64,000 nt of DNA from Longimicrobiales bacterium (GCA_958296005.1 CATQHQ010000002.1:614501-678500), one strand, 5' to 3'; positions 1 through 64,000 are shown, counted from the first letter of the stretch. Notes: generated by a model from the letters alone, not told the origin. Made by a program: numbers and translations.

Positions 1-24
1 CAGTGGACGGGCCGGTCGCCGTCG

Positions 25-852
25 ATGGAGATCATGGAGCGCGCCCGACGCTGGGAGGCTCGGGAGGCGGACGCCTACGTGAGCGTCTTCTATGGCTACC
101 CGTGGTCCGACGTACCCGACGTGGGCGCCACCGTCCACGTAATGACGAACGGCGACCAAGCCCTCGCCGACCGCATCGCCGACGACATGGACGACTTCAT
201 CTGGCGCGTCCGGGAGGAGTTTGCCGTCGGCGGCTACCCCGGCCCGACCGAGGCGGCTCGGCTGGTGGCGGAGGCCGTAGCTCGAGGCGAGACCCCCGTG
301 GCCGTGGGCGACCACAGCGACCGCCCCGGCGACGCCACCCATCTCCTGGCGGCGTTCGAGACGGCGGACATCGGCAAGGTGCTGTACGGGACGATTACCT
401 CCCCGTCCGCCTTGGAAGCCCTTGCCCGCACCGGCGCCAGCCCCGGCGACGCGTTCGACATGGAGATCGGCGGCTTCACCCCCTCGGGCGGCGCCGCGTA
501 CCGGGTGCAGGGCACGCTGGAGTACTTCGGCGAGGGCCTGGGCTACGAAGCGGTGGCGGCCGTGTCCTTCAACGACGGCAACCTGGTCGTCCTCACGCCC
601 GCCTATAGTCAAGTCCTCTACCCGGACGCCTTCCGGCTAGGTCCGATCGACCCCGCCGCCTACGACGTGTTCGTCGTCAAGTCCCGCGTCCACTTCCGGC
701 GGGGCTTCGACGAGACCGGCTTCGCTCGGACGATCGTGGTGGCCGAGGCGCCGGAGCCGTTCGTGGGGACCACGTTCCTGGACGCGCTTCCCTACGAGAA
801 CGTGGACCTGGGGACGCTGTACCCCTACGGGACGCCGGAGGGGCGGCGGTGA
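25..852 (+). CDS. M81 family metallopeptidase (MlrC / microcystinase C-like), probable C-terminal part; gene likely begins upstream of window
   Basis: Translation (DADAYVSVFYGYPWSDVPDVGATVHVMTNGD... ETADIGKVLYGTITSPSALEAL) resembles MlrC N-/C-terminal domain proteins; open frame reaches close to the window edge. Confidence 0.65.
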   Translation: MEIMERARRWEAREADAYVSVFYGYPWSDVPDVGATVHVMTNGDQALADRIADDMDDFIWRVREEFAVGGYPGPTEAARLVAEAVARGETPVAVGDHSDRPGDATHLLAAFETADIGKVLYGTITSPSALEALARTGASPGDAFDMEIGGFTPSGGAAYRVQGTLEYFGEGLGYEAVAAVSFNDGNLVVLTPAYSQVLYPDAFRLGPIDPAAYDVFVVKSRVHFRRGFDETGFARTIVVAEAPEPFVGTTFLDALPYENVDLGTLYPYGTPEGRR

Positions 853-955
853 GCAAGCGGGGGTTGCGCTATATTCTCGCTGGCCTTGCCCGTATCGTGA
901 CCATGGCAGCCAAGACATTCCACGACCAATCAAGCCCCTTCTCAAGAAGCGACCG

Positions 956-2386
956 ATGACGGCGAGTTCACGACCAGACACGATCTTTCTTGCGGAACGG
1001 TTCCGCTTGGTGGAGCGGGGCCGCGAGCGAGGCAAGAACAACATGCCACCCCCGACCCAGCCGGGGTTGGATCTTGTGGAAACAGAGGTAGTCGATCATT
1101 GCGGTCGTCTCTTCGGCGAAAAGAAGGACGCATACCGTCGTGCTGTTCGATTGTCCGAGGAGCGCATCGTCTCCCCGGCTTCAGCCACCGACCCGGAAGC
1201 GGCCGTTGAGGAGGCTTGCGACCGAATGAAAGCCCGTGTCGACGAGGAACGACCGGAGCTGAAGAGCCTACACCGGTCGGCTCAAAAGGCGATCGACGAA
1301 CTGAGGAAGTTCAAGGATGATCACGGACTGTCTCGGGATGCCCATGTACCCAAGAGCGCGGTCATGTCGGTTGCTATATTGGCAGCGTTGCTAGTAGGCG
1401 AGACGTTGATTAACGGACTGTTCTTCGGTGCGAACTTGGCCGGGGGACTTATTGGTGGGATTAGCTATGCCGTCCTGATAAGCTTCATCAACGTGGGCGT
1501 CTTCGGATTGCTTGCTGCGGGCGCAGTTCGGCAAGTTCACCATCGCGACCAGTCGCGACAAGTCGTAGGATACCTAGGCTTGGTTCTCGTGGTTGCCGCA
1601 GCGGTTGTGTGGAACTTGGCCGTGGCACACTACCGGGAGGCTCTGCCGGCCGACTACCCTCCAACTCCAGAAGTCGTCGGCGAAGTGGCTGCGAGCGCCG
1701 ACGCCGAGGTCTCCGAGTGCTGGGAGGGTCCCAGCGAGGCCGACGCCGACGGCGAGGCTATCTGCCTGCTGTTGAGCAAAGGATTCTCGCTGAACGGCTT
1801 CCAGTCCTACATGCTAATGTTAATTGGGTTGTTGATGTGCGGGGGCGCGGCGTGGAAGTGGCTGGATATGAGCGACCGGTACCCTGGTTTCGGGCAGTTG
1901 GAGAAGCAGAGGCGGGAGACAGAGAAGCACCTTCTCGACGAACGACAAGATCTGCTGGCCGATCTGGACGACGACTTGCAGTCCGCCGTGACTAAGCAAC
2001 ACAGCATCTTCAACGATCCGGCAGACGCTTGGACGCGAGCCGCGAAGGCCTTCGACGACCTCAAGCAGGGCCACGAGGAGTTGTGCGACTTCGCAAAGGA
2101 CCTGGAGGAAGAATGCCGAAGCGCTATTGAGACGTATCGGTCTGCGAACCGAGAGGCGCCCCGCAGCGAACCGGAGCCTGCCTTCTGGTCGAAGCCATGG
2201 ACGGCGAGTTGGGAGTTGCCTGATGCGCCGGCCGAGGGAGAGCGCGAGCTCGAGGATCGACACCAGGCAGAGGCCAGGAGCGAGGTCGCGCGCGACGAGA
2301 GGGACCAACGCCTGGCAAAGCTTCGGCAGTGCGCTGAGGGGTGCAAGGTTGAGGTGGAACAGATCACCAGGATCAGCTATGAGTAG
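956..2386 (+). CDS. Hypothetical membrane protein with about 4 TM helices flanked by charged/coiled-coil cytoplasmic segments; first gene of 4-gene operon
   Basis: ORF 476 aa; hydrophobic stretches VMSVAILAALLVGETLINGLFF, ISYAVLISFINVGVFGLLAAGAV, VVGYLGLVLVVAAAVVWNLAVAHY, FQSYMLMLIGLLMCGGAAWKWL; stop overlaps start of next ORF. Start could also be ATG near 1043. Confidence 0.75.
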   Translation: MTASSRPDTIFLAERFRLVERGRERGKNNMPPPTQPGLDLVETEVVDHCGRLFGEKKDAYRRAVRLSEERIVSPASATDPEAAVEEACDRMKARVDEERPELKSLHRSAQKAIDELRKFKDDHGLSRDAHVPKSAVMSVAILAALLVGETLINGLFFGANLAGGLIGGISYAVLISFINVGVFGLLAAGAVRQVHHRDQSRQVVGYLGLVLVVAAAVVWNLAVAHYREALPADYPPTPEVVGEVAASADAEVSECWEGPSEADADGEAICLLLSKGFSLNGFQSYMLMLIGLLMCGGAAWKWLDMSDRYPGFGQLEKQRRETEKHLLDERQDLLADLDDDLQSAVTKQHSIFNDPADAWTRAAKAFDDLKQGHEELCDFAKDLEEECRSAIETYRSANREAPRSEPEPAFWSKPWTASWELPDAPAEGERELEDRHQAEARSEVARDERDQRLAKLRQCAEGCKVEVEQITRISYE

Positions 2387-3200
2387 AAGATCTCGAAGGG
2401 ACGCCGAGAGAAAGAAGACGATCCGAGCGGTCGTGGTGATTGCAGCAAGCGTTCTGGTGCTATGCTTCTTCCTCATACTTGGCCAAATGAACCGCCCCCA
2501 GACTGATGCGAACGGTTGTCCCCGGGACGATCGCTTTGCGGCGCAGGTCGCCGTGCTTCTCGACCCGTCTGACGCCCTGAGCTCCGTTCAACACCGTTCG
2601 GCCCTACCGCAGCTCCTCGAGGCGCTGGAGGAGGTGCCGGAAACGGCCGAGGTTCGCGTCTACGCGGCTGCGAGCATCGGACGGGACGGCGATGCCGGCG
2701 CCGAGCTTCGGGTGTGCGTACCTCCCCACCCCGACAGCATTGGCACGCTCGAGGGCTTGTCGAAGAACCGGGTGATTGCTGCAAGGCAGTACGAGGAGCA
2801 GTTCATTCAGCCACTTCGCCAACGCCTGGGCGAGTTGCTGGACGCGCCCAGCGACACGGTGTCGCCCATCGTGGAGGCAATACAGGCCGCCGCCGTGGAC
2901 GCCTTCCAGCCCCGGAACGCAGATATCCCGCGAGCATTCATCGTCGTGTCCGACATGGTCCAGCACTCCAGCGACCTTTCGTTCTTCAGGGACGCTCCAG
3001 ACTTCGGTCCCTTCGCAGGCAGGCCCGATTACGCGACGCTCCGGGTGGACCTGAGCGGCGTTCAAGTTGAGGTCTTTCTGCTTGCCCGTCGCGGCGCTGC
3101 TGGACGACTCCAAGCCGGCCGGATGCAGGAGTTCTGGGAAGACTACTTTCTAGACCAAGGAGCCGGCAGTCGGCCTAGCTGGGTCCCCATAGAAGGATGA
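2379..3200 (+). CDS. Membrane-anchored protein with vWA-like fold candidate
   Basis: In-frame ATG at 2379 (MSRRSRRDAERKKTIRAVVVIAASVLVLCFFLILGQ: N-terminal TM anchor) then AVLLDPSDALSSVQ... SPIVEAIQ... RAFIVVSDMVQHSSDLSFF, the order of motifs expected for a vWA-type Rossmann fold with a variant MIDAS. ATG overlaps the upstream gene by 8 nt. Confidence 0.7.
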   Translation: MSRRSRRDAERKKTIRAVVVIAASVLVLCFFLILGQMNRPQTDANGCPRDDRFAAQVAVLLDPSDALSSVQHRSALPQLLEALEEVPETAEVRVYAAASIGRDGDAGAELRVCVPPHPDSIGTLEGLSKNRVIAARQYEEQFIQPLRQRLGELLDAPSDTVSPIVEAIQAAAVDAFQPRNADIPRAFIVVSDMVQHSSDLSFFRDAPDFGPFAGRPDYATLRVDLSGVQVEVFLLARRGAAGRLQAGRMQEFWEDYFLDQGAGSRPSWVPIEG

Positions 3201-3228
3201 CAACACCTCGTAGTCGGATTCCGATCAC

Positions 3229-4677
3229 TTGAACGCCAAGGAGCACGAGCGCCAACAGCAGGCGCACCGGAGGGCGTGGTTCGTATTGCTTGCGACAGGG
3301 ATCCTGTTGCTCTTCTTGTTCAATCTCATTGGCTTTAGCGGATGGGTTGCCGCCATTTTTCTTACGGGTCTCGTTGCCTTATACTACGTCACGGCGCGGA
3401 AGCAGACTGACGTGTCAACCGACACCAAGGGCGACGGGGTCTACTACTTGGGACTCTTGTTCACCTTTGCTTCACTGGTTGCTGCGCTGGTCGCATTTAC
3501 TCGTCAAGATGCAGATGCGGTCGATACGGGTGCGCTGATCGGCAACTTCGGCATCGCCTTGATGACGTCGATTGCAGGACTTGCTGGGCGAGTGCTGTTC
3601 TCCATGTGGCAGGAAGCGCCCGGCGACTCCGTTGCCGCGGCAACTCGGGGGCTGGACGAAGCCATCGGCGACATGAAGGCGATCGTCGTGCGGGGTGGAC
3701 AGCGAATGGAGGACCTCGTAGGCCACCTTGGCGAATCGGCGACGGCGCTCGAGAAGACCACAACGCACATTGCGGCTACGGCGGAGAGGGCGGCCGACAC
3801 CGCCGACACTATGGACGAGTACTCCGGCAGGGTGGCCGGACTGGCTCGATCCTTCACGGGCGGCGCAACCGAGCTTGGAGCGGCCATGACGGCGATCTCC
3901 AGAGGCGTCTCGGATCTGAAGGAACCGTTGGAGCATGCAAGAGGCGGCGTGGCCGGCTTGAGCAACGACCTTGGTCGGCTGGGCGGCGCCGTGGAGCAGG
4001 TCGAAGCGACGGCGCTGAAGTTGGACCGCGCCGGTCGCGACGCGGAGCGTGAAGTCAAGGGCGTGGCGTCGCGCGCCGAAGGGGTGCGGCGGGAGATGGA
4101 GAAGATGCAGGCAGGGTTTTCCAAGTCGGCGGCGTTCTTCGACGGCACAGAGCGCACCGTCGCGGCGGTCGATGACTATGTTGCCAGGATCGGCAGTTCC
4201 GTCGGTGCCTTTGCAGAGGAAGCTGCCAGGCTGCAAAGGGCTGCTGCGAGAGCGATGGAAGCCGTGGGGGGAGTGGGTCCGAAGCTCGAAGGCATGGGCT
4301 CGAGGATTGGAGAGGTAGCGTCGGAACTGGAGGCGACCACGTCGCGAGCGGCGTCCCTGGGCGAGAGTCTGTCGGAGCTGTCCGACGCTGCGGTGCAGGG
4401 CAGGGAAGAGATGAACGCAGTGTCGGGCCGCGTGAGGGATCTCGAAGGAAAGCTGGCTGGTGCCGGAACCGAAACCGAGGCGATGATCGGCCGTGCCGGC
4501 AGCCGTGCGGATTCCGTGGCCGCCGACCTCGACGGCTTGCGGGATCAGCTGACCGAGACTCAGAAGCAGCTGTCGGAGATAACTCGCGACAGCGCTGTTG
4601 TGGCGAAGAAGCTGAGACGGCGCCAAGAAGGATGGCGGCGGTTCATTTTCTGGCGACGTAGATCAAAGCGTCAGTGA
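3229..4677 (+). CDS. MotA/TolQ/ExbB/ZorA-like proton-channel candidate with long C-terminal coiled-coil tail
   Basis: Four hydrophobic segments incl. YYLGLLFTFASLVAALVAF and IGNFGIALMTSIAGLAGRVLFSMW (GLLFTF...ALMTSIAG pattern), followed by about 350 aa of heptad-rich Ala/Glu/Arg sequence. TTG start. Confidence 0.6.
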   Translation: MNAKEHERQQQAHRRAWFVLLATGILLLFLFNLIGFSGWVAAIFLTGLVALYYVTARKQTDVSTDTKGDGVYYLGLLFTFASLVAALVAFTRQDADAVDTGALIGNFGIALMTSIAGLAGRVLFSMWQEAPGDSVAAATRGLDEAIGDMKAIVVRGGQRMEDLVGHLGESATALEKTTTHIAATAERAADTADTMDEYSGRVAGLARSFTGGATELGAAMTAISRGVSDLKEPLEHARGGVAGLSNDLGRLGGAVEQVEATALKLDRAGRDAEREVKGVASRAEGVRREMEKMQAGFSKSAAFFDGTERTVAAVDDYVARIGSSVGAFAEEAARLQRAAARAMEAVGGVGPKLEGMGSRIGEVASELEATTSRAASLGESLSELSDAAVQGREEMNAVSGRVRDLEGKLAGAGTETEAMIGRAGSRADSVAADLDGLRDQLTETQKQLSEITRDSAVVAKKLRRRQEGWRRFIFWRRRSKRQ

Positions 4678-4687
4678 GGCCCAGGGC

Positions 4688-5875
4688 ATGTCGATGCTTC
4701 CAGCCGAGAGGACGTACTACCGCAAGGGCTTGGCCCTTGGACTGACGCTTGCAGAGACGTTCAGCATCGTGGTCTTCATCCTGCTCTTGGCGTGCGCGCT
4801 GCTCCTGCGCACCGCCACCGACTCTCGCGACGAGGCGCAGGAACAGCTGGACGAGTCCGAAGTGGACTTGGCGATCGCGACGGAGATGCTGCATCACGGG
4901 GACACGTCTTGGGTCAACACCGACGTTTGGTTCGAAGAAGCGCGACGGCTGCGGACGGAGCTTGGGGTCGTGCGAACTCAGCTGGTGCAGGTGGAGGCGG
5001 AGCGCGTGCGCGCTGATGCACGAACGCAGGAGGCTCGCCTCCTTCTGGAGTCTGCCGGAGTGGACCCGGAGGGCGTCGCCCAAGAGTTGCTGGAGCGGTC
5101 CGCAGATTTGGCGGCCGCTCGCGATTCCCTGCAGCGCGCAGAGACCCGGTTGCAAAGCCAGGGGGCCCAGCGGGATTCCTTGGAGGAAGAGGCAACCAAC
5201 GCCGAACGACTTCGCCAGGCAGTCGGCGGGGCGGTTGCGGAGCGGGACGGCAGCCTTGCTCCGTCGCAGGTGGATTCGGTGGTCGCGCAGGCGGCCCGTG
5301 CCGAACAGTTGGCCCAGGAGCTGACCGACGCCCGCGATGCCATCGGGTCTTTGGCCGCGCGACTCCGGGAGGCGGAAAGGCTCATGTCCAGCGACTCGGT
5401 CGGGCGGTCGCGCATTGAGCGGGACTCCCTGCAGAACGTCCTCGCAAGAGCGGAACAGGAGCGGGACGACGCCGTAGACCGGGCCGAGTACCGGGAAGGG
5501 GAACTTCGCCGGTTTCGCCAGGGCACCGGGATAGACCCGCCCCCGTGCTGGCTTGATGCCGACGGCAACCCCGAATACATCTTTCGCGTCGAGCTGACCA
5601 ACGGCGGGATGATCTTGCACAGGGTTCCGACACACCGCGTTGACGACGAAGCACTGTGGTACGCCCAGTGGATAGAGGACGGACGGGAATACGCTCCATC
5701 CGAATTCCGGGCGCTGACCCGCCCGATCTATGAAGCAGGACTCCGCCGAACCGTCGCATTTGGGCCGACAGGGTGCCGGTTCTGGGTCCAGCCGGTCGAC
5801 CGGACCGGCGCGAGCAAGGACGTCTTTCGGCTACGCGAGCGAGAGCTGGGACAGCGTTTCTGGTTCCGCTGGTAG
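4688..5875 (+). CDS. Single-TM protein with acidic TM residue, coiled-coil stalk and C-terminal globular domain (MotB/ZorB-like topology)
   Basis: MSMLPAERTYYRKGLALGLTLAETFSIVVFILLLACALLL N-terminal TM with embedded Glu; central coiled coil; C-terminal PPPCWLDADGNPEYIFRVELTNGGMILHRVP... domain. Starts 10 bp after the channel candidate. Confidence 0.6.
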   Translation: MSMLPAERTYYRKGLALGLTLAETFSIVVFILLLACALLLRTATDSRDEAQEQLDESEVDLAIATEMLHHGDTSWVNTDVWFEEARRLRTELGVVRTQLVQVEAERVRADARTQEARLLLESAGVDPEGVAQELLERSADLAAARDSLQRAETRLQSQGAQRDSLEEEATNAERLRQAVGGAVAERDGSLAPSQVDSVVAQAARAEQLAQELTDARDAIGSLAARLREAERLMSSDSVGRSRIERDSLQNVLARAEQERDDAVDRAEYREGELRRFRQGTGIDPPPCWLDADGNPEYIFRVELTNGGMILHRVPTHRVDDEALWYAQWIEDGREYAPSEFRALTRPIYEAGLRRTVAFGPTGCRFWVQPVDRTGASKDVFRLRERELGQRFWFRW

Positions 5876-5932
5876 CCCTGCCGGGATTAGATTTATCGGT
5901 GTCCCGCGACTTCAACCCATGAAACGGACCGG

Positions 5933-6955
5933 ATGAAGCCCGACCGAGAACAAGTCGCACGCTGGAAGAAGGTGCTCTCCCCCTACTTCGGCCCCGACAA
6001 CGCCCGGAGTGCCGGACAGCTGGCCACGACCGCGACCCTGCTCGCCGCCTCTTGGGCCGCGACCTACTACAGCATGGCCGTCGGCTACTGGCTGACCGTG
6101 ATCCTCGCAGTCCCCACGGCCGCGTTCCTCATGCGGCTCTTCATGATCCAGCACGACTGCGGCCACGGGTCCTACTTCCGATCCCAGAAAGTGGCCAACG
6201 CCGTCGGCTTCGTGATCGGGGTACTGGCCCTGACGCCCTACCACTACTGGCGGAAGACCCACGCGATCCATCACGCCCACGCCGGCGACCTGGACCTGCG
6301 GGGCTTCGGCGACATCAGCACGAAGACGGTCAAGGAGTACGAGGCGATGTCCCCCTGGATGCGCCTGGGGTACCGCGTCTACCGCAACCCCTTCGTCATC
6401 TTCGGACCCGGAGCGGCGTTTCACTTCCTGATCAAGCACCGCTTTCCGTGGGACGCACCCCGGACGTGGAAGCGGGAGTGGCGCTCGGTGTGGTGGACCA
6501 ACGCGGCCCTGGCGGGGATACTGGTGCTGGCGTGGGCAACGATCGGGCTGGATCGCTTCCTCCTCGTGCAGCTTCCCGTCACGCTCAGCGCCAGCGCGAT
6601 CGGAGTCTGGCTGTTCTACGTTCAGCACCAGTTCGACGACGCCTACTGGCGCTGGCACGAGGAGTGGAACTACTTCGACGCCGGCCTCCACGGGTCGTCG
6701 TTCCTGAAGTTGCCGAAGCCGCTCCAGTGGCTCACCGCCAACATCGGCCTGCACCACGTGCATCACCTGAGCGCGCGCATCCCCAACTACCGGCTGCAAC
6801 GCTGCCACGACGAGAACCCCGAGCTGTGGGCTGCGCCCAAGATGACGATCCGCGACGGCCTCAAGACGCTCAACTTGGCCCTCTGGGACGAGGGGCGCCG
6901 CAAGTTGATCTCGTTTCGGGAGTACCGGCGGCGGTTCCGGGCGGCCAGCGCCTAG
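5933..6955 (+). CDS. Fatty acid desaturase
   Basis: Histidine boxes HDCGHGS, HAIHHAH, HHVHH in a multi-TM protein. Confidence 0.92.
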   Translation: MKPDREQVARWKKVLSPYFGPDNARSAGQLATTATLLAASWAATYYSMAVGYWLTVILAVPTAAFLMRLFMIQHDCGHGSYFRSQKVANAVGFVIGVLALTPYHYWRKTHAIHHAHAGDLDLRGFGDISTKTVKEYEAMSPWMRLGYRVYRNPFVIFGPGAAFHFLIKHRFPWDAPRTWKREWRSVWWTNAALAGILVLAWATIGLDRFLLVQLPVTLSASAIGVWLFYVQHQFDDAYWRWHEEWNYFDAGLHGSSFLKLPKPLQWLTANIGLHHVHHLSARIPNYRLQRCHDENPELWAAPKMTIRDGLKTLNLALWDEGRRKLISFREYRRRFRAASA

Positions 6956-6965
6956 GGGCGGAACC

Positions 6966-8537
6966 GTGCCCAGCAGCGACAACGGGGAGATCGCGCCTCC
7001 CCGGCAAGGACCGCCCAGGCTTCAGGAGCTCGCCGCCCGCGTAGACGCGCTGGCCGGCCACTCGATGGTTCTGGAGCCGAGTCCGGCGGAACGCAAGCAC
7101 CTTCGCGACGAGGTGGTCGACTACGCCGAGCGCTTCCTCGACGGACTCGACTTCGGCAAGACGTACAACGAGACGGACGACGAGGGGGCGGGGATCGCCG
7201 ACTATCCGATCTCCGAGACCGGGCGGTCGATCGAGGAGATCGTGGCTGCGATCGAAGAGTGCGTGGACCGGCCGTCGCTCAATCCGGCCGCCCCGGGGCA
7301 CCTGGGCTACATCCCCGGCGGCGGCATCTACCCCTCGTCGCTGGGCGACTACTTGGCGGCTGTGACCAACCGCTTCTCGGGCATCTACTTCGCGTCGCCG
7401 GGAGCGGTGCGCATGAACGCGCTCCTGATCCGATGGATGGCGGAGTTGATCGGCTACCCGGCGGGGGCCGGGGGTGATCTCTCGAGCGGCGGCTCCATCG
7501 CCAACCTGACGGCGGTGGTCACGGCCCGGGAGGCGTTGGGCGTGCGCTCGGCCGACGTGCCGCGGACGGTGGTGTACACGACGCGCCACGTGAACCACTG
7601 CGTGGGCAAGGCGCTGGCGATCGCCGGGCTTCGGGAGAGCCCGGTGCGCGAGGTCGAGATGGACGACCGTTACCGCATGTCCGTACGCGACCTGAATGCC
7701 AGGATCGAGGCGGACTCGGCGGCGGGACTCCGGCCGTTCATGGTCGTGGCGTCGGCCGGGACCACCGCCACCGGCGCGGTGGACCCCGTCGGCGAGGTTG
7801 CGGAGGTGTCCCAGACCCACGGCCTCTGGCTTCACGTGGACGCGGCGTACGGCGGCTTCTTTGCACTGTGTCCGGAGACGTCGGCCCAGATGCAGGAGTT
7901 GCAACGCGCGGATTCCGTGGTGCTGGACCCCCACAAGGGGTTGTTCCTGCCCTACGGCTCCGGCGCTCTCGTCGTGCGGGACCGGGAGGCGCTTCGCAAC
8001 GCCCACCTGCACGTCGCGCCCTACCTGCGGGACGCCTGGACCGAGGAAGAGGCGCCGTCGCCCGCGGACCACTCGCCCGAGCTCTCGCGCCACTTCCGCG
8101 CGATGCGGATGTGGTTGCCCTTGCAGCTCTTCGGCGTTGCCCCGTTCCGTGCCTGCATCAGCGAGAAGTACTGGCTGGCCCGCTACATGTACGAGGCCGT
8201 CCAACGGCTGCCCCACATCGAAGTCGGACCCGAGCCCGACCTTACGGTGGTGCTCTTCCGCTATGTCCCGCCAGAGTGCGCCGTCGGCGACGGAAGTCCC
8301 GGCGACGTGGCGGCCCTCAACGCCGCCAACGAGGAGCTGATCTCGCGGATCCACGCCGACGGGCGGGTCTTCCTCTCGTCCACGACGCTTGCGGGCGAGA
8401 TCTGGTTGCGCTTCGCCGTCATGGCCTTCCGAACGCGGCGCCGGCACGCCGACTTGGCGCTGTCGGTCGTGCGCGAGCTGGTGGCGGAGATGAGCGAGGT
8501 TGCGGAGCCCGCAGGGGCGGGCGCGTCCGCTGGTTGA
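6966..8537 (+). CDS. PLP-dependent decarboxylase, aromatic-L-amino-acid decarboxylase/glutamate decarboxylase family
   Basis: NPAAPGHLGYIPGGGIYPS..., LHVDAAYGG, DSVVLDPHKGLFLPYG (PLP lysine motif). Confidence 0.92.
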   Translation: MPSSDNGEIAPPRQGPPRLQELAARVDALAGHSMVLEPSPAERKHLRDEVVDYAERFLDGLDFGKTYNETDDEGAGIADYPISETGRSIEEIVAAIEECVDRPSLNPAAPGHLGYIPGGGIYPSSLGDYLAAVTNRFSGIYFASPGAVRMNALLIRWMAELIGYPAGAGGDLSSGGSIANLTAVVTAREALGVRSADVPRTVVYTTRHVNHCVGKALAIAGLRESPVREVEMDDRYRMSVRDLNARIEADSAAGLRPFMVVASAGTTATGAVDPVGEVAEVSQTHGLWLHVDAAYGGFFALCPETSAQMQELQRADSVVLDPHKGLFLPYGSGALVVRDREALRNAHLHVAPYLRDAWTEEEAPSPADHSPELSRHFRAMRMWLPLQLFGVAPFRACISEKYWLARYMYEAVQRLPHIEVGPEPDLTVVLFRYVPPECAVGDGSPGDVAALNAANEELISRIHADGRVFLSSTTLAGEIWLRFAVMAFRTRRRHADLALSVVRELVAEMSEVAEPAGAGASAG

Positions 8538-8549
8538 CGCCTGTCGCCG

Positions 8550-9902
8550 ATGAAGATCGACGGCGGTGGAGAGTGCGTGCGTCGGATCGGCCGGGTATCG
8601 CCGACGACGTTCCTTCGGCTGGCGAAAGGGCAGCCCCGGGGCTTTTGGGCGAGCGGAGACCGGTGGGTGGCTCACGCGGGGGTGGCGGAGGATATCTGGT
8701 TGCCGGTTGGGGAGGAGTGCCGCTTTCGGACTGTGGAGACGCTGGCAGGACGGGTTCTTGGGCGACACGAGGGTCCAGGCGCGACGCGCGTCTTCGGCGG
8801 TTTCGCGTTTTCGGGGACGGACACCCTGACGGGGAGTTGGCTTTCGTTTGGGTCTGCGCGCTTCCATATGCCGGAAGTCGAGATCGAGTACCGGCCGGAG
8901 ACGGGGTCGTGCTGGGTGACGGCTCGCGGCGAGAACGGCGGCCACGCCGAGGAGGCCTGCAGGGCGTGGACCGGTGCGCTCTCGGCGGTCGGGAGTGCCG
9001 ATAGACGCGGGAGGACAGCGCCTGCGCCCGCAGGCTTTCGGCGGGCCGGGCAGATCAGCGGGATGGCCCGCGGGACCTGGGAGCGGATGGTGGCGAACGC
9101 CCTGCGGCGGATCGAGGTCGGGGACGCGGAGAAGGTGGTCCTGGCCCGCACCTTGGAGGTGCAGCCCGACGGGAGCGTGGAGCCGGACGAGGTGGTGGAT
9201 GCCCTGTGGCGGGAGAACCGCGGCAGCCACGTCTTCCTCTTCGAGCCTGAAGCGGGCAAGGCAATGGTTGGTGCCGCCCCGGAGACGCTGGCCACGGTCG
9301 CCAACGGCGTCTTTCGGGCGACGGCGGTGGCGGGGAGCGCGGGCGTTGGGGCGAACTCGGTGGAGACGGCCCACTTGGCCGACCGGCTGTTCAACAGCGC
9401 GAAGGACCGAGCGGAGCACGACTTCGTGGTTCGCGACATGGTGGCGCGGCTCGAGGCGCTGGGGTGCAGCGTCGGGCGGGATGTGGAGCCCCATGTGCTC
9501 GCGCTGGCCCGCATCCAGCACCTGGAGACGAAGATCGTGGCGAAGGTGCCGCCCGGTCTGTCCCTCTTGGCCATTGTGGAGTCCCTGCATCCGACGCCGG
9601 CGGTGTGCGGCATGCCCCGAGAGGTGGCGCTGGCCGTGCTGACGGAGAACGAGGTCTTCGACCGGGGCTGGTACGCGGGCCCGGTGGGGTGGCTGGATTC
9701 CAACGGGCGGGGGATATTCGTGCCCGCGCTGCGCTCGGCTGTACTGCGCAACGGCTCGTGGCGACTGTTCGCCGGCGCCGGCATCGTCGCGGGCTCGGAC
9801 CCGGTCTCGGAGTGGGAGGAGACGGAGATCAAGTTTCAGCCGGTGCTCCAGGCCATGGTGCGGGCCGAGATGAGCACGCGAGCCCAGCCCGGGGCCGAAT
9901 GA
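8550..9902 (+). CDS. menF: Isochorismate synthase
   Basis: Chorismate-binding enzyme motifs: EKVVLARTLEV, FEPEAGKAMVGAAPETL, LHPTPAVCGMPREVAL, GWYAGPVGWLD, FAGAGIVAGSDP; adjacent to menD. Confidence 0.93.
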   Translation: MKIDGGGECVRRIGRVSPTTFLRLAKGQPRGFWASGDRWVAHAGVAEDIWLPVGEECRFRTVETLAGRVLGRHEGPGATRVFGGFAFSGTDTLTGSWLSFGSARFHMPEVEIEYRPETGSCWVTARGENGGHAEEACRAWTGALSAVGSADRRGRTAPAPAGFRRAGQISGMARGTWERMVANALRRIEVGDAEKVVLARTLEVQPDGSVEPDEVVDALWRENRGSHVFLFEPEAGKAMVGAAPETLATVANGVFRATAVAGSAGVGANSVETAHLADRLFNSAKDRAEHDFVVRDMVARLEALGCSVGRDVEPHVLALARIQHLETKIVAKVPPGLSLLAIVESLHPTPAVCGMPREVALAVLTENEVFDRGWYAGPVGWLDSNGRGIFVPALRSAVLRNGSWRLFAGAGIVAGSDPVSEWEETEIKFQPVLQAMVRAEMSTRAQPGAE

Positions 9903-11686
9903 CCGGCGAGCTCAACTTCGCGTGGGCCAGGGAGATCGTCGGCGTCCTCTATCGCGGAGGCGTGACAGAAGTCGAGGTCGCTCCCGGCTCCAGGTCGGCG
10001 CCGCTGGTGCTCGCGGTCCGGTCGTTCCCCGGGATCCATGCGCGAGTCCACTTGGACGAACGCTCCGCCGCGTTCTTCGCGCTGGGCTACGGGCGACGGA
10101 GCGGCCGCCCGGCCGCCGTAGTCACGACATCGGGAACCGCCGTTGCCAACCTGCTCCCGGCTGTCGTGGAAGCCGACGCCTCCGACGTTCCGGTGATCAT
10201 CGTTACCGCGGACCGTCCCGGCCGGCTTCGCGGGGCCGACGCTCCCCAGACGATTGATCAGCCAGGCATCTTCGGCCCCCGGCTCCGCTTTGAAGCGGAC
10301 CTGCCGGTGCCCGAGCCCGACGCACTGCCCCACGCCGGCCGAATCGCGTCTGAAGCTCTGGGAAGCGCCGTGGGCCCGCCTGCAGGGCCGGTCCATCTCA
10401 ACGTTCCCTTCGACAAGCCTTTGCACCCCTCCTCGCCTGCAGGGGTGGAGGTGGGCGACGAACGCGCGTCTTCAAGCGCCCCTGGGTCGGCCCCCGAGCG
10501 GGGATCGCCGGGGCAACCGGACGACGCGGTGGAGCGCGGGGCGGCTCGTGTTGCCGACCGGCTGGCTGCCGCCCGCCGACCGATCCTGGTGGCTGGACCG
10601 TCCAGCGCCCCGGATGCCGAAGGCCCCGCGCTGGCCGAGTTCGCCGAACGGCTCCGCATCCCCCTCTTGGCCGACTCCCTTTCCGGGGCCCGGTTCACCG
10701 CGAGGGCGCGACGCGCGGCTCCGGCCCGATTGCCGGTCTGCGGCGCCTACGACCACTACCTCCGGGACCCGGCCGTCGTGGAGAGGCTCGCGCCGGACCT
10801 GATCCTCCGCACGGGCCGCACCCCCACGTCGGTCGCGCTGGAGACCACCCTGGAGCGCTGGCGCGACGCCGCACAGGTCGTGATCGACGCCGGTCGCCGG
10901 CCCAAGGACCATCAGCGCTTGGCGGACGACTATGTTCGCGCCCCCGCCGGTCCCGTCTTGGCGCGCGTCGCCGCATCGGCCTCCGGCGCCCCGGCCGATC
11001 CGTGGCGCACCCTCTGGTCCCGAGCCGAGGCTGCGGCGTGGTCCGCCGTCGAAGAGGCCGCCGGCGACCCTGCCAACGAAGGCGCGTACGCCGCTGCCGT
11101 CCTCGGGGCGCTGCCTTCGGACGCGACGCTCTTCGTCGCCAGCTCGATGCCGGTCCGCGACCTCGACACGTACTGCCGTCCGGCGTCGAGGGAGGTTCGG
11201 GTCCTGGCCAACCGTGGGGCCAACGGCATCGACGGGACCGTCTCGTCGGTGCTGGGGTGCGCCGCGGGAGGCGCCGGCCCCGTCGTCGGACTTCTGGGCG
11301 ACCTGGCCTTCTACCACGACATGAACGGCTTGCTGGCGGCCCGCGACCTGGAGCTGAACGTCGTCCTCGTCTTGGTGGACAACGACGGAGGCGGCATCTT
11401 CCACATGTTGCCCATCCGGGCGTTCGAGCCTGCGTTCACGCCTTACTTTGCGACGCCCCACGGGCTAGACTTCCGCCATGCGGCCCGCCTCTACGACATC
11501 CGGTTTCGCGACGTTCACGGTCCGGCCCAGCTGGCGGAGGCCGTAGCCGCCGCCGTCCGCCGCCCGGGGACCGAGATCGTTCGCGTGCGGACCGACCGGG
11601 AAACCAACCGCCGCCGCCACGAAGGAGTCCGCGAGGAGGCGGCCCGTCGCGCCGCCACCGCGCTGGGCTTGGCCGCCGATCGCTGA
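9899..11686 (+). CDS. menD: 2-succinyl-5-enolpyruvyl-6-hydroxy-3-cyclohexene-1-carboxylate synthase
   Basis: ThDP enzyme: VTEVEVAPGSRSAPLVLA, TSGTAVANLLPAVVEA, GDLAFYHDMNGL, VLVDNDGGGIFHMLP; ATG overlaps menF stop (ATGA). Confidence 0.95.
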   Translation: MTGELNFAWAREIVGVLYRGGVTEVEVAPGSRSAPLVLAVRSFPGIHARVHLDERSAAFFALGYGRRSGRPAAVVTTSGTAVANLLPAVVEADASDVPVIIVTADRPGRLRGADAPQTIDQPGIFGPRLRFEADLPVPEPDALPHAGRIASEALGSAVGPPAGPVHLNVPFDKPLHPSSPAGVEVGDERASSSAPGSAPERGSPGQPDDAVERGAARVADRLAAARRPILVAGPSSAPDAEGPALAEFAERLRIPLLADSLSGARFTARARRAAPARLPVCGAYDHYLRDPAVVERLAPDLILRTGRTPTSVALETTLERWRDAAQVVIDAGRRPKDHQRLADDYVRAPAGPVLARVAASASGAPADPWRTLWSRAEAAAWSAVEEAAGDPANEGAYAAAVLGALPSDATLFVASSMPVRDLDTYCRPASREVRVLANRGANGIDGTVSSVLGCAAGGAGPVVGLLGDLAFYHDMNGLLAARDLELNVVLVLVDNDGGGIFHMLPIRAFEPAFTPYFATPHGLDFRHAARLYDIRFRDVHGPAQLAEAVAAAVRRPGTEIVRVRTDRETNRRRHEGVREEAARRAATALGLAADR

Positions 11687-11707
11687 ACCCGAACCCCCGA
11701 GGAACCG

Positions 11708-12547
11708 ATGACCGACACGGCCTGGGAGACCGCCAAGACCTACGAAGACATCACCTACAGGAAGCGGGACGGAGTTGCCCGAATCGCGATCAACCGCCCC
11801 GAAGTGCGCAACGCCTTCCGCCCCGAGACCCTCTTCGAGCTTCTGGACGCCTTTGGCGACGCCAACGAGGACCCGCAAGTGGGCGTCGTGCTCCTCACCG
11901 GCGAAGGGCCGGCCAGGGACGGCAAGTACGCCTTCTGCTCCGGCGGCGACCAGCGGGTCCGAGGCGACGCGGGGTACGTGGGCCGGGACGGGGTTCCGCG
12001 CCTGAACGTCCTCGTGCTGCAGCGCCTGATCCGCACCATGCCCAAGCCGGTGATCGCCCTCGTGGCAGGCTACGCGATCGGCGGAGGACACGTCCTGCAC
12101 GTGGTGTGCGACCTGACGATCGCCGCGGACAACGCCGTCTTCGGGCAGACCGGCCCCAAGGTAGGCAGCTTCGACGGCGGCTTCGGATCGTCGTACCTAG
12201 CGCGCATCGTCGGGCAGAAGAAGGCCCGGGAGATCTGGTACCTGTGCCGCCAGTACGACGCCCGGGAAGCGGAAGCGATGGGGCTGGTCAACAAGGTCGT
12301 CCCCGTGGACGAGCTGGAGGACGAGGGCTTCGCGTGGGCGCAGCAGATCCTTCAGCACAGCCCGCTGGCGATCCGGTTGCTCAAGTCCGCCTTCAACGCC
12401 GATGTGGACGGGCAGGCTGGACTCCAGGAGCTGGCCGGCAACGCCACGCTCCTCTTCTACATGACGGAGCAGGGCCAAGAAGGCCGCGACGCCTACCTGC
12501 AGAAGCGCAAGCCCGACTTTCGACGGTATCCTTGGCTTCCGTGGTAG
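11708..12547 (+). CDS. menB: 1,4-dihydroxy-2-naphthoyl-CoA synthase
   Basis: Crotonase fold: [67 protein letters not shown]. Confidence 0.95.
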
Positions 12548-12567
12548 AGGACGGGGGTCCGGCGGGC

Positions 12568-13509
12568 ATGGAGCGCGCGCGCGTCGCCCCGAGCCCTGTG
12601 CGCGTGTGGATCTCGGCGACCCGCCCCAAGACGTTGACCGCCGGGCTTGCGCCGGTAGCCGCCGCGACTGGACTCGCGACCGCCCAGGGCGTCTTCGCCG
12701 GCGACGCCGTGGCGGCCTCGTTGATGTGCGTGGTCTTTCTGCAGATTGCGACCAACTTGGCCAACGACTACTTCGACTTCGTCAAGGGCGCCGACACGGC
12801 CGAGCGTGTTGGTCCGACGCGCGCCACCCAATCGGAGCTCTTGTCGCCCACGGCGGTCTTTCTCGGCATGTCGGTGTGCTTGGTGCTGGCAGCCGGCGCC
12901 GGGGGCTACCTGGCAGGTGCGGCCGGCTGGCCTATGTTCGCCTTGGGCGCCGTGTGCCTGGCGTGCGCGGTCGGCTACACCGGCGGGCCGCGGCCGCTCG
13001 CCTACCACGGCCTGGGCGACCTCTTCGTGCTCGTCTTCTTCGGACCCGTGGCGACGGCCGGGACCTACTACGTGCAGACCCAGGTCCTGTCGGCGGACGC
13101 GATCCTCGCCGGGGTCGGCCTCGGGGCGTTCAGCACGGCGATCCTGACCGTCAACAACCTGCGGGACCGAGAGACCGACGCGGCGGCCGGCAAGCGCACC
13201 CTGGCCGTGCGCTTCGGCGACAGATTTGCCGCCTACGAGTACATGGCGTGTCTGCTGGTGGCCCTGCTGACGCCCGTTGTCGGCCTTGCCTTCCTCGGGT
13301 GGTCGCCGTGGCTGTTCATCTGCGTCTTCGGCGTGGTCAGCTGCAGAAGGCCGGCGTCGATCGTGGCCGCCTACGCCAAGCCCGGGGCGGACGCCGGGGA
13401 GCTGGACCGCAGGGCCCTCAATCCAGTCCTCGGGATGACGGCCCGGTGCGTGCTGATGTACGGCTTGCTGCTCGCCATAGGCTTCATGTCCGCCGTGCTC
13501 TGGGGGTAA
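12568..13509 (+). CDS. menA: 1,4-dihydroxy-2-naphthoate octaprenyltransferase (UbiA family)
   Basis: [72 protein letters not shown]; multi-TM. Confidence 0.93.
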
Positions 13510-13515
13510 GGGGCG

Positions 13516-14934
13516 TTGCCGTCAAGACAACTAGCCCGCGCGGCTGCCGCGGCTCCCGACGCCGTGGCCCTGAAGTGGGACGGCGAACATCTCTCCTACC
13601 GGGAACTGGATCAAGCCGCAACCCGATGGGGGGACCGGTTTCGGGCCACCGGCCTGTCGCCGGGCGCGGTCGTCGCTCTGTCGGTTCCCCCGGGGCCGGA
13701 GGCCGTCGCCGCTCTCTTCGGCGCGTGGCGCGGCGGGTACGTGGCCGCGCCGCTCCACGAAGGGCTCGCCGAGCACGAGGTCGCCTACGCCATGCGTCTC
13801 CTCCGCCCGGCTTGCCGCGTGGACGCCGGCGGGGCCGTCGCGACCGTCGCGGATCGGGCGTCCGGCGGCTCCCACGGGACCGATGCCCGCGACGGCCGGC
13901 GCAACGTCTGCGTCTTCCTCCTCACCTCGGGTTCCTCGGGAAGCCCCAAGGCCGTCGGGATCGCCCCCGACGCCTTCGCCGCTTCAGCCGCCGGGACCTG
14001 TCGCCTCCTCTCCCTGCGACCCGACGACTGCTGGGGCCTCTGCCTCTCGCTGGGCCACGTCGGCGGGCTGGCGCTGCTCCTCCGCGCCGTCGCGATGGGG
14101 TGCGCGGTCCGACTCTGGGCGTCGTTCGACGCCGACGCAGTGGCGGAAGCCGTCGCAGCGGGCGACGTGACCCACCTCTCTCTGGTGCCGGTCATGTTGC
14201 GACGCGTGCTGGATCGCCTCGGCGGGCGGGCGCCTGCCGGCAGACTCCGGTGCGTTCTGGTGGGAGGCGCGGCGGCGTCCCGGGAGCTGCTCGACCGGGC
14301 CGCGAGGGCGGGGTTGCCGGTCGCCCCCACTTGGGGGATGACAGAGACGGCGTCCCAGGTGGCCACCGCGCCGCCCGAATTGGCACGACGGCTTCCGGGG
14401 ACCGTTGGACCGCCCCTGCCGGGGGTGGAGGTGAAGGCGGTGGATGCGGATGCGCCGCACGACCGGGGCGTCTTGGCCGTGCGGGGTCCCACGCTGGCTT
14501 CGGTGGTGGTGCGAACGCCGGGCGCCGCGCCGGAAGCGCTGCCGGTGGACGACGACGGCTGGTTCCGCACCGCCGACGTGGGCCGAGTGGACGAGGCCGG
14601 GCGCCTCTGGGTGGAGGGTAGGGCCGATGCGATGATCGTGACCGGAGGGTTGAACGTGGCGCCCAGAGAGGTGGAACAGGTGATCGAGTCGATGCCCGGC
14701 GTCGCGGAGGCGGTGGTCTTCGGGACGCCGGACGAGGAGTGGGGAGAAGTCGTCGCGGCCGTGGTCGAGGCGGACCAGAGCACGGTCAGGGCGGAGGACG
14801 TGTTCAGCCATTGCCGCGCCCGCCTGGCGAAAGGCCGCCGTCCGTCTCGAGTCCAAGTGGTGGAGGGCCTGCCGCGCACCCAGACGGGCAAGACGATGCG
14901 AGAGGCGGCGCGGGAGAGGTTCGGCAACGCATGA
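13516..14934 (+). CDS. menE: o-succinylbenzoate-CoA ligase (AMP-forming)
   Basis: LLTSGSSGSPKAVGI, PTWGMTETASQVAT, DGWFRTADVGRVDEAGRLWVEGRADAMIVTGGLNVAPREVE; end of men block. TTG start. Confidence 0.88.
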   Translation: MPSRQLARAAAAAPDAVALKWDGEHLSYRELDQAATRWGDRFRATGLSPGAVVALSVPPGPEAVAALFGAWRGGYVAAPLHEGLAEHEVAYAMRLLRPACRVDAGGAVATVADRASGGSHGTDARDGRRNVCVFLLTSGSSGSPKAVGIAPDAFAASAAGTCRLLSLRPDDCWGLCLSLGHVGGLALLLRAVAMGCAVRLWASFDADAVAEAVAAGDVTHLSLVPVMLRRVLDRLGGRAPAGRLRCVLVGGAAASRELLDRAARAGLPVAPTWGMTETASQVATAPPELARRLPGTVGPPLPGVEVKAVDADAPHDRGVLAVRGPTLASVVVRTPGAAPEALPVDDDGWFRTADVGRVDEAGRLWVEGRADAMIVTGGLNVAPREVEQVIESMPGVAEAVVFGTPDEEWGEVVAAVVEADQSTVRAEDVFSHCRARLAKGRRPSRVQVVEGLPRTQTGKTMREAARERFGNA

Positions 14935-16238
14935 CCCAGAACGCCCCCGCGACCTCGCTCCTCGACGAACTCCGCTGGCGGGGCCTCCTTGCCGACTTCA
15001 CCAGCCACGCCGCCGAAGCGCTGGCCGCCGGCCAAGTCACCGGTTACATCGGCTTCGACCCCACGGCTTCGTCGCTCCATGTGGGCTCGCTGGTCCCGAT
15101 CATGGGACTTGTGCACTTGCAGCGGGCGGGCCACTGCCCGATCGCGCTGGTGGGCGGCGGCACGGGGTTGATCGGCGACCCCTCGGGGAAGGCGTCGGAG
15201 CGCGCGTTGCTGGACAAGGCGCAGGCGGAGGAGAACGCGCGCGGAATCCACCGGCAGCTGTCGCTGTTTCTCGACTTCGAAAGCCGAACCAACCCCGCTC
15301 GCATGGCGAACAACTTGGATTGGCTGAGCGACATGGGGATGGTGGACTTCCTGCGCGACGTGGGGAAGCACTTCTCCGTCAACGCCATGTTGCGCAAGGA
15401 GTCGGTGAAGCGTCGCCTGGACGAGGAAGAGTCGGGCCTCTCCTTCACCGAGTTCAGCTACCAGCTCCTGCAGGCGTACGACTTCCGCGAACTCGCCACC
15501 CGTTTCGGATGCACGTTGCAGATGGGCGGGTCGGACCAGTGGGGCAACATCACCGCGGGAATCGACCTCGTGCGCCGCATGGGCGGGCCGCGTTGCCACG
15601 GGATCGTCTTTCCGCTGCTGGAGTCCCGGGGCGGCGTCAAGTTCGGCAAGACCGAGGCGGGGACAGTCTGGCTGGACCCGGAGCGCACCTCGCCCTACCG
15701 CTTCTACCAGTACTGGCTCAACACGGAAGACGCCGACATGGTGCGCTACCTGCGGTTGTTCACCCTTCTGGGCAAGGCGGAGGTCCACGAATTGGCCCAG
15801 GCGACCTCCAAGAACCCCCACCGGCGGGAGGCGCAACGGCGGCTGGCCGCGGAAGTCACGCGGATCGTCCACGGCCAGGAAGGGCTGGACCGGGCCGTCC
15901 AGGCGTCCCGAGTGCTCTTCGGCGGCAGCGTCGAGGGACTAGGGGCGGACGAGATTGCCGAGATCTTCGCCGACGTGCCTTCCAAGACCATTGCCAAGTC
16001 CCGCTTGGAGGCAGAGGGCGGCCTACCGCTCGCGCCGCTGATGGCGGAGGTTGGGATCGCGTCGTCCGGGTCGGCGGCCCGACGGCTGATCAAGGAGGGC
16101 GGCGTCTACGTCGGCGGGGTTCGGGTGACGGACGTCCGCGCTACGCTGGCCGCGGCCGACGCCGTCGAGGGCCGCTTCGTGGTCCTGCGCGTCGGCAAGA
16201 AGCGCCACTGCCTGCTGGACGCGGGGGCGCCGATCTAA
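14931..16238 (+). CDS. tyrS: Tyrosyl-tRNA synthetase
   Basis: YIGFDPTASSLHVGSLVPI (HIGH-like), KFGKTEAGTVWLD (KMSKS-like), QMGGSDQWGNITAGIDLVRR, C-terminal S4 domain; ATG overlaps menE stop. Confidence 0.96.
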   Translation: MTQNAPATSLLDELRWRGLLADFTSHAAEALAAGQVTGYIGFDPTASSLHVGSLVPIMGLVHLQRAGHCPIALVGGGTGLIGDPSGKASERALLDKAQAEENARGIHRQLSLFLDFESRTNPARMANNLDWLSDMGMVDFLRDVGKHFSVNAMLRKESVKRRLDEEESGLSFTEFSYQLLQAYDFRELATRFGCTLQMGGSDQWGNITAGIDLVRRMGGPRCHGIVFPLLESRGGVKFGKTEAGTVWLDPERTSPYRFYQYWLNTEDADMVRYLRLFTLLGKAEVHELAQATSKNPHRREAQRRLAAEVTRIVHGQEGLDRAVQASRVLFGGSVEGLGADEIAEIFADVPSKTIAKSRLEAEGGLPLAPLMAEVGIASSGSAARRLIKEGGVYVGGVRVTDVRATLAAADAVEGRFVVLRVGKKRHCLLDAGAPI

Positions 16239-18559
16239 ACCGATTTCCTCCCCACGGGCGCGCCGACCAGGTAGTCGGGGATCTCGAAAGCGTCCACGAG
16301 CTCGAGGGCATGGGGCGCCAGCTCTCGGCACGCCCGGTTCACCTCCGCCCGAACGGCCTCGCTCTTCATCGGCTCGAAGTACCCTGCCTCCAGGTACCAC
16401 GCCCTGTGCGTCTCCAAGACGGACAACCCGTACAGCGACAACACCCGGGCGAGCAGTTCCTTGCCCTTGGACTCCGCCAGCGGTTCCAGGTCTCGCAGGG
16501 CCGTCGAGAGAAGAACCCGGTCGGCGTGGGCCGACGCCAGCGCGATCAGGTGGTCCTGGCACTCGTTCGCCGCGTCGAAGCTGTCCATGCCCGCGTCGAT
16601 CCGGGCCTTCAGCCGACGGGCCGCGGAGCGCAGCAGCCGATCCTCCCGGTACCGGAGAGCGGCCAGTTGGAACGCGCCTCCAACCAAGTGGTCCGGGTCC
16701 GTTCGGCGCGTGACGACCGGGTTCATGTCCGTCAGGCGCGTGCCGGCCATCTCGGCCAAGTAGCGAGCCATCCCCCACATCGACAAGTCGCCCATGTCCC
16801 TCCCGTAGCGGGAGAGCAAGCCCTTGGCGACGAGCTGGAGAAGGACCGGGTTGGCGCCCTCGAAGGTGGTGAACACGTCGGTGTCGGCCTTGAGCCGGCC
16901 GAACTGGTTCTCGGCGAGGTAGCCCTGGCCGCCGCACGCCTCTCGACACGCTTGCAGGGTGTTCACCGCGTCGCGAGAAGCCGTCGCCTTGAGCGCGGCG
17001 GCCCGGACTTCGAGCCGACGTCGGTCTGCATCGGGGTCCGCAAGGCGCCGGATCAGCGCCCGCACCGCGAAGCCGGTCGCGTAGCAACGGGCCAGCCGAG
17101 GCAGGAGCGCGCGCTGCACGCTCAGGTAGGTCAGCACCGGGACCTCGGCTCCTCCCGCTGGACCGAACTGGCGACGGGCCGCGGTGTAGCGCACCGCAAT
17201 CGTCAGCGCCTTGCGGGCGACGGCGACGGAGGCGGCGGCGATGCTGACGCGCCCGGACACGAGCGTTCCCAGCATGGTGAAGAACCGCCGCCCCGGGCTG
17301 GGGATCGAGCTCTCGTACTCGCCGGCGTCGTTGATCCCGGCGAAGCGGTCGAGAAGGGCGCCCTCGGGCACCCGCACCGCATCGAACCGGATGCGCCCGT
17401 TGTCCACGCCGTTCAGCCCTTCCTTGGCGCCGCAATCCTCTATCGACACGCCCGGCGCAGGCGCCCCGGAGCGCTCGCGGATGGGAACCAGGAAGGCGTG
17501 GACGCCGTGGTCCGTCCCGCCCGCCAAGAGCCGCGCGAAGACCGTGGCGATCCGCCCGTCAAGCGCAGCGTTGCCGATGTAGTCCTTGCGGGCGTCGTCG
17601 TCGGGGGTCGCCACGACGAACTCCCGCGCCGCCGCATCGTGGGTCGCGACGGTGCGGATATCCCGGACGTTGGAGCCGTGGCCGGTCTCGGTCATCGCGT
17701 AGCAGCCGGGCAGCTCCATCGATGCGACCCGGGCCAGGTAGCGGCGGTGGTGCTTCTCCGTGCCCAGCTGTGCGATGCTGCCGCCGAAGAGCCCGAACTG
17801 GACGCCGTACTTGACCAGCACGCTCAAGTCTCCCAAGGCAAGCTCCTCGAAGACGGCAACGCCTGCGCCCGCGTCTCCGGCGCCGCCGAGCTCCTCGGGA
17901 AAGGCGAAGGCGCCCAGGCCCGCTTCCGCCAGCGCCTTCACCGCGACGAGGGTTCGCTCCCGCTGCTCGGCCAGAGGCAGCGGGTCGGGGATGCGCAGCT
18001 CCGGCTGGGACAGCACCGCGCGCACCCGCGCTCGAAGCTCCGGGTAGTCTCCCCGAACCGCCTGGGCGACTTGGCGGGCGGTTCCCGACGAGCGTGCCCC
18101 GATCGCGGGCACCCCGCCGTAGGCGCCGACCAACTCTCGAAGAACCTCTCCCCCCGAGAAGCCCAGCTCCATCTCCAGCTTGCCCAGGGTCGCGACGGCC
18201 GCCGTTCGCCACGACGGCGCTCGGGTCGTCGTCGCCTCCGCCAGAGCCAACCCGGCTCGCGTCAGGGTCACGACGCCGGTACCGGCCGTCGCCCGAACCG
18301 CCGCAGTTGCCGCGCTGTAGGTTGCCGAGCTCGGCGGGCGGGTCCGATCCAGCCATTCCTTCGCCCGCGCCCGGCCCTCTTGGGTCATCCATTCGGTGCC
18401 GTCAAGCGTCCGGCGGATCGACTCTAGCTCGACCTCGTCGATCAAGCCGTCAGCCCAAACGGCGCACAGCAACGGCAGCAAGACGAGGAACGAAGGCTCC
18501 TGGGAAAGCGGAGATCCCCAAGGGGGCGTGGCGGATGGCGGTTGCTGGCGGGCGGACAT
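16235..18559 (-). CDS. Acyl-CoA dehydrogenase/acyl-CoA oxidase family protein with N-terminal TerB-like helical segment
   Basis: [66 protein letters not shown]-terminus [28 protein letters not shown]. Confidence 0.85.
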
Positions 18560-18677
18560 CGATGCGCAGGCGTGTAGGGTGGGGGATCGGCACCCCTATT
18601 CTCCATCCGCCGTTCCGGCGTCGCAAGCGGGCGGAAGCGGTTGCCGATCGTCCGCCGCCGCGCATATTTTTCCGGCC

Positions 18678-19178
18678 ATGATCCAGCCTCTCGTTGGCGT
18701 GATCATGGGCTCCCGGAGCGATTGGGACACCATGGGCCAGGCCGTGGACGTGCTCGACGCCCTGGGCGTGCCCCACGAAGTGCAGGTGGTGTCCGCGCAC
18801 AGAACGCCGGACCTCCTCTTCGAGTACGCCGCGACGGCCGAGGAGCGCGGACTGCAGGTGATCATCGCCGGGGCAGGCGGGGCGGCCCACCTGCCGGGAA
18901 TGGTGGCCGCCAAGACCGTGTTGCCCGTGCTCGGCGTGCCCGTCCGGTCCAGGGCCCTCTCGGGCATGGACTCGCTCCTCTCAATCGTGCAGATGCCGTC
19001 GGGCGTCCCCGTGGGCACCCTGGCGATCGGCGAGGCGGGGGCGGCCAACGCGGCCCTCTTGGCGGCGCGGATCGTGGGGCAGGGCAACCCTGCGGTCCGG
19101 GAGGCGGTTCGCGCCTACGCGCGCGCCCGGACCGAGGCCGTGCTGGCCGACCGGGATCCGCGAGAACCGCCCCCGTGA
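18678..19178 (+). CDS. purE: 5-(carboxyamino)imidazole ribonucleotide mutase
   Basis: [56 protein letters not shown]; in-frame ATG at 18678 within longer ORF. Confidence 0.96.
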
Positions 19179-20377
19179 GGGTGGGCATCCTGGGCGGCGG
19201 ACAGCTGGCCCGGATGCTGGCGCTGGAGGGAGCTCCCCTCGGATGCCGCTTCACCTGCCTCGAGCCCAGCCCCGATCCGCCCGCCGGCGCCGCGGCCACG
19301 ATCGTCCGCGCTCCCTACGACGACCCGGAGGGACTGGCTCGGCTGGCCGACGCCGCCGACGTGGTCACGTACGAGTTCGAAAACGTCCCTGCGGACAGCG
19401 CCGCGTACCTCCAGTCCCGCGTTCCGGTCCTTCCGCCCCCGGCGGCGCTGGAGGCGTCCCAGGACCGCTTGGCCGAGAAGCGGATCTTCCGCGACGAGGG
19501 AATCGCCACCGCCCCCTTTCGCCCGGTGGACCGTGCGGAGGACGTGACCGCCGCCCTGGCTGCGACGGGTCTCCCGGCGGTGGTCAAGACGCGCCGGTTC
19601 GGCTACGACGGCAAGGGCCAGTTGGTCGTCGAGTCGCCCCGGCAGGCGACGGCCGCCGTCGAGCGAATGGGACCCGGGCTCATCATCGAGGGGTTCGTCC
19701 CCTTCGAGCGCGAGCTGAGCATCGTCGCCGTGGCCGGCCGCGACGGCAGCCGCGTCTTCTACCCCCTGACCGAGAACCACCACCGCGACGGCATCCTTCG
19801 AGCCAGCCGCGTGCCGGCCCCGGGTCTCGCGCCGCACCTCCAGGCCGAGGCCGAGGCGCTTGCGGGGCGCATCATCGACCGGCTGGGCTACGTGGGCGTG
19901 CTGGCCGTGGAGCTCTTCGAGGCCGAGGGCGTCCTGCTGGCCAACGAGATGGCGCCTCGGGTCCACAACTCAGGTCACTGGACCCTGGACGGCGGGCCTG
20001 CAACGGGCGGAGGCGCAAGCCAGTTCGAGAACCACGTTCGGGCGGTGACCGGGCTCCGGCTGGCGGCCCCGGTCTTGACGCCGGCCCAGAACTCGGCACC
20101 GGCCCCGAACTCCACGACCGGGGCGGCCCATCCACTCGTCGGCGCGGCGGCGATGGTGAACCTGATCGGCGCGGTGCCCGACCTGCACGCCCTGGCGGCG
20201 GTGCAGGGCGCCCGCATCCACCTGTACGACAAGGCCCCCCGACCCGGTCGAAAGCTGGGCCACGTCAACGTCGCCGGTCCGGACTCGGCGTCGGTGGCGG
20301 AATCCGTGCGTCGAGTATGGAGACTGCTGCCGGAGGCGGGTCCGTTGCCGGCCGCGTTCGGCGTGCAGCCGACCTGA
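19175..20377 (+). CDS. purK: 5-(carboxyamino)imidazole ribonucleotide synthase
   Basis: [26 protein letters not shown]-grasp [31 protein letters not shown] start overlaps purE stop. Confidence 0.96.
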
Positions 20378-20446
20378 GCTCGCTACCGGAAGCGGACGGC
20401 CCGCGGTAGAATTGGAGCCCCGCCCCATGGCAACGGAGACCCTGTC

Positions 20447-20932
20447 GTGCTCGAAGAGATCAAGGAGAAGATCGGCGCCGAAGTCGAGGCGTTGACCACC
20501 GAACTCAACATTGAACTGCCCGACCGGATCGGGAAGGCCGTCGAGCTAGGGGACTTGCGCGAGAACGCCGAATACAAGTCCGCCCTGGAGCGCCAGCAGT
20601 TCGTCCAGGTGCGCATCGGCCACTTGGTGCAGCGGCTCTCGGAGCTCGCCAAGATCAACGTGGACGACATGCCCCCGGACCGGGTCGGCTTCGGTTCCAA
20701 GGTCAAGATCCACGACTTGGCGATCGACGAGGTCTTCCACTACACGATCGTGGCCGGCGACTACATCGACCTGGACGCGGGCCACGTCTCCCTCGCGTCT
20801 CCCATCGGACAGGGCCTGCTGGGCGCCCGAGAAGGCGAAGACGTCGACGTGGCGCTCCCGGCGGGAAGGCGGCAGTACCGGATCGTGGAACTCAAGACAT
20901 TGCCCCAGCAGCTGGCGGACCGCAGGACGTAG
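20447..20932 (+). CDS. greA: Transcription elongation factor GreA/GreB family
   Basis: LGDLRENAEYKSALERQQFVQVRIGHL; SPIGQGLLGAREGEDVDVALPAGRRQYRIVEL; GTG start. Confidence 0.92.
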   Translation: MLEEIKEKIGAEVEALTTELNIELPDRIGKAVELGDLRENAEYKSALERQQFVQVRIGHLVQRLSELAKINVDDMPPDRVGFGSKVKIHDLAIDEVFHYTIVAGDYIDLDAGHVSLASPIGQGLLGAREGEDVDVALPAGRRQYRIVELKTLPQQLADRRT

Positions 20933-20960
20933 CGACGCCCGCCGGCTCCCCGGCCCGCGC

Positions 20961-21725
20961 CTACGCCGCCAACTCGCCGACGATCGTCCGTAGCGCCGCA
21001 ACTCCGTCCACCAAACGCGGTCCCGGACGGCCCAGGTACGCCTCGGGCACCGTGTAGACGCGGCCTCTGCGGATCGCCTCCAGCGACCGCCACGCCGGGT
21101 TGCGGAGCACTACGTCGGGACGGTACTTGGCGGGCTCGACCCCGCACCAGGAGATCACGAAGGCGTCGGGGGCCAGGCGGGCGACTTCCACGTCGTCCAG
21201 CGGACGGCTCTTGCGATCCTCATGGCCGAGCGCGTTGCAGCCTCCCGCCGCCTCGATCACGCCGTGGGTCCAGCTCTTGTTCCCCGGCGCGATCACCGGC
21301 TTGGGCCACCACTCGACCAAGATGCGGGGACCGTCCCGGTTCGGCGTTCCCGCCAGCGCGACCCGCATCCGCTCCACCACCTCCCGGCCCCGCCGGGGCA
21401 CGCCGAGCAGCTCTGCGATCTCCCCGACGCTAGCGTACACGTCTTCCATCGACTCGGGAGACGGCGCGATATGCGGAATGTCCGCAAGCTCCAGGCCCTC
21501 CACGACGGTCTCGTGGCCGGGAACGGTCAGGGAGGCCAGCGTCAGGTCGGGTTTCAACGCCGCCACCCGCTCGATGTCGATCTCCAAGTCGGGTCCGAGC
21601 CGGGGCAGCCCTGCCAGCGCCTCCGGCGGGTAGTCGGAGTGGTCGTCCACCCCCACCAGCATCCCGGCGCACCCCAGGGCGGCCACGATCTCGGTGTTGG
21701 AGCACGCCAGCGAGACGATCCTCAC
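20961..21725 (-). CDS. Cobalamin/iron-siderophore-type ABC transporter substrate-binding protein (BtuF-like)
   Basis: VRIVSLACSNTEIVAALGCAGMLVGVDDHSDYPPEALAGLPRLGPDLEIDIERVAALKPDLTLAS; no signal peptide evident; GTG start overlaps the upstream stop. Confidence 0.8.
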   Translation of the reverse strand: MRIVSLACSNTEIVAALGCAGMLVGVDDHSDYPPEALAGLPRLGPDLEIDIERVAALKPDLTLASLTVPGHETVVEGLELADIPHIAPSPESMEDVYASVGEIAELLGVPRRGREVVERMRVALAGTPNRDGPRILVEWWPKPVIAPGNKSWTHGVIEAAGGCNALGHEDRKSRPLDDVEVARLAPDAFVISWCGVEPAKYRPDVVLRNPAWRSLEAIRRGRVYTVPEAYLGRPGPRLVDGVAALRTIVGELAA

Positions 21726-23470
21726 CGTGCGTCCAGCGCAAACGCCCAGACTCGAGGCGGATCGCCGCTGGTGCGCTGTCCGCCGGCCACGACGACGTAC
21801 TGACGCCCTCCGATCGAATAGGTGACGGGCGACCCGGTGCCCCTCCCGACGTCGGCGGACCACAGCTCCTCGCCCGTGGCCGCGTTCAGAGCGGCTAGGC
21901 GGGACCCCGTTCCCCAGAAGACCAAGTTTCCCGCCGTCGACATGGTGCCGCCGTGGCCGCCTCGTGCCGGCACACGCCACGCTTCCCGGTTCTGCGACGG
22001 GTTCCAGCCGAGGAGCACGTTGGCCGGCCCCTTCAGGGGCGGCCGCCGCGGGCGCGACGCGGAGGCGCCTCGCACCGTCCCGGTGTTCCATTGTCCCGCC
22101 ACGTAGTCGTACGTATCCGTCTTCGCGTAGTAGTAGTTGGCGTTCTGGACGGGCAGGTAGACGAGGCCGGCGGCGGGGTTCCACGACATCGTGTGCCAGT
22201 TGTGGGCGCCACGGGGTCCGGGGGCGATGTACAAGCCTATGCCGGTCAACCCGTAGCGCGCGCCGGGTGCTTCGACAGGACGGCCCGTGGCCACATCCAC
22301 GTGGGTCGCCCACGTCAGGTCGTCGGCGAAGGGCTCGGCGGAGAGCAGCTCGCCGGTGATCCGGTCCAGCACGTAGAAGAAGCCGTTCTTCGGCGCCTGG
22401 ACGATCACCGGGCGCGTCTGCCCGCTCGTCGTCTCGATCTCCAGCAGCATGAGCGGCTGGGTCGCCGTGTAGTCCCAGTCGTCACCGGGCGTGGTCTGAT
22501 AGTGCCAGACGATCTCGCCGTCGTCGGCGTCCAGCGCCAGGATCGACGAGAGGTACAGGTTGTCGCCTCCCCCGGGGCTGCGGTGGTCCCGGTTCCAGGG
22601 CGACCCGTTGCCTGTTCCAACGTAGACTAGGCCCGCATCGTCGTCGTGGACGATGGCGTCCCAGACCGTTCCTCCGCCTCCCGCCGTCCACCACTCGCCG
22701 GTCCACGTCTTGGCCGCCTCGACCATTGCGTCGCCCTCGTGACCCAGCGCCGGATTGCCTGGGATGGTGTACGTGCGCCAGAGCTGCTCGCCCGTGTCCA
22801 CATCGTACGCCGTGACGTAGCCGCGCACTCCATACTCGGCGCCGCCATTGCCGATGATCACCTTGTCGCCCGCCACTCGCGGCGCCCCGGTGATCGTGTA
22901 GTCGGAGCCTGGCGGAGTGGTCTGGACGGTCCAGTGAACCGAACCGTCGGCGTGATCGAGGGCCGTCAGGCGTCCGTCCAGCAGTCCCACGAAGACCTTG
23001 CCGCCGCTGACCGCGACGCCCCGGTTCACGTCCCCGCAGCACGCCCGAGGTCCGCCGTTCTCCTCCAAGGGTATCGCCGGGTCCCAGCTCCAGACCGTCT
23101 CGCCCGTCGCCGCGTTCAGAGCGAAGACGTAGCTGCGCGGCCCGGTGCCGTAGAGGATGCCGTCCACCACGACGGGCGTGGTCTCGAGCCGGGCGCCGTC
23201 CTTGGGTATCTCCCAGCGCCACGCGACCTGGAGGCGCTGCACGTTGCCGGCGTCGATCTGGGCCAAGGGGCTGTAGCGGGTTTCGTCGGCGTCGAAGCCG
23301 TGCTGCGGCCACCCAAGGTCGGCGGGAGGCTGGGCGGCCAACGTCGTCGCCAGTGCCAGTACCGCCAGCCCGGCGGCGACGATGAGCCCGGCGATCGGGA
23401 CTCCGCGGCCTGGGAACCGAGCAGAGTGGGCGTGGTGATCCTTCGAACGGCAGTTCTTCATGCGGCTCAT
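21722..23470 (-). CDS. PQQ-dependent dehydrogenase (quinoprotein alcohol dehydrogenase family)
   Basis: Signal peptide then W-motif repeats LNAATGETVWSWDP, GPRACCGDVNRGVAV (CC disulfide), YLSSILALDADDGEIVWHYQTTPGDDWDYTATQP, LNAATGEELWSADVGRG. Start taken at MSRMKN. Confidence 0.9.
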   Translation of the reverse strand: MSRMKNCRSKDHHAHSARFPGRGVPIAGLIVAAGLAVLALATTLAAQPPADLGWPQHGFDADETRYSPLAQIDAGNVQRLQVAWRWEIPKDGARLETTPVVVDGILYGTGPRSYVFALNAATGETVWSWDPAIPLEENGGPRACCGDVNRGVAVSGGKVFVGLLDGRLTALDHADGSVHWTVQTTPPGSDYTITGAPRVAGDKVIIGNGGAEYGVRGYVTAYDVDTGEQLWRTYTIPGNPALGHEGDAMVEAAKTWTGEWWTAGGGGTVWDAIVHDDDAGLVYVGTGNGSPWNRDHRSPGGGDNLYLSSILALDADDGEIVWHYQTTPGDDWDYTATQPLMLLEIETTSGQTRPVIVQAPKNGFFYVLDRITGELLSAEPFADDLTWATHVDVATGRPVEAPGARYGLTGIGLYIAPGPRGAHNWHTMSWNPAAGLVYLPVQNANYYYAKTDTYDYVAGQWNTGTVRGASASRPRRPPLKGPANVLLGWNPSQNREAWRVPARGGHGGTMSTAGNLVFWGTGSRLAALNAATGEELWSADVGRGTGSPVTYSIGGRQYVVVAGGQRTSGDPPRVWAFALDAR

Positions 23471-23568
23471 ACGGCGCTTCCTCGTACGACGCTTGGGGAT
23501 GGATTGGCGACCTGTGTGGACATCATATGGGCGGTCCCGCGCTCTCGGCCAAGTCCAGGGTGGACAGA

Positions 23569-23961
23569 TCAGCCGTCCAAGTCCTGGCCGAAGAGCAGGA
23601 CGTGTCCCTCCGGGTCCACCACCTCGAACTCCCGAAGTCCGTAGAACCGGTCCACGCACTCTGTTGCGGGCCATCCGACGGCCACCACCGCGTCTCGCAA
23701 CGCATCCACGTCGCTGACGTAGAAGTAGTAGGCGGACTGGGGGTGCTTGCCGTCCACCTTGGGTGCCGGCGGCACGTAGGAAGGGCTGGCGAGCATGACC
23801 GTCGCGGCGCCGTTGCCCACGCTGGCGAAACCGCTGTTGCCGATGGAGTCGTCGCGGTCACGCACCTCGAAGCCGAGCACGTCCGTGTAGAAGCGGACCG
23901 CCGCCGGCACGTCCCGGCAGATAAGGAGCGGCACCAGATCGAGGAACTTGGCAGGCCCCAC
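23569..23961 (-). CDS. VOC-superfamily protein (glyoxalase/bleomycin-resistance fold)
   Basis: LLICRDVPAAVRFYTDVLGFEVRDRDD... YYFYVSDVDALRDAV... EFEVVDPEGHVLLFGQ. Start chosen at GTG near 23961. Confidence 0.85.
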   Translation of the reverse strand: MGPAKFLDLVPLLICRDVPAAVRFYTDVLGFEVRDRDDSIGNSGFASVGNGAATVMLASPSYVPPAPKVDGKHPQSAYYFYVSDVDALRDAVVAVGWPATECVDRFYGLREFEVVDPEGHVLLFGQDLDG

Positions 23962-24052
23962 GGTGTTCAGGCGGCGCGGGTCATCGCCCGCCCTCCACGG
24001 CGAAGGCCAGCAGCAGGTTGCCGAGCGCGGAGGCAAAGGTCCCCGAACGCGA

Positions 24053-24095
24053 AACGCCCCCGGAGGCGCGAGAAATGCGAGCCTCCGAGGGCGTT
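24053..24095 (-). terminator. Strong 15-bp stem-loop, candidate transcription terminator (no clear U tract)
   Basis: Minus strand AACGCCCTCGGAGGC-TCGCATTTCTCGC-GCCTCCGGGGGCGTT, fully paired allowing one G-U. Confidence 0.6.
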
Positions 24096-24155
24096 GAACC
24101 GGCCGCAACCCGGCGCGATGGCCGCTTACGGCGCGAACGTTCGATCGTGATTCGG

Positions 24156-24218
24156 CTAGTTGCCGAAGCGGCGACCGCCTGCCCTTGCCGGGTTGGGCTG
24201 GGTACTTGGACTAGACAA
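24156..24218 (-). CDS. Candidate 20-aa peptide (M/L)SSPSTQPNPARAGGRRFGN
   Basis: TTG start preceded 5'-AAAGGAGGTGATCAC-3', a full-length match to the anti-Shine-Dalgarno tail, and followed by the stem-loop at 24053-24095. Confidence 0.4.
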   Translation of the reverse strand: MSSPSTQPNPARAGGRRFGN

Positions 24219-24340
24219 GTGATCACCTCCTTTTCCTGGGGTTCGACATCGGGCGGAACACCATGTCCTGCTCGAAGCCGCCGGGAGCGCAACCGCGCCT
24301 CCAGCTTGTCGCAAACGATAAGACCGGAACCGGCGTCGCG

Positions 24341-25096
24341 TCAAGCCGCCCGGTACGCCCGTCGGAACGTCAGAACGCTTACGGCGATCGCCACGGTGAT
24401 CCAGGCGATTCCCCATGTTGTCGTCGAGATGCCCGGCGTCAGCTCCGCCAGCATGGCGGCGTCGGACTGGAGGTGCGGACGGTCGAGCACGTCGCTCTTG
24501 ATGTCCAGAATCGCGTACAGACAGCTGGTCAAGCCGAGCGTGGTGAGGACGACTTGGGCTACTCGCGGTCCCAGGCGCCACCCGACTTTCGGCCCTAGAA
24601 GCCACCCGACCGCGATCAGCGCCGCCCCGAAGCCCAGGCCGAAGAAGAAGCCGAAGCCGCCTCTGACGTACAAGACCGACAACGTCACCACCGCCGCGCC
24701 CAGCAGCAGCATCATCAGCCAGCGCCAGTTGGACAGACGACGCGACCCGGCCACGGCCAACAGCGCCACGCCCCACAGCAGGCTTCCCAAGTAGCCTGCC
24801 GAGAGAGTGATGAACGCGCTTCCGCCCGGGCAGTAGCACGCGCCGCCCTGCTGCGGGTCGAGGACGATCTTCTCGATCGTGCCGCCCGTCGCGATGGAGG
24901 CGATGCCGTGGCTGATCTCGTGGGCCATGACCACGAAGATCTTCAGCGGGTAGATCGCCGGCGTCTCCCACAGATACCACAGCGCGCCGAAGTAGACCGC
25001 GAACCCGGTGAGGAAGAGGAGCTTCTCCCTGGTCCGGCCTCGTCGGGCACCGCCAGTTTCGGCAGCCTCGTATCCGTCCTGCGTCGTCGACTCCAT
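24341..25096 (-). CDS. M50-type membrane metallopeptidase-like protein
   Basis: IFVVMAHEISHGIASIATGG (HExxH in TM context), several TM helices, SAGYLGSLLWG. Confidence 0.8.
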   Translation of the reverse strand: MESTTQDGYEAAETGGARRGRTREKLLFLTGFAVYFGALWYLWETPAIYPLKIFVVMAHEISHGIASIATGGTIEKIVLDPQQGGACYCPGGSAFITLSAGYLGSLLWGVALLAVAGSRRLSNWRWLMMLLLGAAVVTLSVLYVRGGFGFFFGLGFGAALIAVGWLLGPKVGWRLGPRVAQVVLTTLGLTSCLYAILDIKSDVLDRPHLQSDAAMLAELTPGISTTTWGIAWITVAIAVSVLTFRRAYRAA

Positions 25097-25261
25097 CGCG
25101 TATTCCCTGGTCCTGTGGTGACGTGTCGCCTCACTACGCGACCCCGGCGTCTCGGGTTGCGACGCCAAGCAGTGCGCCCTCCTCAAAGTTGGCCCGCCCA
25201 CGGCCCTGGGAGGTAGCTTTAGGACCCCCGTACCCATTAGACCAGAAGGCCAAGGCCGCAA

Positions 25262-25810
25262 ATGAAGAATAACGCCGCATCGCTGGACCGGCCCGGCGCA
25301 CGGGTTGCGCTGAGCCTGGGAGTCGTCGTCGCCCTAACCGCCGGGGCCTGCGCTCCAGGCGAGACCAGAGCGCCCCAGGTGGGCGATCCGGCACCGCCGT
25401 TCACGGCCCTGACTCTCGACGACGGCTCGTCGTTCAGCTCCGAGGACCTTCTCGGCGCGCCCTACCTGCTCAACGTCTGGGCGACTTGGTGCGGACCCTG
25501 CCGTCAGGAGATGCCCGAGCTTCAGCAGCTCCACGACGCGTATTCGGGACAGGGGTTCAGGGTCGTCGGCGTCAGCGTGGACAGCCGCTCGGACGGTCCG
25601 CTGATCGAGGAGTTCGCCGCCGAAGTCGGAGTCGAGTTTCCCCTCTACCACCAGCCGTCCCAAGAGATCATGGACGCCTACTTCCTGGTGGGACTGCCGT
25701 CGAGCTTTCTGGTGGACGCCGAAGGAACGATCGCCCGCAAGTGGCCGGGGCAGTTCCACCCCATGGCCGAAGACGTTCAGGCCGATGTGGCCGCGCTTCT
25801 GAAGCCGTGA
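25262..25810 (+). CDS. TlpA/ResA-like thioredoxin-fold lipoprotein
   Basis: Lipobox-like LTAGAC; NVWATWCGPCRQEMPELQQL; GLPSSFLVDAEGTI. Confidence 0.9.
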   Translation: MKNNAASLDRPGARVALSLGVVVALTAGACAPGETRAPQVGDPAPPFTALTLDDGSSFSSEDLLGAPYLLNVWATWCGPCRQEMPELQQLHDAYSGQGFRVVGVSVDSRSDGPLIEEFAAEVGVEFPLYHQPSQEIMDAYFLVGLPSSFLVDAEGTIARKWPGQFHPMAEDVQADVAALLKP

Positions 25811-26778
25811 GCCGGCTGCGCGTCCTGTCTCGCGCCGAGATCGTCTCGCTGGTCGCCATGGACGACGCCATCGACGCCATGGCGAGGGCCTTCGGCCAGC
25901 TGTCGGCGGGGCGAGTCGATATGCCGGTTCGCACGGTGATGACTTCCGGGAGCGGGATCAGCCTCTTCATGCCCGCCCGCCTCGAGGCAGCGGGAGAGCG
26001 GGGCGTCAAGGTGGCGTCGCTCTTCCCCGGCAACCGGGAGCGGGATCTGCCCGCGATCAACGGGGTGGTCCTCGTCCTGGACGACGAGACCGGGCTGCCC
26101 AAGGCGATCCTGGAGGCCGGCGAGCTTACAGCGGTCCGCACGGCGGCGGCGGCGGGGCTGGCCGTGCGGCTGCTGAGCCGCGCCAACTCCCGAGTCCTTG
26201 CGGTCTTCGGCGCAGGGGCCCAAGCGCCCCGCCAGATCGAGGCGGTACGGGCGGTGCGGCCCATCGAGGAGGTGCGGATCGTGTCGAAGGGCGGCGAGTC
26301 GGCGCGGCGACTGGCGGCGTCCCTCGAAGGCGTGGAGGCCTGGGCGGCGGCCACTCCCGCGGAGGCGGTGGACGGCGCCGACGTGATCGTGGCCGTGACC
26401 ACGTCCCGCACCCCCGTCTTCGACGGCGCCCGCTTGCCGCCCGGGACCCACGTGAGCGGCAGCGGCAGCTTCCAGCCCGAGATGCAGGAGATCGGCTCGG
26501 AAGTGGTCGAGCGCGCCCGAGTCGTGGTCGAGGATCGGGAGTCGGCGCTGGAGGAAGCCGGCGACCTCCTCGTGCCGATGCGCGCCGGCGTGGTGTCCCC
26601 CGACGTGATCGACGCCGAACTGGGGGAGATCGTCAACGGCGAGGCGCCGGAGGGCGCGGCAGGCCGGGAGCTCACCTTCTTCAAGTCCGTCGGAACCGCC
26701 GTTCAGGATGTGGCGATCGGCGCGGAGGTGCTGCGCCGGGCCGAGGCCGAAGACGCCGGGCGCTTGGTGGAGCTCTGA
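25807..26778 (+). CDS. Ornithine cyclodeaminase / mu-crystallin family protein
   Basis: GVKVASLFPGNRERDLPAINGVVLVLDDETGLPKAILEAGELTAVRTAAAAGLA; VFGAGAQAPRQIEAV; GTG start overlaps the preceding stop. Confidence 0.9.
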   Translation: MSRLRVLSRAEIVSLVAMDDAIDAMARAFGQLSAGRVDMPVRTVMTSGSGISLFMPARLEAAGERGVKVASLFPGNRERDLPAINGVVLVLDDETGLPKAILEAGELTAVRTAAAAGLAVRLLSRANSRVLAVFGAGAQAPRQIEAVRAVRPIEEVRIVSKGGESARRLAASLEGVEAWAAATPAEAVDGADVIVAVTTSRTPVFDGARLPPGTHVSGSGSFQPEMQEIGSEVVERARVVVEDRESALEEAGDLLVPMRAGVVSPDVIDAELGEIVNGEAPEGAAGRELTFFKSVGTAVQDVAIGAEVLRRAEAEDAGRLVEL

Positions 26779-26818
26779 CGCCGCGACGGCGGACCGTCGA
26801 GCCGGCGAACTTCCCGCG

Positions 26819-28342
26819 CTAGACCGCCCAGCCGTCCCGGTACTCGCGGTCCAAGTACTGGTTGGCTTCCTCCGCGTTGACGATCCGCATCGCGTCGGCG
26901 TCGTAGGAGATCTTCCGGCCCTGGCCTGCCCGCAGCGCCACGATCCCCAGCAGCATGATCTCGGTGAGGCGGGCGGCGTAGCCGAAGGGGCACGACGCCT
27001 CGCCACCCTCCTTGCACGCCTTCACCCAGTTCATCTGGTGCGACTCGGCGATGCGCGTGTAGCGCTTCGGCACGTCGGTGGCTTCGGCGGCCAGGTGCTC
27101 GGGGAAGAGCTGCGGGTTCCGGCCGTAGGTCTCGTGCATCAGGAGGCCCCGGCTCCCCACGAAGATGACGCCGCCCACCCGTTCCAGCTCCACATGGGAG
27201 GGCAGGCCGGCGGGGCGGGGCGGCATCAGCCCGCCGTCGTACCAGTGCAGGTCCACCGGCGGCGCCGTGCCTCGGGCGGGGAACTCGAAGTGGGCGCGCA
27301 TCGCCAGGGGGAACGAGACGGGGTCGTCCGCGGGGCCGCCCCAGGGCGTGGACGTGGCTTCGACGCTGGTCGGGCAGTCGAGCCCCAGCGCCCACACCGG
27401 GTGGTCGATCAGGTGCGCGCCCATGTCGCCCAGCGCGCTTACGCCGAAGTCGACCCAGCCGCGCCAGTTGAAGGGGTGGTAGACCGGATGGTAGGGCACG
27501 TCCCTGGTGGTGGGTCCCAAGTAGCGGTCCCAATCCATCCCTTCCGGCAGGGGATAGCCCGCGTCCATCACGTCGGCCGCCAGCGAGAGGACCGCGCCCT
27601 GGTGCCACTGCTGGTACCAGCCCGGGTTGAGCCCCTCCTTCCACGGCCCCGGCCGGAGCACGCCCTGCGGCCAGATCGGCCGGTTGGTCCACACGTGGAC
27701 CTCGCGGACCGTGCCGATCACGCCGGCCTGCACCCACTCGTTGATCCGCCGCGCGCTGTCTCGGGAGTGGCCCTGGTTCCCCATCTGGGTCACCACCCCC
27801 GTCTCCTCCGCGACCTGGGCCAGGACCCGCGCCTCGCGAACCGTGTACGTCAGCGGCTTCTCGACGTAGACGTGCTTGCCCGCTTCCATCGCCGCCTTGG
27901 CAACGACCGCGTGCAGGTGGTCGGGGGTCGCGACGACCACCCCGTCCAGCTCCTGCTCCCGGTCCAGCATTTCGCGGAAGTCCACGTACTGGCGGGCCTG
28001 CAGGAACTGCTCCCGCCACCGCCGGCCCTTCTCCGAGGGGTTGCCGTCGTAGTCGGTGAGCCGCTCCTGGACTCGCCGGTGCACCACGCCGAAGTCCACG
28101 TCGCAGATCGCGGCCACATGCTCGGAGCCCAGCTCCAGCGCGTTCTCCGTCCCCTGTCCGCCGACCCCGACGATGCCGATGTTCAGCTTCTCCGACGGAG
28201 CTTGGCGGCCGGACCCGCCGAGGACCGCCCTGGGCGCCAACACAGCGCCGGCGGCCAACGTAGACCCTCGGTTCACGAACGTCCTGCGACTGACGGGCGT
28301 TCCGCTGTCGGAGACGGAAGAGCGGTTGAGCTTGTCGGACAT
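26819..28342 (-). CDS. Gfo/Idh/MocA family oxidoreductase with Tat-type signal
   Basis: [76 protein letters not shown]. Confidence 0.93.
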
Positions 28343-28404
28343 ATCCGATCCCCTGCAAGTTGGCAGACCCCGATCTCTCTCCGAGACCCCGATGGAGGCT
28401 TACG

Positions 28405-29262
28405 ATGACCCGTGCCCGCTCCCGCAGGCAACCCCGCAGCCGCCGAGTCGTGGCGGCGGTTCTGCTCCTGCTGATCGTTCCGGCGTCGCTGTCGGCCACG
28501 TGGTCGGTGATCGCGGTGGACACGCGCACCGGACAGGTGATCATCGCGTCGGCGACGTGCGTCGCCCAGGAGCGCTTCGCCGGCTTCCCCGCCCAGGGGC
28601 TCATGGACATCCAGGCGATCGTGGTGCCCGGGGTGGGCGTGGCGGCGGCGCAGGCGGGGGTAGACCGGACGCGCTCCAACCAAGAGCTCGTCTACCGCGA
28701 GCTGAGGAACGGGACGGCGCCCGACGCGATCATCGAGATGCTGGCGGCGGACTCCAGCTTCGAGCGGCGGCAGTTCGGGATCTTGGACATGCAGGGCCGG
28801 TGCGCAGGGCACTCGGGCAGCGGCAACGGAGAGGCGTCGCTGGCGGTGGCCGACAGCCTGCCGGACGTCGGGATCTACTTCTCGGTCCAGGGCAACATCC
28901 TAGCGTCCGACGACGTGGTCCACGAGGCGGTGGCCGCGTTCAAGGCGGAGGGCGGCACAATGGCCGACCGGGTCATGGCGGCGATGGAGGCCGCCGACGC
29001 CCAGGGCGGAGACCGCCGTTGCACATGCGAATCGCCACCGGTACTGGAAGGCGTGGCGTGCGACGGCAAGACGTCCCACGTGGCCTACATTCTCGTGGCG
29101 AACCCCGACGACCCGGAGGGCGAGTCGTTCAACGACGGCGACTACTCGCTGTACATCGACGTGCACGACCAGAACATCCAGCCCGGCGAGAACGCCAATC
29201 CGGTCAAGACCTTGCGGATGCGCTACGACCGCTGGAAGACGGAGTCGGGAGGCGGGCGGTAG
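28405..29262 (+). CDS. DUF1028 domain-containing secreted protein
   Basis: ATWSVIAVDTRTGQVIIASATCVAQ... GVGVAAAQAGVDRTRSNQELVYRELRNGTAPDAIIEML... QFGILDMQGRCAGHSG. Confidence 0.85.
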   Translation: MTRARSRRQPRSRRVVAAVLLLLIVPASLSATWSVIAVDTRTGQVIIASATCVAQERFAGFPAQGLMDIQAIVVPGVGVAAAQAGVDRTRSNQELVYRELRNGTAPDAIIEMLAADSSFERRQFGILDMQGRCAGHSGSGNGEASLAVADSLPDVGIYFSVQGNILASDDVVHEAVAAFKAEGGTMADRVMAAMEAADAQGGDRRCTCESPPVLEGVACDGKTSHVAYILVANPDDPEGESFNDGDYSLYIDVHDQNIQPGENANPVKTLRMRYDRWKTESGGGR

Positions 29263-29296
29263 CCCCGAATACCCTGGCGGCCTGGCGTTGCGTCGT

Positions 29297-30472
29297 TCAG
29301 CCGTTCCGGGCGTTCCACGCCTCCAGCAACGCCTGCTCGGCCTCCTGCATCGCCTCCATCGTGGCCGGTCCCCTCTCCATGTCGGTCGTGCGCAGGCCGG
29401 CGCGCATCCCGTCGGGCCGGTCGGCGAGGGCTTCGTCGTTCCACCACGCCAGAGTGTCGCGGATCGTGTCGGCGATCGGGCGGCTCGTGTAGCCGGCGGC
29501 CACCGCGGCGGCGTTGGACACCACGTGAACGGCGCTGAACGTCCCCTCGGGCGGAGCCCAGATCGGGAAGAACGCGCCTTGTTCCTGAACGAACGAGAAG
29601 TCGTCGATCCAGTGGAAGGCGGCGTCGCTGCCGGTGACTTCCCGGCACGCCTCGAGCATCGGCGACATCTCGACGGCCTCGACCGGTCCCACGCCGTTGA
29701 AGACGCCGCCGGTGCCGTTCTCCATCATGCGCACGACCCACTGCGCCAAGTCCCGGGCGTCGATGAACTGGACGGGGTCCGAGGGGGTGCCGGGCACGGC
29801 CATGGCCCCGCCTGCCGCGACGCGAACCGGCCAGTAGGTCCAGCGGTCGGTGCTGTCGCGGGGGCCGACGATGTAGCCGGGCCGGACGATGTTGGCCCGG
29901 TCGCCGAAGACCTCCTGCACGGCCTCCTCGCAGAGAGCCTTGAACGGTCCGTAGGTGGATCCGTCCCACTCGTCGGCGTCTTCCATGGCGGGGTCTTCCA
30001 GCCGCGCCACCTCGTAGTCCTCCGTGATCCCCGGCGTCGCCAGGTCCTTGTAGGCGGAGATCGACGACACGAAGGCGTACCGGCCCGAGTCGGCAAGCAG
30101 CGCCGCCGACGCCCGCACGTGCCTGGGGATGAAGCCGGAGTTGTCGATGACGGCGTCCCAGGTGCGGCCTTCCAGGGCGGTCAAGTCGTCGGCACGGTCG
30201 CCCACCAGCTTCTCCACGTCGGGGAAGAGGTGAGTGTTGGTCCGGCCCCGGTTGAAGAGGGTGATCTCGTGTCCTCGGTCGATGGCGTATTCGACCATGT
30301 GGGGGCCGATGAACCCGGTCCCGCCCAGGATCAGGATCGACATCGGGGACGGCCCCGACTCGGAGTCGTCGGGCGGAACGCACGCTGCGCCAAGGCCCAG
30401 CCCGCCGGCAACGGCCGCCGTCGTCTTGAGGAAGTCCCGCCTGTCCCACAGCGCCATTGCATCGCCCGCCAT
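29297..30472 (-). CDS. NAD-dependent epimerase/dehydratase family protein with Tat-type signal
   Basis: WDRRDFLKTTAAVAGGLGLGAAC; ILILGGTGFIGPHMVEYAIDRGHEITLFNRGRTN. Confidence 0.9.
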   Translation of the reverse strand: MAGDAMALWDRRDFLKTTAAVAGGLGLGAACVPPDDSESGPSPMSILILGGTGFIGPHMVEYAIDRGHEITLFNRGRTNTHLFPDVEKLVGDRADDLTALEGRTWDAVIDNSGFIPRHVRASAALLADSGRYAFVSSISAYKDLATPGITEDYEVARLEDPAMEDADEWDGSTYGPFKALCEEAVQEVFGDRANIVRPGYIVGPRDSTDRWTYWPVRVAAGGAMAVPGTPSDPVQFIDARDLAQWVVRMMENGTGGVFNGVGPVEAVEMSPMLEACREVTGSDAAFHWIDDFSFVQEQGAFFPIWAPPEGTFSAVHVVSNAAAVAAGYTSRPIADTIRDTLAWWNDEALADRPDGMRAGLRTTDMERGPATMEAMQEAEQALLEAWNARNG

Positions 30473-30648
30473 CGTGTTGCTCTCCGTTAAAAAGGGGACC
30501 GCGAAGTCGGAACAACATACGGCGCGAACCGATGCGGGGAAAGCGTCCGAGGAGGCCTGCCCAGCCCCGAGGGGCGGGGCACCAGGGGAACGATTACCTT
30601 TGACCGATCGCCAAACCCGTCAACCAAACAACGGGACTGCGCACGACG

Positions 30649-32085
30649 ATGCCCATAGTTCGACGCTCCTTCCTGAAGAAGCTGGCCGCCGCTGGAGGGG
30701 GCGCCATGCTCACCCCGTCAACCGCCGGGTTGGTCGCCTGCTGCGACGCCGCGGCCCAGCGGTCGGGGGGCGCGTCCCGCACGCGGTTCGTCAAGCCCTA
30801 CGGCGAGCTCGCGCCCAGCCCCGAGTGCCCCGAGATCGAAATCCCGGAGAGTTTCCGCTGCGTGCGGCTGAGCTCCGGCGGCGTGCCCTCCAATGTCCGG
30901 GACGGCCTGACCGTCCCCAACGCCTTCGACGGCATGGCGGCGTTCCCTCTCCCCAACGGCAACGTCCGCCTGATCCGCAACCACGAGATGGTGGACAGCT
31001 CCGACACTGGGCGCGCTATCGGGTCGCCCAGCTACGACGCCAAGGGCAGCGGCGGCACCACCTCTTTGGAAGTGCGCGTCTCGGAGGGCGCCGCTGGAGT
31101 GGAGGTCGAGCTGGTGGACGAGGTTGTCTCCCTGGCCGGCACGCTGGTCAACTGCGCCGGCGGCCCCACGCCCTGGGGAAGCTGGCTGTCCTGCGAGGAG
31201 ATCACGTGGGGTCGCGACGAAGGGTACGACAAGCCCCACGGCTACATCTTCGAGGTGCCGGCGGCCGCCGAAGGGCCAGTGGACCCGGTTCCGCTCAAGG
31301 CGATGGGACGCTTCGTCCACGAGGCCGTCGCGGTCGATCCGGATACTGGGATCGTCTACGAGACGGAGGACGCTTGGTACGTGCCGGGCCGGGAAGACTT
31401 GCCCGGTGCCGGGCTCTACCGCTTCATCCCCGCCGAGCCCGGAAGACTGGCGGCCGGCGGACGGCTTCAGGTGATGGCGGTCACCGGTTCTCCGCAATAC
31501 CTGACCGCGCAGGACCAGACGCCGGGAACCGTCCTGCCCGTCCACTGGGTGGATATCGACGACCCGGACCCGGCCGACGCCGATACCGACTCGCTGGCGG
31601 TCTTCAAGCAGGGACTTGCCCAGGGCGCGGCGGTCTTCGCCCGGCTTGAGGGCGCCTTCCACGGCGACGGTGGCATCTACGTCGTCTCCACCAACGGGGG
31701 CGCCGCTGGGGCGGGGCAAGTCTTCCACTACCGGCCGCTGTCCGAGGACCGAGGCGAGCTCTCCCTCGTCTTCGAGTCGCCGTCCAAGGACGTGCTGGAC
31801 AGCCCCGACAACATCGTGGTCAGCCCGAGAGGGGGACTGGTGATGTGCGAGGACGGCACCGACGACCAGTATGTGCGAGGGTTGGACAAGGACGGGGCGA
31901 TAGTGAACCTCGTGCGCGCGCCCAAGGTCAGCGACGATCGGCAGCCGGGGGAGTTCGCCGGTTCCTGCTTCAGCCCCGACGGGCGCGTGCTGTTCTTCAA
32001 CCAGCAGGGCTCGCGCCAAGTCGGCGGCAGCAGGCCGAGCGCCACCTACGCGCTGTGGGGACCCTGGGAGGACGGCCCGCTGTGA
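30649..32085 (+). CDS. PhoX-family (DUF839) alkaline phosphatase-like protein with Tat-type signal
   Basis: VRRSFLKKLAAAGGGAM; NVRLIRNHEM; CAGGPTPWGSWLSCEE; HGYIFEVPA; YETEDAW; SPDNIVVSPRGGLVMCEDG; FAGSCFSPDGRVLFFNQQ. Confidence 0.88.
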   Translation: MPIVRRSFLKKLAAAGGGAMLTPSTAGLVACCDAAAQRSGGASRTRFVKPYGELAPSPECPEIEIPESFRCVRLSSGGVPSNVRDGLTVPNAFDGMAAFPLPNGNVRLIRNHEMVDSSDTGRAIGSPSYDAKGSGGTTSLEVRVSEGAAGVEVELVDEVVSLAGTLVNCAGGPTPWGSWLSCEEITWGRDEGYDKPHGYIFEVPAAAEGPVDPVPLKAMGRFVHEAVAVDPDTGIVYETEDAWYVPGREDLPGAGLYRFIPAEPGRLAAGGRLQVMAVTGSPQYLTAQDQTPGTVLPVHWVDIDDPDPADADTDSLAVFKQGLAQGAAVFARLEGAFHGDGGIYVVSTNGGAAGAGQVFHYRPLSEDRGELSLVFESPSKDVLDSPDNIVVSPRGGLVMCEDGTDDQYVRGLDKDGAIVNLVRAPKVSDDRQPGEFAGSCFSPDGRVLFFNQQGSRQVGGSRPSATYALWGPWEDGPL

Positions 32086-32687
32086 GCCGTCCGAGCACGA
32101 GGCCCGAGCGCCCCTTTGCGCTGGAGTGGCTGCACACCCTGTCTGAACTGCTGGTCGAGTCCAGCTGCCGGCGCCGGGGAGAGCCCGTTCCCCTCGGTCA
32201 GGGCCTGGAAGCCCTGGCGCGGCTCTGGTCCCCGGAGACCGGCTGCGACCCGAACCGCTCCGTCTATTGGATCGGCAACGGCGGGAGCGCGGCGGTCGCG
32301 TCCCACATGTCGCAGGACCTGTTGAACGCGTGCGGGGTTCGGTCCCACACCTTCAACGACGCATCGCTGATCACCTGCATGTCCAACGACTACGGCGTCG
32401 AGCGCGTCTTCAAGAACCCCCTCGCCGTTGCGGGTCGCGAAGGCGACGTGCTGATGGCGATCTCCAGTTCGGGCATGTCGCCCAACGTCGTTGACGCGGC
32501 GCAGGCCGGGCTGGAGATGGGGATGACCCTCGTGACGCTCTCTGCGTTTTCGCCCGACAACCGCCTGAACGGCCTGAGCGCGGAGCTTTCCTTCTACACG
32601 CCGACCCGCGTGTACGGTCACGCGGAGCTGACCCACGAAGCGATGCTCCACTCGGCGATCGACGTGATCTCCAGGCCGCGGGCGTGA
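32082..32687 (+). CDS. SIS-domain D-sedoheptulose-7-phosphate isomerase-like protein
   Basis: VYWIGNGGSAAVASHMSQDLLNACGVRSHTFNDASLITCMSNDYGVERVF; GDVLMAISSSGMSPNVV; GTG start overlaps upstream stop. Confidence 0.85.
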   Translation: MSRPSTRPERPFALEWLHTLSELLVESSCRRRGEPVPLGQGLEALARLWSPETGCDPNRSVYWIGNGGSAAVASHMSQDLLNACGVRSHTFNDASLITCMSNDYGVERVFKNPLAVAGREGDVLMAISSSGMSPNVVDAAQAGLEMGMTLVTLSAFSPDNRLNGLSAELSFYTPTRVYGHAELTHEAMLHSAIDVISRPRA

Positions 32688-33670
32688 TCATTACGCGGAC
32701 GCCGTACCGGGTCAGCTTGGCCGGCGGCGGAACCGATTTTCCGTCGTACTTCCAGGATCACGGCGGTCTGGTGGTCAGCATCGCGATACGGAAGTACTTC
32801 TACATGTGTTTGACCTCCCGGCTGGACGACAACCTGCGCCTCGCGTACTTCAAGACCGAGTTCGTCCGCCACGCAGGAGAGCTGAAGCACGAGATCGCAC
32901 GCGCCGTCTTCGAGTCCTACGGGCTGTCCTCCGGCTTGGAGATGTCGATGGTGGGCGAAGTGCCTGCGGGCAGCGGACTGGGTTCCAGCGGCGCCGTGGC
33001 GGCGGGCACATTGAGGGCGGTTCGCGCCTTCCTGAAGCTGGAGCACGATTTCGCGGCCCTCGCCAGGGAGGCGGTCGAGATCGAGACGGAGACGCTGGGC
33101 AAGCCCTCTGGATGGCAGGATCAGTACGGCGTCGTCTACCCCGGCTTGAAGGCCGTCGAGTTCCGCACCGACAAGAAAGCGCACGTCGAACCCTTGGTGC
33201 TGTCTCGAGAGAACCAGATGCTGCTGGAGGAGAACGCCGTGCTGGTGTTCACCGGGCGTCGCCGAGCGTCCGCGCCGGTGCTGGCGCAGCAAGCCGCCAA
33301 TCAGCGGGCGAACCTGTCGTGCCTCCGGCTGCTTCGCGGAATCGCTTTGGAGGTCAAGAAGGCGCTCTGCGCGGAGCGGATCGACCTTCGTCTGCTCGGC
33401 GAGCTGCTCGACGAAAGCTGGCGAGCGAAGCGAACCCTGGCGGACAGCATCACCGACTCCTCCATCGACCGCATGTACGAAGTGGGAAGGAGGGCTGGCG
33501 CGTGGGGCGGAAAGCTGCTGGGCGCGGGCGGGGGCGGGTTCTACCTCTTCCTCGTCGCCAAGGAGAACCAGCCCAAGTTGCTCTCCAGCCTGGGCAACCC
33601 GCCTTGGATGCCGCTCACCTTCGACCTGAATGGGTGCTCGATCGCGTACGACGCCCGGCAAGCGGGATGA
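32684..33670 (+). CDS. GHMP kinase, D-glycero-D-manno-heptose 7-phosphate kinase-like
   Basis: IITRTPYRVSLAGGGTDFPSYFQDHGG; VPAGSGLGSSGAVAAG; GRRAGAWGGKLLGAGGGGFYLF. Confidence 0.88.
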   Translation: MIITRTPYRVSLAGGGTDFPSYFQDHGGLVVSIAIRKYFYMCLTSRLDDNLRLAYFKTEFVRHAGELKHEIARAVFESYGLSSGLEMSMVGEVPAGSGLGSSGAVAAGTLRAVRAFLKLEHDFAALAREAVEIETETLGKPSGWQDQYGVVYPGLKAVEFRTDKKAHVEPLVLSRENQMLLEENAVLVFTGRRRASAPVLAQQAANQRANLSCLRLLRGIALEVKKALCAERIDLRLLGELLDESWRAKRTLADSITDSSIDRMYEVGRRAGAWGGKLLGAGGGGFYLFLVAKENQPKLLSSLGNPPWMPLTFDLNGCSIAYDARQAG

Positions 33671-34314
33671 CGGGGAGGCGTAGCCCGCTGTCCACGGCGG
33701 TCTCGGTGGGCGTTCTGGCCGTTGCGGCGGTTGCGGCGACTGGAGTCGAGGCGGCGGCCCAACTGTCGGTGGGAGTGATGGGCGGGTTGAACCGGTCCAC
33801 GGCCACCGGTAGCGGCTCTTCGGGGGCCGAGGCGCGGACGGGCTTCATGCTGGGCGGGACGGCGACGATTCTCGTCGGGGAGACCTTCTCCGTTCGGCCG
33901 GAGCTCTATTTCTCCACCAAGGGATCGCGCTTTCGCACGGGACCCGGCGGCTTCGACGTCAGGACGATGAAGACCGCGTCCGTGCAGGTGCCGCTTCTGG
34001 TCCAGCTGCACACGCGCCCGGGGGGGCTGGTGCGACCGCATCTGTTCGCGGGCATGTCGCTGGGCGTGTCGGTGAGGTGCCGGATCGACGCCGCCGAGTG
34101 CTCCGAAGACGAGAGCTTGACCCGAGGCGGCTTCGAGATAGGGGTTGTCATGGGTGGCGAAGTCGAGTTCGGCCGGGTCGCGGTCGGCGCGCGCTACGAA
34201 GCGGGGTTGGGGCCGGCGGGGCAGTTCTCCTGGGGGACGGACATCTTCGACGGGGTACTCTCGTTTACTGTCCGGTCCCGGGTGTTCTCGCAGGGGCGGA
34301 GAGCGCGGGAGTAG
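33667..34314 (+). CDS. Outer-membrane beta-barrel / porin-family protein
   Basis: Signal peptide; AQLSVGVMGGLNRST... FSVRPELYFSTKGSRF... VQVPLLVQLHTRPGG... GGEVEFGRVAVGARYEAGLG. Confidence 0.75.
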   Translation: MTGRRSPLSTAVSVGVLAVAAVAATGVEAAAQLSVGVMGGLNRSTATGSGSSGAEARTGFMLGGTATILVGETFSVRPELYFSTKGSRFRTGPGGFDVRTMKTASVQVPLLVQLHTRPGGLVRPHLFAGMSLGVSVRCRIDAAECSEDESLTRGGFEIGVVMGGEVEFGRVAVGARYEAGLGPAGQFSWGTDIFDGVLSFTVRSRVFSQGRRARE

Positions 34315-34339
34315 AACGGCCCGGAGTCGGCGTCGGCGG

Positions 34340-35103
<764 letters not shown>

Positions 35104-35107
<4 letters not shown>

Positions 35108-35952
35108 CGCGCTGCTAGGCGCAGGGGGAGCAGGAGGAGCCCGCCGGCGGCTGCGAGCACCAGCGCCAAGGCGATCGCTGCGCGGACGTCGGACTCCAGG
35201 GCGGCGTAGATCGCCAGAGGCATCGTCTGGGTCGTCCCGGGCAGGTTGCCCGCGAAGAGGAGGGTGGCGCCGAACTCCCCCATCGCCCGGGCCCAGGAAA
35301 GGGCCGCCCCAGCCACGACTCCCGGGGCCGCCAACGGAACCGCGACGCGAAAGAACGCGCCCGACGGCGACTGGCCCAAGGTGCGGGCGACGATCAGCAT
35401 GTCCTCGTCCACCTTGCGGAACGCGGCGGCGGCGGCTTGGACGTAGAACGGTGCCGACACGACGATCTGGGCCAGCACCACTGCCGTGGCCGTGAAGGCG
35501 ACGCGGACCCCGGCCTCCGCCAGCGCCGGGCCGAAGAGACCGCCGCGCCCGAAGGTCTCCAGCAGGGCGATCCCCATGACGGCAGGAGGAATCACTATCG
35601 GCAGGTCCACGAGCGACTCGGCCCACCGCACCCGTCGCCGGGGCCGCGTAGCGATCCACCAAGCGAGGGGAGTGCCCGCCGCGACGACCACAGCCAAGCT
35701 GGCCGCCGTCGTCAGGGCGCTGAGCCGCAGGGCAGGGCCGAAGAGAGGATGACGGACTCCCGCGAGCAGATCCGTCGGGGAAGAAGCCCCGGCCAGCGCG
35801 ATCAAGGGAACCGCCAGGAGCGCCAGCATCGGGAGCGCGGCCAGGAACGGCGTCCGCCCGGCGAAGAGGGTTGCCGACGCGGGAGCACGGCGACGCGCGA
35901 CCGCGCCGTGCCGCCGTGCGCGCCGGGCGGACGCGACGAACGGCTTCCTCAC
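35104..35952 (-). CDS. modB: Molybdate ABC transporter permease
   Basis: [93 protein letters not shown]. Confidence 0.92.
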
Positions 35953-36780
35953 GACCGATCCCCAGGCGAGAGGCCCGGCCCCGCGAAGCCTCGCCGGGAG
36001 AGGACCCCCTGGCCCTCCGGCGACAGCACGAACTCGACCCACGCCTCGGCGTCGCTCCGGTCGGCCGTCCCCGCGGCCACGGCTATCGCATACTCCACCC
36101 GGACGCCGAGGGACGGCGGCACGGGAACTGCACGGACACGGGTGCCGGCGTCCGACGCCCCGGCGGCAACGGCGTCGGTCCGGTAGACGATCGCCGCGTC
36201 GGCTTCGCCCAGTTCGACCTTGGTCCGCACCAGCCGCGTGTTGCTCTCGTGGGAGACGACCCGCTCCAGCACCTTCGCCTCGAACGCCGCACCGTAGTGG
36301 GCCGTCGCCCGCGTCAGGGCCACCCGGGCATAGGTGCCAACGGGCACGGCGGCAGTGCCCAGAACCAGCCGCTCGGCCCGAGGCAAGTCGCCGAACGACT
36401 CGATGCGCGCCGGGTTGTCCGGCGGCACGATCACCGCCAGCTCGTTCGCCGCGAAGACGCGGGGGGCGGTCGCGAGCCCTGCGTCCGCCAGCGCCCGGAC
36501 GTGAGCCAGGTCCGCCGAAGCGAAGACTTGGAACTCGGCGCCCTGCTCGATCTGCAACCGCAGCACCTGACTGCCTGCGAAGACCAGAACGACGTCCACG
36601 TCCGAACGGCGCGCCTCGAAGCGCGGAGCGATCTCGTGAAACGCCTCCGTCAGCGAAGACGCCGCAAAGACCGTCAACGCCCGGCGTTCGCCGACGGATC
36701 CAGGAGCGCCGTCGCCGCAGCTCCACGCCGCCAACGAGGACGCCAGCCACCAGAGGCGGGCCGCGCGAGTTCGGGTCACG
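35949..36780 (-). CDS. modA: Molybdate ABC transporter substrate-binding protein
   Basis: [65 protein letters not shown]. Confidence 0.92.
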
Positions 36781-37915
36781 CCGCCTCCACCGTGGCGACT
36801 TGGCCGATGAGCGAGACGTCGTATCCCGGCAGGACGGCGACCTCGGCGCGGAAGCCCGGGTCGTCCAACACCTGGAGGAGCCGGGACACCGGGGGTGCCG
36901 CGGCCAGCTCGGCGGGGACCACCAAGTCGAAGCGCTCCTCTGCGATCGGCACGAAGTCCAGTCCTTCCGCCAGCGCCGCGCCCTCGATGGCGACCCCCGC
37001 GTCGGCCGACCGCCGCCGCACCAGCCATGCGACTTCCTCGTGCCCCGACGCCAACGGCCCTGCCGGCGCCGACTGGCAAGCGTCCGCGGCAGCCCGCAGT
37101 CGCTGCGTCAACGCATGAGCCCCCGACCCGCGTTCCCTGCGGACCAGGCGCAGGCCGGGGCGAAAGAGGTCCTCCCCGCCGGTTATGGCCAGCGGATTGC
37201 CGGGCGCGACCACGACCCCCTGTCGCCACCGGGTCAAGTTGACCACGAGAAACCGCCGCCCCGGCAACGCGCGCCGCACCCCCCGTACGTTCGCCGCCTC
37301 CCCGCCAATGCCGGACAAGTGGAGCCCCGCGACGTGCACCAGCCCAGCCGCCAGCAGCTCCAGCGCCCGTCGATTTCCTGCCCGCAGCCACCGCACGCGG
37401 GCGTCTGCAAAGCGCCGCCTAGTCCAGTGAACGACAGGTCCCAGCAAGGGGGCGCAGCCGGCAACCAGCACGTTGCGTTCCAGCTCCCGGAGGCGTGCCA
37501 ACGGCCGGACGGTCGCATGGAACTGGCCTGCCCGGCCCGAATCCGACGAGAGCACGGTTGCTCCCGGAAGCACGACGCCGTCGGCGGCGGCAGCAGCGGC
37601 GGCAGGAAGCGGGTGGGCGATCCAGCGTCCCGAGACCCGTCCCACGGCGACCCGCGGGTCCGCGTCGATCCCCGGCTCGGCGACCAGCCGAACCCCAAGT
37701 CCCGGCGGAGCCGCCAGCTGGAAGACGTCGTCCAAGCCGCATCCCAGCACATGGGCGAACTGCAGCGCTAGGCTCGTGGACGGGACGCTCCTGCCCGCTT
37801 CGATCGCTGCGATCGTCTGACGAGACACGCCGGCCAGCTCTGCCAGCTCCCGCTGAGGGAGCCCACGAGCCTTCCGACGGTGCCTCAAGCGGTTGTCCAG
37901 TCTGGGCTCCGGCAT
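36776..37915 (-). CDS. XRE-family HTH regulator fused to a periplasmic-binding-protein-like domain, probable molybdate/oxyanion regulator
   Basis: [56 protein letters not shown], then PBP-like domain; overlaps modA start. Start chosen at ATG 37915 behind GGAG; ORF track opens at GTG 37948. Confidence 0.85.
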
Positions 37916-37946
37916 CGTTTCCATTCTCCAGGAATCAGTAAATTTC

Positions 37947-37965
37947 ACTTAACATAATGTAAAGT
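37947..37965. promoter_or_regulatory. Inverted repeat ACTTaACATaATGTaAAGT, candidate operator of the XRE-PBP regulator/mod operon
   Basis: Half sites ACTTnACAT / ATGTnAAGT are exact complements in an AT-rich patch directly upstream of the regulator start. Confidence 0.55.
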
Positions 37966-38086
37966 ATAGATGTCGCTAGTGCTTCATCGTCGCTGATCGC
38001 CCGTGGGGAGGCTAGCTTGTCGGACGCGCTGGAAATGCCCCAAGTTGGCCTATGCCCGCCGCACTCGCTCTTCGAACGCAAACGAG

Positions 38087-39271
38087 ATGACGCCCGAATC
38101 CAGCCCCTTCTTTCCCGGCCGAACCGTTCCCGTCGAGTCCTTCGTCGGGCGCACCCGCGAGATTGAGCGCCTCCGCAGCATGGTTCGGGGGGCGAGCACT
38201 GGCCGGTTCTGGATCGGGTTCGTCACAGGCGAGCGGGGAATCGGCAAGAGTTCGCTGGCCGGATTCGTCCGCTGGCTGACCGAGCAGGAGCAGCGAGCTG
38301 TCGGGTGCCACGTGTCGCTGGGGGGCGTCTCCGACCTCGGCGGGATGTTGAACACGACATTCGACCGCCTTCTCAAGGACAGCATAGAGCGGACTTGGCA
38401 CGGGCAGGTCAGAGATTTCCTGGGCGACCATGTGCGCAAGGTCGGTCTCTTCGGTGCCACGCTCGAACTGAATCTTCGGAGCGAAGAAGTTGCCACGTTG
38501 GAGCGGACTTTTGTGCACTCGGTGCGTCAGCTGCTGAACAGGATTGCAGAGCACAGGTCGCTTTTTCTGATCCTCGACGACATCAACGGATTGGCCGACT
38601 CCAGCCGCTTCGCCAATTGGTTGAAGAGCGTGGTGGACGAAATCACCCTGTCGCAGGATAGGACCAGGCTTTGCATTCTGATGGTGGGTCTCGAGGAGCG
38701 ACGACGGCAGCTTATCGAGCACCAGCCGTCGCTCGCTCGCGTGTTCGAGCTGATCGACATCGCTCCGTGGTCGGACGAGGAAGTCTACGAGTTCTACGAC
38801 AAATCGTTCTCAAGCGGCGAAGCAACGGTATCCGAGGATGACTTGAGGCTGATGGTTCTATGGACCGGCGGTCTGCCGGTGCTGGCCCACGAGATCGGCG
38901 ATGCAATCTGGCGAACCGCTCAAACTACGACGATACGGCGTCAAGAGATCGCCGCCGGCATCCAGCTGGCCGCGCAAGTCATCGGCGGCAAGTTTCTCGA
39001 GCCGCAGATAATCGGTGCCATGCGCAGCGGGCGCTACCTGTCGATCCTGCACGAGATCACCGATATGCCCATGCAGTTCACGAGGGCGGAAGCTCTTAAA
39101 CGCCTCTCCCAAGACGACAAGGAGGTGTTCGACCACTTTCTGCGTCGCATGAAGAAGCTGGGAGGGCTGGAGTCGGTTCCGGGGATTCGTGGAGGGTATC
39201 GGTTCCCCAACCTGCTTCACCTGCTGTACTTCAAGATGGTGTTCCAGAGCTGGCCGGGCTCGAGCTCCTAG
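38087..39271 (+). CDS. AAA/STAND-like ATPase
   Basis: FVGRTREIERLRSMV, Walker A GERGIGKSSLAG, Walker B SLFLILDDIN; ORC/Cdc6-like layout. ATG at 38087 chosen (MTPESSPFFPGR). Confidence 0.75.
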   Translation: MTPESSPFFPGRTVPVESFVGRTREIERLRSMVRGASTGRFWIGFVTGERGIGKSSLAGFVRWLTEQEQRAVGCHVSLGGVSDLGGMLNTTFDRLLKDSIERTWHGQVRDFLGDHVRKVGLFGATLELNLRSEEVATLERTFVHSVRQLLNRIAEHRSLFLILDDINGLADSSRFANWLKSVVDEITLSQDRTRLCILMVGLEERRRQLIEHQPSLARVFELIDIAPWSDEEVYEFYDKSFSSGEATVSEDDLRLMVLWTGGLPVLAHEIGDAIWRTAQTTTIRRQEIAAGIQLAAQVIGGKFLEPQIIGAMRSGRYLSILHEITDMPMQFTRAEALKRLSQDDKEVFDHFLRRMKKLGGLESVPGIRGGYRFPNLLHLLYFKMVFQSWPGSSS

Positions 39272-39924
39272 CCGACGTAGGGCTGGGCGGCGCGGGCCAG
39301 CGCGACCTCGATGTTGCGGATCGCGGCGGTGACCGCGCGGCCGATCAGATCCATCTTCCGCACCCATTCGACGCGGGGCTGCGCCATCTTGGCCTCTCGC
39401 TTGGAGAGCAGCTCCGGGAAGATGCCGCAAGCGTCGGCGAGGCAGATGATCACGATGTCGCGGGGGTCCGGGATCATGTCGCTGAAGAGCACCTCCATGA
39501 TCCGTAACTTGACCTCCCGCTCCGCCTTGCCGTCCACCACAGGGTAGCGCCGGGACCGGAAGACCCAGAGGAAGCGGCCCTCCTCCACCTCGACGATCCC
39601 CTTCGCGACCAATCGGTCTAGTGCGGCGTCCTTGATCTCGTCCGCGCGCTCGGCGACGCGCTCTACCCAGAAGTCGGCACTTCGGACTTCGTTCGCGCCG
39701 GCGATGTCGGCCAGCGTCGGGTCCAGAATGTCGTCTCCCGTCGGCGTGGAATCGACGAGAATCAGTTGCTCCATGTCGGTGTCGACCCGATCCGCCAGCG
39801 CCAGGTCCATCAGCACTCCGCCGGCGAGGGCGTACTTGAGCGACCACTCGGGCACGCGGGCGAACTTTCCGTCCTCGTCGTGGAGGAGCAGAAGCATGAT
39901 CTCTTCGGCGAATCTGAGTTGCAT
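39268..39924 (-). CDS. GOLPH3/VPS74 (GPP34) family protein
   Basis: MQLRFAEEIMLLLLHDEDGKFA... LKYALAGGVLMDLALADRVDTD... LVAKGIVEVEEGRFLWVFRSRRYPV... PRDIVIICLADACGIF. Confidence 0.85.
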   Translation of the reverse strand: MQLRFAEEIMLLLLHDEDGKFARVPEWSLKYALAGGVLMDLALADRVDTDMEQLILVDSTPTGDDILDPTLADIAGANEVRSADFWVERVAERADEIKDAALDRLVAKGIVEVEEGRFLWVFRSRRYPVVDGKAEREVKLRIMEVLFSDMIPDPRDIVIICLADACGIFPELLSKREAKMAQPRVEWVRKMDLIGRAVTAAIRNIEVALARAAQPYVG

Positions 39925-39962
39925 TTCGGTTCTCCTGCGTGTCCTGCGTACTGTCACCAAGG

Positions 39963-41129
39963 TCAGAAGATGTTGGCCTCCACCGGTGTCGGCGATGCCT
40001 TGAATCTAGCGTGACCGAAGGGGGAGATGTCCAGCGTCCGGGAGCGGCCGTCGGCCACGAGCTCGGAGACGGCCAGCCCCGTCGCAGGGGCGTGCATGAT
40101 TCCGTGCCCCGAGAAGCCGCACGCGTCGATCCACGTCTCCGCCCCAGGGTTGGCGCCGATGACGGGGCTGTTGTCGGGGGTGACCTCGTAGTAGCCCCAC
40201 CAGCTTCCCTTGCGGTCCACGCCCAGGTCCTCCCACCAGGGGTAGCGCTCGACCCCGGTGATTAGGACGTGCTCCAGCCAACCCCAGTCGATCCCTTCGG
40301 TGAAGCCGCCGTTCCGGCCTGAATCGTTCTCGTGGGAGTCGAGGCCGAAGAGGATGCGGTCGCCCTCGCTTCGCAGGTAGACGCCGGTGCCCAGGTCGAC
40401 GGTGAGGGGGTAGACTCGTTCGTCGGCGACGGGCGCGCTGAGGAATATCTGGATGCGCTTCGGGCGGACGGGGACGTCCAGTCCCGCCATCTGCCCCACC
40501 AGGCCGGACCACGCCCCGGCGGCGTTGACGACGCAACCGCAGGAGAGCGTCTCGGCCCGCGTCGTCTCCAGGCGCCAGCCGCCGCCGTCGGCCTCGGGCC
40601 GGATGCCGGCGACCGCGCTGTCGAAGCGGTACTGCACGCCGCCGGATCTTCCCATCGACACCAAGGCGTGGGTGGCCATGTGTGGGTCGATTACCCCGTC
40701 CCAAGGGCCGTAGGTGGCGCCGCCCAAGCCGTCGGTGGCGATGGGGACGAAGCGCCGGGCGTCGTCCGGGTCCAGGACCTCCACCGGGGCGCCCATGCTC
40801 CGCTGGAGTGCGACCGACTGTAGGTGACGCTCCCACCGCGCTTCGGGCGCAAGAAGGAGGTAGCCGATGTCCCGGTAGCCGATCTCGAAGCCGTGACGCT
40901 CGCGGAACTCCCGGTACACGGGCAGGGAGTGCATGGAGAGGGCGACGTTGGCTCGGGTCGTGAACTGGACCCGCACCCCGGCGGCGCTCTTGCCCGTCGA
41001 GCCCAAGGCGGGCGCGGATTCGCGCTCCAGCACGGTCACCCGGAGCCCCCGGGACGCCAAGTGGTACGCGCAAGACGCCCCGACGATCCCGGCGCCGACG
41101 ACCACCACGTCGGGGGTGCGTGCGCTCAA
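39963..41129 (-). CDS. FAD-dependent oxidoreductase (DadA / sarcosine oxidase beta-like)
   Basis: VVVVGAGIVGASCAYHLASRGLRVTVLERESAPALGSTGKSAAGVRVQF; GYYEVTPDNSPVIG; CGFSGHGIMHAPATGLAVSEL. Start uncertain (TTG 41129). Confidence 0.88.
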   Translation of the reverse strand: MSARTPDVVVVGAGIVGASCAYHLASRGLRVTVLERESAPALGSTGKSAAGVRVQFTTRANVALSMHSLPVYREFRERHGFEIGYRDIGYLLLAPEARWERHLQSVALQRSMGAPVEVLDPDDARRFVPIATDGLGGATYGPWDGVIDPHMATHALVSMGRSGGVQYRFDSAVAGIRPEADGGGWRLETTRAETLSCGCVVNAAGAWSGLVGQMAGLDVPVRPKRIQIFLSAPVADERVYPLTVDLGTGVYLRSEGDRILFGLDSHENDSGRNGGFTEGIDWGWLEHVLITGVERYPWWEDLGVDRKGSWWGYYEVTPDNSPVIGANPGAETWIDACGFSGHGIMHAPATGLAVSELVADGRSRTLDISPFGHARFKASPTPVEANIF

Positions 41130-41145
41130 GGCGCGGTGCGCGCGC

Positions 41146-42720
41146 TCAAGGCTGGCGGACGAACTCGACGCTGCCTTCGATCTCGGCGTGGAGGACCGCG
41201 ACCTTGGCGTCGGTGCCGATCTCGAAGCGGAAGAACTCCCGGGCGCCGGCGGCGCCGTCCCACAGGGCGCGGAAGGTGTCGTAGTGCCAGTGCTCAAGGG
41301 GACCCTCGAAGCCGGCGCCGAAGCGGGCGCGAAGCTCGCCGTCCTGCTCCGCGACGACGATCTCGCCGTACATCTCGTTGGCGTAGGTGCCGGCGTAGGC
41401 CGCGGGCGCGAGGGTGGGGGGCGCGTCCGCGACCCGGCCGTCCTCGATCTCCTGGGCGGCGGCACGGGCTTCTTCGAGCGCTTCTCTCCAGCCGGCCAGC
41501 ATCGTTTCGTTCCATGGGTGCTGCTCGCCGCCCTCGATCCGGTCGATCAGACGGTGGACTAAGGCGCTGCTGAAGTAGTTGGCGCCGTTCAGGTTCACCA
41601 GCAGGACGAAGCCGTAGTCGCGCTCCGGGACCATCGCCACCAGGGCGGTCATGCCGTCGATGTTCCCGCCGTGGGAGACCATCTTCACGTCGCGGTAGTC
41701 GGTCAGGAACCAGCCGAGTCCATAGTTGAGGAAGTCGGACTCGGGGAAGATCGACTCCCAGGCCCCCGACTTCCGCATGACCATCTGGGGGGTATGGGTC
41801 TCCAGGAGCGCATCCTCCGACACGAGCGAGGTTCCGTCGTACTCGCCGGCGGTCCCGAGGTGGAGCCTGACCCACTGGGCCATCTGCACGACGCTGGAGT
41901 TGATGGAGCCGGCGGGACCCGCGTTGTCGATGTTGCGGTAGGGAACCGCGCGGAGCTCGCCGTCCCGGTCGAGGATGTGGGGCTGGGCCACGTTGTCGAG
42001 GTCGGCCAGCGGCCCGAGGAGGGTCGTGCTGCGAGTCATGCCCAACGGCTCGAAGATGCGTCGCGCCAAGAAGTCGTCCCACGTGACCCCCGACAGCGCC
42101 TCGATCACCTCCCCCGCGGCGATCCATGTCGTGTTGTTGTACTGGAAGGTGGAGCGGAGCGGGAAGGTTATGGGCTGATAGCGGACTTGATGTAGCACCT
42201 CTTCGCGGCTGCGTCCGCTCGCGTACCAGAGGCGGTCGCCCCGGAGGAGGCCCGAGTTGTGGCTCATCAGGTCGCGGACGCGCAGGTCGCGGGTGATGTA
42301 GGGGTCGCTGAGCCGGAAGTCGGGCAGGTGGTCGACCACGAGGTCGTCCCACGACGCCTTCCCTTCGTCCACCAGCATCGCCATCGCGGCGGCCGTGAAC
42401 GCCTTGGAGCTGGAGCCCGCCGCGAAGATCGTGTGCTCGTCCACCGGGTCGCTACCGCCGATCTCCCTCACGCCGAACCCCCGGGCGTAAGCGATCCGGT
42501 CGTCGCGCACGACGGCGATCGCCATCCCGGGGATCTCCCACTCGGCGACCATCGCCTCGATCTCTTCGTCCAGCCCGGACAGGCCCTGCTGGGCGGCGAC
42601 GGGGGACGGGGCGACAGGCCAGCCAGGCGCAACGGGCGCGGCAATGACCAGAAGGGACAGGGCGGCGGCACGGGCCGCTCGGGTGGCTTGGGAGCTTTGG
42701 GCGGGGCGGGTCTTCTTCAC
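41146..42720 (-). CDS. Serine hydrolase, beta-lactamase class C-like
   Basis: FAAGSSSKAFTAAAMAML (SxxK), FQYNNTTWIAAGEVIE (YxN), VSHGGNIDG (HxG); signal peptide; GTG start. Confidence 0.92.
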   Translation of the reverse strand: MKKTRPAQSSQATRAARAAALSLLVIAAPVAPGWPVAPSPVAAQQGLSGLDEEIEAMVAEWEIPGMAIAVVRDDRIAYARGFGVREIGGSDPVDEHTIFAAGSSSKAFTAAAMAMLVDEGKASWDDLVVDHLPDFRLSDPYITRDLRVRDLMSHNSGLLRGDRLWYASGRSREEVLHQVRYQPITFPLRSTFQYNNTTWIAAGEVIEALSGVTWDDFLARRIFEPLGMTRSTTLLGPLADLDNVAQPHILDRDGELRAVPYRNIDNAGPAGSINSSVVQMAQWVRLHLGTAGEYDGTSLVSEDALLETHTPQMVMRKSGAWESIFPESDFLNYGLGWFLTDYRDVKMVSHGGNIDGMTALVAMVPERDYGFVLLVNLNGANYFSSALVHRLIDRIEGGEQHPWNETMLAGWREALEEARAAAQEIEDGRVADAPPTLAPAAYAGTYANEMYGEIVVAEQDGELRARFGAGFEGPLEHWHYDTFRALWDGAAGAREFFRFEIGTDAKVAVLHAEIEGSVEFVRQP

Positions 42721-42746
42721 GGTCTGCGTCTCCTTGTGGCGCGGGT

Positions 42747-43451
42747 CTACCAGCTGCCCATCTCTCCCATCCGTTCGATTACCCCGCTGAGGCGGTCGGC
42801 GGCGTTCCGCCAGTTGGTCTGGACCGACGACTGGGCGGCGTCGGGGTCGCCGGCGGAGATGGCGTCCACGGTGATCTGGTGCTCGTCGTGGGAGACGGGT
42901 ATCTGGTCCAGCAGTGCGCTGACGTATATTCGAGTGTACCGCTCGGCTTGGGGCTTGATGGCGTCGTGAAGTGCCAGCAACCGGGGTCCGGCGCCTCCGT
43001 CCACGTAGGCCCGGTGGAAGCGCAGGTCGAGCTCGAAGATGCGCTCCTGGGACGGCTTCCCGCGACGGGCCTCCGCCAGGAAGTCGGCGTTGAGGGCGTT
43101 CAGGCGGGCGACCAGCTTGGCCCGGTCCTCCCTGCCGGCTGCGCACCACGCCGCGAGCCCCTCGATCTCGCCGACAATGCGCAGAAGCTCGCGGGCGTCG
43201 TCGCGGGTGACGGGGGCGACCGAGGGCCGGCTCTGACGACCAGTCCCCGGGTCCTGGACGTAGCCTTCCTGGACCAAGCGCTGGAGAGCGCTGCGGACGG
43301 GCGTGCGGCTGATCCCCAGCCGGGCCGCGATCTCCGTCTCGACCAAGCGGGAACCGGGGGCCAGCTGGCCCCGCACGATGAGGTCGCGGAGGTGCCGGTA
43401 CGCCTGGGTCCCGCGCCCCGGCCTGGCGTAGGGTTCGGGTAGGGAACTCAT
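42747..43451 (-). CDS. GntR-family transcriptional regulator (FCD domain)
   Basis: [52 protein letters not shown]; helical FCD-like C-terminus. Confidence 0.92.
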   Translation of the reverse strand: MSSLPEPYARPGRGTQAYRHLRDLIVRGQLAPGSRLVETEIAARLGISRTPVRSALQRLVQEGYVQDPGTGRQSRPSVAPVTRDDARELLRIVGEIEGLAAWCAAGREDRAKLVARLNALNADFLAEARRGKPSQERIFELDLRFHRAYVDGGAGPRLLALHDAIKPQAERYTRIYVSALLDQIPVSHDEHQITVDAISAGDPDAAQSSVQTNWRNAADRLSGVIERMGEMGSW

Positions 43452-43472
43452 GCTCGGAAGACCTTCATGACT
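43446..43472. repeat. 27-bp direct repeat copy A (actcatgctcggaagaccttcatgact)
   Basis: Exact copy at 45386-45412; part of a longer imperfect duplication of the GntR 5' end. Confidence 0.85.
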
Positions 43473-43492
43473 CTCGGCGTCGCCTCGTCATG

Positions 43493-44272
43493 TCAGGCCG
43501 TGCGCTGGAGAAGTTTGCGATTCAGGTCGTCTTTGGCCGCTAGGGAAGAGACCATGTCCCCGCCGACATCCGTCAGTCGATCGAGGTCAAGCTTTGGAAT
43601 CTCCGCCTGATTCTCGAAGACAATGATCGATTCAAAGCGAAGGCCGCTTCTGTGGAAGTGCGACAACATGACGGTCGTCAACCGAGCTTTGTTCCGATTG
43701 GGCACACCATAGAGGAAGACCTGATTCTCACGGATGCCCTTGATCATGTAGTCCACACGATAGGCATCGGAGTTCGGTATCGCCGGCTGGTAGTCCTGCT
43801 GGATTTGTGATTCGTCGATCAGACTAGTCAAGAGATCAGTCAGATCATCATAGAAAGTGGATCCGACACTGGACCGGGACAGCAGGGTCAGATCGTAAAT
43901 CCTCGTCAACGCTTGGCCGAACACGAAAACAGCTTCAGACAGCTTTTCTGGCGATGTATCAAGGCAGAAAGCGCCGTTATTCCAATGCAGACCGCTCTCT
44001 GTCATGATGCGTTTCATGAGCATTCCTCGGGTTCCGTCCATAAACGAGTCCACCTCGTGCTCGTAGCTGATGTGCATCAACGTGTGGCCGCGGTCGGACA
44101 GCATCAATCCTCCCGATGCCGAGTCAGAAAGATGGATGGGGTAGGTGTCGCCGTCCGGGAACCGAAAGTGCGTTCGGACCATGATGGCATCGTCAAAGCG
44201 TCGGACTACCTCCACGTCGTGACACAGCCGCTCACAGAGTAGCTTCCGTACGGCACCAAGATCATGCGTCAT
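43493..44272 (-). CDS. DUF1828/DUF1829-like protein
   Basis: FDDAIMVRTHFRFPDGDTYPIHLSDSASGGLMLSDRGHTLMHISYE... plus C-terminal RVDYMIKGIRENQVFLYGVPNRNKARLTTVMLSHFHR; start overlaps the next upstream gene by ATGA. Confidence 0.7.
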   Translation of the reverse strand: MTHDLGAVRKLLCERLCHDVEVVRRFDDAIMVRTHFRFPDGDTYPIHLSDSASGGLMLSDRGHTLMHISYEHEVDSFMDGTRGMLMKRIMTESGLHWNNGAFCLDTSPEKLSEAVFVFGQALTRIYDLTLLSRSSVGSTFYDDLTDLLTSLIDESQIQQDYQPAIPNSDAYRVDYMIKGIRENQVFLYGVPNRNKARLTTVMLSHFHRSGLRFESIIVFENQAEIPKLDLDRLTDVGGDMVSSLAAKDDLNRKLLQRTA

Positions 44273-44748
44273 GTCAAAGTCAGCCTTGGTTGGTCCAGCT
44301 CAGCGCGCAGGCCGGTTACGGCACAATCGGCTATCAGGCAGGCTAGGGCACCTTCGACAGTCTCAAACCGGTCGGTCTCTTCCGCTTCGGAATCGGGCTT
44401 CCTCCCCTCCTCAATGGCCCGTGCCGAAGCACGATGGATGTGTGGACGAAAAAAGATGTCGCCGTGTTCGTGCCCCGGGCCGTTGTAGCGTGCAAGCGGC
44501 AGTCGAGGACCACTGCGAGGTACCCACACGAGTCCGCAAGAGAAATCGTGTTGGTCGGAAAGGCTGGCCCTTTGGAAAACTATGAATCCGGCATCCCCCT
44601 CGCCCGACGCCGAAGCGCGAAAGATGCGCTGGCTGTGACTGGGCCTGCTCTTCGGCTTGTTGGCCCAACGCGCCTGGGGATTCGTCACGCGCTTCGGCAT
44701 AGCCCGCAGGGCGTTGAGCTCCGAGTCGGTGTAGAGTCGCGTGTCCAT
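44269..44748 (-). CDS. Hypothetical protein coupled to the DUF1828-like gene
   Basis: MDTRLYTDSELNALRAMPKRVTNPQARWANKPKSRPSHSQRIFRASASGEGDAGFIVFQR... ATG at 44748; overlaps downstream start, so likely translationally coupled. Confidence 0.6.
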   Translation of the reverse strand: MDTRLYTDSELNALRAMPKRVTNPQARWANKPKSRPSHSQRIFRASASGEGDAGFIVFQRASLSDQHDFSCGLVWVPRSGPRLPLARYNGPGHEHGDIFFRPHIHRASARAIEEGRKPDSEAEETDRFETVEGALACLIADCAVTGLRAELDQPRLTLT

Positions 44749-44750
44749 CG

Positions 44751-44879
44751 CTAGGTCGGCCGTGACGCGAGCGCCGCGTCCAGCGCTTCCTCCATCGTCC
44801 ACGCGTCCGTCAGCTCGGTGAAATTCCAGCGAACGAACCCGGTCAGGTTGTTCACGCCGGGTACCCAGTACGTGTTCAT
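44751..44879 (-). pseudogene. C-terminal relic of a Res-type (DEAD/DEAH helicase) restriction subunit, 42 codons
   Basis: MNTYWVPGVNNLTGFVRWNFTELTDAWTMEEAL resembles the recurrent C-terminus (K.WVP.VNNLG.FGRWAF.E) of Res-like restriction proteins; AGGAGG upstream of the ATG. Confidence 0.5.
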
Positions 44880-45104
44880 GGTGTTCCTCCTAGCGGTGGT
44901 GTCTGTTTCGGCGCCGCGTAGGGCGAGTTAAGGACGGGCTGCTCAAAGAAGCGTGGGTTCACGTTGGCGGACGGGGGCGGTGGCGGAGCGGTTGATCGGT
45001 GGCGTCGCGAATCCTATCCGCGGGGCAGTTCCGCCGTCAAATCCGGGGTGGGAATGCCGGAAAAAAGCTACGGTTCCATCCTGCCTCTGCGTTCCCGTTT
45101 TCGG

Positions 45105-45124
45105 TGTCAGCGATATCGCTGACA
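45105..45124. repeat. Perfect 20-bp palindrome TGTCAGCGATATCGCTGACA
   Basis: Sequence equals its own reverse complement. Confidence 0.9.
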
Positions 45125-45158
45125 TCCAAACTGTTGACTAGGATCCAGAATACGGTTC

Positions 45159-45391
45159 CTGGACTAGGCGCTGGAGGGCGCTGCGGACAGGCGTGCGGCT
45201 GATTCCCAGCCGGGCCGCGAGCTCCGTCTCGACCAAGCGGGAATCGGGGGCAGCTGACCCCGGACGATGAGGTCGCGAAGGTGCTGGTACGCCTGAGTCC
45301 CGCGCCCCGGCCTAGCGTGGGGTTCGGATAGGGCGTCGGGCTTGGTGTCCGGCATGGCACTTGGCGCTGCTCCCTTGCTTGCAGGACTCAT
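45159..45391 (-). pseudogene. Degenerate duplicate of GntR 5' end (frameshifted)
   Basis: [23 protein letters not shown] matches the GntR N-terminus at 42747-43451; a 1-nt deletion (gggggcagctgacccc vs gggggccagctggcccc) shifts the frame, while downstream DNA still aligns. Confidence 0.85.
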
Positions 45392-45412
45392 GCTCGGAAG
45401 ACCTTCATGACT
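45386..45412. repeat. 27-bp direct repeat copy B
   Basis: Exact match to 43446-43472. Confidence 0.85.
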
Positions 45413-45660
45413 TCGTCGCCCAAGTGGTTGATGACCTTAACCGCGATGCGGCCCGTGCTTGGCCGGTTGAAGGGGCGGAACGTGTCGCTCTTGAGCATGG
45501 CCCATGCCTCGGAGTTGATTTCGGTCTTGAGGGTCGTCTTTAGAGACTTGTACGGGTCGCTGGTGCCTAGAAAGTAGGCGTGGCGTACGAAGAAGCTTTC
45601 CTCGTTGTAGTTCGTGTCGATGAACCAGCAGTGCAACATACTGTGGCTCATGACTGCAAG
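45388..45660 (-). pseudogene. C-terminal relic of a type III-like/adenine-specific Mod DNA methyltransferase
   Basis: HCWFIDTNYNEESFFVRHAYFLGTSDPYKSLKTTLKTEINSEAWAMLKSDTFRPFNRPSTGRIAVKVINHLGDEVMKVFRA*, the characteristic Mod C-terminus; upstream catalytic region absent. 5' boundary approximate. Confidence 0.7.
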
Positions 45661-45716
45661 ACAGATTCGGGAACGTCGTCGATCCTTCGGGTGTATCGTT
45701 CGAGTGGAATGCAATT

Positions 45717-46148
45717 GTGGCACGGACCCACATACGCTACGAAAGGGACGACATTGACGCAGCACGACAGTCACTTCGGTCGCTGTATAGGGCAACCGAC
45801 GTGGAGAGCGACCAGAACGTGATTGAGATGTATTGTGAGATTGTCACCTTTGCGGCCGCTCATGTCGACAGCCCGGACCAACTGGCGGATGTGCTGTCCA
45901 TCGACGGCGCGAAGTCGGGAACATTCTGGCCCCTCGAGATCGCGCTGAGGCGCTTGGCCGGGCAGGATGTGCGCGCTCCGATCGAGGTGATGGAGGTCGC
46001 CGACGACATACGAGAGCAAATCGAGAACTTGCGGGCTATGGCCAAGGGTCAAGCAGAACCGGCGTCGCTAGAGCAGTCCCTGGCCCATGATCTCCCACGC
46101 CTCGCTGATCGTGCCCGCCGCCTTGCTGGCCAGCCCTCCACGCCCTAG
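45717..46148 (+). CDS. Hypothetical 143-aa protein
   Basis: MARTHIRYERDDIDAARQSLRSLYRATDVESDQNVIEMYCEIVTFAAAHVD...; lower GC and plausible composition; GTG start. Confidence 0.45.
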   Translation: MARTHIRYERDDIDAARQSLRSLYRATDVESDQNVIEMYCEIVTFAAAHVDSPDQLADVLSIDGAKSGTFWPLEIALRRLAGQDVRAPIEVMEVADDIREQIENLRAMAKGQAEPASLEQSLAHDLPRLADRARRLAGQPSTP

Positions 46149-46158
46149 AATCGCTCCC

Positions 46159-46989
46159 ATGACCAAGCCGTCGTCGCGCCGAGCCGGGCGGCTCGTCCGG
46201 TCGCAGCCAGGGATCGACGTCCGCCCCATTGAGGACCAGGACGGGTTCGTCGCTTGCGTGGAGCTGCAGCGCCGGACTTGGGGCCGGACGTTCTCGGACG
46301 TGGTGCCGGTGAGCATGTTGCAGGTCACGGCGAAGATGGGGGGCGTGGTGCTGGGCGCCTTCGACCCGGACGGCGAGCTCGTCGGTTTCGTCTATGGGGT
46401 CACGGGCTTTCGCCACGGAGCGGCGGCTCACTGGTCCCACATGCTGGCGGTCCGGCCGGAAGCGAGAAACGCGGGCGTAGGCCAGCGCCTCAAGCGGTGC
46501 CAGAAGGAGACGCTACTGGCCGCCGGCGTCGGCATGATGTACTGGACCTTCGACCCGCTCGTCTCCCGCAACGCCCACCTCAACCTGAACCGGCTGGGCG
46601 CCCGAGTCACCGAGTACGTCCCGGAGATGTACGGCACGTCGGACAGCGATCTGCACGACCTGGGGACCGACCGGTTCGTCGTCGAGTGGAGGCTGGAAGA
46701 GGAGACGGGCGCTGCTAGCTCGGGCGCGGGCTCGGACCGGTCGAAGAGGGACTCCCGGGCGTTCGGGCCGCTTCTGCAGAACGCGGTCGAAGTGTCTATT
46801 CCCGCCGACATCGAGAGCGTGAAGGCTCGTTCGCTCAAGGAGGCGATGGACTGGCGGAAGTCGACGCGGGAAGCGTTCACCCGCCTTCTGGCGGAAGGCC
46901 GGGAAGTCGTCGCCTTCGTGCCCGGCCCCGAGCAGTCGAAGTACGTTGTCACCCCCATCGACCCTGCCAAAGGATCCGCACCGAAATGA
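46159..46989 (+). CDS. GNAT-superfamily N-acetyltransferase
   Basis: GVVLGAFDPDGELVGFVYGVTGF... HWSHMLAVRPEARNAGVGQRLKRCQKETLLAAGVGMMYWTFDPLVSRNAHLNLNRLGA. Confidence 0.85.
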   Translation: MTKPSSRRAGRLVRSQPGIDVRPIEDQDGFVACVELQRRTWGRTFSDVVPVSMLQVTAKMGGVVLGAFDPDGELVGFVYGVTGFRHGAAAHWSHMLAVRPEARNAGVGQRLKRCQKETLLAAGVGMMYWTFDPLVSRNAHLNLNRLGARVTEYVPEMYGTSDSDLHDLGTDRFVVEWRLEEETGAASSGAGSDRSKRDSRAFGPLLQNAVEVSIPADIESVKARSLKEAMDWRKSTREAFTRLLAEGREVVAFVPGPEQSKYVVTPIDPAKGSAPK

Positions 46990-49130
46990 AGCCCACGCCG
47001 ACCGGAACCGTTCTCGCCCTCGCCGTCCCCGCCCTCGCCGTAGCCGCGGTTGCCCTTGCCGCCTTCGCGCCGCTCAGCCCGACCGCTGCCCAGCAGGGCA
47101 TGGACGTTCTCACGGCCGCCGACGTCTTCGACCTGGAGTACGCAGCCGATCCGCAAATCTCTCCCGACGGCGACCGGATCGTCTTCGTCCGCCGGTGGGC
47201 CGACGTGAACACGGACCGGCGCTACTCGAACCTGTGGATCATGGATCGGAACGGCGGCAACCAGCGCCCCCTCACCACCGGCAAGCAGCAGGACGCGTCG
47301 CCCCGCTGGTCCCCCGACGGAACGCGTCTCCTCTACCTGTCGGACGCCGGCGGTGCCAGCGCGGGCGAGCCGCCCCAGCTCCACGTCCGCTGGATCGACA
47401 GCGGCCAGACCACGCGGCTCACCGACTTGGTCCACGGTCCCCGGGTTCCCTCCTGGTCGCCCGACGGGACGATGATCGCGTTTTCGGCGTTCGTGCCCGC
47501 GGCGGGACCCCAGCTGATCACCATGCCCGAGCCGCCCGCGGGGGCCGAATGGGCCGAGCCGGCGCGGGCGATCGACGAGCTCGTGCACCGCTTCGACGGA
47601 GCGGGGGACTTGGAGCATGGATACACCCACGTCTTCTTGGTGCCGGCGTCGGGGGGAACGCCGCGGCAGATCACCAGCGGCGACTTCCACCACGGGGGCT
47701 ACGTCGGACGGGCGGGGAGCGGCAGGCCGGTGTGGTCCGCCGACGGCGAGTCGGTGCTGATCTCCGCCAACCGTCACCCCGACTGGGAGCTGGAGAACCG
47801 CAACACGGAGGTGTACGAAGTGGCGCTGGACGGCGGCATTCGCGCCCTGACCGACCGGAATGGACCCGACGGCGGCGTGGCGGCGTCCCCCGACGGGCGC
47901 TGGATCGCCTACACGGGGTTCGACGACCGCTATCAGGGGTATCAGGTCACGGGGTTGTGGCTGGCGAACCGGGACGGGTCGGGCGCGCGGGCGGTGGCGG
48001 CGCAGCTGGACCGAAGCGTGGGCGGTCTCGCGTGGTCGGCGGACTCGGAGCGGCTGTACTTCAGCTACGCGGACCACGGCAACACGAAGATCGCCTACGT
48101 GGAGCCGGGCCGATCGGGCGACGGTGCCGACGAAGTGCATGTGGTGGCGAGCGATCTGGGCGGCACGGGGTCGGCGTACGGCGGCGGGAGCTTCTCGGTG
48201 GGGCGCGGAGGGATGGTCGCCTACACGTACTCGACGCCGACGGTCCTCAGCGAAATCGCGGTGGCGAGAGGGGGTGCGTCGCGCCAGGGCCCGCCCCGGG
48301 TACTCACGGCGATCAACGACGACGTGCTAGGCCACAAGACGCTGGGCGAGGTGGAGGAGATCCGCTGGCCCTCGTCCCACGACGGACGGGAGATGCAGGG
48401 ATGGATCATCAAGCCGCCGGGCTTCGACCCGTCACGGCGGTACCCGCTGATCCTGGAGATTCACGGCGGTCCCTTCGCCAACTATGGAGACCGCTTCGAC
48501 GTGGAGAAGCAGGCGATGGCGTCGGCGGGCTACGTGGTCCTGTATCCCAACCCCCGGGGCAGCACGTCCTACGGCGAGGAGTTCGGCAACCTGATCCACC
48601 ACGTGTACCCGGAGAACGACTACTACGACCTGGACTCGGGGGTGGACGCAGTGCTGGAGCGGGGCTACGTGGACCCGGACCGGCTCTTCATCACCGGCGG
48701 GAGCGGAGGCGGCGTCCTCTCGTCGTGGACGATCGGCAAGACCGACCGCTACAAGGCGGCGGCGGTGCTGTATCCGGTGATCAACTGGTACAGCTTCGCC
48801 GTGTCGTCGGACATTCCCATCACCGTGGCCAAGTACTGGTTCCGGGCGATGCCCTGGGAGGACCCGGAGCACTACATGTCCCGGTCGCCGATCTCGCTGG
48901 TTGGCAACGTGACCACGCCCACCATGGTGATGACCGGCGTGGAGGACTACCGCACTCCGATGTCCGAGTCGGACCAGTACTACCAGGCCCTCAAGTTGCA
49001 GGGCGTGGAAGCAGTGCTGGTGAAGGTGCCGGGCGAGCCCCACGGCATCCGCGTGCGTCCCAGCCACTTCATGCAGAAGATCATGTACATCCTGGGCTGG
49101 TTCGACCGCTATCGGCCGGGGGTCTTGTAG
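46986..49130 (+). CDS. S9-family prolyl oligopeptidase / acylaminoacyl peptidase-like
   Basis: Beta-propeller repeats (SPDGDRIVFVRR, SPDGTRLLYLSDAGG) and catalytic FITGGSGGGVLSSW; PGEPHGIRVRPSH; signal peptide. Confidence 0.93.
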   Translation: MKPTPTGTVLALAVPALAVAAVALAAFAPLSPTAAQQGMDVLTAADVFDLEYAADPQISPDGDRIVFVRRWADVNTDRRYSNLWIMDRNGGNQRPLTTGKQQDASPRWSPDGTRLLYLSDAGGASAGEPPQLHVRWIDSGQTTRLTDLVHGPRVPSWSPDGTMIAFSAFVPAAGPQLITMPEPPAGAEWAEPARAIDELVHRFDGAGDLEHGYTHVFLVPASGGTPRQITSGDFHHGGYVGRAGSGRPVWSADGESVLISANRHPDWELENRNTEVYEVALDGGIRALTDRNGPDGGVAASPDGRWIAYTGFDDRYQGYQVTGLWLANRDGSGARAVAAQLDRSVGGLAWSADSERLYFSYADHGNTKIAYVEPGRSGDGADEVHVVASDLGGTGSAYGGGSFSVGRGGMVAYTYSTPTVLSEIAVARGGASRQGPPRVLTAINDDVLGHKTLGEVEEIRWPSSHDGREMQGWIIKPPGFDPSRRYPLILEIHGGPFANYGDRFDVEKQAMASAGYVVLYPNPRGSTSYGEEFGNLIHHVYPENDYYDLDSGVDAVLERGYVDPDRLFITGGSGGGVLSSWTIGKTDRYKAAAVLYPVINWYSFAVSSDIPITVAKYWFRAMPWEDPEHYMSRSPISLVGNVTTPTMVMTGVEDYRTPMSESDQYYQALKLQGVEAVLVKVPGEPHGIRVRPSHFMQKIMYILGWFDRYRPGVL

Positions 49131-49142
49131 GGAGACGCTCCA

Positions 49143-51992
49143 TCACCCCAGCAGGGCCCGCCGGGCGATCCGCTGCTGCTGCACGGCGTGGTCCTTGATC
49201 TTGCCTTCCGCGGGGCTGGCGCGCTCGGGCCGGGTCACGTTCACCAGCTTCACCGACGGGGGGAGCGCCCGTTGCAGGCGGGGGCCGATGTAGGGCAGGG
49301 CGCCCATGTTCTCGGGCTCCTCCTGCGTCCAGACCACCGTTTCCAGGTTGGGGTAGCGGTCGTCCAGGGCCCGGATCTCGTCGTCGGGGAAGGGATAGAG
49401 AGCCTCGACCCGGGCGACGGCCGTGTTGCGCGCTCGGGTCCGCGCGTCCGAGCCGATCAGGTCGTAGTAGATCTTGCCGGTGCAGAGGACCAGGCGGCGG
49501 ATCCGATCGCCATCGCCTCCGCCCACCTCCGGGTCGTCGATGACCCGCTGGAAGGTGCCCTCCACCAGCTCCCGCACGGGCGATGTGGCTCGGGGGTGCC
49601 GCAGCAGGCTCTTCGGCGACATGACGATCAGCGGCCGCTCGGGCTCGCTCATGGCCTGGACCCGGAGCAGGTGGAAGATCTGGGCCGGCGTCGTCGGGTA
49701 GACGACCCGCATGTTGTCCTCTCCGCAGAGCTGGAGGAAGCGTTCCAGGCGCGCGCTGGAGTGCTCGGGTCCCATCCCTTCGTAGCCGTGGGGCAGGAGG
49801 AGGGTCAGACGGGACCGCTGGCCCCACTTGGCCCATCCCGCCGACAGGAACTGGTCGATCATTACCTGGGCCACGTTGGCGAAGTCGCCGAACTGGGCCT
49901 CCCACAGCACGAGGTCGCGGTCGGCCGCAACCGACACCCCGTACTCGAACCCCACGACCGCCGCCTCCGTCAGGGGCGAGTTGTAGACCTCGAAGCGGGT
50001 GTCGCTCAGGTGGGCCATGGGCGTGTGCAGGGCACCCGATTCGGCGTCGTGGAGGACGAAGTGACGGTGGCTGAACGTCCCCCGCTCCGCGTCCTGTCCC
50101 GACAGCCGCACGGGTATCCCCTCGTCCAGGAGCGACGCGACGCTCAACGCCTCGGCGTGCCCCCAGTTCAACTCGAACTCCAGCCCGAACTCCTCGGTGC
50201 GCTTGGCCAGCTGGCGGTAGAGCTTAGGATGGATCGTGAAGCCGTCGGGGACCTCCAGCAGCTTCCGGTTCAGCTCCTCCAGGCGGTCCGGCTCGACGGG
50301 CGTGTACGGGTCCAGTCCCTGCTCGACGGCGGCGAAGTCGGGGTGGCTCCATGGCAGGGCCGCCCCGCTTCCGGCGGCGGACTTGCGGCGGTCGAGCGTC
50401 TCGCGCAAGTGCTCCGCCAGCTTCCTGGCGCCTTCCTCGGCCTCTTCGGGGGTGACTACGCCCCGCTCGGCCAGGGCGTCCGCCCAGAGCGCCCGGGGCG
50501 TCGGGTGCTGGTTGATCTTGGCGTACAGCTCGGGCTGGGTGTACGCCGGCTCGTCGCCCTCGTTGTGCCCGTGGCGGCGGTACCCCACCAAGTCGATCAC
50601 CACGTCGTCGCCGAACTTGGCGCGATAGGCCATGATCAGCCGGACCGCGGCCAGGCACTCCTCCGGGGCGTCGCCGTTGGCGTGGACGACGGGGATGTCG
50701 TACCCCTTGGCCAGGTCGCTGGAGTAGCGAGTGGAGCGTCCGTCCCGAGGGTCGGTGGTGAACCCGATCTGGTTGTTGGCGATGATGTGGACCGCGCCGC
50801 CGACCTCGTAGCCCTGAAGGCGGGCCAAGTTCAACGTCTCGGCCACGACGCCTTCGGCAGCGAACGCCGCGTCTCCGTGGATGAGGATGGGAACGACGCG
50901 CTTGGTGTTCCGGCCGGTGGTTCCGCCGTCGTCTTCGTACTGGCGAGTGCGGGCCATCCCCAGCACGACCGGGTTGACGTACTCCAGGTGGCTGGGGTTG
51001 GGTGCCAGGGTAACGCGGATCGCGCCCCCGTCGCGGAGCGCGTAGTCGCCGGTGGCGCCGTGGTGGTATTTGACGTCGCCGGTGCCCGGGTCGCGGATCC
51101 AGAGGGCGCCCTGGGGCGTGACCTGCCCCTCGAACGCCCCCAGCAGCTCGTCGTACGAGACCCCGAGGATGTGGGTCAGGACGTTGAGACGCCCCCGGTG
51201 AGCCATGCCGACGACCACTTCCGTGGCGCCTTCGGCCGCCGCCATCTCGATCGCCTCGTCCAAGATCGGCACCATCATGTCGGTGCCCTCGATCGAGAAG
51301 CGCTTCTGACCCCGGTAGACCCGATGCAGGAACTGCTCGAAGCCCTCCACCTGGGTCAGGCGCTCGAGCGTCCGTCGGCGGTCGTCGTCGTCGTAGCCCG
51401 CGAAGTGGGTGCCCTTCTCCACTTGGCGCCACAGCCACTCGACCTTCCGAGGGTCCTCCAGGTGTTCGAACTCGTATCCCAGCGCGCCGCTGTAGGTGGC
51501 CTTGAGCCGGTCGAGGGTGAAGGCAAGCGGCGCGTCGCCCTCCTCGGGGAAGAGGACGGACGCCGGGATCGCCTCGAGTTCCTGCATGGTGGTGCCGAAG
51601 TACGCCGGGTCCAGCTGGGGGTGGCCGGAGGGCTCACTGCCGAGGGGGTCGATGCGAGCCGCTTGGTGGCCGTGCTCGTGGAACGCCTGCAGGAGGTTGG
51701 CGGCGCGTGCGACGAGGGTGAGCAGCCGGACGTCGGGCTTGGAGGCGGTCGGCGCTGGTGCCGCGGCGGGCGCAATCGGGGCCGCGGGCGGCGGTGCGAC
51801 TGCGGTTGCCCGGCCGTTCCTGCGCCGGAGCTCTCTGTTCTCGACCAGAAGACCGGCTTCCAGGAGCTTCTGCTCGCTCTGGCTGAAGAACTCCCTCCAG
51901 TCCGGGTGGACCGACTCGGGGTTCCGCGCGAAGTCCTCGTACAGCACCTGCACGTAGGCCGCGTTCTGGCTGTCGAATACGTTGTCGCTCAT
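49143..51992 (-). CDS. sucA: 2-oxoglutarate dehydrogenase E1 component
   Basis: YEFEHLEDPRKVEWLW, VGMAHRGRLNVLTHILG, HGDAAFAAEGVVAETLNLARLQGYEVGGAVHIIANNQIGFTTDP, LLPHGYEGMGPEHSSARLERFLQL. Confidence 0.96.
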   Translation of the reverse strand: MSDNVFDSQNAAYVQVLYEDFARNPESVHPDWREFFSQSEQKLLEAGLLVENRELRRRNGRATAVAPPPAAPIAPAAAPAPTASKPDVRLLTLVARAANLLQAFHEHGHQAARIDPLGSEPSGHPQLDPAYFGTTMQELEAIPASVLFPEEGDAPLAFTLDRLKATYSGALGYEFEHLEDPRKVEWLWRQVEKGTHFAGYDDDDRRRTLERLTQVEGFEQFLHRVYRGQKRFSIEGTDMMVPILDEAIEMAAAEGATEVVVGMAHRGRLNVLTHILGVSYDELLGAFEGQVTPQGALWIRDPGTGDVKYHHGATGDYALRDGGAIRVTLAPNPSHLEYVNPVVLGMARTRQYEDDGGTTGRNTKRVVPILIHGDAAFAAEGVVAETLNLARLQGYEVGGAVHIIANNQIGFTTDPRDGRSTRYSSDLAKGYDIPVVHANGDAPEECLAAVRLIMAYRAKFGDDVVIDLVGYRRHGHNEGDEPAYTQPELYAKINQHPTPRALWADALAERGVVTPEEAEEGARKLAEHLRETLDRRKSAAGSGAALPWSHPDFAAVEQGLDPYTPVEPDRLEELNRKLLEVPDGFTIHPKLYRQLAKRTEEFGLEFELNWGHAEALSVASLLDEGIPVRLSGQDAERGTFSHRHFVLHDAESGALHTPMAHLSDTRFEVYNSPLTEAAVVGFEYGVSVAADRDLVLWEAQFGDFANVAQVMIDQFLSAGWAKWGQRSRLTLLLPHGYEGMGPEHSSARLERFLQLCGEDNMRVVYPTTPAQIFHLLRVQAMSEPERPLIVMSPKSLLRHPRATSPVRELVEGTFQRVIDDPEVGGGDGDRIRRLVLCTGKIYYDLIGSDARTRARNTAVARVEALYPFPDDEIRALDDRYPNLETVVWTQEEPENMGALPYIGPRLQRALPPSVKLVNVTRPERASPAEGKIKDHAVQQQRIARRALLG

Positions 51993-52102
51993 CGTTGAAC
52001 CTCGCGTACCTGCTCGAGGGGAGGCCGGTGGCTGTGGACGCCACCTATAATTCGACGATCTTCCGCCGTTGTGGCAACCCTTCCCCGGCTGGCCTTCCCG
52101 CG

Positions 52103-53107
52103 ATGGACTTCACGATGCGAGCGAAGTTGGCGACGCCCGATCCGTCCTTGGGGACCACCCCGGTGCCGGGCTGGAACGCGACCTTCCCCTGGCTGCGGGC
52201 CGGGATCACGCGACGGGCGCCGCCCCAGCCGACCACGAGTCCCGAGGCTGCGGGTCTCGCGGCCGCCGGTCCGGGGTTTCCCAGCGAGTGGGCGGGACGG
52301 TGGATTCCAGCGGAGAGCGTTCACGCCCTGAACGCCGACGGGCCGTGGCGCTCGGTCGTGCGCAGCCGGCAGGTCCACGGAGCCAGGGTTCGCGTCCACG
52401 CCTTCGTCCGCCGTGGGTTCCACCTTGCCGGCGACTGCGACGGACACGTCACCCGAGCCTCCGGAGTGCTCCTGGCGGTGACGCTGGCCGATTGCGTTCC
52501 CGTCTTCGTGGCCGACCCGGCGAGCCGCGCGGTCGCGTTGCTCCACGCCGGGTGGCGGGGCGTCGCCGAGGGCGTAGTCGAGTCCGGGATCGCTGCCATG
52601 GCCGACGCTTTCGGAAGCGACCCGGCCCGCCTGTCGGTCCATGCGGGTCCGGCGATCTGCGGACAGTGCTACGAAGTCGGCCCGGACGTCTTTGAAGCGC
52701 TGGGCGTGCCCCAGCAATCCGGTCGATCTTGCCGCCTCGACCTGCGGGCGGTGGTCCGGCGACGGGCGACGAAAGCCGGCGTCCTCGGCGTCAACGTGAC
52801 GACCAGCACCGAGTGCACCCTTTGCGGGGGCGGCCGCTACTTCTCCCACCGCGGCGGGGATCGACGGCGCCACTTGGCGTTCGTAGGCATCCTGCCCCGG
52901 GAAGGCGACGGCGTCGAGCAAGAGGGTCGCGTCGGACGGAGCCCCGATTCCGTCGGACTCTGTCGCCGATGCGCGTGGTCGCGGAAGGTGGAGGCGCGCC
53001 GGGGCTCGGTCTTTCGGCTGTGCCTTCGCCACAGGAAGGACCCGTCCTTTCCCAAGTATCCGCCCCTTCCCGTTGTGCGCTGCCGGGGGTTCGCGGCCAA
53101 GCCGTGA
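52103..53107 (+). CDS. pgeF: Polyphenol oxidase/laccase-domain family protein (PgeF/YfiH-like)
   Basis: VRSRQVHGARV, GDCDGHVTRASGVLLAVTLADCVPVFV, LLHAGWRGVAEGV, VHAGPAICGQCYEVG; ORF continues past the normal domain end. Confidence 0.85.
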   Translation: MDFTMRAKLATPDPSLGTTPVPGWNATFPWLRAGITRRAPPQPTTSPEAAGLAAAGPGFPSEWAGRWIPAESVHALNADGPWRSVVRSRQVHGARVRVHAFVRRGFHLAGDCDGHVTRASGVLLAVTLADCVPVFVADPASRAVALLHAGWRGVAEGVVESGIAAMADAFGSDPARLSVHAGPAICGQCYEVGPDVFEALGVPQQSGRSCRLDLRAVVRRRATKAGVLGVNVTTSTECTLCGGGRYFSHRGGDRRRHLAFVGILPREGDGVEQEGRVGRSPDSVGLCRRCAWSRKVEARRGSVFRLCLRHRKDPSFPKYPPLPVVRCRGFAAKP

Positions 53108-54681
53108 CGGAGGTGCTCGCGGTGGTCGCCGCGGTTCTTCATGGCGTCGTTCTGGCCCTGCTGCTGCCGTTTGCCGGACACCGGACATTTCTGCTCCTCC
53201 TGTCGAGAAGGCTCCCGCCCGCTTCTGCACCTTCCCCTGCGCCGCAGCCGCACGACGGGCCGACGCCACGAGTGACGGTTCAGCTGCCCGTCTACAACGA
53301 GAAGCACGTCGTGGAACGGCTGATCGATGCGGCGTGCCGTCTGTCCTACCCCCGCGATCGCCTTCAGGTCCAGGTTCTCGACGACTCCTCCGACGAGACC
53401 ACGACCCTGGCGGAGCAGCGCGCCGTCTTCTGGCGCCGGAGAGGGGTGGACGTCGCGGTGCTCCGCCGACCGTCCCGAGACGGCTTCAAGGCGGGTGCCC
53501 TGGCCGCCGGGCTGGAGCGCGCGACCGGCGAGTTCGTGCTGGTTCTGGACGCCGACTTCGTGCCCCGGCCCGATCTCATCCAACGGCTCCTCCCGGCGAT
53601 GTCGGACCCGGGCGTGGGGATGGTCCAAGCGCGCTGGGACCACCTGAACGAACGCGACTCCTGGCTGACCCGGGCGCAGGCGCTGCTCTTGGACGGCCAC
53701 TTCTTCTTCGAGCAGGGCGGGCGGTACAAAGGGCGTCGCTTCTTCAACTTCAACGGGACCGCTGGGTTGTGGCGACGGCAAGCGCTGGAGGAAGCCGGAG
53801 GCTGGCAGTTCGACACCCTTACCGAGGACTTGGACGTCAGCTACCGGGCCCAGATGGCCGGATGGCGTTTCGTCTTCCTGGAGGATGTGGGGGTGGCGGC
53901 TGAGCTCCCTCGGACCGTCGCCGCGTTTCTGGTTCAGCAGCGACGTTGGGCGCAGGGCGGCGTGCAGACGGCTCGAAAGGTCCTCCCTCGCCTGCTTCGA
54001 GGACCCTTTCCCGTCGCGGTCAAGACGGAAGCGTTGATCCACCTGTGCGGGCACCTGGCTCATCCGCTGGCGCTCGCCCTGTCGCTCCTGATCCTCCCGG
54101 CGGCGTTCGCCCGGCGCGAACTGGGACCGGATTGGCTGTGGTGGATCGACGCCGCGGTGTTCGTGGCGGCTGCCGGGCCGTTCGTCGCCTTCTACCTTGC
54201 CGCCGCGCGGAAGCGAGGGCGGAGTTGGGGCGCGTCGGTCCGTGCCGTGGGCGGCGTGTTGGCTCTGGGCGCGGGGATGTCGCTGCTTCTCTGCCCAGCC
54301 GTGTTGCGCGGCCTCATGCGCCGCCAGGACCCCTTCGAGCGCACGCCGAAGGGGGGCAGGGTGCCGCGCTCGGGCTACGAACCGACCACAGGGGCGTTTC
54401 CCGGTAGGGTCGCGGCCCGGGTCGCGGGGACGGCGATGGTTGCGGCGATGGCGGTGGCGTCGGCGGCAGGGCTCTGGGCGTCATTGCCCTTCCTGACGCT
54501 CTTTGCCGCGGGACACCTCTCTCTGGGCGGTGCGAGCCCGGGCGGCCTTCGCAGCCTCCGCGGCAAGGAGCGCCCACACCGGGAGCCAGATCGCCACCAG
54601 AGTCCACGTCGGTTGTGGCCAGCCTCCGCCGGCTTGATGCGACGCAAGGCCCCAGTAGCCGAGGAATGCGAGCCCGCTTAG
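53104..54681 (+). CDS. Family 2 glycosyltransferase (cellulose-synthase/CESA-like membrane GT)
   Basis: VTVQLPVYNEKHVVERLIDAACRLSYPRDRLQVQVLDDSSDETT; FVLVLDADFVPRPDLI; QQRRWAQGG (QxxRW); C-terminal TM helices. Confidence 0.92.
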   Translation: MTEVLAVVAAVLHGVVLALLLPFAGHRTFLLLLSRRLPPASAPSPAPQPHDGPTPRVTVQLPVYNEKHVVERLIDAACRLSYPRDRLQVQVLDDSSDETTTLAEQRAVFWRRRGVDVAVLRRPSRDGFKAGALAAGLERATGEFVLVLDADFVPRPDLIQRLLPAMSDPGVGMVQARWDHLNERDSWLTRAQALLLDGHFFFEQGGRYKGRRFFNFNGTAGLWRRQALEEAGGWQFDTLTEDLDVSYRAQMAGWRFVFLEDVGVAAELPRTVAAFLVQQRRWAQGGVQTARKVLPRLLRGPFPVAVKTEALIHLCGHLAHPLALALSLLILPAAFARRELGPDWLWWIDAAVFVAAAGPFVAFYLAAARKRGRSWGASVRAVGGVLALGAGMSLLLCPAVLRGLMRRQDPFERTPKGGRVPRSGYEPTTGAFPGRVAARVAGTAMVAAMAVASAAGLWASLPFLTLFAAGHLSLGGASPGGLRSLRGKERPHREPDRHQSPRRLWPASAGLMRRKAPVAEECEPA

Positions 54682-55833
54682 CAGAAGGAAGGGACGGGAA
54701 CTTCGGAGGGCCGCCGCCGGGAGCGCCCACAGCACGTACCAGGGGTGGACGGTGGGAGACAGGAGCAGTCCGGCGCCGACGATCCACAGCATCGAGCGCT
54801 CGAGGGAGAACCGGCGCCACGCCGCGTAGAGGGCGACTCCTAGCGTGACGACGACGGAGAGCGTGCGGGCGGTCAAGGGGTCGCCGGCGGCCGCTTCGAT
54901 CAGGGCGAAGGCCCCGGGGTTGGCCGACCAGTGCTCGGCGTAGGTGCGCAGGCCCGCCGCGACTTGGCCGATGCCCACGCCCGGAAGGACGCCGCCGACC
55001 CCGACAAAGGGGACGTAGAGCGCGACGCACGCCAGGACGAACGCGGCTGCGGCCCAGCCGCCGTGCCGGCGCAGCAGGGGCGGCAGCAGCGCCGCCGGTG
55101 CCAGCTTCACGAGCGTCGCGAGGGCGAGAACGGCGCCCAGGACAGCGGCCCGCGCCGAGGTGCGCTGGGGTTGCTGGGGCCCGGGTCCGGTTGCGACCCA
55201 CAGCAGCGCCGCCATCAGGAAGAGCCCGGCGGGGTCGAAGTGGGCGCTCCATGCGGTCTCCACGACCAGTAGAGGCGACCACAGGTACCACACCAGCACC
55301 CGGGCGGGAGGGCGGCCCGTGCGAACCGCGACTTGCTGGAGGAGGAAGCCGCACCCTAGGTCGAAGACGAGCCACAAGAGCTTGGCCGCCAGGATTGTGC
55401 CGCCGCCGACGGCGGACGCCGCGAGGAACAGAAGCTGGGCGACCGGGGGATAGATCGTCGGGACGTCGGGGTGGTTGATCCGGTCGTGCCACGGCGTGCG
55501 CAGCGTCGACAGGGCTTCGTCGGACGGCGCGTAGGCGTAGGGGTTCGTTCCTTCCGAGAGGACGTGCCCGTCCCACAGGTAGCGGTACACGTCGTCGGAC
55601 AGCTCGGGAGCGACTGGGAGCAGCGCGACCCGGGCCAGAACGGCGACCCCCCATACGACGGTTATGCTCCCCCGGCGCGGGTGCCGGGTCATCGTCCAGC
55701 CCGCGATCCCGTAGCATACGAAGGCGCCGGCGGGCAGAAGCAGCCGGGGCAAGGGCAGGGAAACCCCGTCCGCCCACCCGAAGGCGGCCAGGAACGCGAC
55801 TTCGACGAGCCCAAGGACCAGGAGGACGATCAT
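54481..55833 (-). CDS. Multi-TM GT-C-type glycosyltransferase (polyprenol-phosphate-mannose-dependent, GT87-like)
   Basis: ELSDDVYRYLWDGHVLSEGTNPYAYAPSD (acidic first loop), PTIYPPVAQLLF, many TM helices. Confidence 0.8.
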   Translation of the reverse strand: MIVLLVLGLVEVAFLAAFGWADGVSLPLPRLLLPAGAFVCYGIAGWTMTRHPRRGSITVVWGVAVLARVALLPVAPELSDDVYRYLWDGHVLSEGTNPYAYAPSDEALSTLRTPWHDRINHPDVPTIYPPVAQLLFLAASAVGGGTILAAKLLWLVFDLGCGFLLQQVAVRTGRPPARVLVWYLWSPLLVVETAWSAHFDPAGLFLMAALLWVATGPGPQQPQRTSARAAVLGAVLALATLVKLAPAALLPPLLRRHGGWAAAAFVLACVALYVPFVGVGGVLPGVGIGQVAAGLRTYAEHWSANPGAFALIEAAAGDPLTARTLSVVVTLGVALYAAWRRFSLERSMLWIVGAGLLLSPTVHPWYVLWALPAAALRSSRPFLLLSGLAFLGYWGLASHQAGGGWPQPTWTLVAIWLPVWALLAAEAAKAARARTAQREVSRGKERQEGQ

Positions 55834-55912
55834 TCCAGCAGACGCGGGCGGCGGCGCTTCCAGAGGCGGCGGCACGAGTTCCGGCGCAGGCGCAAGCCGC
55901 GTCCGCGATCCG

Positions 55913-56680
55913 GTGCGCGCCCTGCTGGCCGACACGGCGGTCCTGATCCCGGCCCTGAACGAGGAGGAAGCGCTGCCGGCCGTCCTCCGGGCCCTGCCCA
56001 GGGATCGGTTGCAGGTCGTGGTCGTGGTGGACAACGACTCCACGGATCGAACCGCAAGCGTCGCCCGAGCGGAAGGCGTCGTCGTCGTCCGGGAGGCGGA
56101 ACGCGGATACGGCGCCGCGTGCCTCGCCGGCATCGCCCGCTTGTCCGCGCTGAAGAAGCGGCCCCGCGCCGTCGTCTTCGTGGACGCGGACCACCCGGAG
56201 GACGCGGCACGCATCCCGCTGCTGCTCGGCCCGCTGTGTCGCGGCGCCGACTTGGTGCTGGGCGTCCGCGCCGGGCCGGCGGGAAAGACCGGCAACCTTC
56301 GCCTTCACGCCCGGCTGGGGAACCGAACGGTCCTGGCACTCTCCCGCCTCCTCTTCGGCCGTCGCTTTCGGGACCTTCCGCCGTTCCGCGCCGTCCGGTT
56401 CCCGGCTCTCGACCGCCTCGCCATGGACGACCGCAACTGGGGATGGACCCTTCAGATGCAGGTGCGCGCCGCGCGGCTGGGCCTGTCGGTGGCGGAAGTG
56501 GACGTGCCCCACCGTCCCCGATCCTTGGGTCGGTCCAAGATCTCCGGTCGGCTGGGAATGTCGGTTCGAGTGGGCGCAAAGATGGTCGCCACGCTGCTCC
56601 GGGAGCGGGTCAAGGCCCCAGAGGCAGGATCATACCGCCGCGGTCCTCCAGCTCCGCCGCCATCGCCGGGTGGCAAGTGA
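55913..56680 (+). CDS. Family 2 glycosyltransferase (dolichol/polyprenol-phosphate mannosyltransferase-like)
   Basis: TAVLIPALNEEEALPAVLRALPRDRLQVVVVVDNDSTDRTASVARAEGVVVVREAERGYGAACLAGI; VFVDADHPEDA. Confidence 0.88.
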   Translation: MRALLADTAVLIPALNEEEALPAVLRALPRDRLQVVVVVDNDSTDRTASVARAEGVVVVREAERGYGAACLAGIARLSALKKRPRAVVFVDADHPEDAARIPLLLGPLCRGADLVLGVRAGPAGKTGNLRLHARLGNRTVLALSRLLFGRRFRDLPPFRAVRFPALDRLAMDDRNWGWTLQMQVRAARLGLSVAEVDVPHRPRSLGRSKISGRLGMSVRVGAKMVATLLRERVKAPEAGSYRRGPPAPPPSPGGK

Positions 56681-59384
56681 AGAAGAAAACCTGCCGCTTC
56701 TTCGAGACCCGCTCCAGAAGGTCGAGCGCCCGGTCCCGCCGGGCGGCGTCCCAGTTGACCAGCACCTCGTCCATGAAGAGGGGAAGGGTCTCCTCGCCAT
56801 CGTCCAGGCGGTCCACGATCGCCAGCCGGAGGGCCAAGTAGACCTGTTCCCGGGTTCCCTGGGAGAGGCTGCCCTCCACCGCCCTTGGGATCGGTTCGAC
56901 CGGCCCGCGAAGCTCAAACGTCTCGTCGCCTCGATCGTCGAGTGCGATGCGGTCGTAGCGACCGCCGGTGACGGTGCGCATGTGCCCGCTGGCGTGACGC
57001 AGCAGCTCCGGCTGGTTCTCTTCGCGGAACCGCCGGTCCGCCTCCTCGACCAAGCGGGCCAGGAGAAACGCCCGATCCCGCTGCCGCTTCGCGCTCCGGA
57101 TGCGGTCCTCCACCTCCCCGATGCGACTGGCGACCCGATCTGCCGTCTCCTTCTCCTGCATGTGGCGAACGTCGCTGTCCAGACCGGCGACGGCGGCTCG
57201 CAGCTCTTCGACCTTCTCCGCCAGTTCCTTCAGTCGGCGGCCGCTGGCCTTGATCGCTTCCTCAAGCTTGTCCCAGCGTTCGCCCTCCACCTCGGCTTGG
57301 CGGATTTCGGCCCGCAGCTCGTCCAACTCGGGATAGTCCTCGCGAAGCTCCGCCTCGATCCCGTCCGCTCGTCTTCGGGCGTCGAGCATCTCGGCTGCTG
57401 CTGCGGCCCCCCGATCCGGGTCGCCGTCTCCCAGCGGCGCGAGCCGGGACGTCAGCTGCTGAAGCTTCGCACCGGCCTCGTCGCCCTCCCTCGTTGCTCT
57501 CGACCGCTCCTCTTCGGCGCGCTCCAGCTCCCGCTGGGCGGCTTCGGCGTCCTTGCGAGCCTGCAACGCCGCATCCAGGGCGCGGAGGAGGTCGTCGGCG
57601 TCCGACTGCGGCGTCGGCGCGTCCGGCCCAAGCCCGGCAGCCTCGACGATCCGCGCGATCTCTCGCCGCTCTTCCTCGAGTCCTCCCCGCCGTGCCTTCA
57701 GAACGCGCTCCCATCTTGCCCGCGCCGCCGCCGCCTCGGCCGCTCGCTCCACCCCCACGGCCAGCTTGGAGTCCGGTGCCGTCAGCAGCTCGGGCACGAC
57801 GGGAAGCTCCGCGACCAGCTCCGCCACGTCTCGGCGTGCAGCCGTTTCCTCCTCCTTGACGCCCGCGATCCGGCTCGTCCCGTGGCGTTTGGCGGTCACG
57901 GCGTCTCTTTCCCGGCGCCTGGCTTTCTGGTTGTCTTGGAACCAAATGACGACCAGGGCGATCCCGGCGAGCACCAGAAGCACGGAGATACCCACCACGA
58001 CCCATCTCTCGAAGGTCGTCAGGAACGCCGTCCACGACGACATCGCGTCTGAAAAGAGCCACAGCGAGGCCGTCGCCAGCGTCGACAGCCCCGCCACCAG
58101 CCGCCGCCGCCCAGGCCGCTCGGCGTCCCGCAGGCCCGCCAGCTTGCCCTCCAGAGCTTGTTCTTCGCTCTGCCGCTTCTGCACGACGTTGCTGTACGCC
58201 TCCACCCGCGATCCCAGCTCAGCCGCCCCCACGGCTCGCAAGGTGCCCACGGTCGCTTCGTCCCACTCGCGCCATGGCGCCGAGAACAAGTCCTGCGCGT
58301 GCTCCTCCCACCGCCGAGCCGCCTCCCCCTCCTCGCGCTCCGCTTCCGCCGCCTTCCGCTCCATCTCCCGGAGCCCCGCGATCCGCCGAGCCGCCTCCCG
58401 CACTTGGCCCTCCGCCTCTGCGGTGCGCTGGTGATGCTCCTCATACGCACGGATCCGGTGGCGCGCCCCGACCGTCGTCCGGTCGGACTCGGCGACCCGC
58501 TCGTCGGCCTCTCTTCGCCGTCCTCGCAGCTCCTCCAAGCTGTCCACGGGATCGGGAGGCAGGCCGTCCAAGGCGCCCTCGTCGCCAGCGCGCTTCCGGA
58601 GATCCTCGATCTTGGCCCATGTCCGCGCCACGTGCCGCAGCCGGTTCAGGCGGTGCTCCATACCACGTCGCCGCTCGTCTTCGCCTCTCTGTTCCTCGCG
58701 AACGGCAGCTAGGCGCGCCTCCTCCGCAGCGCGCTCTTCCACCAGCCGCCGCACTTCCCGATCAGACGCCAGCGCTTCCCGGCGTCGTTCCTCGAGCTCG
58801 CGCAACTCCTCGGACAGCACCCGGACCTGGGGCTTGCCCCGCTGGTCCGGGCGCCAAAGGGCGTTGGCGGCGCTGGCGAGTTCGGCGGCGACGTCCCGGG
58901 CCGACCGCAGGTCCGTCGCGCCCATGGCGCCCGTGAGCCGGTCCTGCACCCGCTCCCAGCTCTCTTCCTTCAACGCTGCCAGCTCTGGAAGGGAGATTGC
59001 GTACACCTGCCGGAAGACGTTCCGCGACACGTGTTGGACGAACGGCAGCGGCTTGTTGCGCAGCTCGTCGGTGCGCCCGCCGGCCGTCATCCGTCCCCAG
59101 CCCCCAGAGGCCAGGAGCCGCCGGTGAACCTTCACCACACCGCCGTCGGCCAAGCGGATCCGCACCTTCCCCTCTGGAGACCCGCCGTCCCAGGGCGCGT
59201 AAGGGTGCTTCTCCGAGCGGGCCGGACTGAAGCCGTAGAGGAGATCGGTCAGGAACGAGAAGAAGGTGGACTTGCCGCTCTCGTTGGGTCCCAGGACGAC
59301 GACGATCGAGGGCAGCGGCGCCTCGCCCGTGCCCAGCGCCTCCACGCGGCCGTAGCGCTCAACATGAACGGCATCGATCCTCAT
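56610..59384 (-). CDS. YhaN-type AAA ATPase (SMC/SbcC-like, long coiled coil)
   Basis: MRIDAVHVERYGRVEAL..., Walker A GPNESGKSTFFSFLTDLLYGFSPARSEKHPYAPW; C-terminal LSQGTREQVYLALRLAIVDRL and LPLFMDEVLVNWD. Confidence 0.9.
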   Translation of the reverse strand: MRIDAVHVERYGRVEALGTGEAPLPSIVVVLGPNESGKSTFFSFLTDLLYGFSPARSEKHPYAPWDGGSPEGKVRIRLADGGVVKVHRRLLASGGWGRMTAGGRTDELRNKPLPFVQHVSRNVFRQVYAISLPELAALKEESWERVQDRLTGAMGATDLRSARDVAAELASAANALWRPDQRGKPQVRVLSEELRELEERRREALASDREVRRLVEERAAEEARLAAVREEQRGEDERRRGMEHRLNRLRHVARTWAKIEDLRKRAGDEGALDGLPPDPVDSLEELRGRRREADERVAESDRTTVGARHRIRAYEEHHQRTAEAEGQVREAARRIAGLREMERKAAEAEREEGEAARRWEEHAQDLFSAPWREWDEATVGTLRAVGAAELGSRVEAYSNVVQKRQSEEQALEGKLAGLRDAERPGRRRLVAGLSTLATASLWLFSDAMSSWTAFLTTFERWVVVGISVLLVLAGIALVVIWFQDNQKARRRERDAVTAKRHGTSRIAGVKEEETAARRDVAELVAELPVVPELLTAPDSKLAVGVERAAEAAAARARWERVLKARRGGLEEERREIARIVEAAGLGPDAPTPQSDADDLLRALDAALQARKDAEAAQRELERAEEERSRATREGDEAGAKLQQLTSRLAPLGDGDPDRGAAAAAEMLDARRRADGIEAELREDYPELDELRAEIRQAEVEGERWDKLEEAIKASGRRLKELAEKVEELRAAVAGLDSDVRHMQEKETADRVASRIGEVEDRIRSAKRQRDRAFLLARLVEEADRRFREENQPELLRHASGHMRTVTGGRYDRIALDDRGDETFELRGPVEPIPRAVEGSLSQGTREQVYLALRLAIVDRLDDGEETLPLFMDEVLVNWDAARRDRALDLLERVSKKRQVFFFTCHPAMAAELEDRGGMILPLGP

Positions 59385-60631
59385 GAGCCGCCTCCGTCCG
59401 CATCCAGCATTCGGGAGGCGATCTCTTCCGGCCCGCCGTCCATCAGCTCCTCCAAGTAGTGGGTCAGGCCGCCGTAGCGCTCCCGGCTGTAGCCTGCCAA
59501 GTCCTCCTCCGACACTCCCAAGTCGTCGTCGCCGGCGGAGACGCGCTCCGCCAGACGAAGGATCTCACCCAGCACGTCGGGACGCGCCGCATGTTCGCCG
59601 ACTCGCACCGGCGAATGCAGCCGGTCCGCTAGGAGTTCGACTTCCAGCACATCCAGCCGGCGGGCGATCTCGTCCTCCAACGTCTTCGCCTGGTCCGGCC
59701 TTCGCAGCTCGGCCCAAAGCGGCGACGGCCCCTCCAGCTCGACCGCCACCATCCATTCGACGCCGGCGCCTGGGTCGCTCTCTCGGGCCGCGTCCCACGC
59801 CCGGGTCGCCTCCAGCACCAGAAGCTCCAGCGTCGAAGCATCTTCCAGCCCGGAGACGGACAGCTTCTCCCACCGCACGGGGGCCAACTCCCGGAACTCC
59901 ACCACCGGACGGTCCGGATCGCTCAGGTCGACAAGCAGTCCGCCCTTCGGGCCGGTCTCCCCTCGGTTCCGGCCTTGGATGTTGCCCGGGTACCAGATCG
60001 GCGGCTTGTCCGAGAGGCGTCGCCGGGCATGGACATGTCCCAGCGCCCAGTAGTGGAAGCCGGCGGCTCGCAGGTCGGCGGTGCTGGACGGCGCGTAGGG
60101 TCGGTGCAGCCCCCCGGCCCCCGCCGCCGAGGCGTCGGTGTGGAGCAGCGCCGCCTGGGGCAGAGGCGTGTCCGTCCGAGGCCGCAACCGCCGGGACAGG
60201 TCCTCCGACTCCTGGGCGGTGGCATGGCCGGCCCCCGTCACGTACCCGACCAGCTCGCCGTTCCGTCCCCGCACCTCCACCGTCTCCGGCTCTCCGTCGC
60301 CGATGACGGTCGCGTTGGCGGGCCACTTCAGAGCCATGGTCCGCGGCGAGTTGCCTGGGTCGTGGTTGCCCGCGACGTAGACGAACTGGACCTCGGCCCG
60401 GTCCAGGCGGGCGACCTGCTCGAGCAGGAACCGCTCGGACTCGAACGAAAGGCTATTGCTGTCGAAGAGGTCGCCTGCCACCAGCACGGCGTCCACCTCC
60501 TCGGCCACCGCAACCTCCACGCACCGCCCGAAGGCTTCGCGCAACGCCTGCCGCAACCGGCTCCGCACCTCCTCCGAGCGGCCTGAGAACGGCGTGTCCA
60601 AGTGAACGTCCGCAACGTGGATGAAGCGCAA
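59381..60631 (-). CDS. SbcD/YhaO-like metallophosphoesterase (DNA repair exonuclease)
   Basis: LRFIHVADVHLDTPF, VLVAGDLFDSNSLSFES, YVAGNHDPGNS, WALGHVHARR, IWYPGNIQGRN; overlaps yhaN-like start; TTG start chosen. Confidence 0.9.
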   Translation of the reverse strand: MRFIHVADVHLDTPFSGRSEEVRSRLRQALREAFGRCVEVAVAEEVDAVLVAGDLFDSNSLSFESERFLLEQVARLDRAEVQFVYVAGNHDPGNSPRTMALKWPANATVIGDGEPETVEVRGRNGELVGYVTGAGHATAQESEDLSRRLRPRTDTPLPQAALLHTDASAAGAGGLHRPYAPSSTADLRAAGFHYWALGHVHARRRLSDKPPIWYPGNIQGRNRGETGPKGGLLVDLSDPDRPVVEFRELAPVRWEKLSVSGLEDASTLELLVLEATRAWDAARESDPGAGVEWMVAVELEGPSPLWAELRRPDQAKTLEDEIARRLDVLEVELLADRLHSPVRVGEHAARPDVLGEILRLAERVSAGDDDLGVSEEDLAGYSRERYGGLTHYLEELMDGGPEEIASRMLDADGGGS

Positions 60632-60746
60632 GCGGGAACCTCCGGCGGTTGAGGGACTAAGGAAACTTGGAAATACTAACGATCTGCGGTAGACTTTCCG
60701 AAGCGTTCCGAGGATCGGACGGCTCCCCTTCTGCGGAGTTCCTCCC

Positions 60747-63700
60747 ATGAGTTCGCCCGACGGCATTCAAGAAGTCCTCTCTTGCCTTCGGACCTCGCTG
60801 GAGGCCGAACGCTTCCAGTTGGCCCGCAAGTTCGTCCCCATCTTCCTCGGCAAGGCGCCGATGGACCTGCAGGAGGAGCGGACCGCCGAGGACCTGGGCC
60901 GCATGTCGATGGACTCCCTCCGCTTTCTGGAGCGGAGCCGACCCGACCGCGTGGACGTCGAGGTCCTGAACCCCGAAGAAGACCGAACGGGATGGCATGC
61001 CCCCGTCACCGTGGTGCGGACCAACATCTCCGAGCGGCCGTTCATCGTGGACACGATCCGCGAGTACCTGTCCTCCCAGGACCTCAGGATCCACCACTTC
61101 GTCTACCCTCTCATGAGCGTGGAGCGGGACGACGACGGCCAGGTCGTGGACGTGAGCCCGGCGGACCGGACCGGCCGCTCCGAGTCCGTTGTCTACGCCG
61201 AAGTGGGACGGGTCACCAACCCGGAGACGCTCGACACCCTGCGGAGCGAGATCGCCCGGCGCCTCGGAGACGTGGTGAAGGCCACCGACGACTTCGAGTT
61301 CCTGGTGGACAAGATCAACGACGTGGTGGCGGAGCTGCGCTTCCGGGCCCGCGACGTCCGAACGCGCCAGGACGAGCTCCGGGAGATACAAGCCTTCCTC
61401 CGCTGGCTGCGAGACGACGGCTTCGTCTTCCTGGGCTACCGCGAGTACGCCTTCGAGGAGGTGGAGAACGAAGAGACCGGCGAGCGGGAGACCGCCGTGG
61501 GCGTCGAGCCCGGCTCCGGCCTGGGGATCTTGCAGGACGAGGAGAGCTCGACGTTCGCTCGCCCGGTTCTGTTGAGCCGTCTTCCAGAGAAGATGCGCCA
61601 GAGGGCTCTCTTCGGCCCGATGCTCATCATCAGCAAGACCAACGCCGAGTCCACGGTCCACCGTCGGGCGCGGATGGACTACATCGGCGTGAAGAAGCTG
61701 CGCTCCGACGGCTCGGTGGCAGGCGAGCACCGCTTCCTGGGGCTCTTCACTTCCAAGGCGTACTCGGAGCCCGCCCGGGACATCCCCATCCTCCGGGAGA
61801 AGCTCAAGACGATCCTGAGCCGCTCCGGCGTCGCGGAACGCTCCCACGACTACAAGGAGATCATCACGATCTTCGACTCCCTTCCCAAGGAAGAGCTCTT
61901 CCTGGCGTCGGAGGAGGAGATCGAAGCGGACATCCGCACGATCCTCACGCGGTACAACACGAAGGGCGTCATCGTGTCGGTGCGGCGGGACGCCTTGGGC
62001 CGGGGGGTGTCGATCATGGTGGTGTTGCCGCGAAACCGCTTCTCGGGCGACTTCCGCCGAGAGCTGGAGGAGCGGCTGACCACGCGCTACGACGCCGAGA
62101 TCCTCAACTACCACTTGGCGATGAGCACGGGCGACCAGGCCCGCCTCCACTTCTACCTGGGGGGACCGGACGCTCGCCTGGAGGAAGTGGCCGCCGGGGA
62201 GCTGGAAGAGACGGTGGCCAAGCTGGCCCGGTCGTGGCGCGACGAGGTACAGGAGCACTTGGCCGTCGGCCGTGCGCCCGACGACGCCCACAGGCTGGCG
62301 AACCGCTATGCAGCCGCTTTCGCCCCCGAGTACCAGGCGGCCACCGACCCGGGCGCCGCGGTCCGGGACATCCTGGAGCTGGAGGCGATGAAGGCCGCGG
62401 GCACGAAGGAGTCGGCCCGGTTCTACCCCGACCCGGAAGGGAAGGGCGAGCGGGAACTCAAGATATACATCCGCGGCCGGCGGATCGTGCTGTCTGACTT
62501 CATGCCGGTGCTGGAGAACTGCGGCCTGCGCGTGGTCGGCGTGTCGCCGTTCGAGCTTCGGGAGAACGGAGGCGAGGCGGGCTCCGTCATCTACACCTTC
62601 GCTGTTCAGGCCTCGGCGGGGGACGGGCTGGACGTGAAGGGACGGGGACGGGTCCTCTCCGACGCGATCCTGGCCGTGCGTGCGGGCGACGCGAGCAACG
62701 ACCCCTTCAACCGGCTGGTGCAGAGCACCGGGATGGCGTGGCGGGAGGCGGACGTGCTGCGGGCCTACGCCAGCTACGCCTTCCAGATCGGGGCCGTCCC
62801 CAGCCGCCAGGTGCTGGTCTCGGCGCTGGCGGCCCACCCCGAGATGGCGCTGCTCCTCTTCCGGCTGTTCGAGGCTCGCTTCGATCCGGCCCTCGGGGGT
62901 TCCGTGAACGGCCCCGGCTCCGGTGACCGAGACGCCGGGGTGGCCACCGCGCGGGCTCGCATCCCCGACGCCCTGACCGCGGTGGACTCGCTGGCCTTCG
63001 ACAGGGCGTTGCGCGCGTTCTGGACCGTCGTCGAATCCACGGTCCGCACCAACTACTACCGAACCGGGGGCCGGCGCCCGGTGGTACGGTCGGGAGGCGT
63101 GCCCTACGTCTCGTTCAAGTTCGACTGCGCCCGTCTCCAGGAAGTCTCCCGGAGCCGGCTGGAGTTCGAGGTGTGGGTCCGTTCGTCGCGGATGGAGGGG
63201 ATACACCTGAGGGGAGCGCCCGTCGCCCGGGGTGGAGTTCGGTACTCGGACCGCCCCGACGACTTCCGCACGGAGGTCCTGGGGCTGGTGTACACCCAGG
63301 TGGTCAAGAACGCGGTCATCGTCCCAAGCGGATCGAAGGGCGGCTTCGTCTGCCTTCGCTCGCTTCCCGGCGGCGACGCAATGGCAGAAGAGGTCAAGCA
63401 GCAATACCGCACCCTCGTCCGGGGGTTGCTGGACGTGACCGACAACCTGGACGACGACGCGGCCCTCCCCAAGGAGGTCGTCTGCTACGACGGCTTCGAT
63501 CCCTATCTGGTGGTGGCAGCGGACAAGGGGACCGCCCGGTTCTCCGACGAGGCCAACGCCGTGGCGGCGGACTACGGCTTCTGGCTGGGCGACGCCTTCG
63601 CATCCGGCGGCTCGAACGGGTATGACCACAAGGAAGTGGGGATCACGGCCGGCGGCGCCTGGGAGTCGGTCAAGCGCCACTTCAGGGAGATGGGCAAGGA

Positions 63701-64000
63701 CATCGCGAGCGAGCCCTTCACCGTGGCCGGCATCGGCGACATGAGCGGCGACGTTTTCGGCAACGGCATGCTCCTCTCGCGGAAGATCCGGTTGGTGGCG
63801 GCGTTCGACCACCGCCATGTCTTCATCGACCCGGACCCGGACCCGGAGAGCTCCTGGCACGAGCGCAAGCGCGTCTTTGATATGGGCCGTTCGTCATGGG
63901 ACGACTACGACCGGAGCAAGCTGTCGAAGGGGGGCATGATCGTCTCCCGCAGCCTCAAGTCGGTGGAGCTGACCCCCGAGGCTCTGGCGGTGCTGGGACT
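60747..64000 (+). CDS. Large (about 180 kDa class) NAD-specific glutamate dehydrogenase, N-terminal and middle part, truncated by window end
   Basis: Continuous plus-strand frame to the window end (not in ORF track because no stop): MSSPDGIQEVLSCLRTSLEAERFQLARKFVPIFLGKAP... FLGYREYAFEEVENEETGERE... GVRYSDRPDDFRTEVLGLVYTQVVKNAVIVPSGSKGGFV... ASGGSNGYDHKEVGITAGGAWESVKRHFREMG... VAGIGDMSGDVFGNGMLLS. Confidence 0.92.
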   Translation, partial: MSSPDGIQEVLSCLRTSLEAERFQLARKFVPIFLGKAPMDLQEERTAEDLGRMSMDSLRFLERSRPDRVDVEVLNPEEDRTGWHAPVTVVRTNISERPFIVDTIREYLSSQDLRIHHFVYPLMSVERDDDGQVVDVSPADRTGRSESVVYAEVGRVTNPETLDTLRSEIARRLGDVVKATDDFEFLVDKINDVVAELRFRARDVRTRQDELREIQAFLRWLRDDGFVFLGYREYAFEEVENEETGERETAVGVEPGSGLGILQDEESSTFARPVLLSRLPEKMRQRALFGPMLIISKTNAESTVHRRARMDYIGVKKLRSDGSVAGEHRFLGLFTSKAYSEPARDIPILREKLKTILSRSGVAERSHDYKEIITIFDSLPKEELFLASEEEIEADIRTILTRYNTKGVIVSVRRDALGRGVSIMVVLPRNRFSGDFRRELEERLTTRYDAEILNYHLAMSTGDQARLHFYLGGPDARLEEVAAGELEETVAKLARSWRDEVQEHLAVGRAPDDAHRLANRYAAAFAPEYQAATDPGAAVRDILELEAMKAAGTKESARFYPDPEGKGERELKIYIRGRRIVLSDFMPVLENCGLRVVGVSPFELRENGGEAGSVIYTFAVQASAGDGLDVKGRGRVLSDAILAVRAGDASNDPFNRLVQSTGMAWREADVLRAYASYAFQIGAVPSRQVLVSALAAHPEMALLLFRLFEARFDPALGGSVNGPGSGDRDAGVATARARIPDALTAVDSLAFDRALRAFWTVVESTVRTNYYRTGGRRPVVRSGGVPYVSFKFDCARLQEVSRSRLEFEVWVRSSRMEGIHLRGAPVARGGVRYSDRPDDFRTEVLGLVYTQVVKNAVIVPSGSKGGFVCLRSLPGGDAMAEEVKQQYRTLVRGLLDVTDNLDDDAALPKEVVCYDGFDPYLVVAADKGTARFSDEANAVAADYGFWLGDAFASGGSNGYDHKEVGITAGGAWESVKRHFREMGKDIASEPFTVAGIGDMSGDVFGNGMLLSRKIRLVAAFDHRHVFIDPDPDPESSWHERKRVFDMGRSSWDDYDRSKLSKGGMIVSRSLKSVELTPEALAVLG

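What the first reader, a model, noticed from the sequence alone, without database searches (positions are those of the whole stretch)
956..5875. Four-gene operon encoding a possible undescribed stator-like membrane machine (4-TM coiled-coil, vWA-like, MotA/ZorA-like, MotB/ZorB-like)
Seen: four same-strand ORFs packed with an 8-nt overlap and 28- and 10-nt gaps. All are membrane proteins: one 4-TM with cytoplasmic helical arms, one TM-anchored vWA-like, one 4-TM with GLLFTF...ALMTSIAG pattern plus a ~350-aa heptad tail, one single-TM with stalk and C-terminal domain. Established: ion-driven 5TM/1TM (MotAB, TolQR, ExbBD, ZorAB) machines pair a multi-TM protein with a single-TM protein carrying an acidic TM residue, and Zorya ZorA has a long cytoplasmic tail. 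Inference: this is a stator-like complex with two extra partners replacing known effectors (no ZorC/ZorD, no TolA/TonB, no flagellar genes nearby), possibly for defense or envelope stress.
Basis: partly seen in the sequence, partly recalled or inferred. Interest (0 to 1): 0.8.

Follow-up and report, generated by a model that had tools for sequence, protein, structure and literature searches.

The report
Unnamed four-gene ZorAB-like membrane motor
A conserved, mobile set of four genes found in sponge-symbiont bacteria and on soil-bacterium plasmids appears to build an ion-driven motor in the inner membrane, related to the flagellar stator and to the Zorya anti-virus machine but with two partner proteins not described before; what it does has not been tested.

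Summary
Window 956-5875 holds four tightly packed + strand membrane-protein genes. All four occur, in the same order, in 11 relatives fetched first, in further Gemmatimonadota MAG loci, and on plasmids of Rhizobium, Sinorhizobium, Microvirga, Paracoccus and Tistrella. The g1 and g2 queries return the same genera on 24 plasmid records. Profile comparisons link each gene between phyla (E 6e-51, 1e-50, 3e-26; for g4 only the TM segment, 1e-10). g3 is a ZorA-like channel subunit: its pore helices align with ZorA in register, better than 100 shuffled controls. g4 is a ZorB/MotB-like subunit with an invariant transmembrane Glu where true ZorBs have Asp. g2 carries a periplasmic vWA fold (structure search). 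g1 matches nothing known. Zorya-type loci sit elsewhere in several relatives, so this is not Zorya. A secreted staphylococcal-type nuclease adjoins the operon in 8 of 12 alphaproteobacterial loci, in several arrangements, and in one Gemmatimonadota locus; the window's genome has none. Best reading: a new ZorAB-class motor, accessory and mobile, probably for defence against invading DNA at the envelope. Defence is inference: neighbours were not richer in defence genes than control regions. No matching description was found in Pfam, NCBIfam, PADLOC or open papers.

The parts
956..2386 (+). g1: 476-aa protein with four TM segments and long cytoplasmic helical arms; no family match
   Evidence: orthologues 44-47% identical in close relatives and 21% in the distant one; homologous to alpha-plasmid g1 over 443 columns, E 5.8e-51
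2379..3200 (+). g2: single-TM protein with an extracytoplasmic vWA domain
   Evidence: alpha orthologues E 1e-50
2541..3188 (+). g2 vWA domain; D62, D65, S191, D192 and Cys113 invariant in 16 of 16 sequences, as is Cys47 just before the domain
   Evidence: AlphaFold topology b-a-b-b-a-a-b-b-a-b; the PDB fold search is dominated by vWA/I-domains
3229..4677 (+). g3: ZorA/MotA-class multi-TM subunit with a long coiled-coil tail
3442..3600 (+). g3 pore helices TM3-TM4 (YYLGLLFTFASL ... FGIALMTSIAGLAGRVLFSM), with invariant T79 and T/S at 113 and 114
   Evidence: hhalign to ZorA score 38.1 against a maximum of 32.6 in 100 local shuffles; columns
3601..4674 (+). g3 cytoplasmic helical tail ending in a basic tip (WRRFIFWRRRSKRQ); basic tip in 10 of 12 Gemmatimonadota g3
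4688..5875 (+). g4: ZorB/MotB-like single-TM subunit
4754..4756 (+). g4 Glu23, acidic TM residue aligned with the ion-binding Asp of ZorB; invariant
4820..5521 (+). g4 periplasmic helical stalk
5522..5872 (+). g4 C-terminal 'PPCW' domain with invariant Cys287 and Cys363; takes the place of the OmpA-type domain of alphaproteobacterial orthologues, no detectable OmpA similarity
25..852 (+). flanking MlrC/M81 peptidase gene (C-terminal part), not part of the system
5933..6955 (+). flanking fatty acid desaturase gene, not part of the system

Best explanation
The four genes encode one inner-membrane machine. g3 (ZorA/MotA-like) and g4 (ZorB/MotB-like) form an ion-driven motor of the MotAB/TolQR/ZorAB class: ions pass between Glu23 of g4 and the Thr/Ser ring of g3 TM3-TM4, and g3 with its long cytoplasmic tail turns around g4, whose periplasmic domain is held in the envelope (OmpA-type domain in Alphaproteobacteria, a 'PPCW' domain here). 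g2 presents a periplasmic vWA domain that probably senses or grips an envelope or incoming ligand. g1, a 4-TM protein with cytoplasmic helical arms, probably couples that signal to the motor tail. The module is accessory and mobile. It most likely acts as an envelope-level defence against invading DNA (phage or plasmid), by analogy with Zorya, and in some branches works with a secreted SNase-type nuclease. Shown here: conservation of the four-gene set, g3/g4 similarity to ZorA/ZorB, the vWA fold of g2, nuclease adjacency in some lineages, and accessory distribution. Inferred: complex formation, 5:2 stoichiometry, ion flow, rotation, the roles of g1 and g2, and defence.
For: Same four genes in order in 11/11 first relatives and in L042-L053, L056-L058 (some are the same genomes seen in another collection). 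Two independent queries, g1 and g2, each hit 24 plasmid records with the same genus tally, and in all 12 plasmid loci read the four genes are adjacent and in order. Cross-phylum profile E-values 5.8e-51, 1e-50, 2.9e-26 and 9.5e-11. g3 TM region: ZorA2 profiles recur among 5027 PADLOC models; hhalign to ZorA in register, above all shuffles. g4 Glu invariant in 11 + 7 rows of the two main alignments and in all 14 rows of a partly overlapping third, against ZorB Asp 8/8. Alpha g4: OmpA and ZorB2 matches, E 5.4e-25, 1.6e-17. vWA fold. SNase beside the operon in 8 of 12 alpha loci read, in three arrangements, and in L023. Patchy: 12 of 99 genomes of the order; the flanking interval is variable. In Zorya the ZorB Asp packs against a Ser/Thr ring of ZorA, and ion flow is needed for defence (PMC11890865).
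Against: g3-ZorA similarity covers only 53 columns (E 1.8e-4, hhalign probability 48%), and the g3 model is low confidence with no significant fold match. The PPCW domain shows no OmpA similarity. Neighbours are not richer in defence genes than control regions. No copy in phage records or IMG/VR contigs. No SNase in the window's genome (genome 92% complete). g1-g2 pairs without the motor exist.
Confidence: 0.55

Rival explanations
1. Same ZorAB-class motor, but a non-defence envelope or uptake role (Tol-Pal-like energisation, adhesion, or extracellular DNA scavenging with the secreted nuclease).
For: vWA, OmpA-type domain and SNase probably all act outside the cytoplasm; no defence-island enrichment; absent from phage records.
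Against: Patchy, site-variable, plasmid-borne distribution and decayed copies are unusual for a core envelope function; the closest motor relative is the antiphage ZorA2.
Confidence: 0.3
2. A divergent Zorya subtype, already within the known family.
For: ZorA2 and ZorB2 are the best defence-profile matches; long cytoplasmic tail.
Against: No ZorC/D/E/F/G gene beside it; curated cut-offs not reached (13.8 of 190 bits for ZorA_1; 64.3 of 400 bits for ZorB2); TM Glu instead of Asp; two conserved partners that Zorya lacks; loci with ZorA, ZorB and two following genes of ZorC and ZorD size lie elsewhere in G017, G071 and G135.
Confidence: 0.06
3. g3 is a chemoreceptor-like or unrelated coiled-coil membrane protein and the operon is not a motor.
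For: Weak MCPsignal match (E 0.0023) and coiled-coil hits; one alpha orthologue is annotated as a methyl-accepting protein; the top but non-significant fold hit is a chemoreceptor.
Against: Coiled-coil hits lie in the tail and are non-specific; the TM pair with T79 and T/S 113-114 matches ZorA above shuffled controls; neighbouring g4 has the acidic TM residue and, in Alphaproteobacteria, a ZorB-like OmpA domain.
Confidence: 0.07

Closest known systems
Zorya ZorAB (antiphage 5:2 motor)
   Same: Multi-TM A subunit with Thr/Ser pore positions and long cytoplasmic helical tail; single-TM B subunit with an acidic TM residue and a periplasmic domain; accessory distribution
   Different: Glu instead of Asp; compact TM region; no ZorC, ZorD or ZorE; extra g1 and vWA g2; here a PPCW domain instead of OmpA; a secreted SNase in some branches
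MotAB / TolQR / ExbBD ion-driven motors
   Same: TM3-TM4 signature and adjacent 1-TM acidic partner; OmpA-type domain of alpha g4 resembles MotB
   Different: No flagellar, Tol or TonB genes; long coiled-coil tail; two additional conserved membrane partners; own genome has three separate MotA_ExbB-family genes
vWA domain proteins (BatB, integrin I domains)
   Same: Predicted fold of g2; acidic metal-site-like residues on strands 1 and 4
   Different: No Pfam vWA match; degenerate motif Dx[ST]D rather than DxSxS; probably periplasmic, with a conserved cysteine pair

Membership tests
5:2 ion-driven motors (MotAB/TolQR/ExbBD/ZorAB) | A subunit with paired pore helices carrying conserved Thr/Ser | tested here: met
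   T79 and T/S 113-114 in 14 of 14; hhalign to ZorA above 100 shuffles
5:2 ion-driven motors (MotAB/TolQR/ExbBD/ZorAB) | Adjacent single-TM B subunit with an acidic TM residue | tested here: met
   Glu in every g4 of three alignments; aligned with ZorB Asp (weak alignment of 24 columns)
5:2 ion-driven motors (MotAB/TolQR/ExbBD/ZorAB) | Periplasmic anchoring (OmpA-type) domain on B (MotB/ZorB branch) | tested here: inconclusive
   Met in most alpha orthologues read; not detectable in the window's PPCW domain
5:2 ion-driven motors (MotAB/TolQR/ExbBD/ZorAB) | Five A and two B subunits | not testable with these tools
   Only monomers can be folded; g3 monomer model pTM 0.33
5:2 ion-driven motors (MotAB/TolQR/ExbBD/ZorAB) | Ion flow drives rotation | not testable with these tools
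   needs an experiment
Zorya | ZorA and ZorB over curated cut-offs | tested here: not met
   ZorA_1 13.8 of 190 bits for g3; best alpha g4 to ZorB2 64.3 of 400 bits
Zorya | ZorC/D, ZorE or ZorF/G effector genes beside ZorAB | tested here: not met
   No such gene beside the window operon or in the annotated plasmid loci; L023 does have an SNF2 helicase with a ZorD1 match (E 4e-40) downstream, but its better matches are BrxH, DrmD and HmaA
Zorya | Protects against phage | not testable with these tools
   needs an experiment
vWA domain | Rossmann-like a/b vWA fold | tested here: met
   (pLDDT 66); fold search dominated by vWA domains, best E 1.1e-4
vWA domain | Canonical MIDAS DxSxS...T...D | tested here: inconclusive
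   Dx[ST]D and SD invariant, full DxSxS not present
Known defence system in PADLOC-DB 2.0.0 | Specific match of the four proteins to a system | tested here: not met
   g1, g2: none; g3, g4: only weak ZorA or coiled-coil matches

The most novel reading that the evidence does not exclude
A previously undescribed envelope-defence machine: a vWA-gated, ion-driven ZorAB-class motor that detects incoming DNA or envelope breach and, in several lineages, works with a secreted SNase-type nuclease, so that nucleic acid is destroyed in the periplasm before entry.
Probability: 0.3. Interest if true: 0.88.

Novelty: new variant of a known kind. Interest (0 to 1): 0.72.

Why it matters
Only a handful of 5:2 ion-driven motors have a known job. 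This would be another one, with its own two conserved partners, carried on conjugative plasmids of tractable lab bacteria (Rhizobium johnstonii 3841 pRL11), so its function can be tested directly. If it is defensive, it would show that ZorAB-type motors were recruited more than once and that motor-driven immunity can act with an extracytoplasmic nuclease.

Tried and rejected
Defence-island enrichment: 90 neighbour proteins include DISARM DrmD (L016), a DrmD/BrxH-like helicase (L023) and BREX BrxC (L019), but 88 proteins from control regions of a subset of the same genomes hit at least as many kinds of defence families, so the neighbourhood is not evidence. Phage records and viral contigs: no copies. 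Structure of g3: low confidence, no significant fold match. OmpA similarity of the PPCW domain: none. A cross-phylum motif at the g3 tail end: basic tip only in Gemmatimonadota, dropped. g2 against PDB by sequence: no hit. Profile scan of viral contigs with g2: no usable stretch. A wider taxonomic survey beyond Gemmatimonadota and plasmids was not possible: the one genome-contig scan used short patterns and found only Gemmatimonadota. Paper searches for a Zorya-like system with a vWA protein or thermonuclease found nothing; most subscription papers and preprints are not held.

Full report
What is there. They are flanked by an MlrC/M81 peptidase and a fatty acid desaturase. None of the four passes a Pfam or NCBIfam cut-off.

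Conservation. A search with the g3 N-terminus found 12 of 99 genomes of the order, mostly one genus. In all 11 relatives the four genes stand in the same order. A genome-wide pattern scan with g4 gave 16 loci, all Gemmatimonadota MAGs; 14 carry all four genes, and two (L054, L055) hold only a truncated or frameshifted g4, apparently decaying copies. Several of these loci are the same genomes as seen in another collection. The distant relative L023 (21-28% identical per gene) also has all four.

Second phylum. tblastn with g2 hit plasmids of Rhizobium, Sinorhizobium, Paracoccus, Microvirga and Tistrella. Where annotated, the region is three hypothetical proteins and usually an 'OmpA family protein'. 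A separate query with g1 gave 24 records with the same genus tally. Profile-profile comparison links the phyla: g1 E 5.8e-51, g2 1e-50, g3 2.9e-26, g4 9.5e-11 over its TM segment only.

The motor pair. The TM part of g3 matches ZorA2 profiles (E 1.7e-4). Aligned with ZorAs from the same phylum, TM3-TM4 fall in register with the ZorA pore helices (E 1.8e-4); the score, 38.1, exceeds a reversed profile (20.7) and all 100 locally shuffled profiles (maximum 32.6). T79 is invariant and 113-114 are always Thr or Ser. g4 has an invariant Glu at the position of the ZorB ion-binding Asp, which is Asp in 8 of 8 ZorB read here. In Zorya that Asp packs against a Ser/Thr ring of ZorA and is crucial for defence (PMC11890865). 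The alpha g4 ends in an OmpA-type domain that in Paracoccus matches ZorB2 (E 5.4e-25; E 1.6e-17). The window's g4 instead ends in a ~115-residue domain with PPCW and two invariant cysteines, without detectable OmpA similarity; outside this system it was seen only as fragments. A monomer model of the g3 N-terminus was of low confidence and its fold search was not significant, so the structural claim rests on sequence.

The partners. g2 folds as a vWA domain (pLDDT 66), and the PDB search is dominated by vWA/I-domains (best E 1.1e-4). D62, D65, S191 and D192 and two cysteines are invariant in 16 sequences; after its single TM the domain is probably periplasmic. g1 is unique to these systems in the libraries searched. 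g1-g2 pairs without g3-g4 occur in L059-L061, so the pair may be an independent module.

Not Zorya. Loci with ZorA, ZorB and two following genes of ZorC and ZorD size were found separately in several relatives. The window operon has no Zorya effector gene and its proteins fall far below Zorya cut-offs.

A nuclease partner. In 8 of the 12 alpha loci read, a thermonuclease gene adjoins the operon: downstream convergent (L063, L071, L074; L066 with one small gene between), upstream co-directional (L069, L072) or downstream co-directional (L065, L070). Three of these (L063, L071, L074) are close kin. The proteins begin with a signal-like hydrophobic segment and keep, by eye, the SNase DGDT, Arg, DxPE and GR residues. 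L023, in the other phylum, has an SNase 1.1 kb downstream of g4, followed by an SNF2 helicase. Retention in changed positions suggests a functional link. No SNase was found in the window's own genome, nor beside the operon in Sinorhizobium B11, Paracoccus or Tistrella.

Mobility and defence. The interval between the MlrC and desaturase genes is variable: G319 has other genes there, and in G035 the desaturase sits in another context. A neighbour scan found DISARM and BREX genes, but control regions were as rich, so this is not evidence. No phage or viral copies were found. Defence therefore rests on analogy with Zorya, the accessory distribution and the nuclease.

Verdict. A real, conserved, apparently undescribed four-gene system, very likely built on a ZorAB/MotAB-class motor (about 0.85), with defence as its likeliest but unproven use (about 0.5) and the roles of g1 and g2 unknown.

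Noticed in passing
L107, L108, L110, L111: Loci with ZorA, ZorB and two following genes of ZorC and ZorD size in relatives, separate from the four-gene operon
   Followed up: partly
L059 9055-11258, L060 7440-9604, L061 8532-10681: g1-g2 (4-TM plus vWA) pairs without any recognised motor genes nearby; a possible independent two-gene module
   Followed up: partly
L054 9528-11131, L055 8144-9439: Decayed copies: g4 truncated or frameshifted, with at most a g3-like fragment left
   Followed up: partly
L023 1254-6559: SNase, SNF2 helicase (DrmD/BrxH/HmaA/ZorD-like) and a 697-aa cysteine-rich protein packed downstream of g4
   Followed up: partly
L172 7090-9686: PPCW-domain fragment near a ThsB-like TIR protein and an integrase-like ORF
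   Followed up: partly
L066 14437-15912: PD-Lambda-1 antiphage gene close to the operon on Sinorhizobium fredii pSfreNXT3b
   Followed up: no
L115-L126: Control regions of these Gemmatimonadota genomes are themselves rich in defence-gene matches (DrmD, type IIG RM, ShosA, SoFic)
   Followed up: partly
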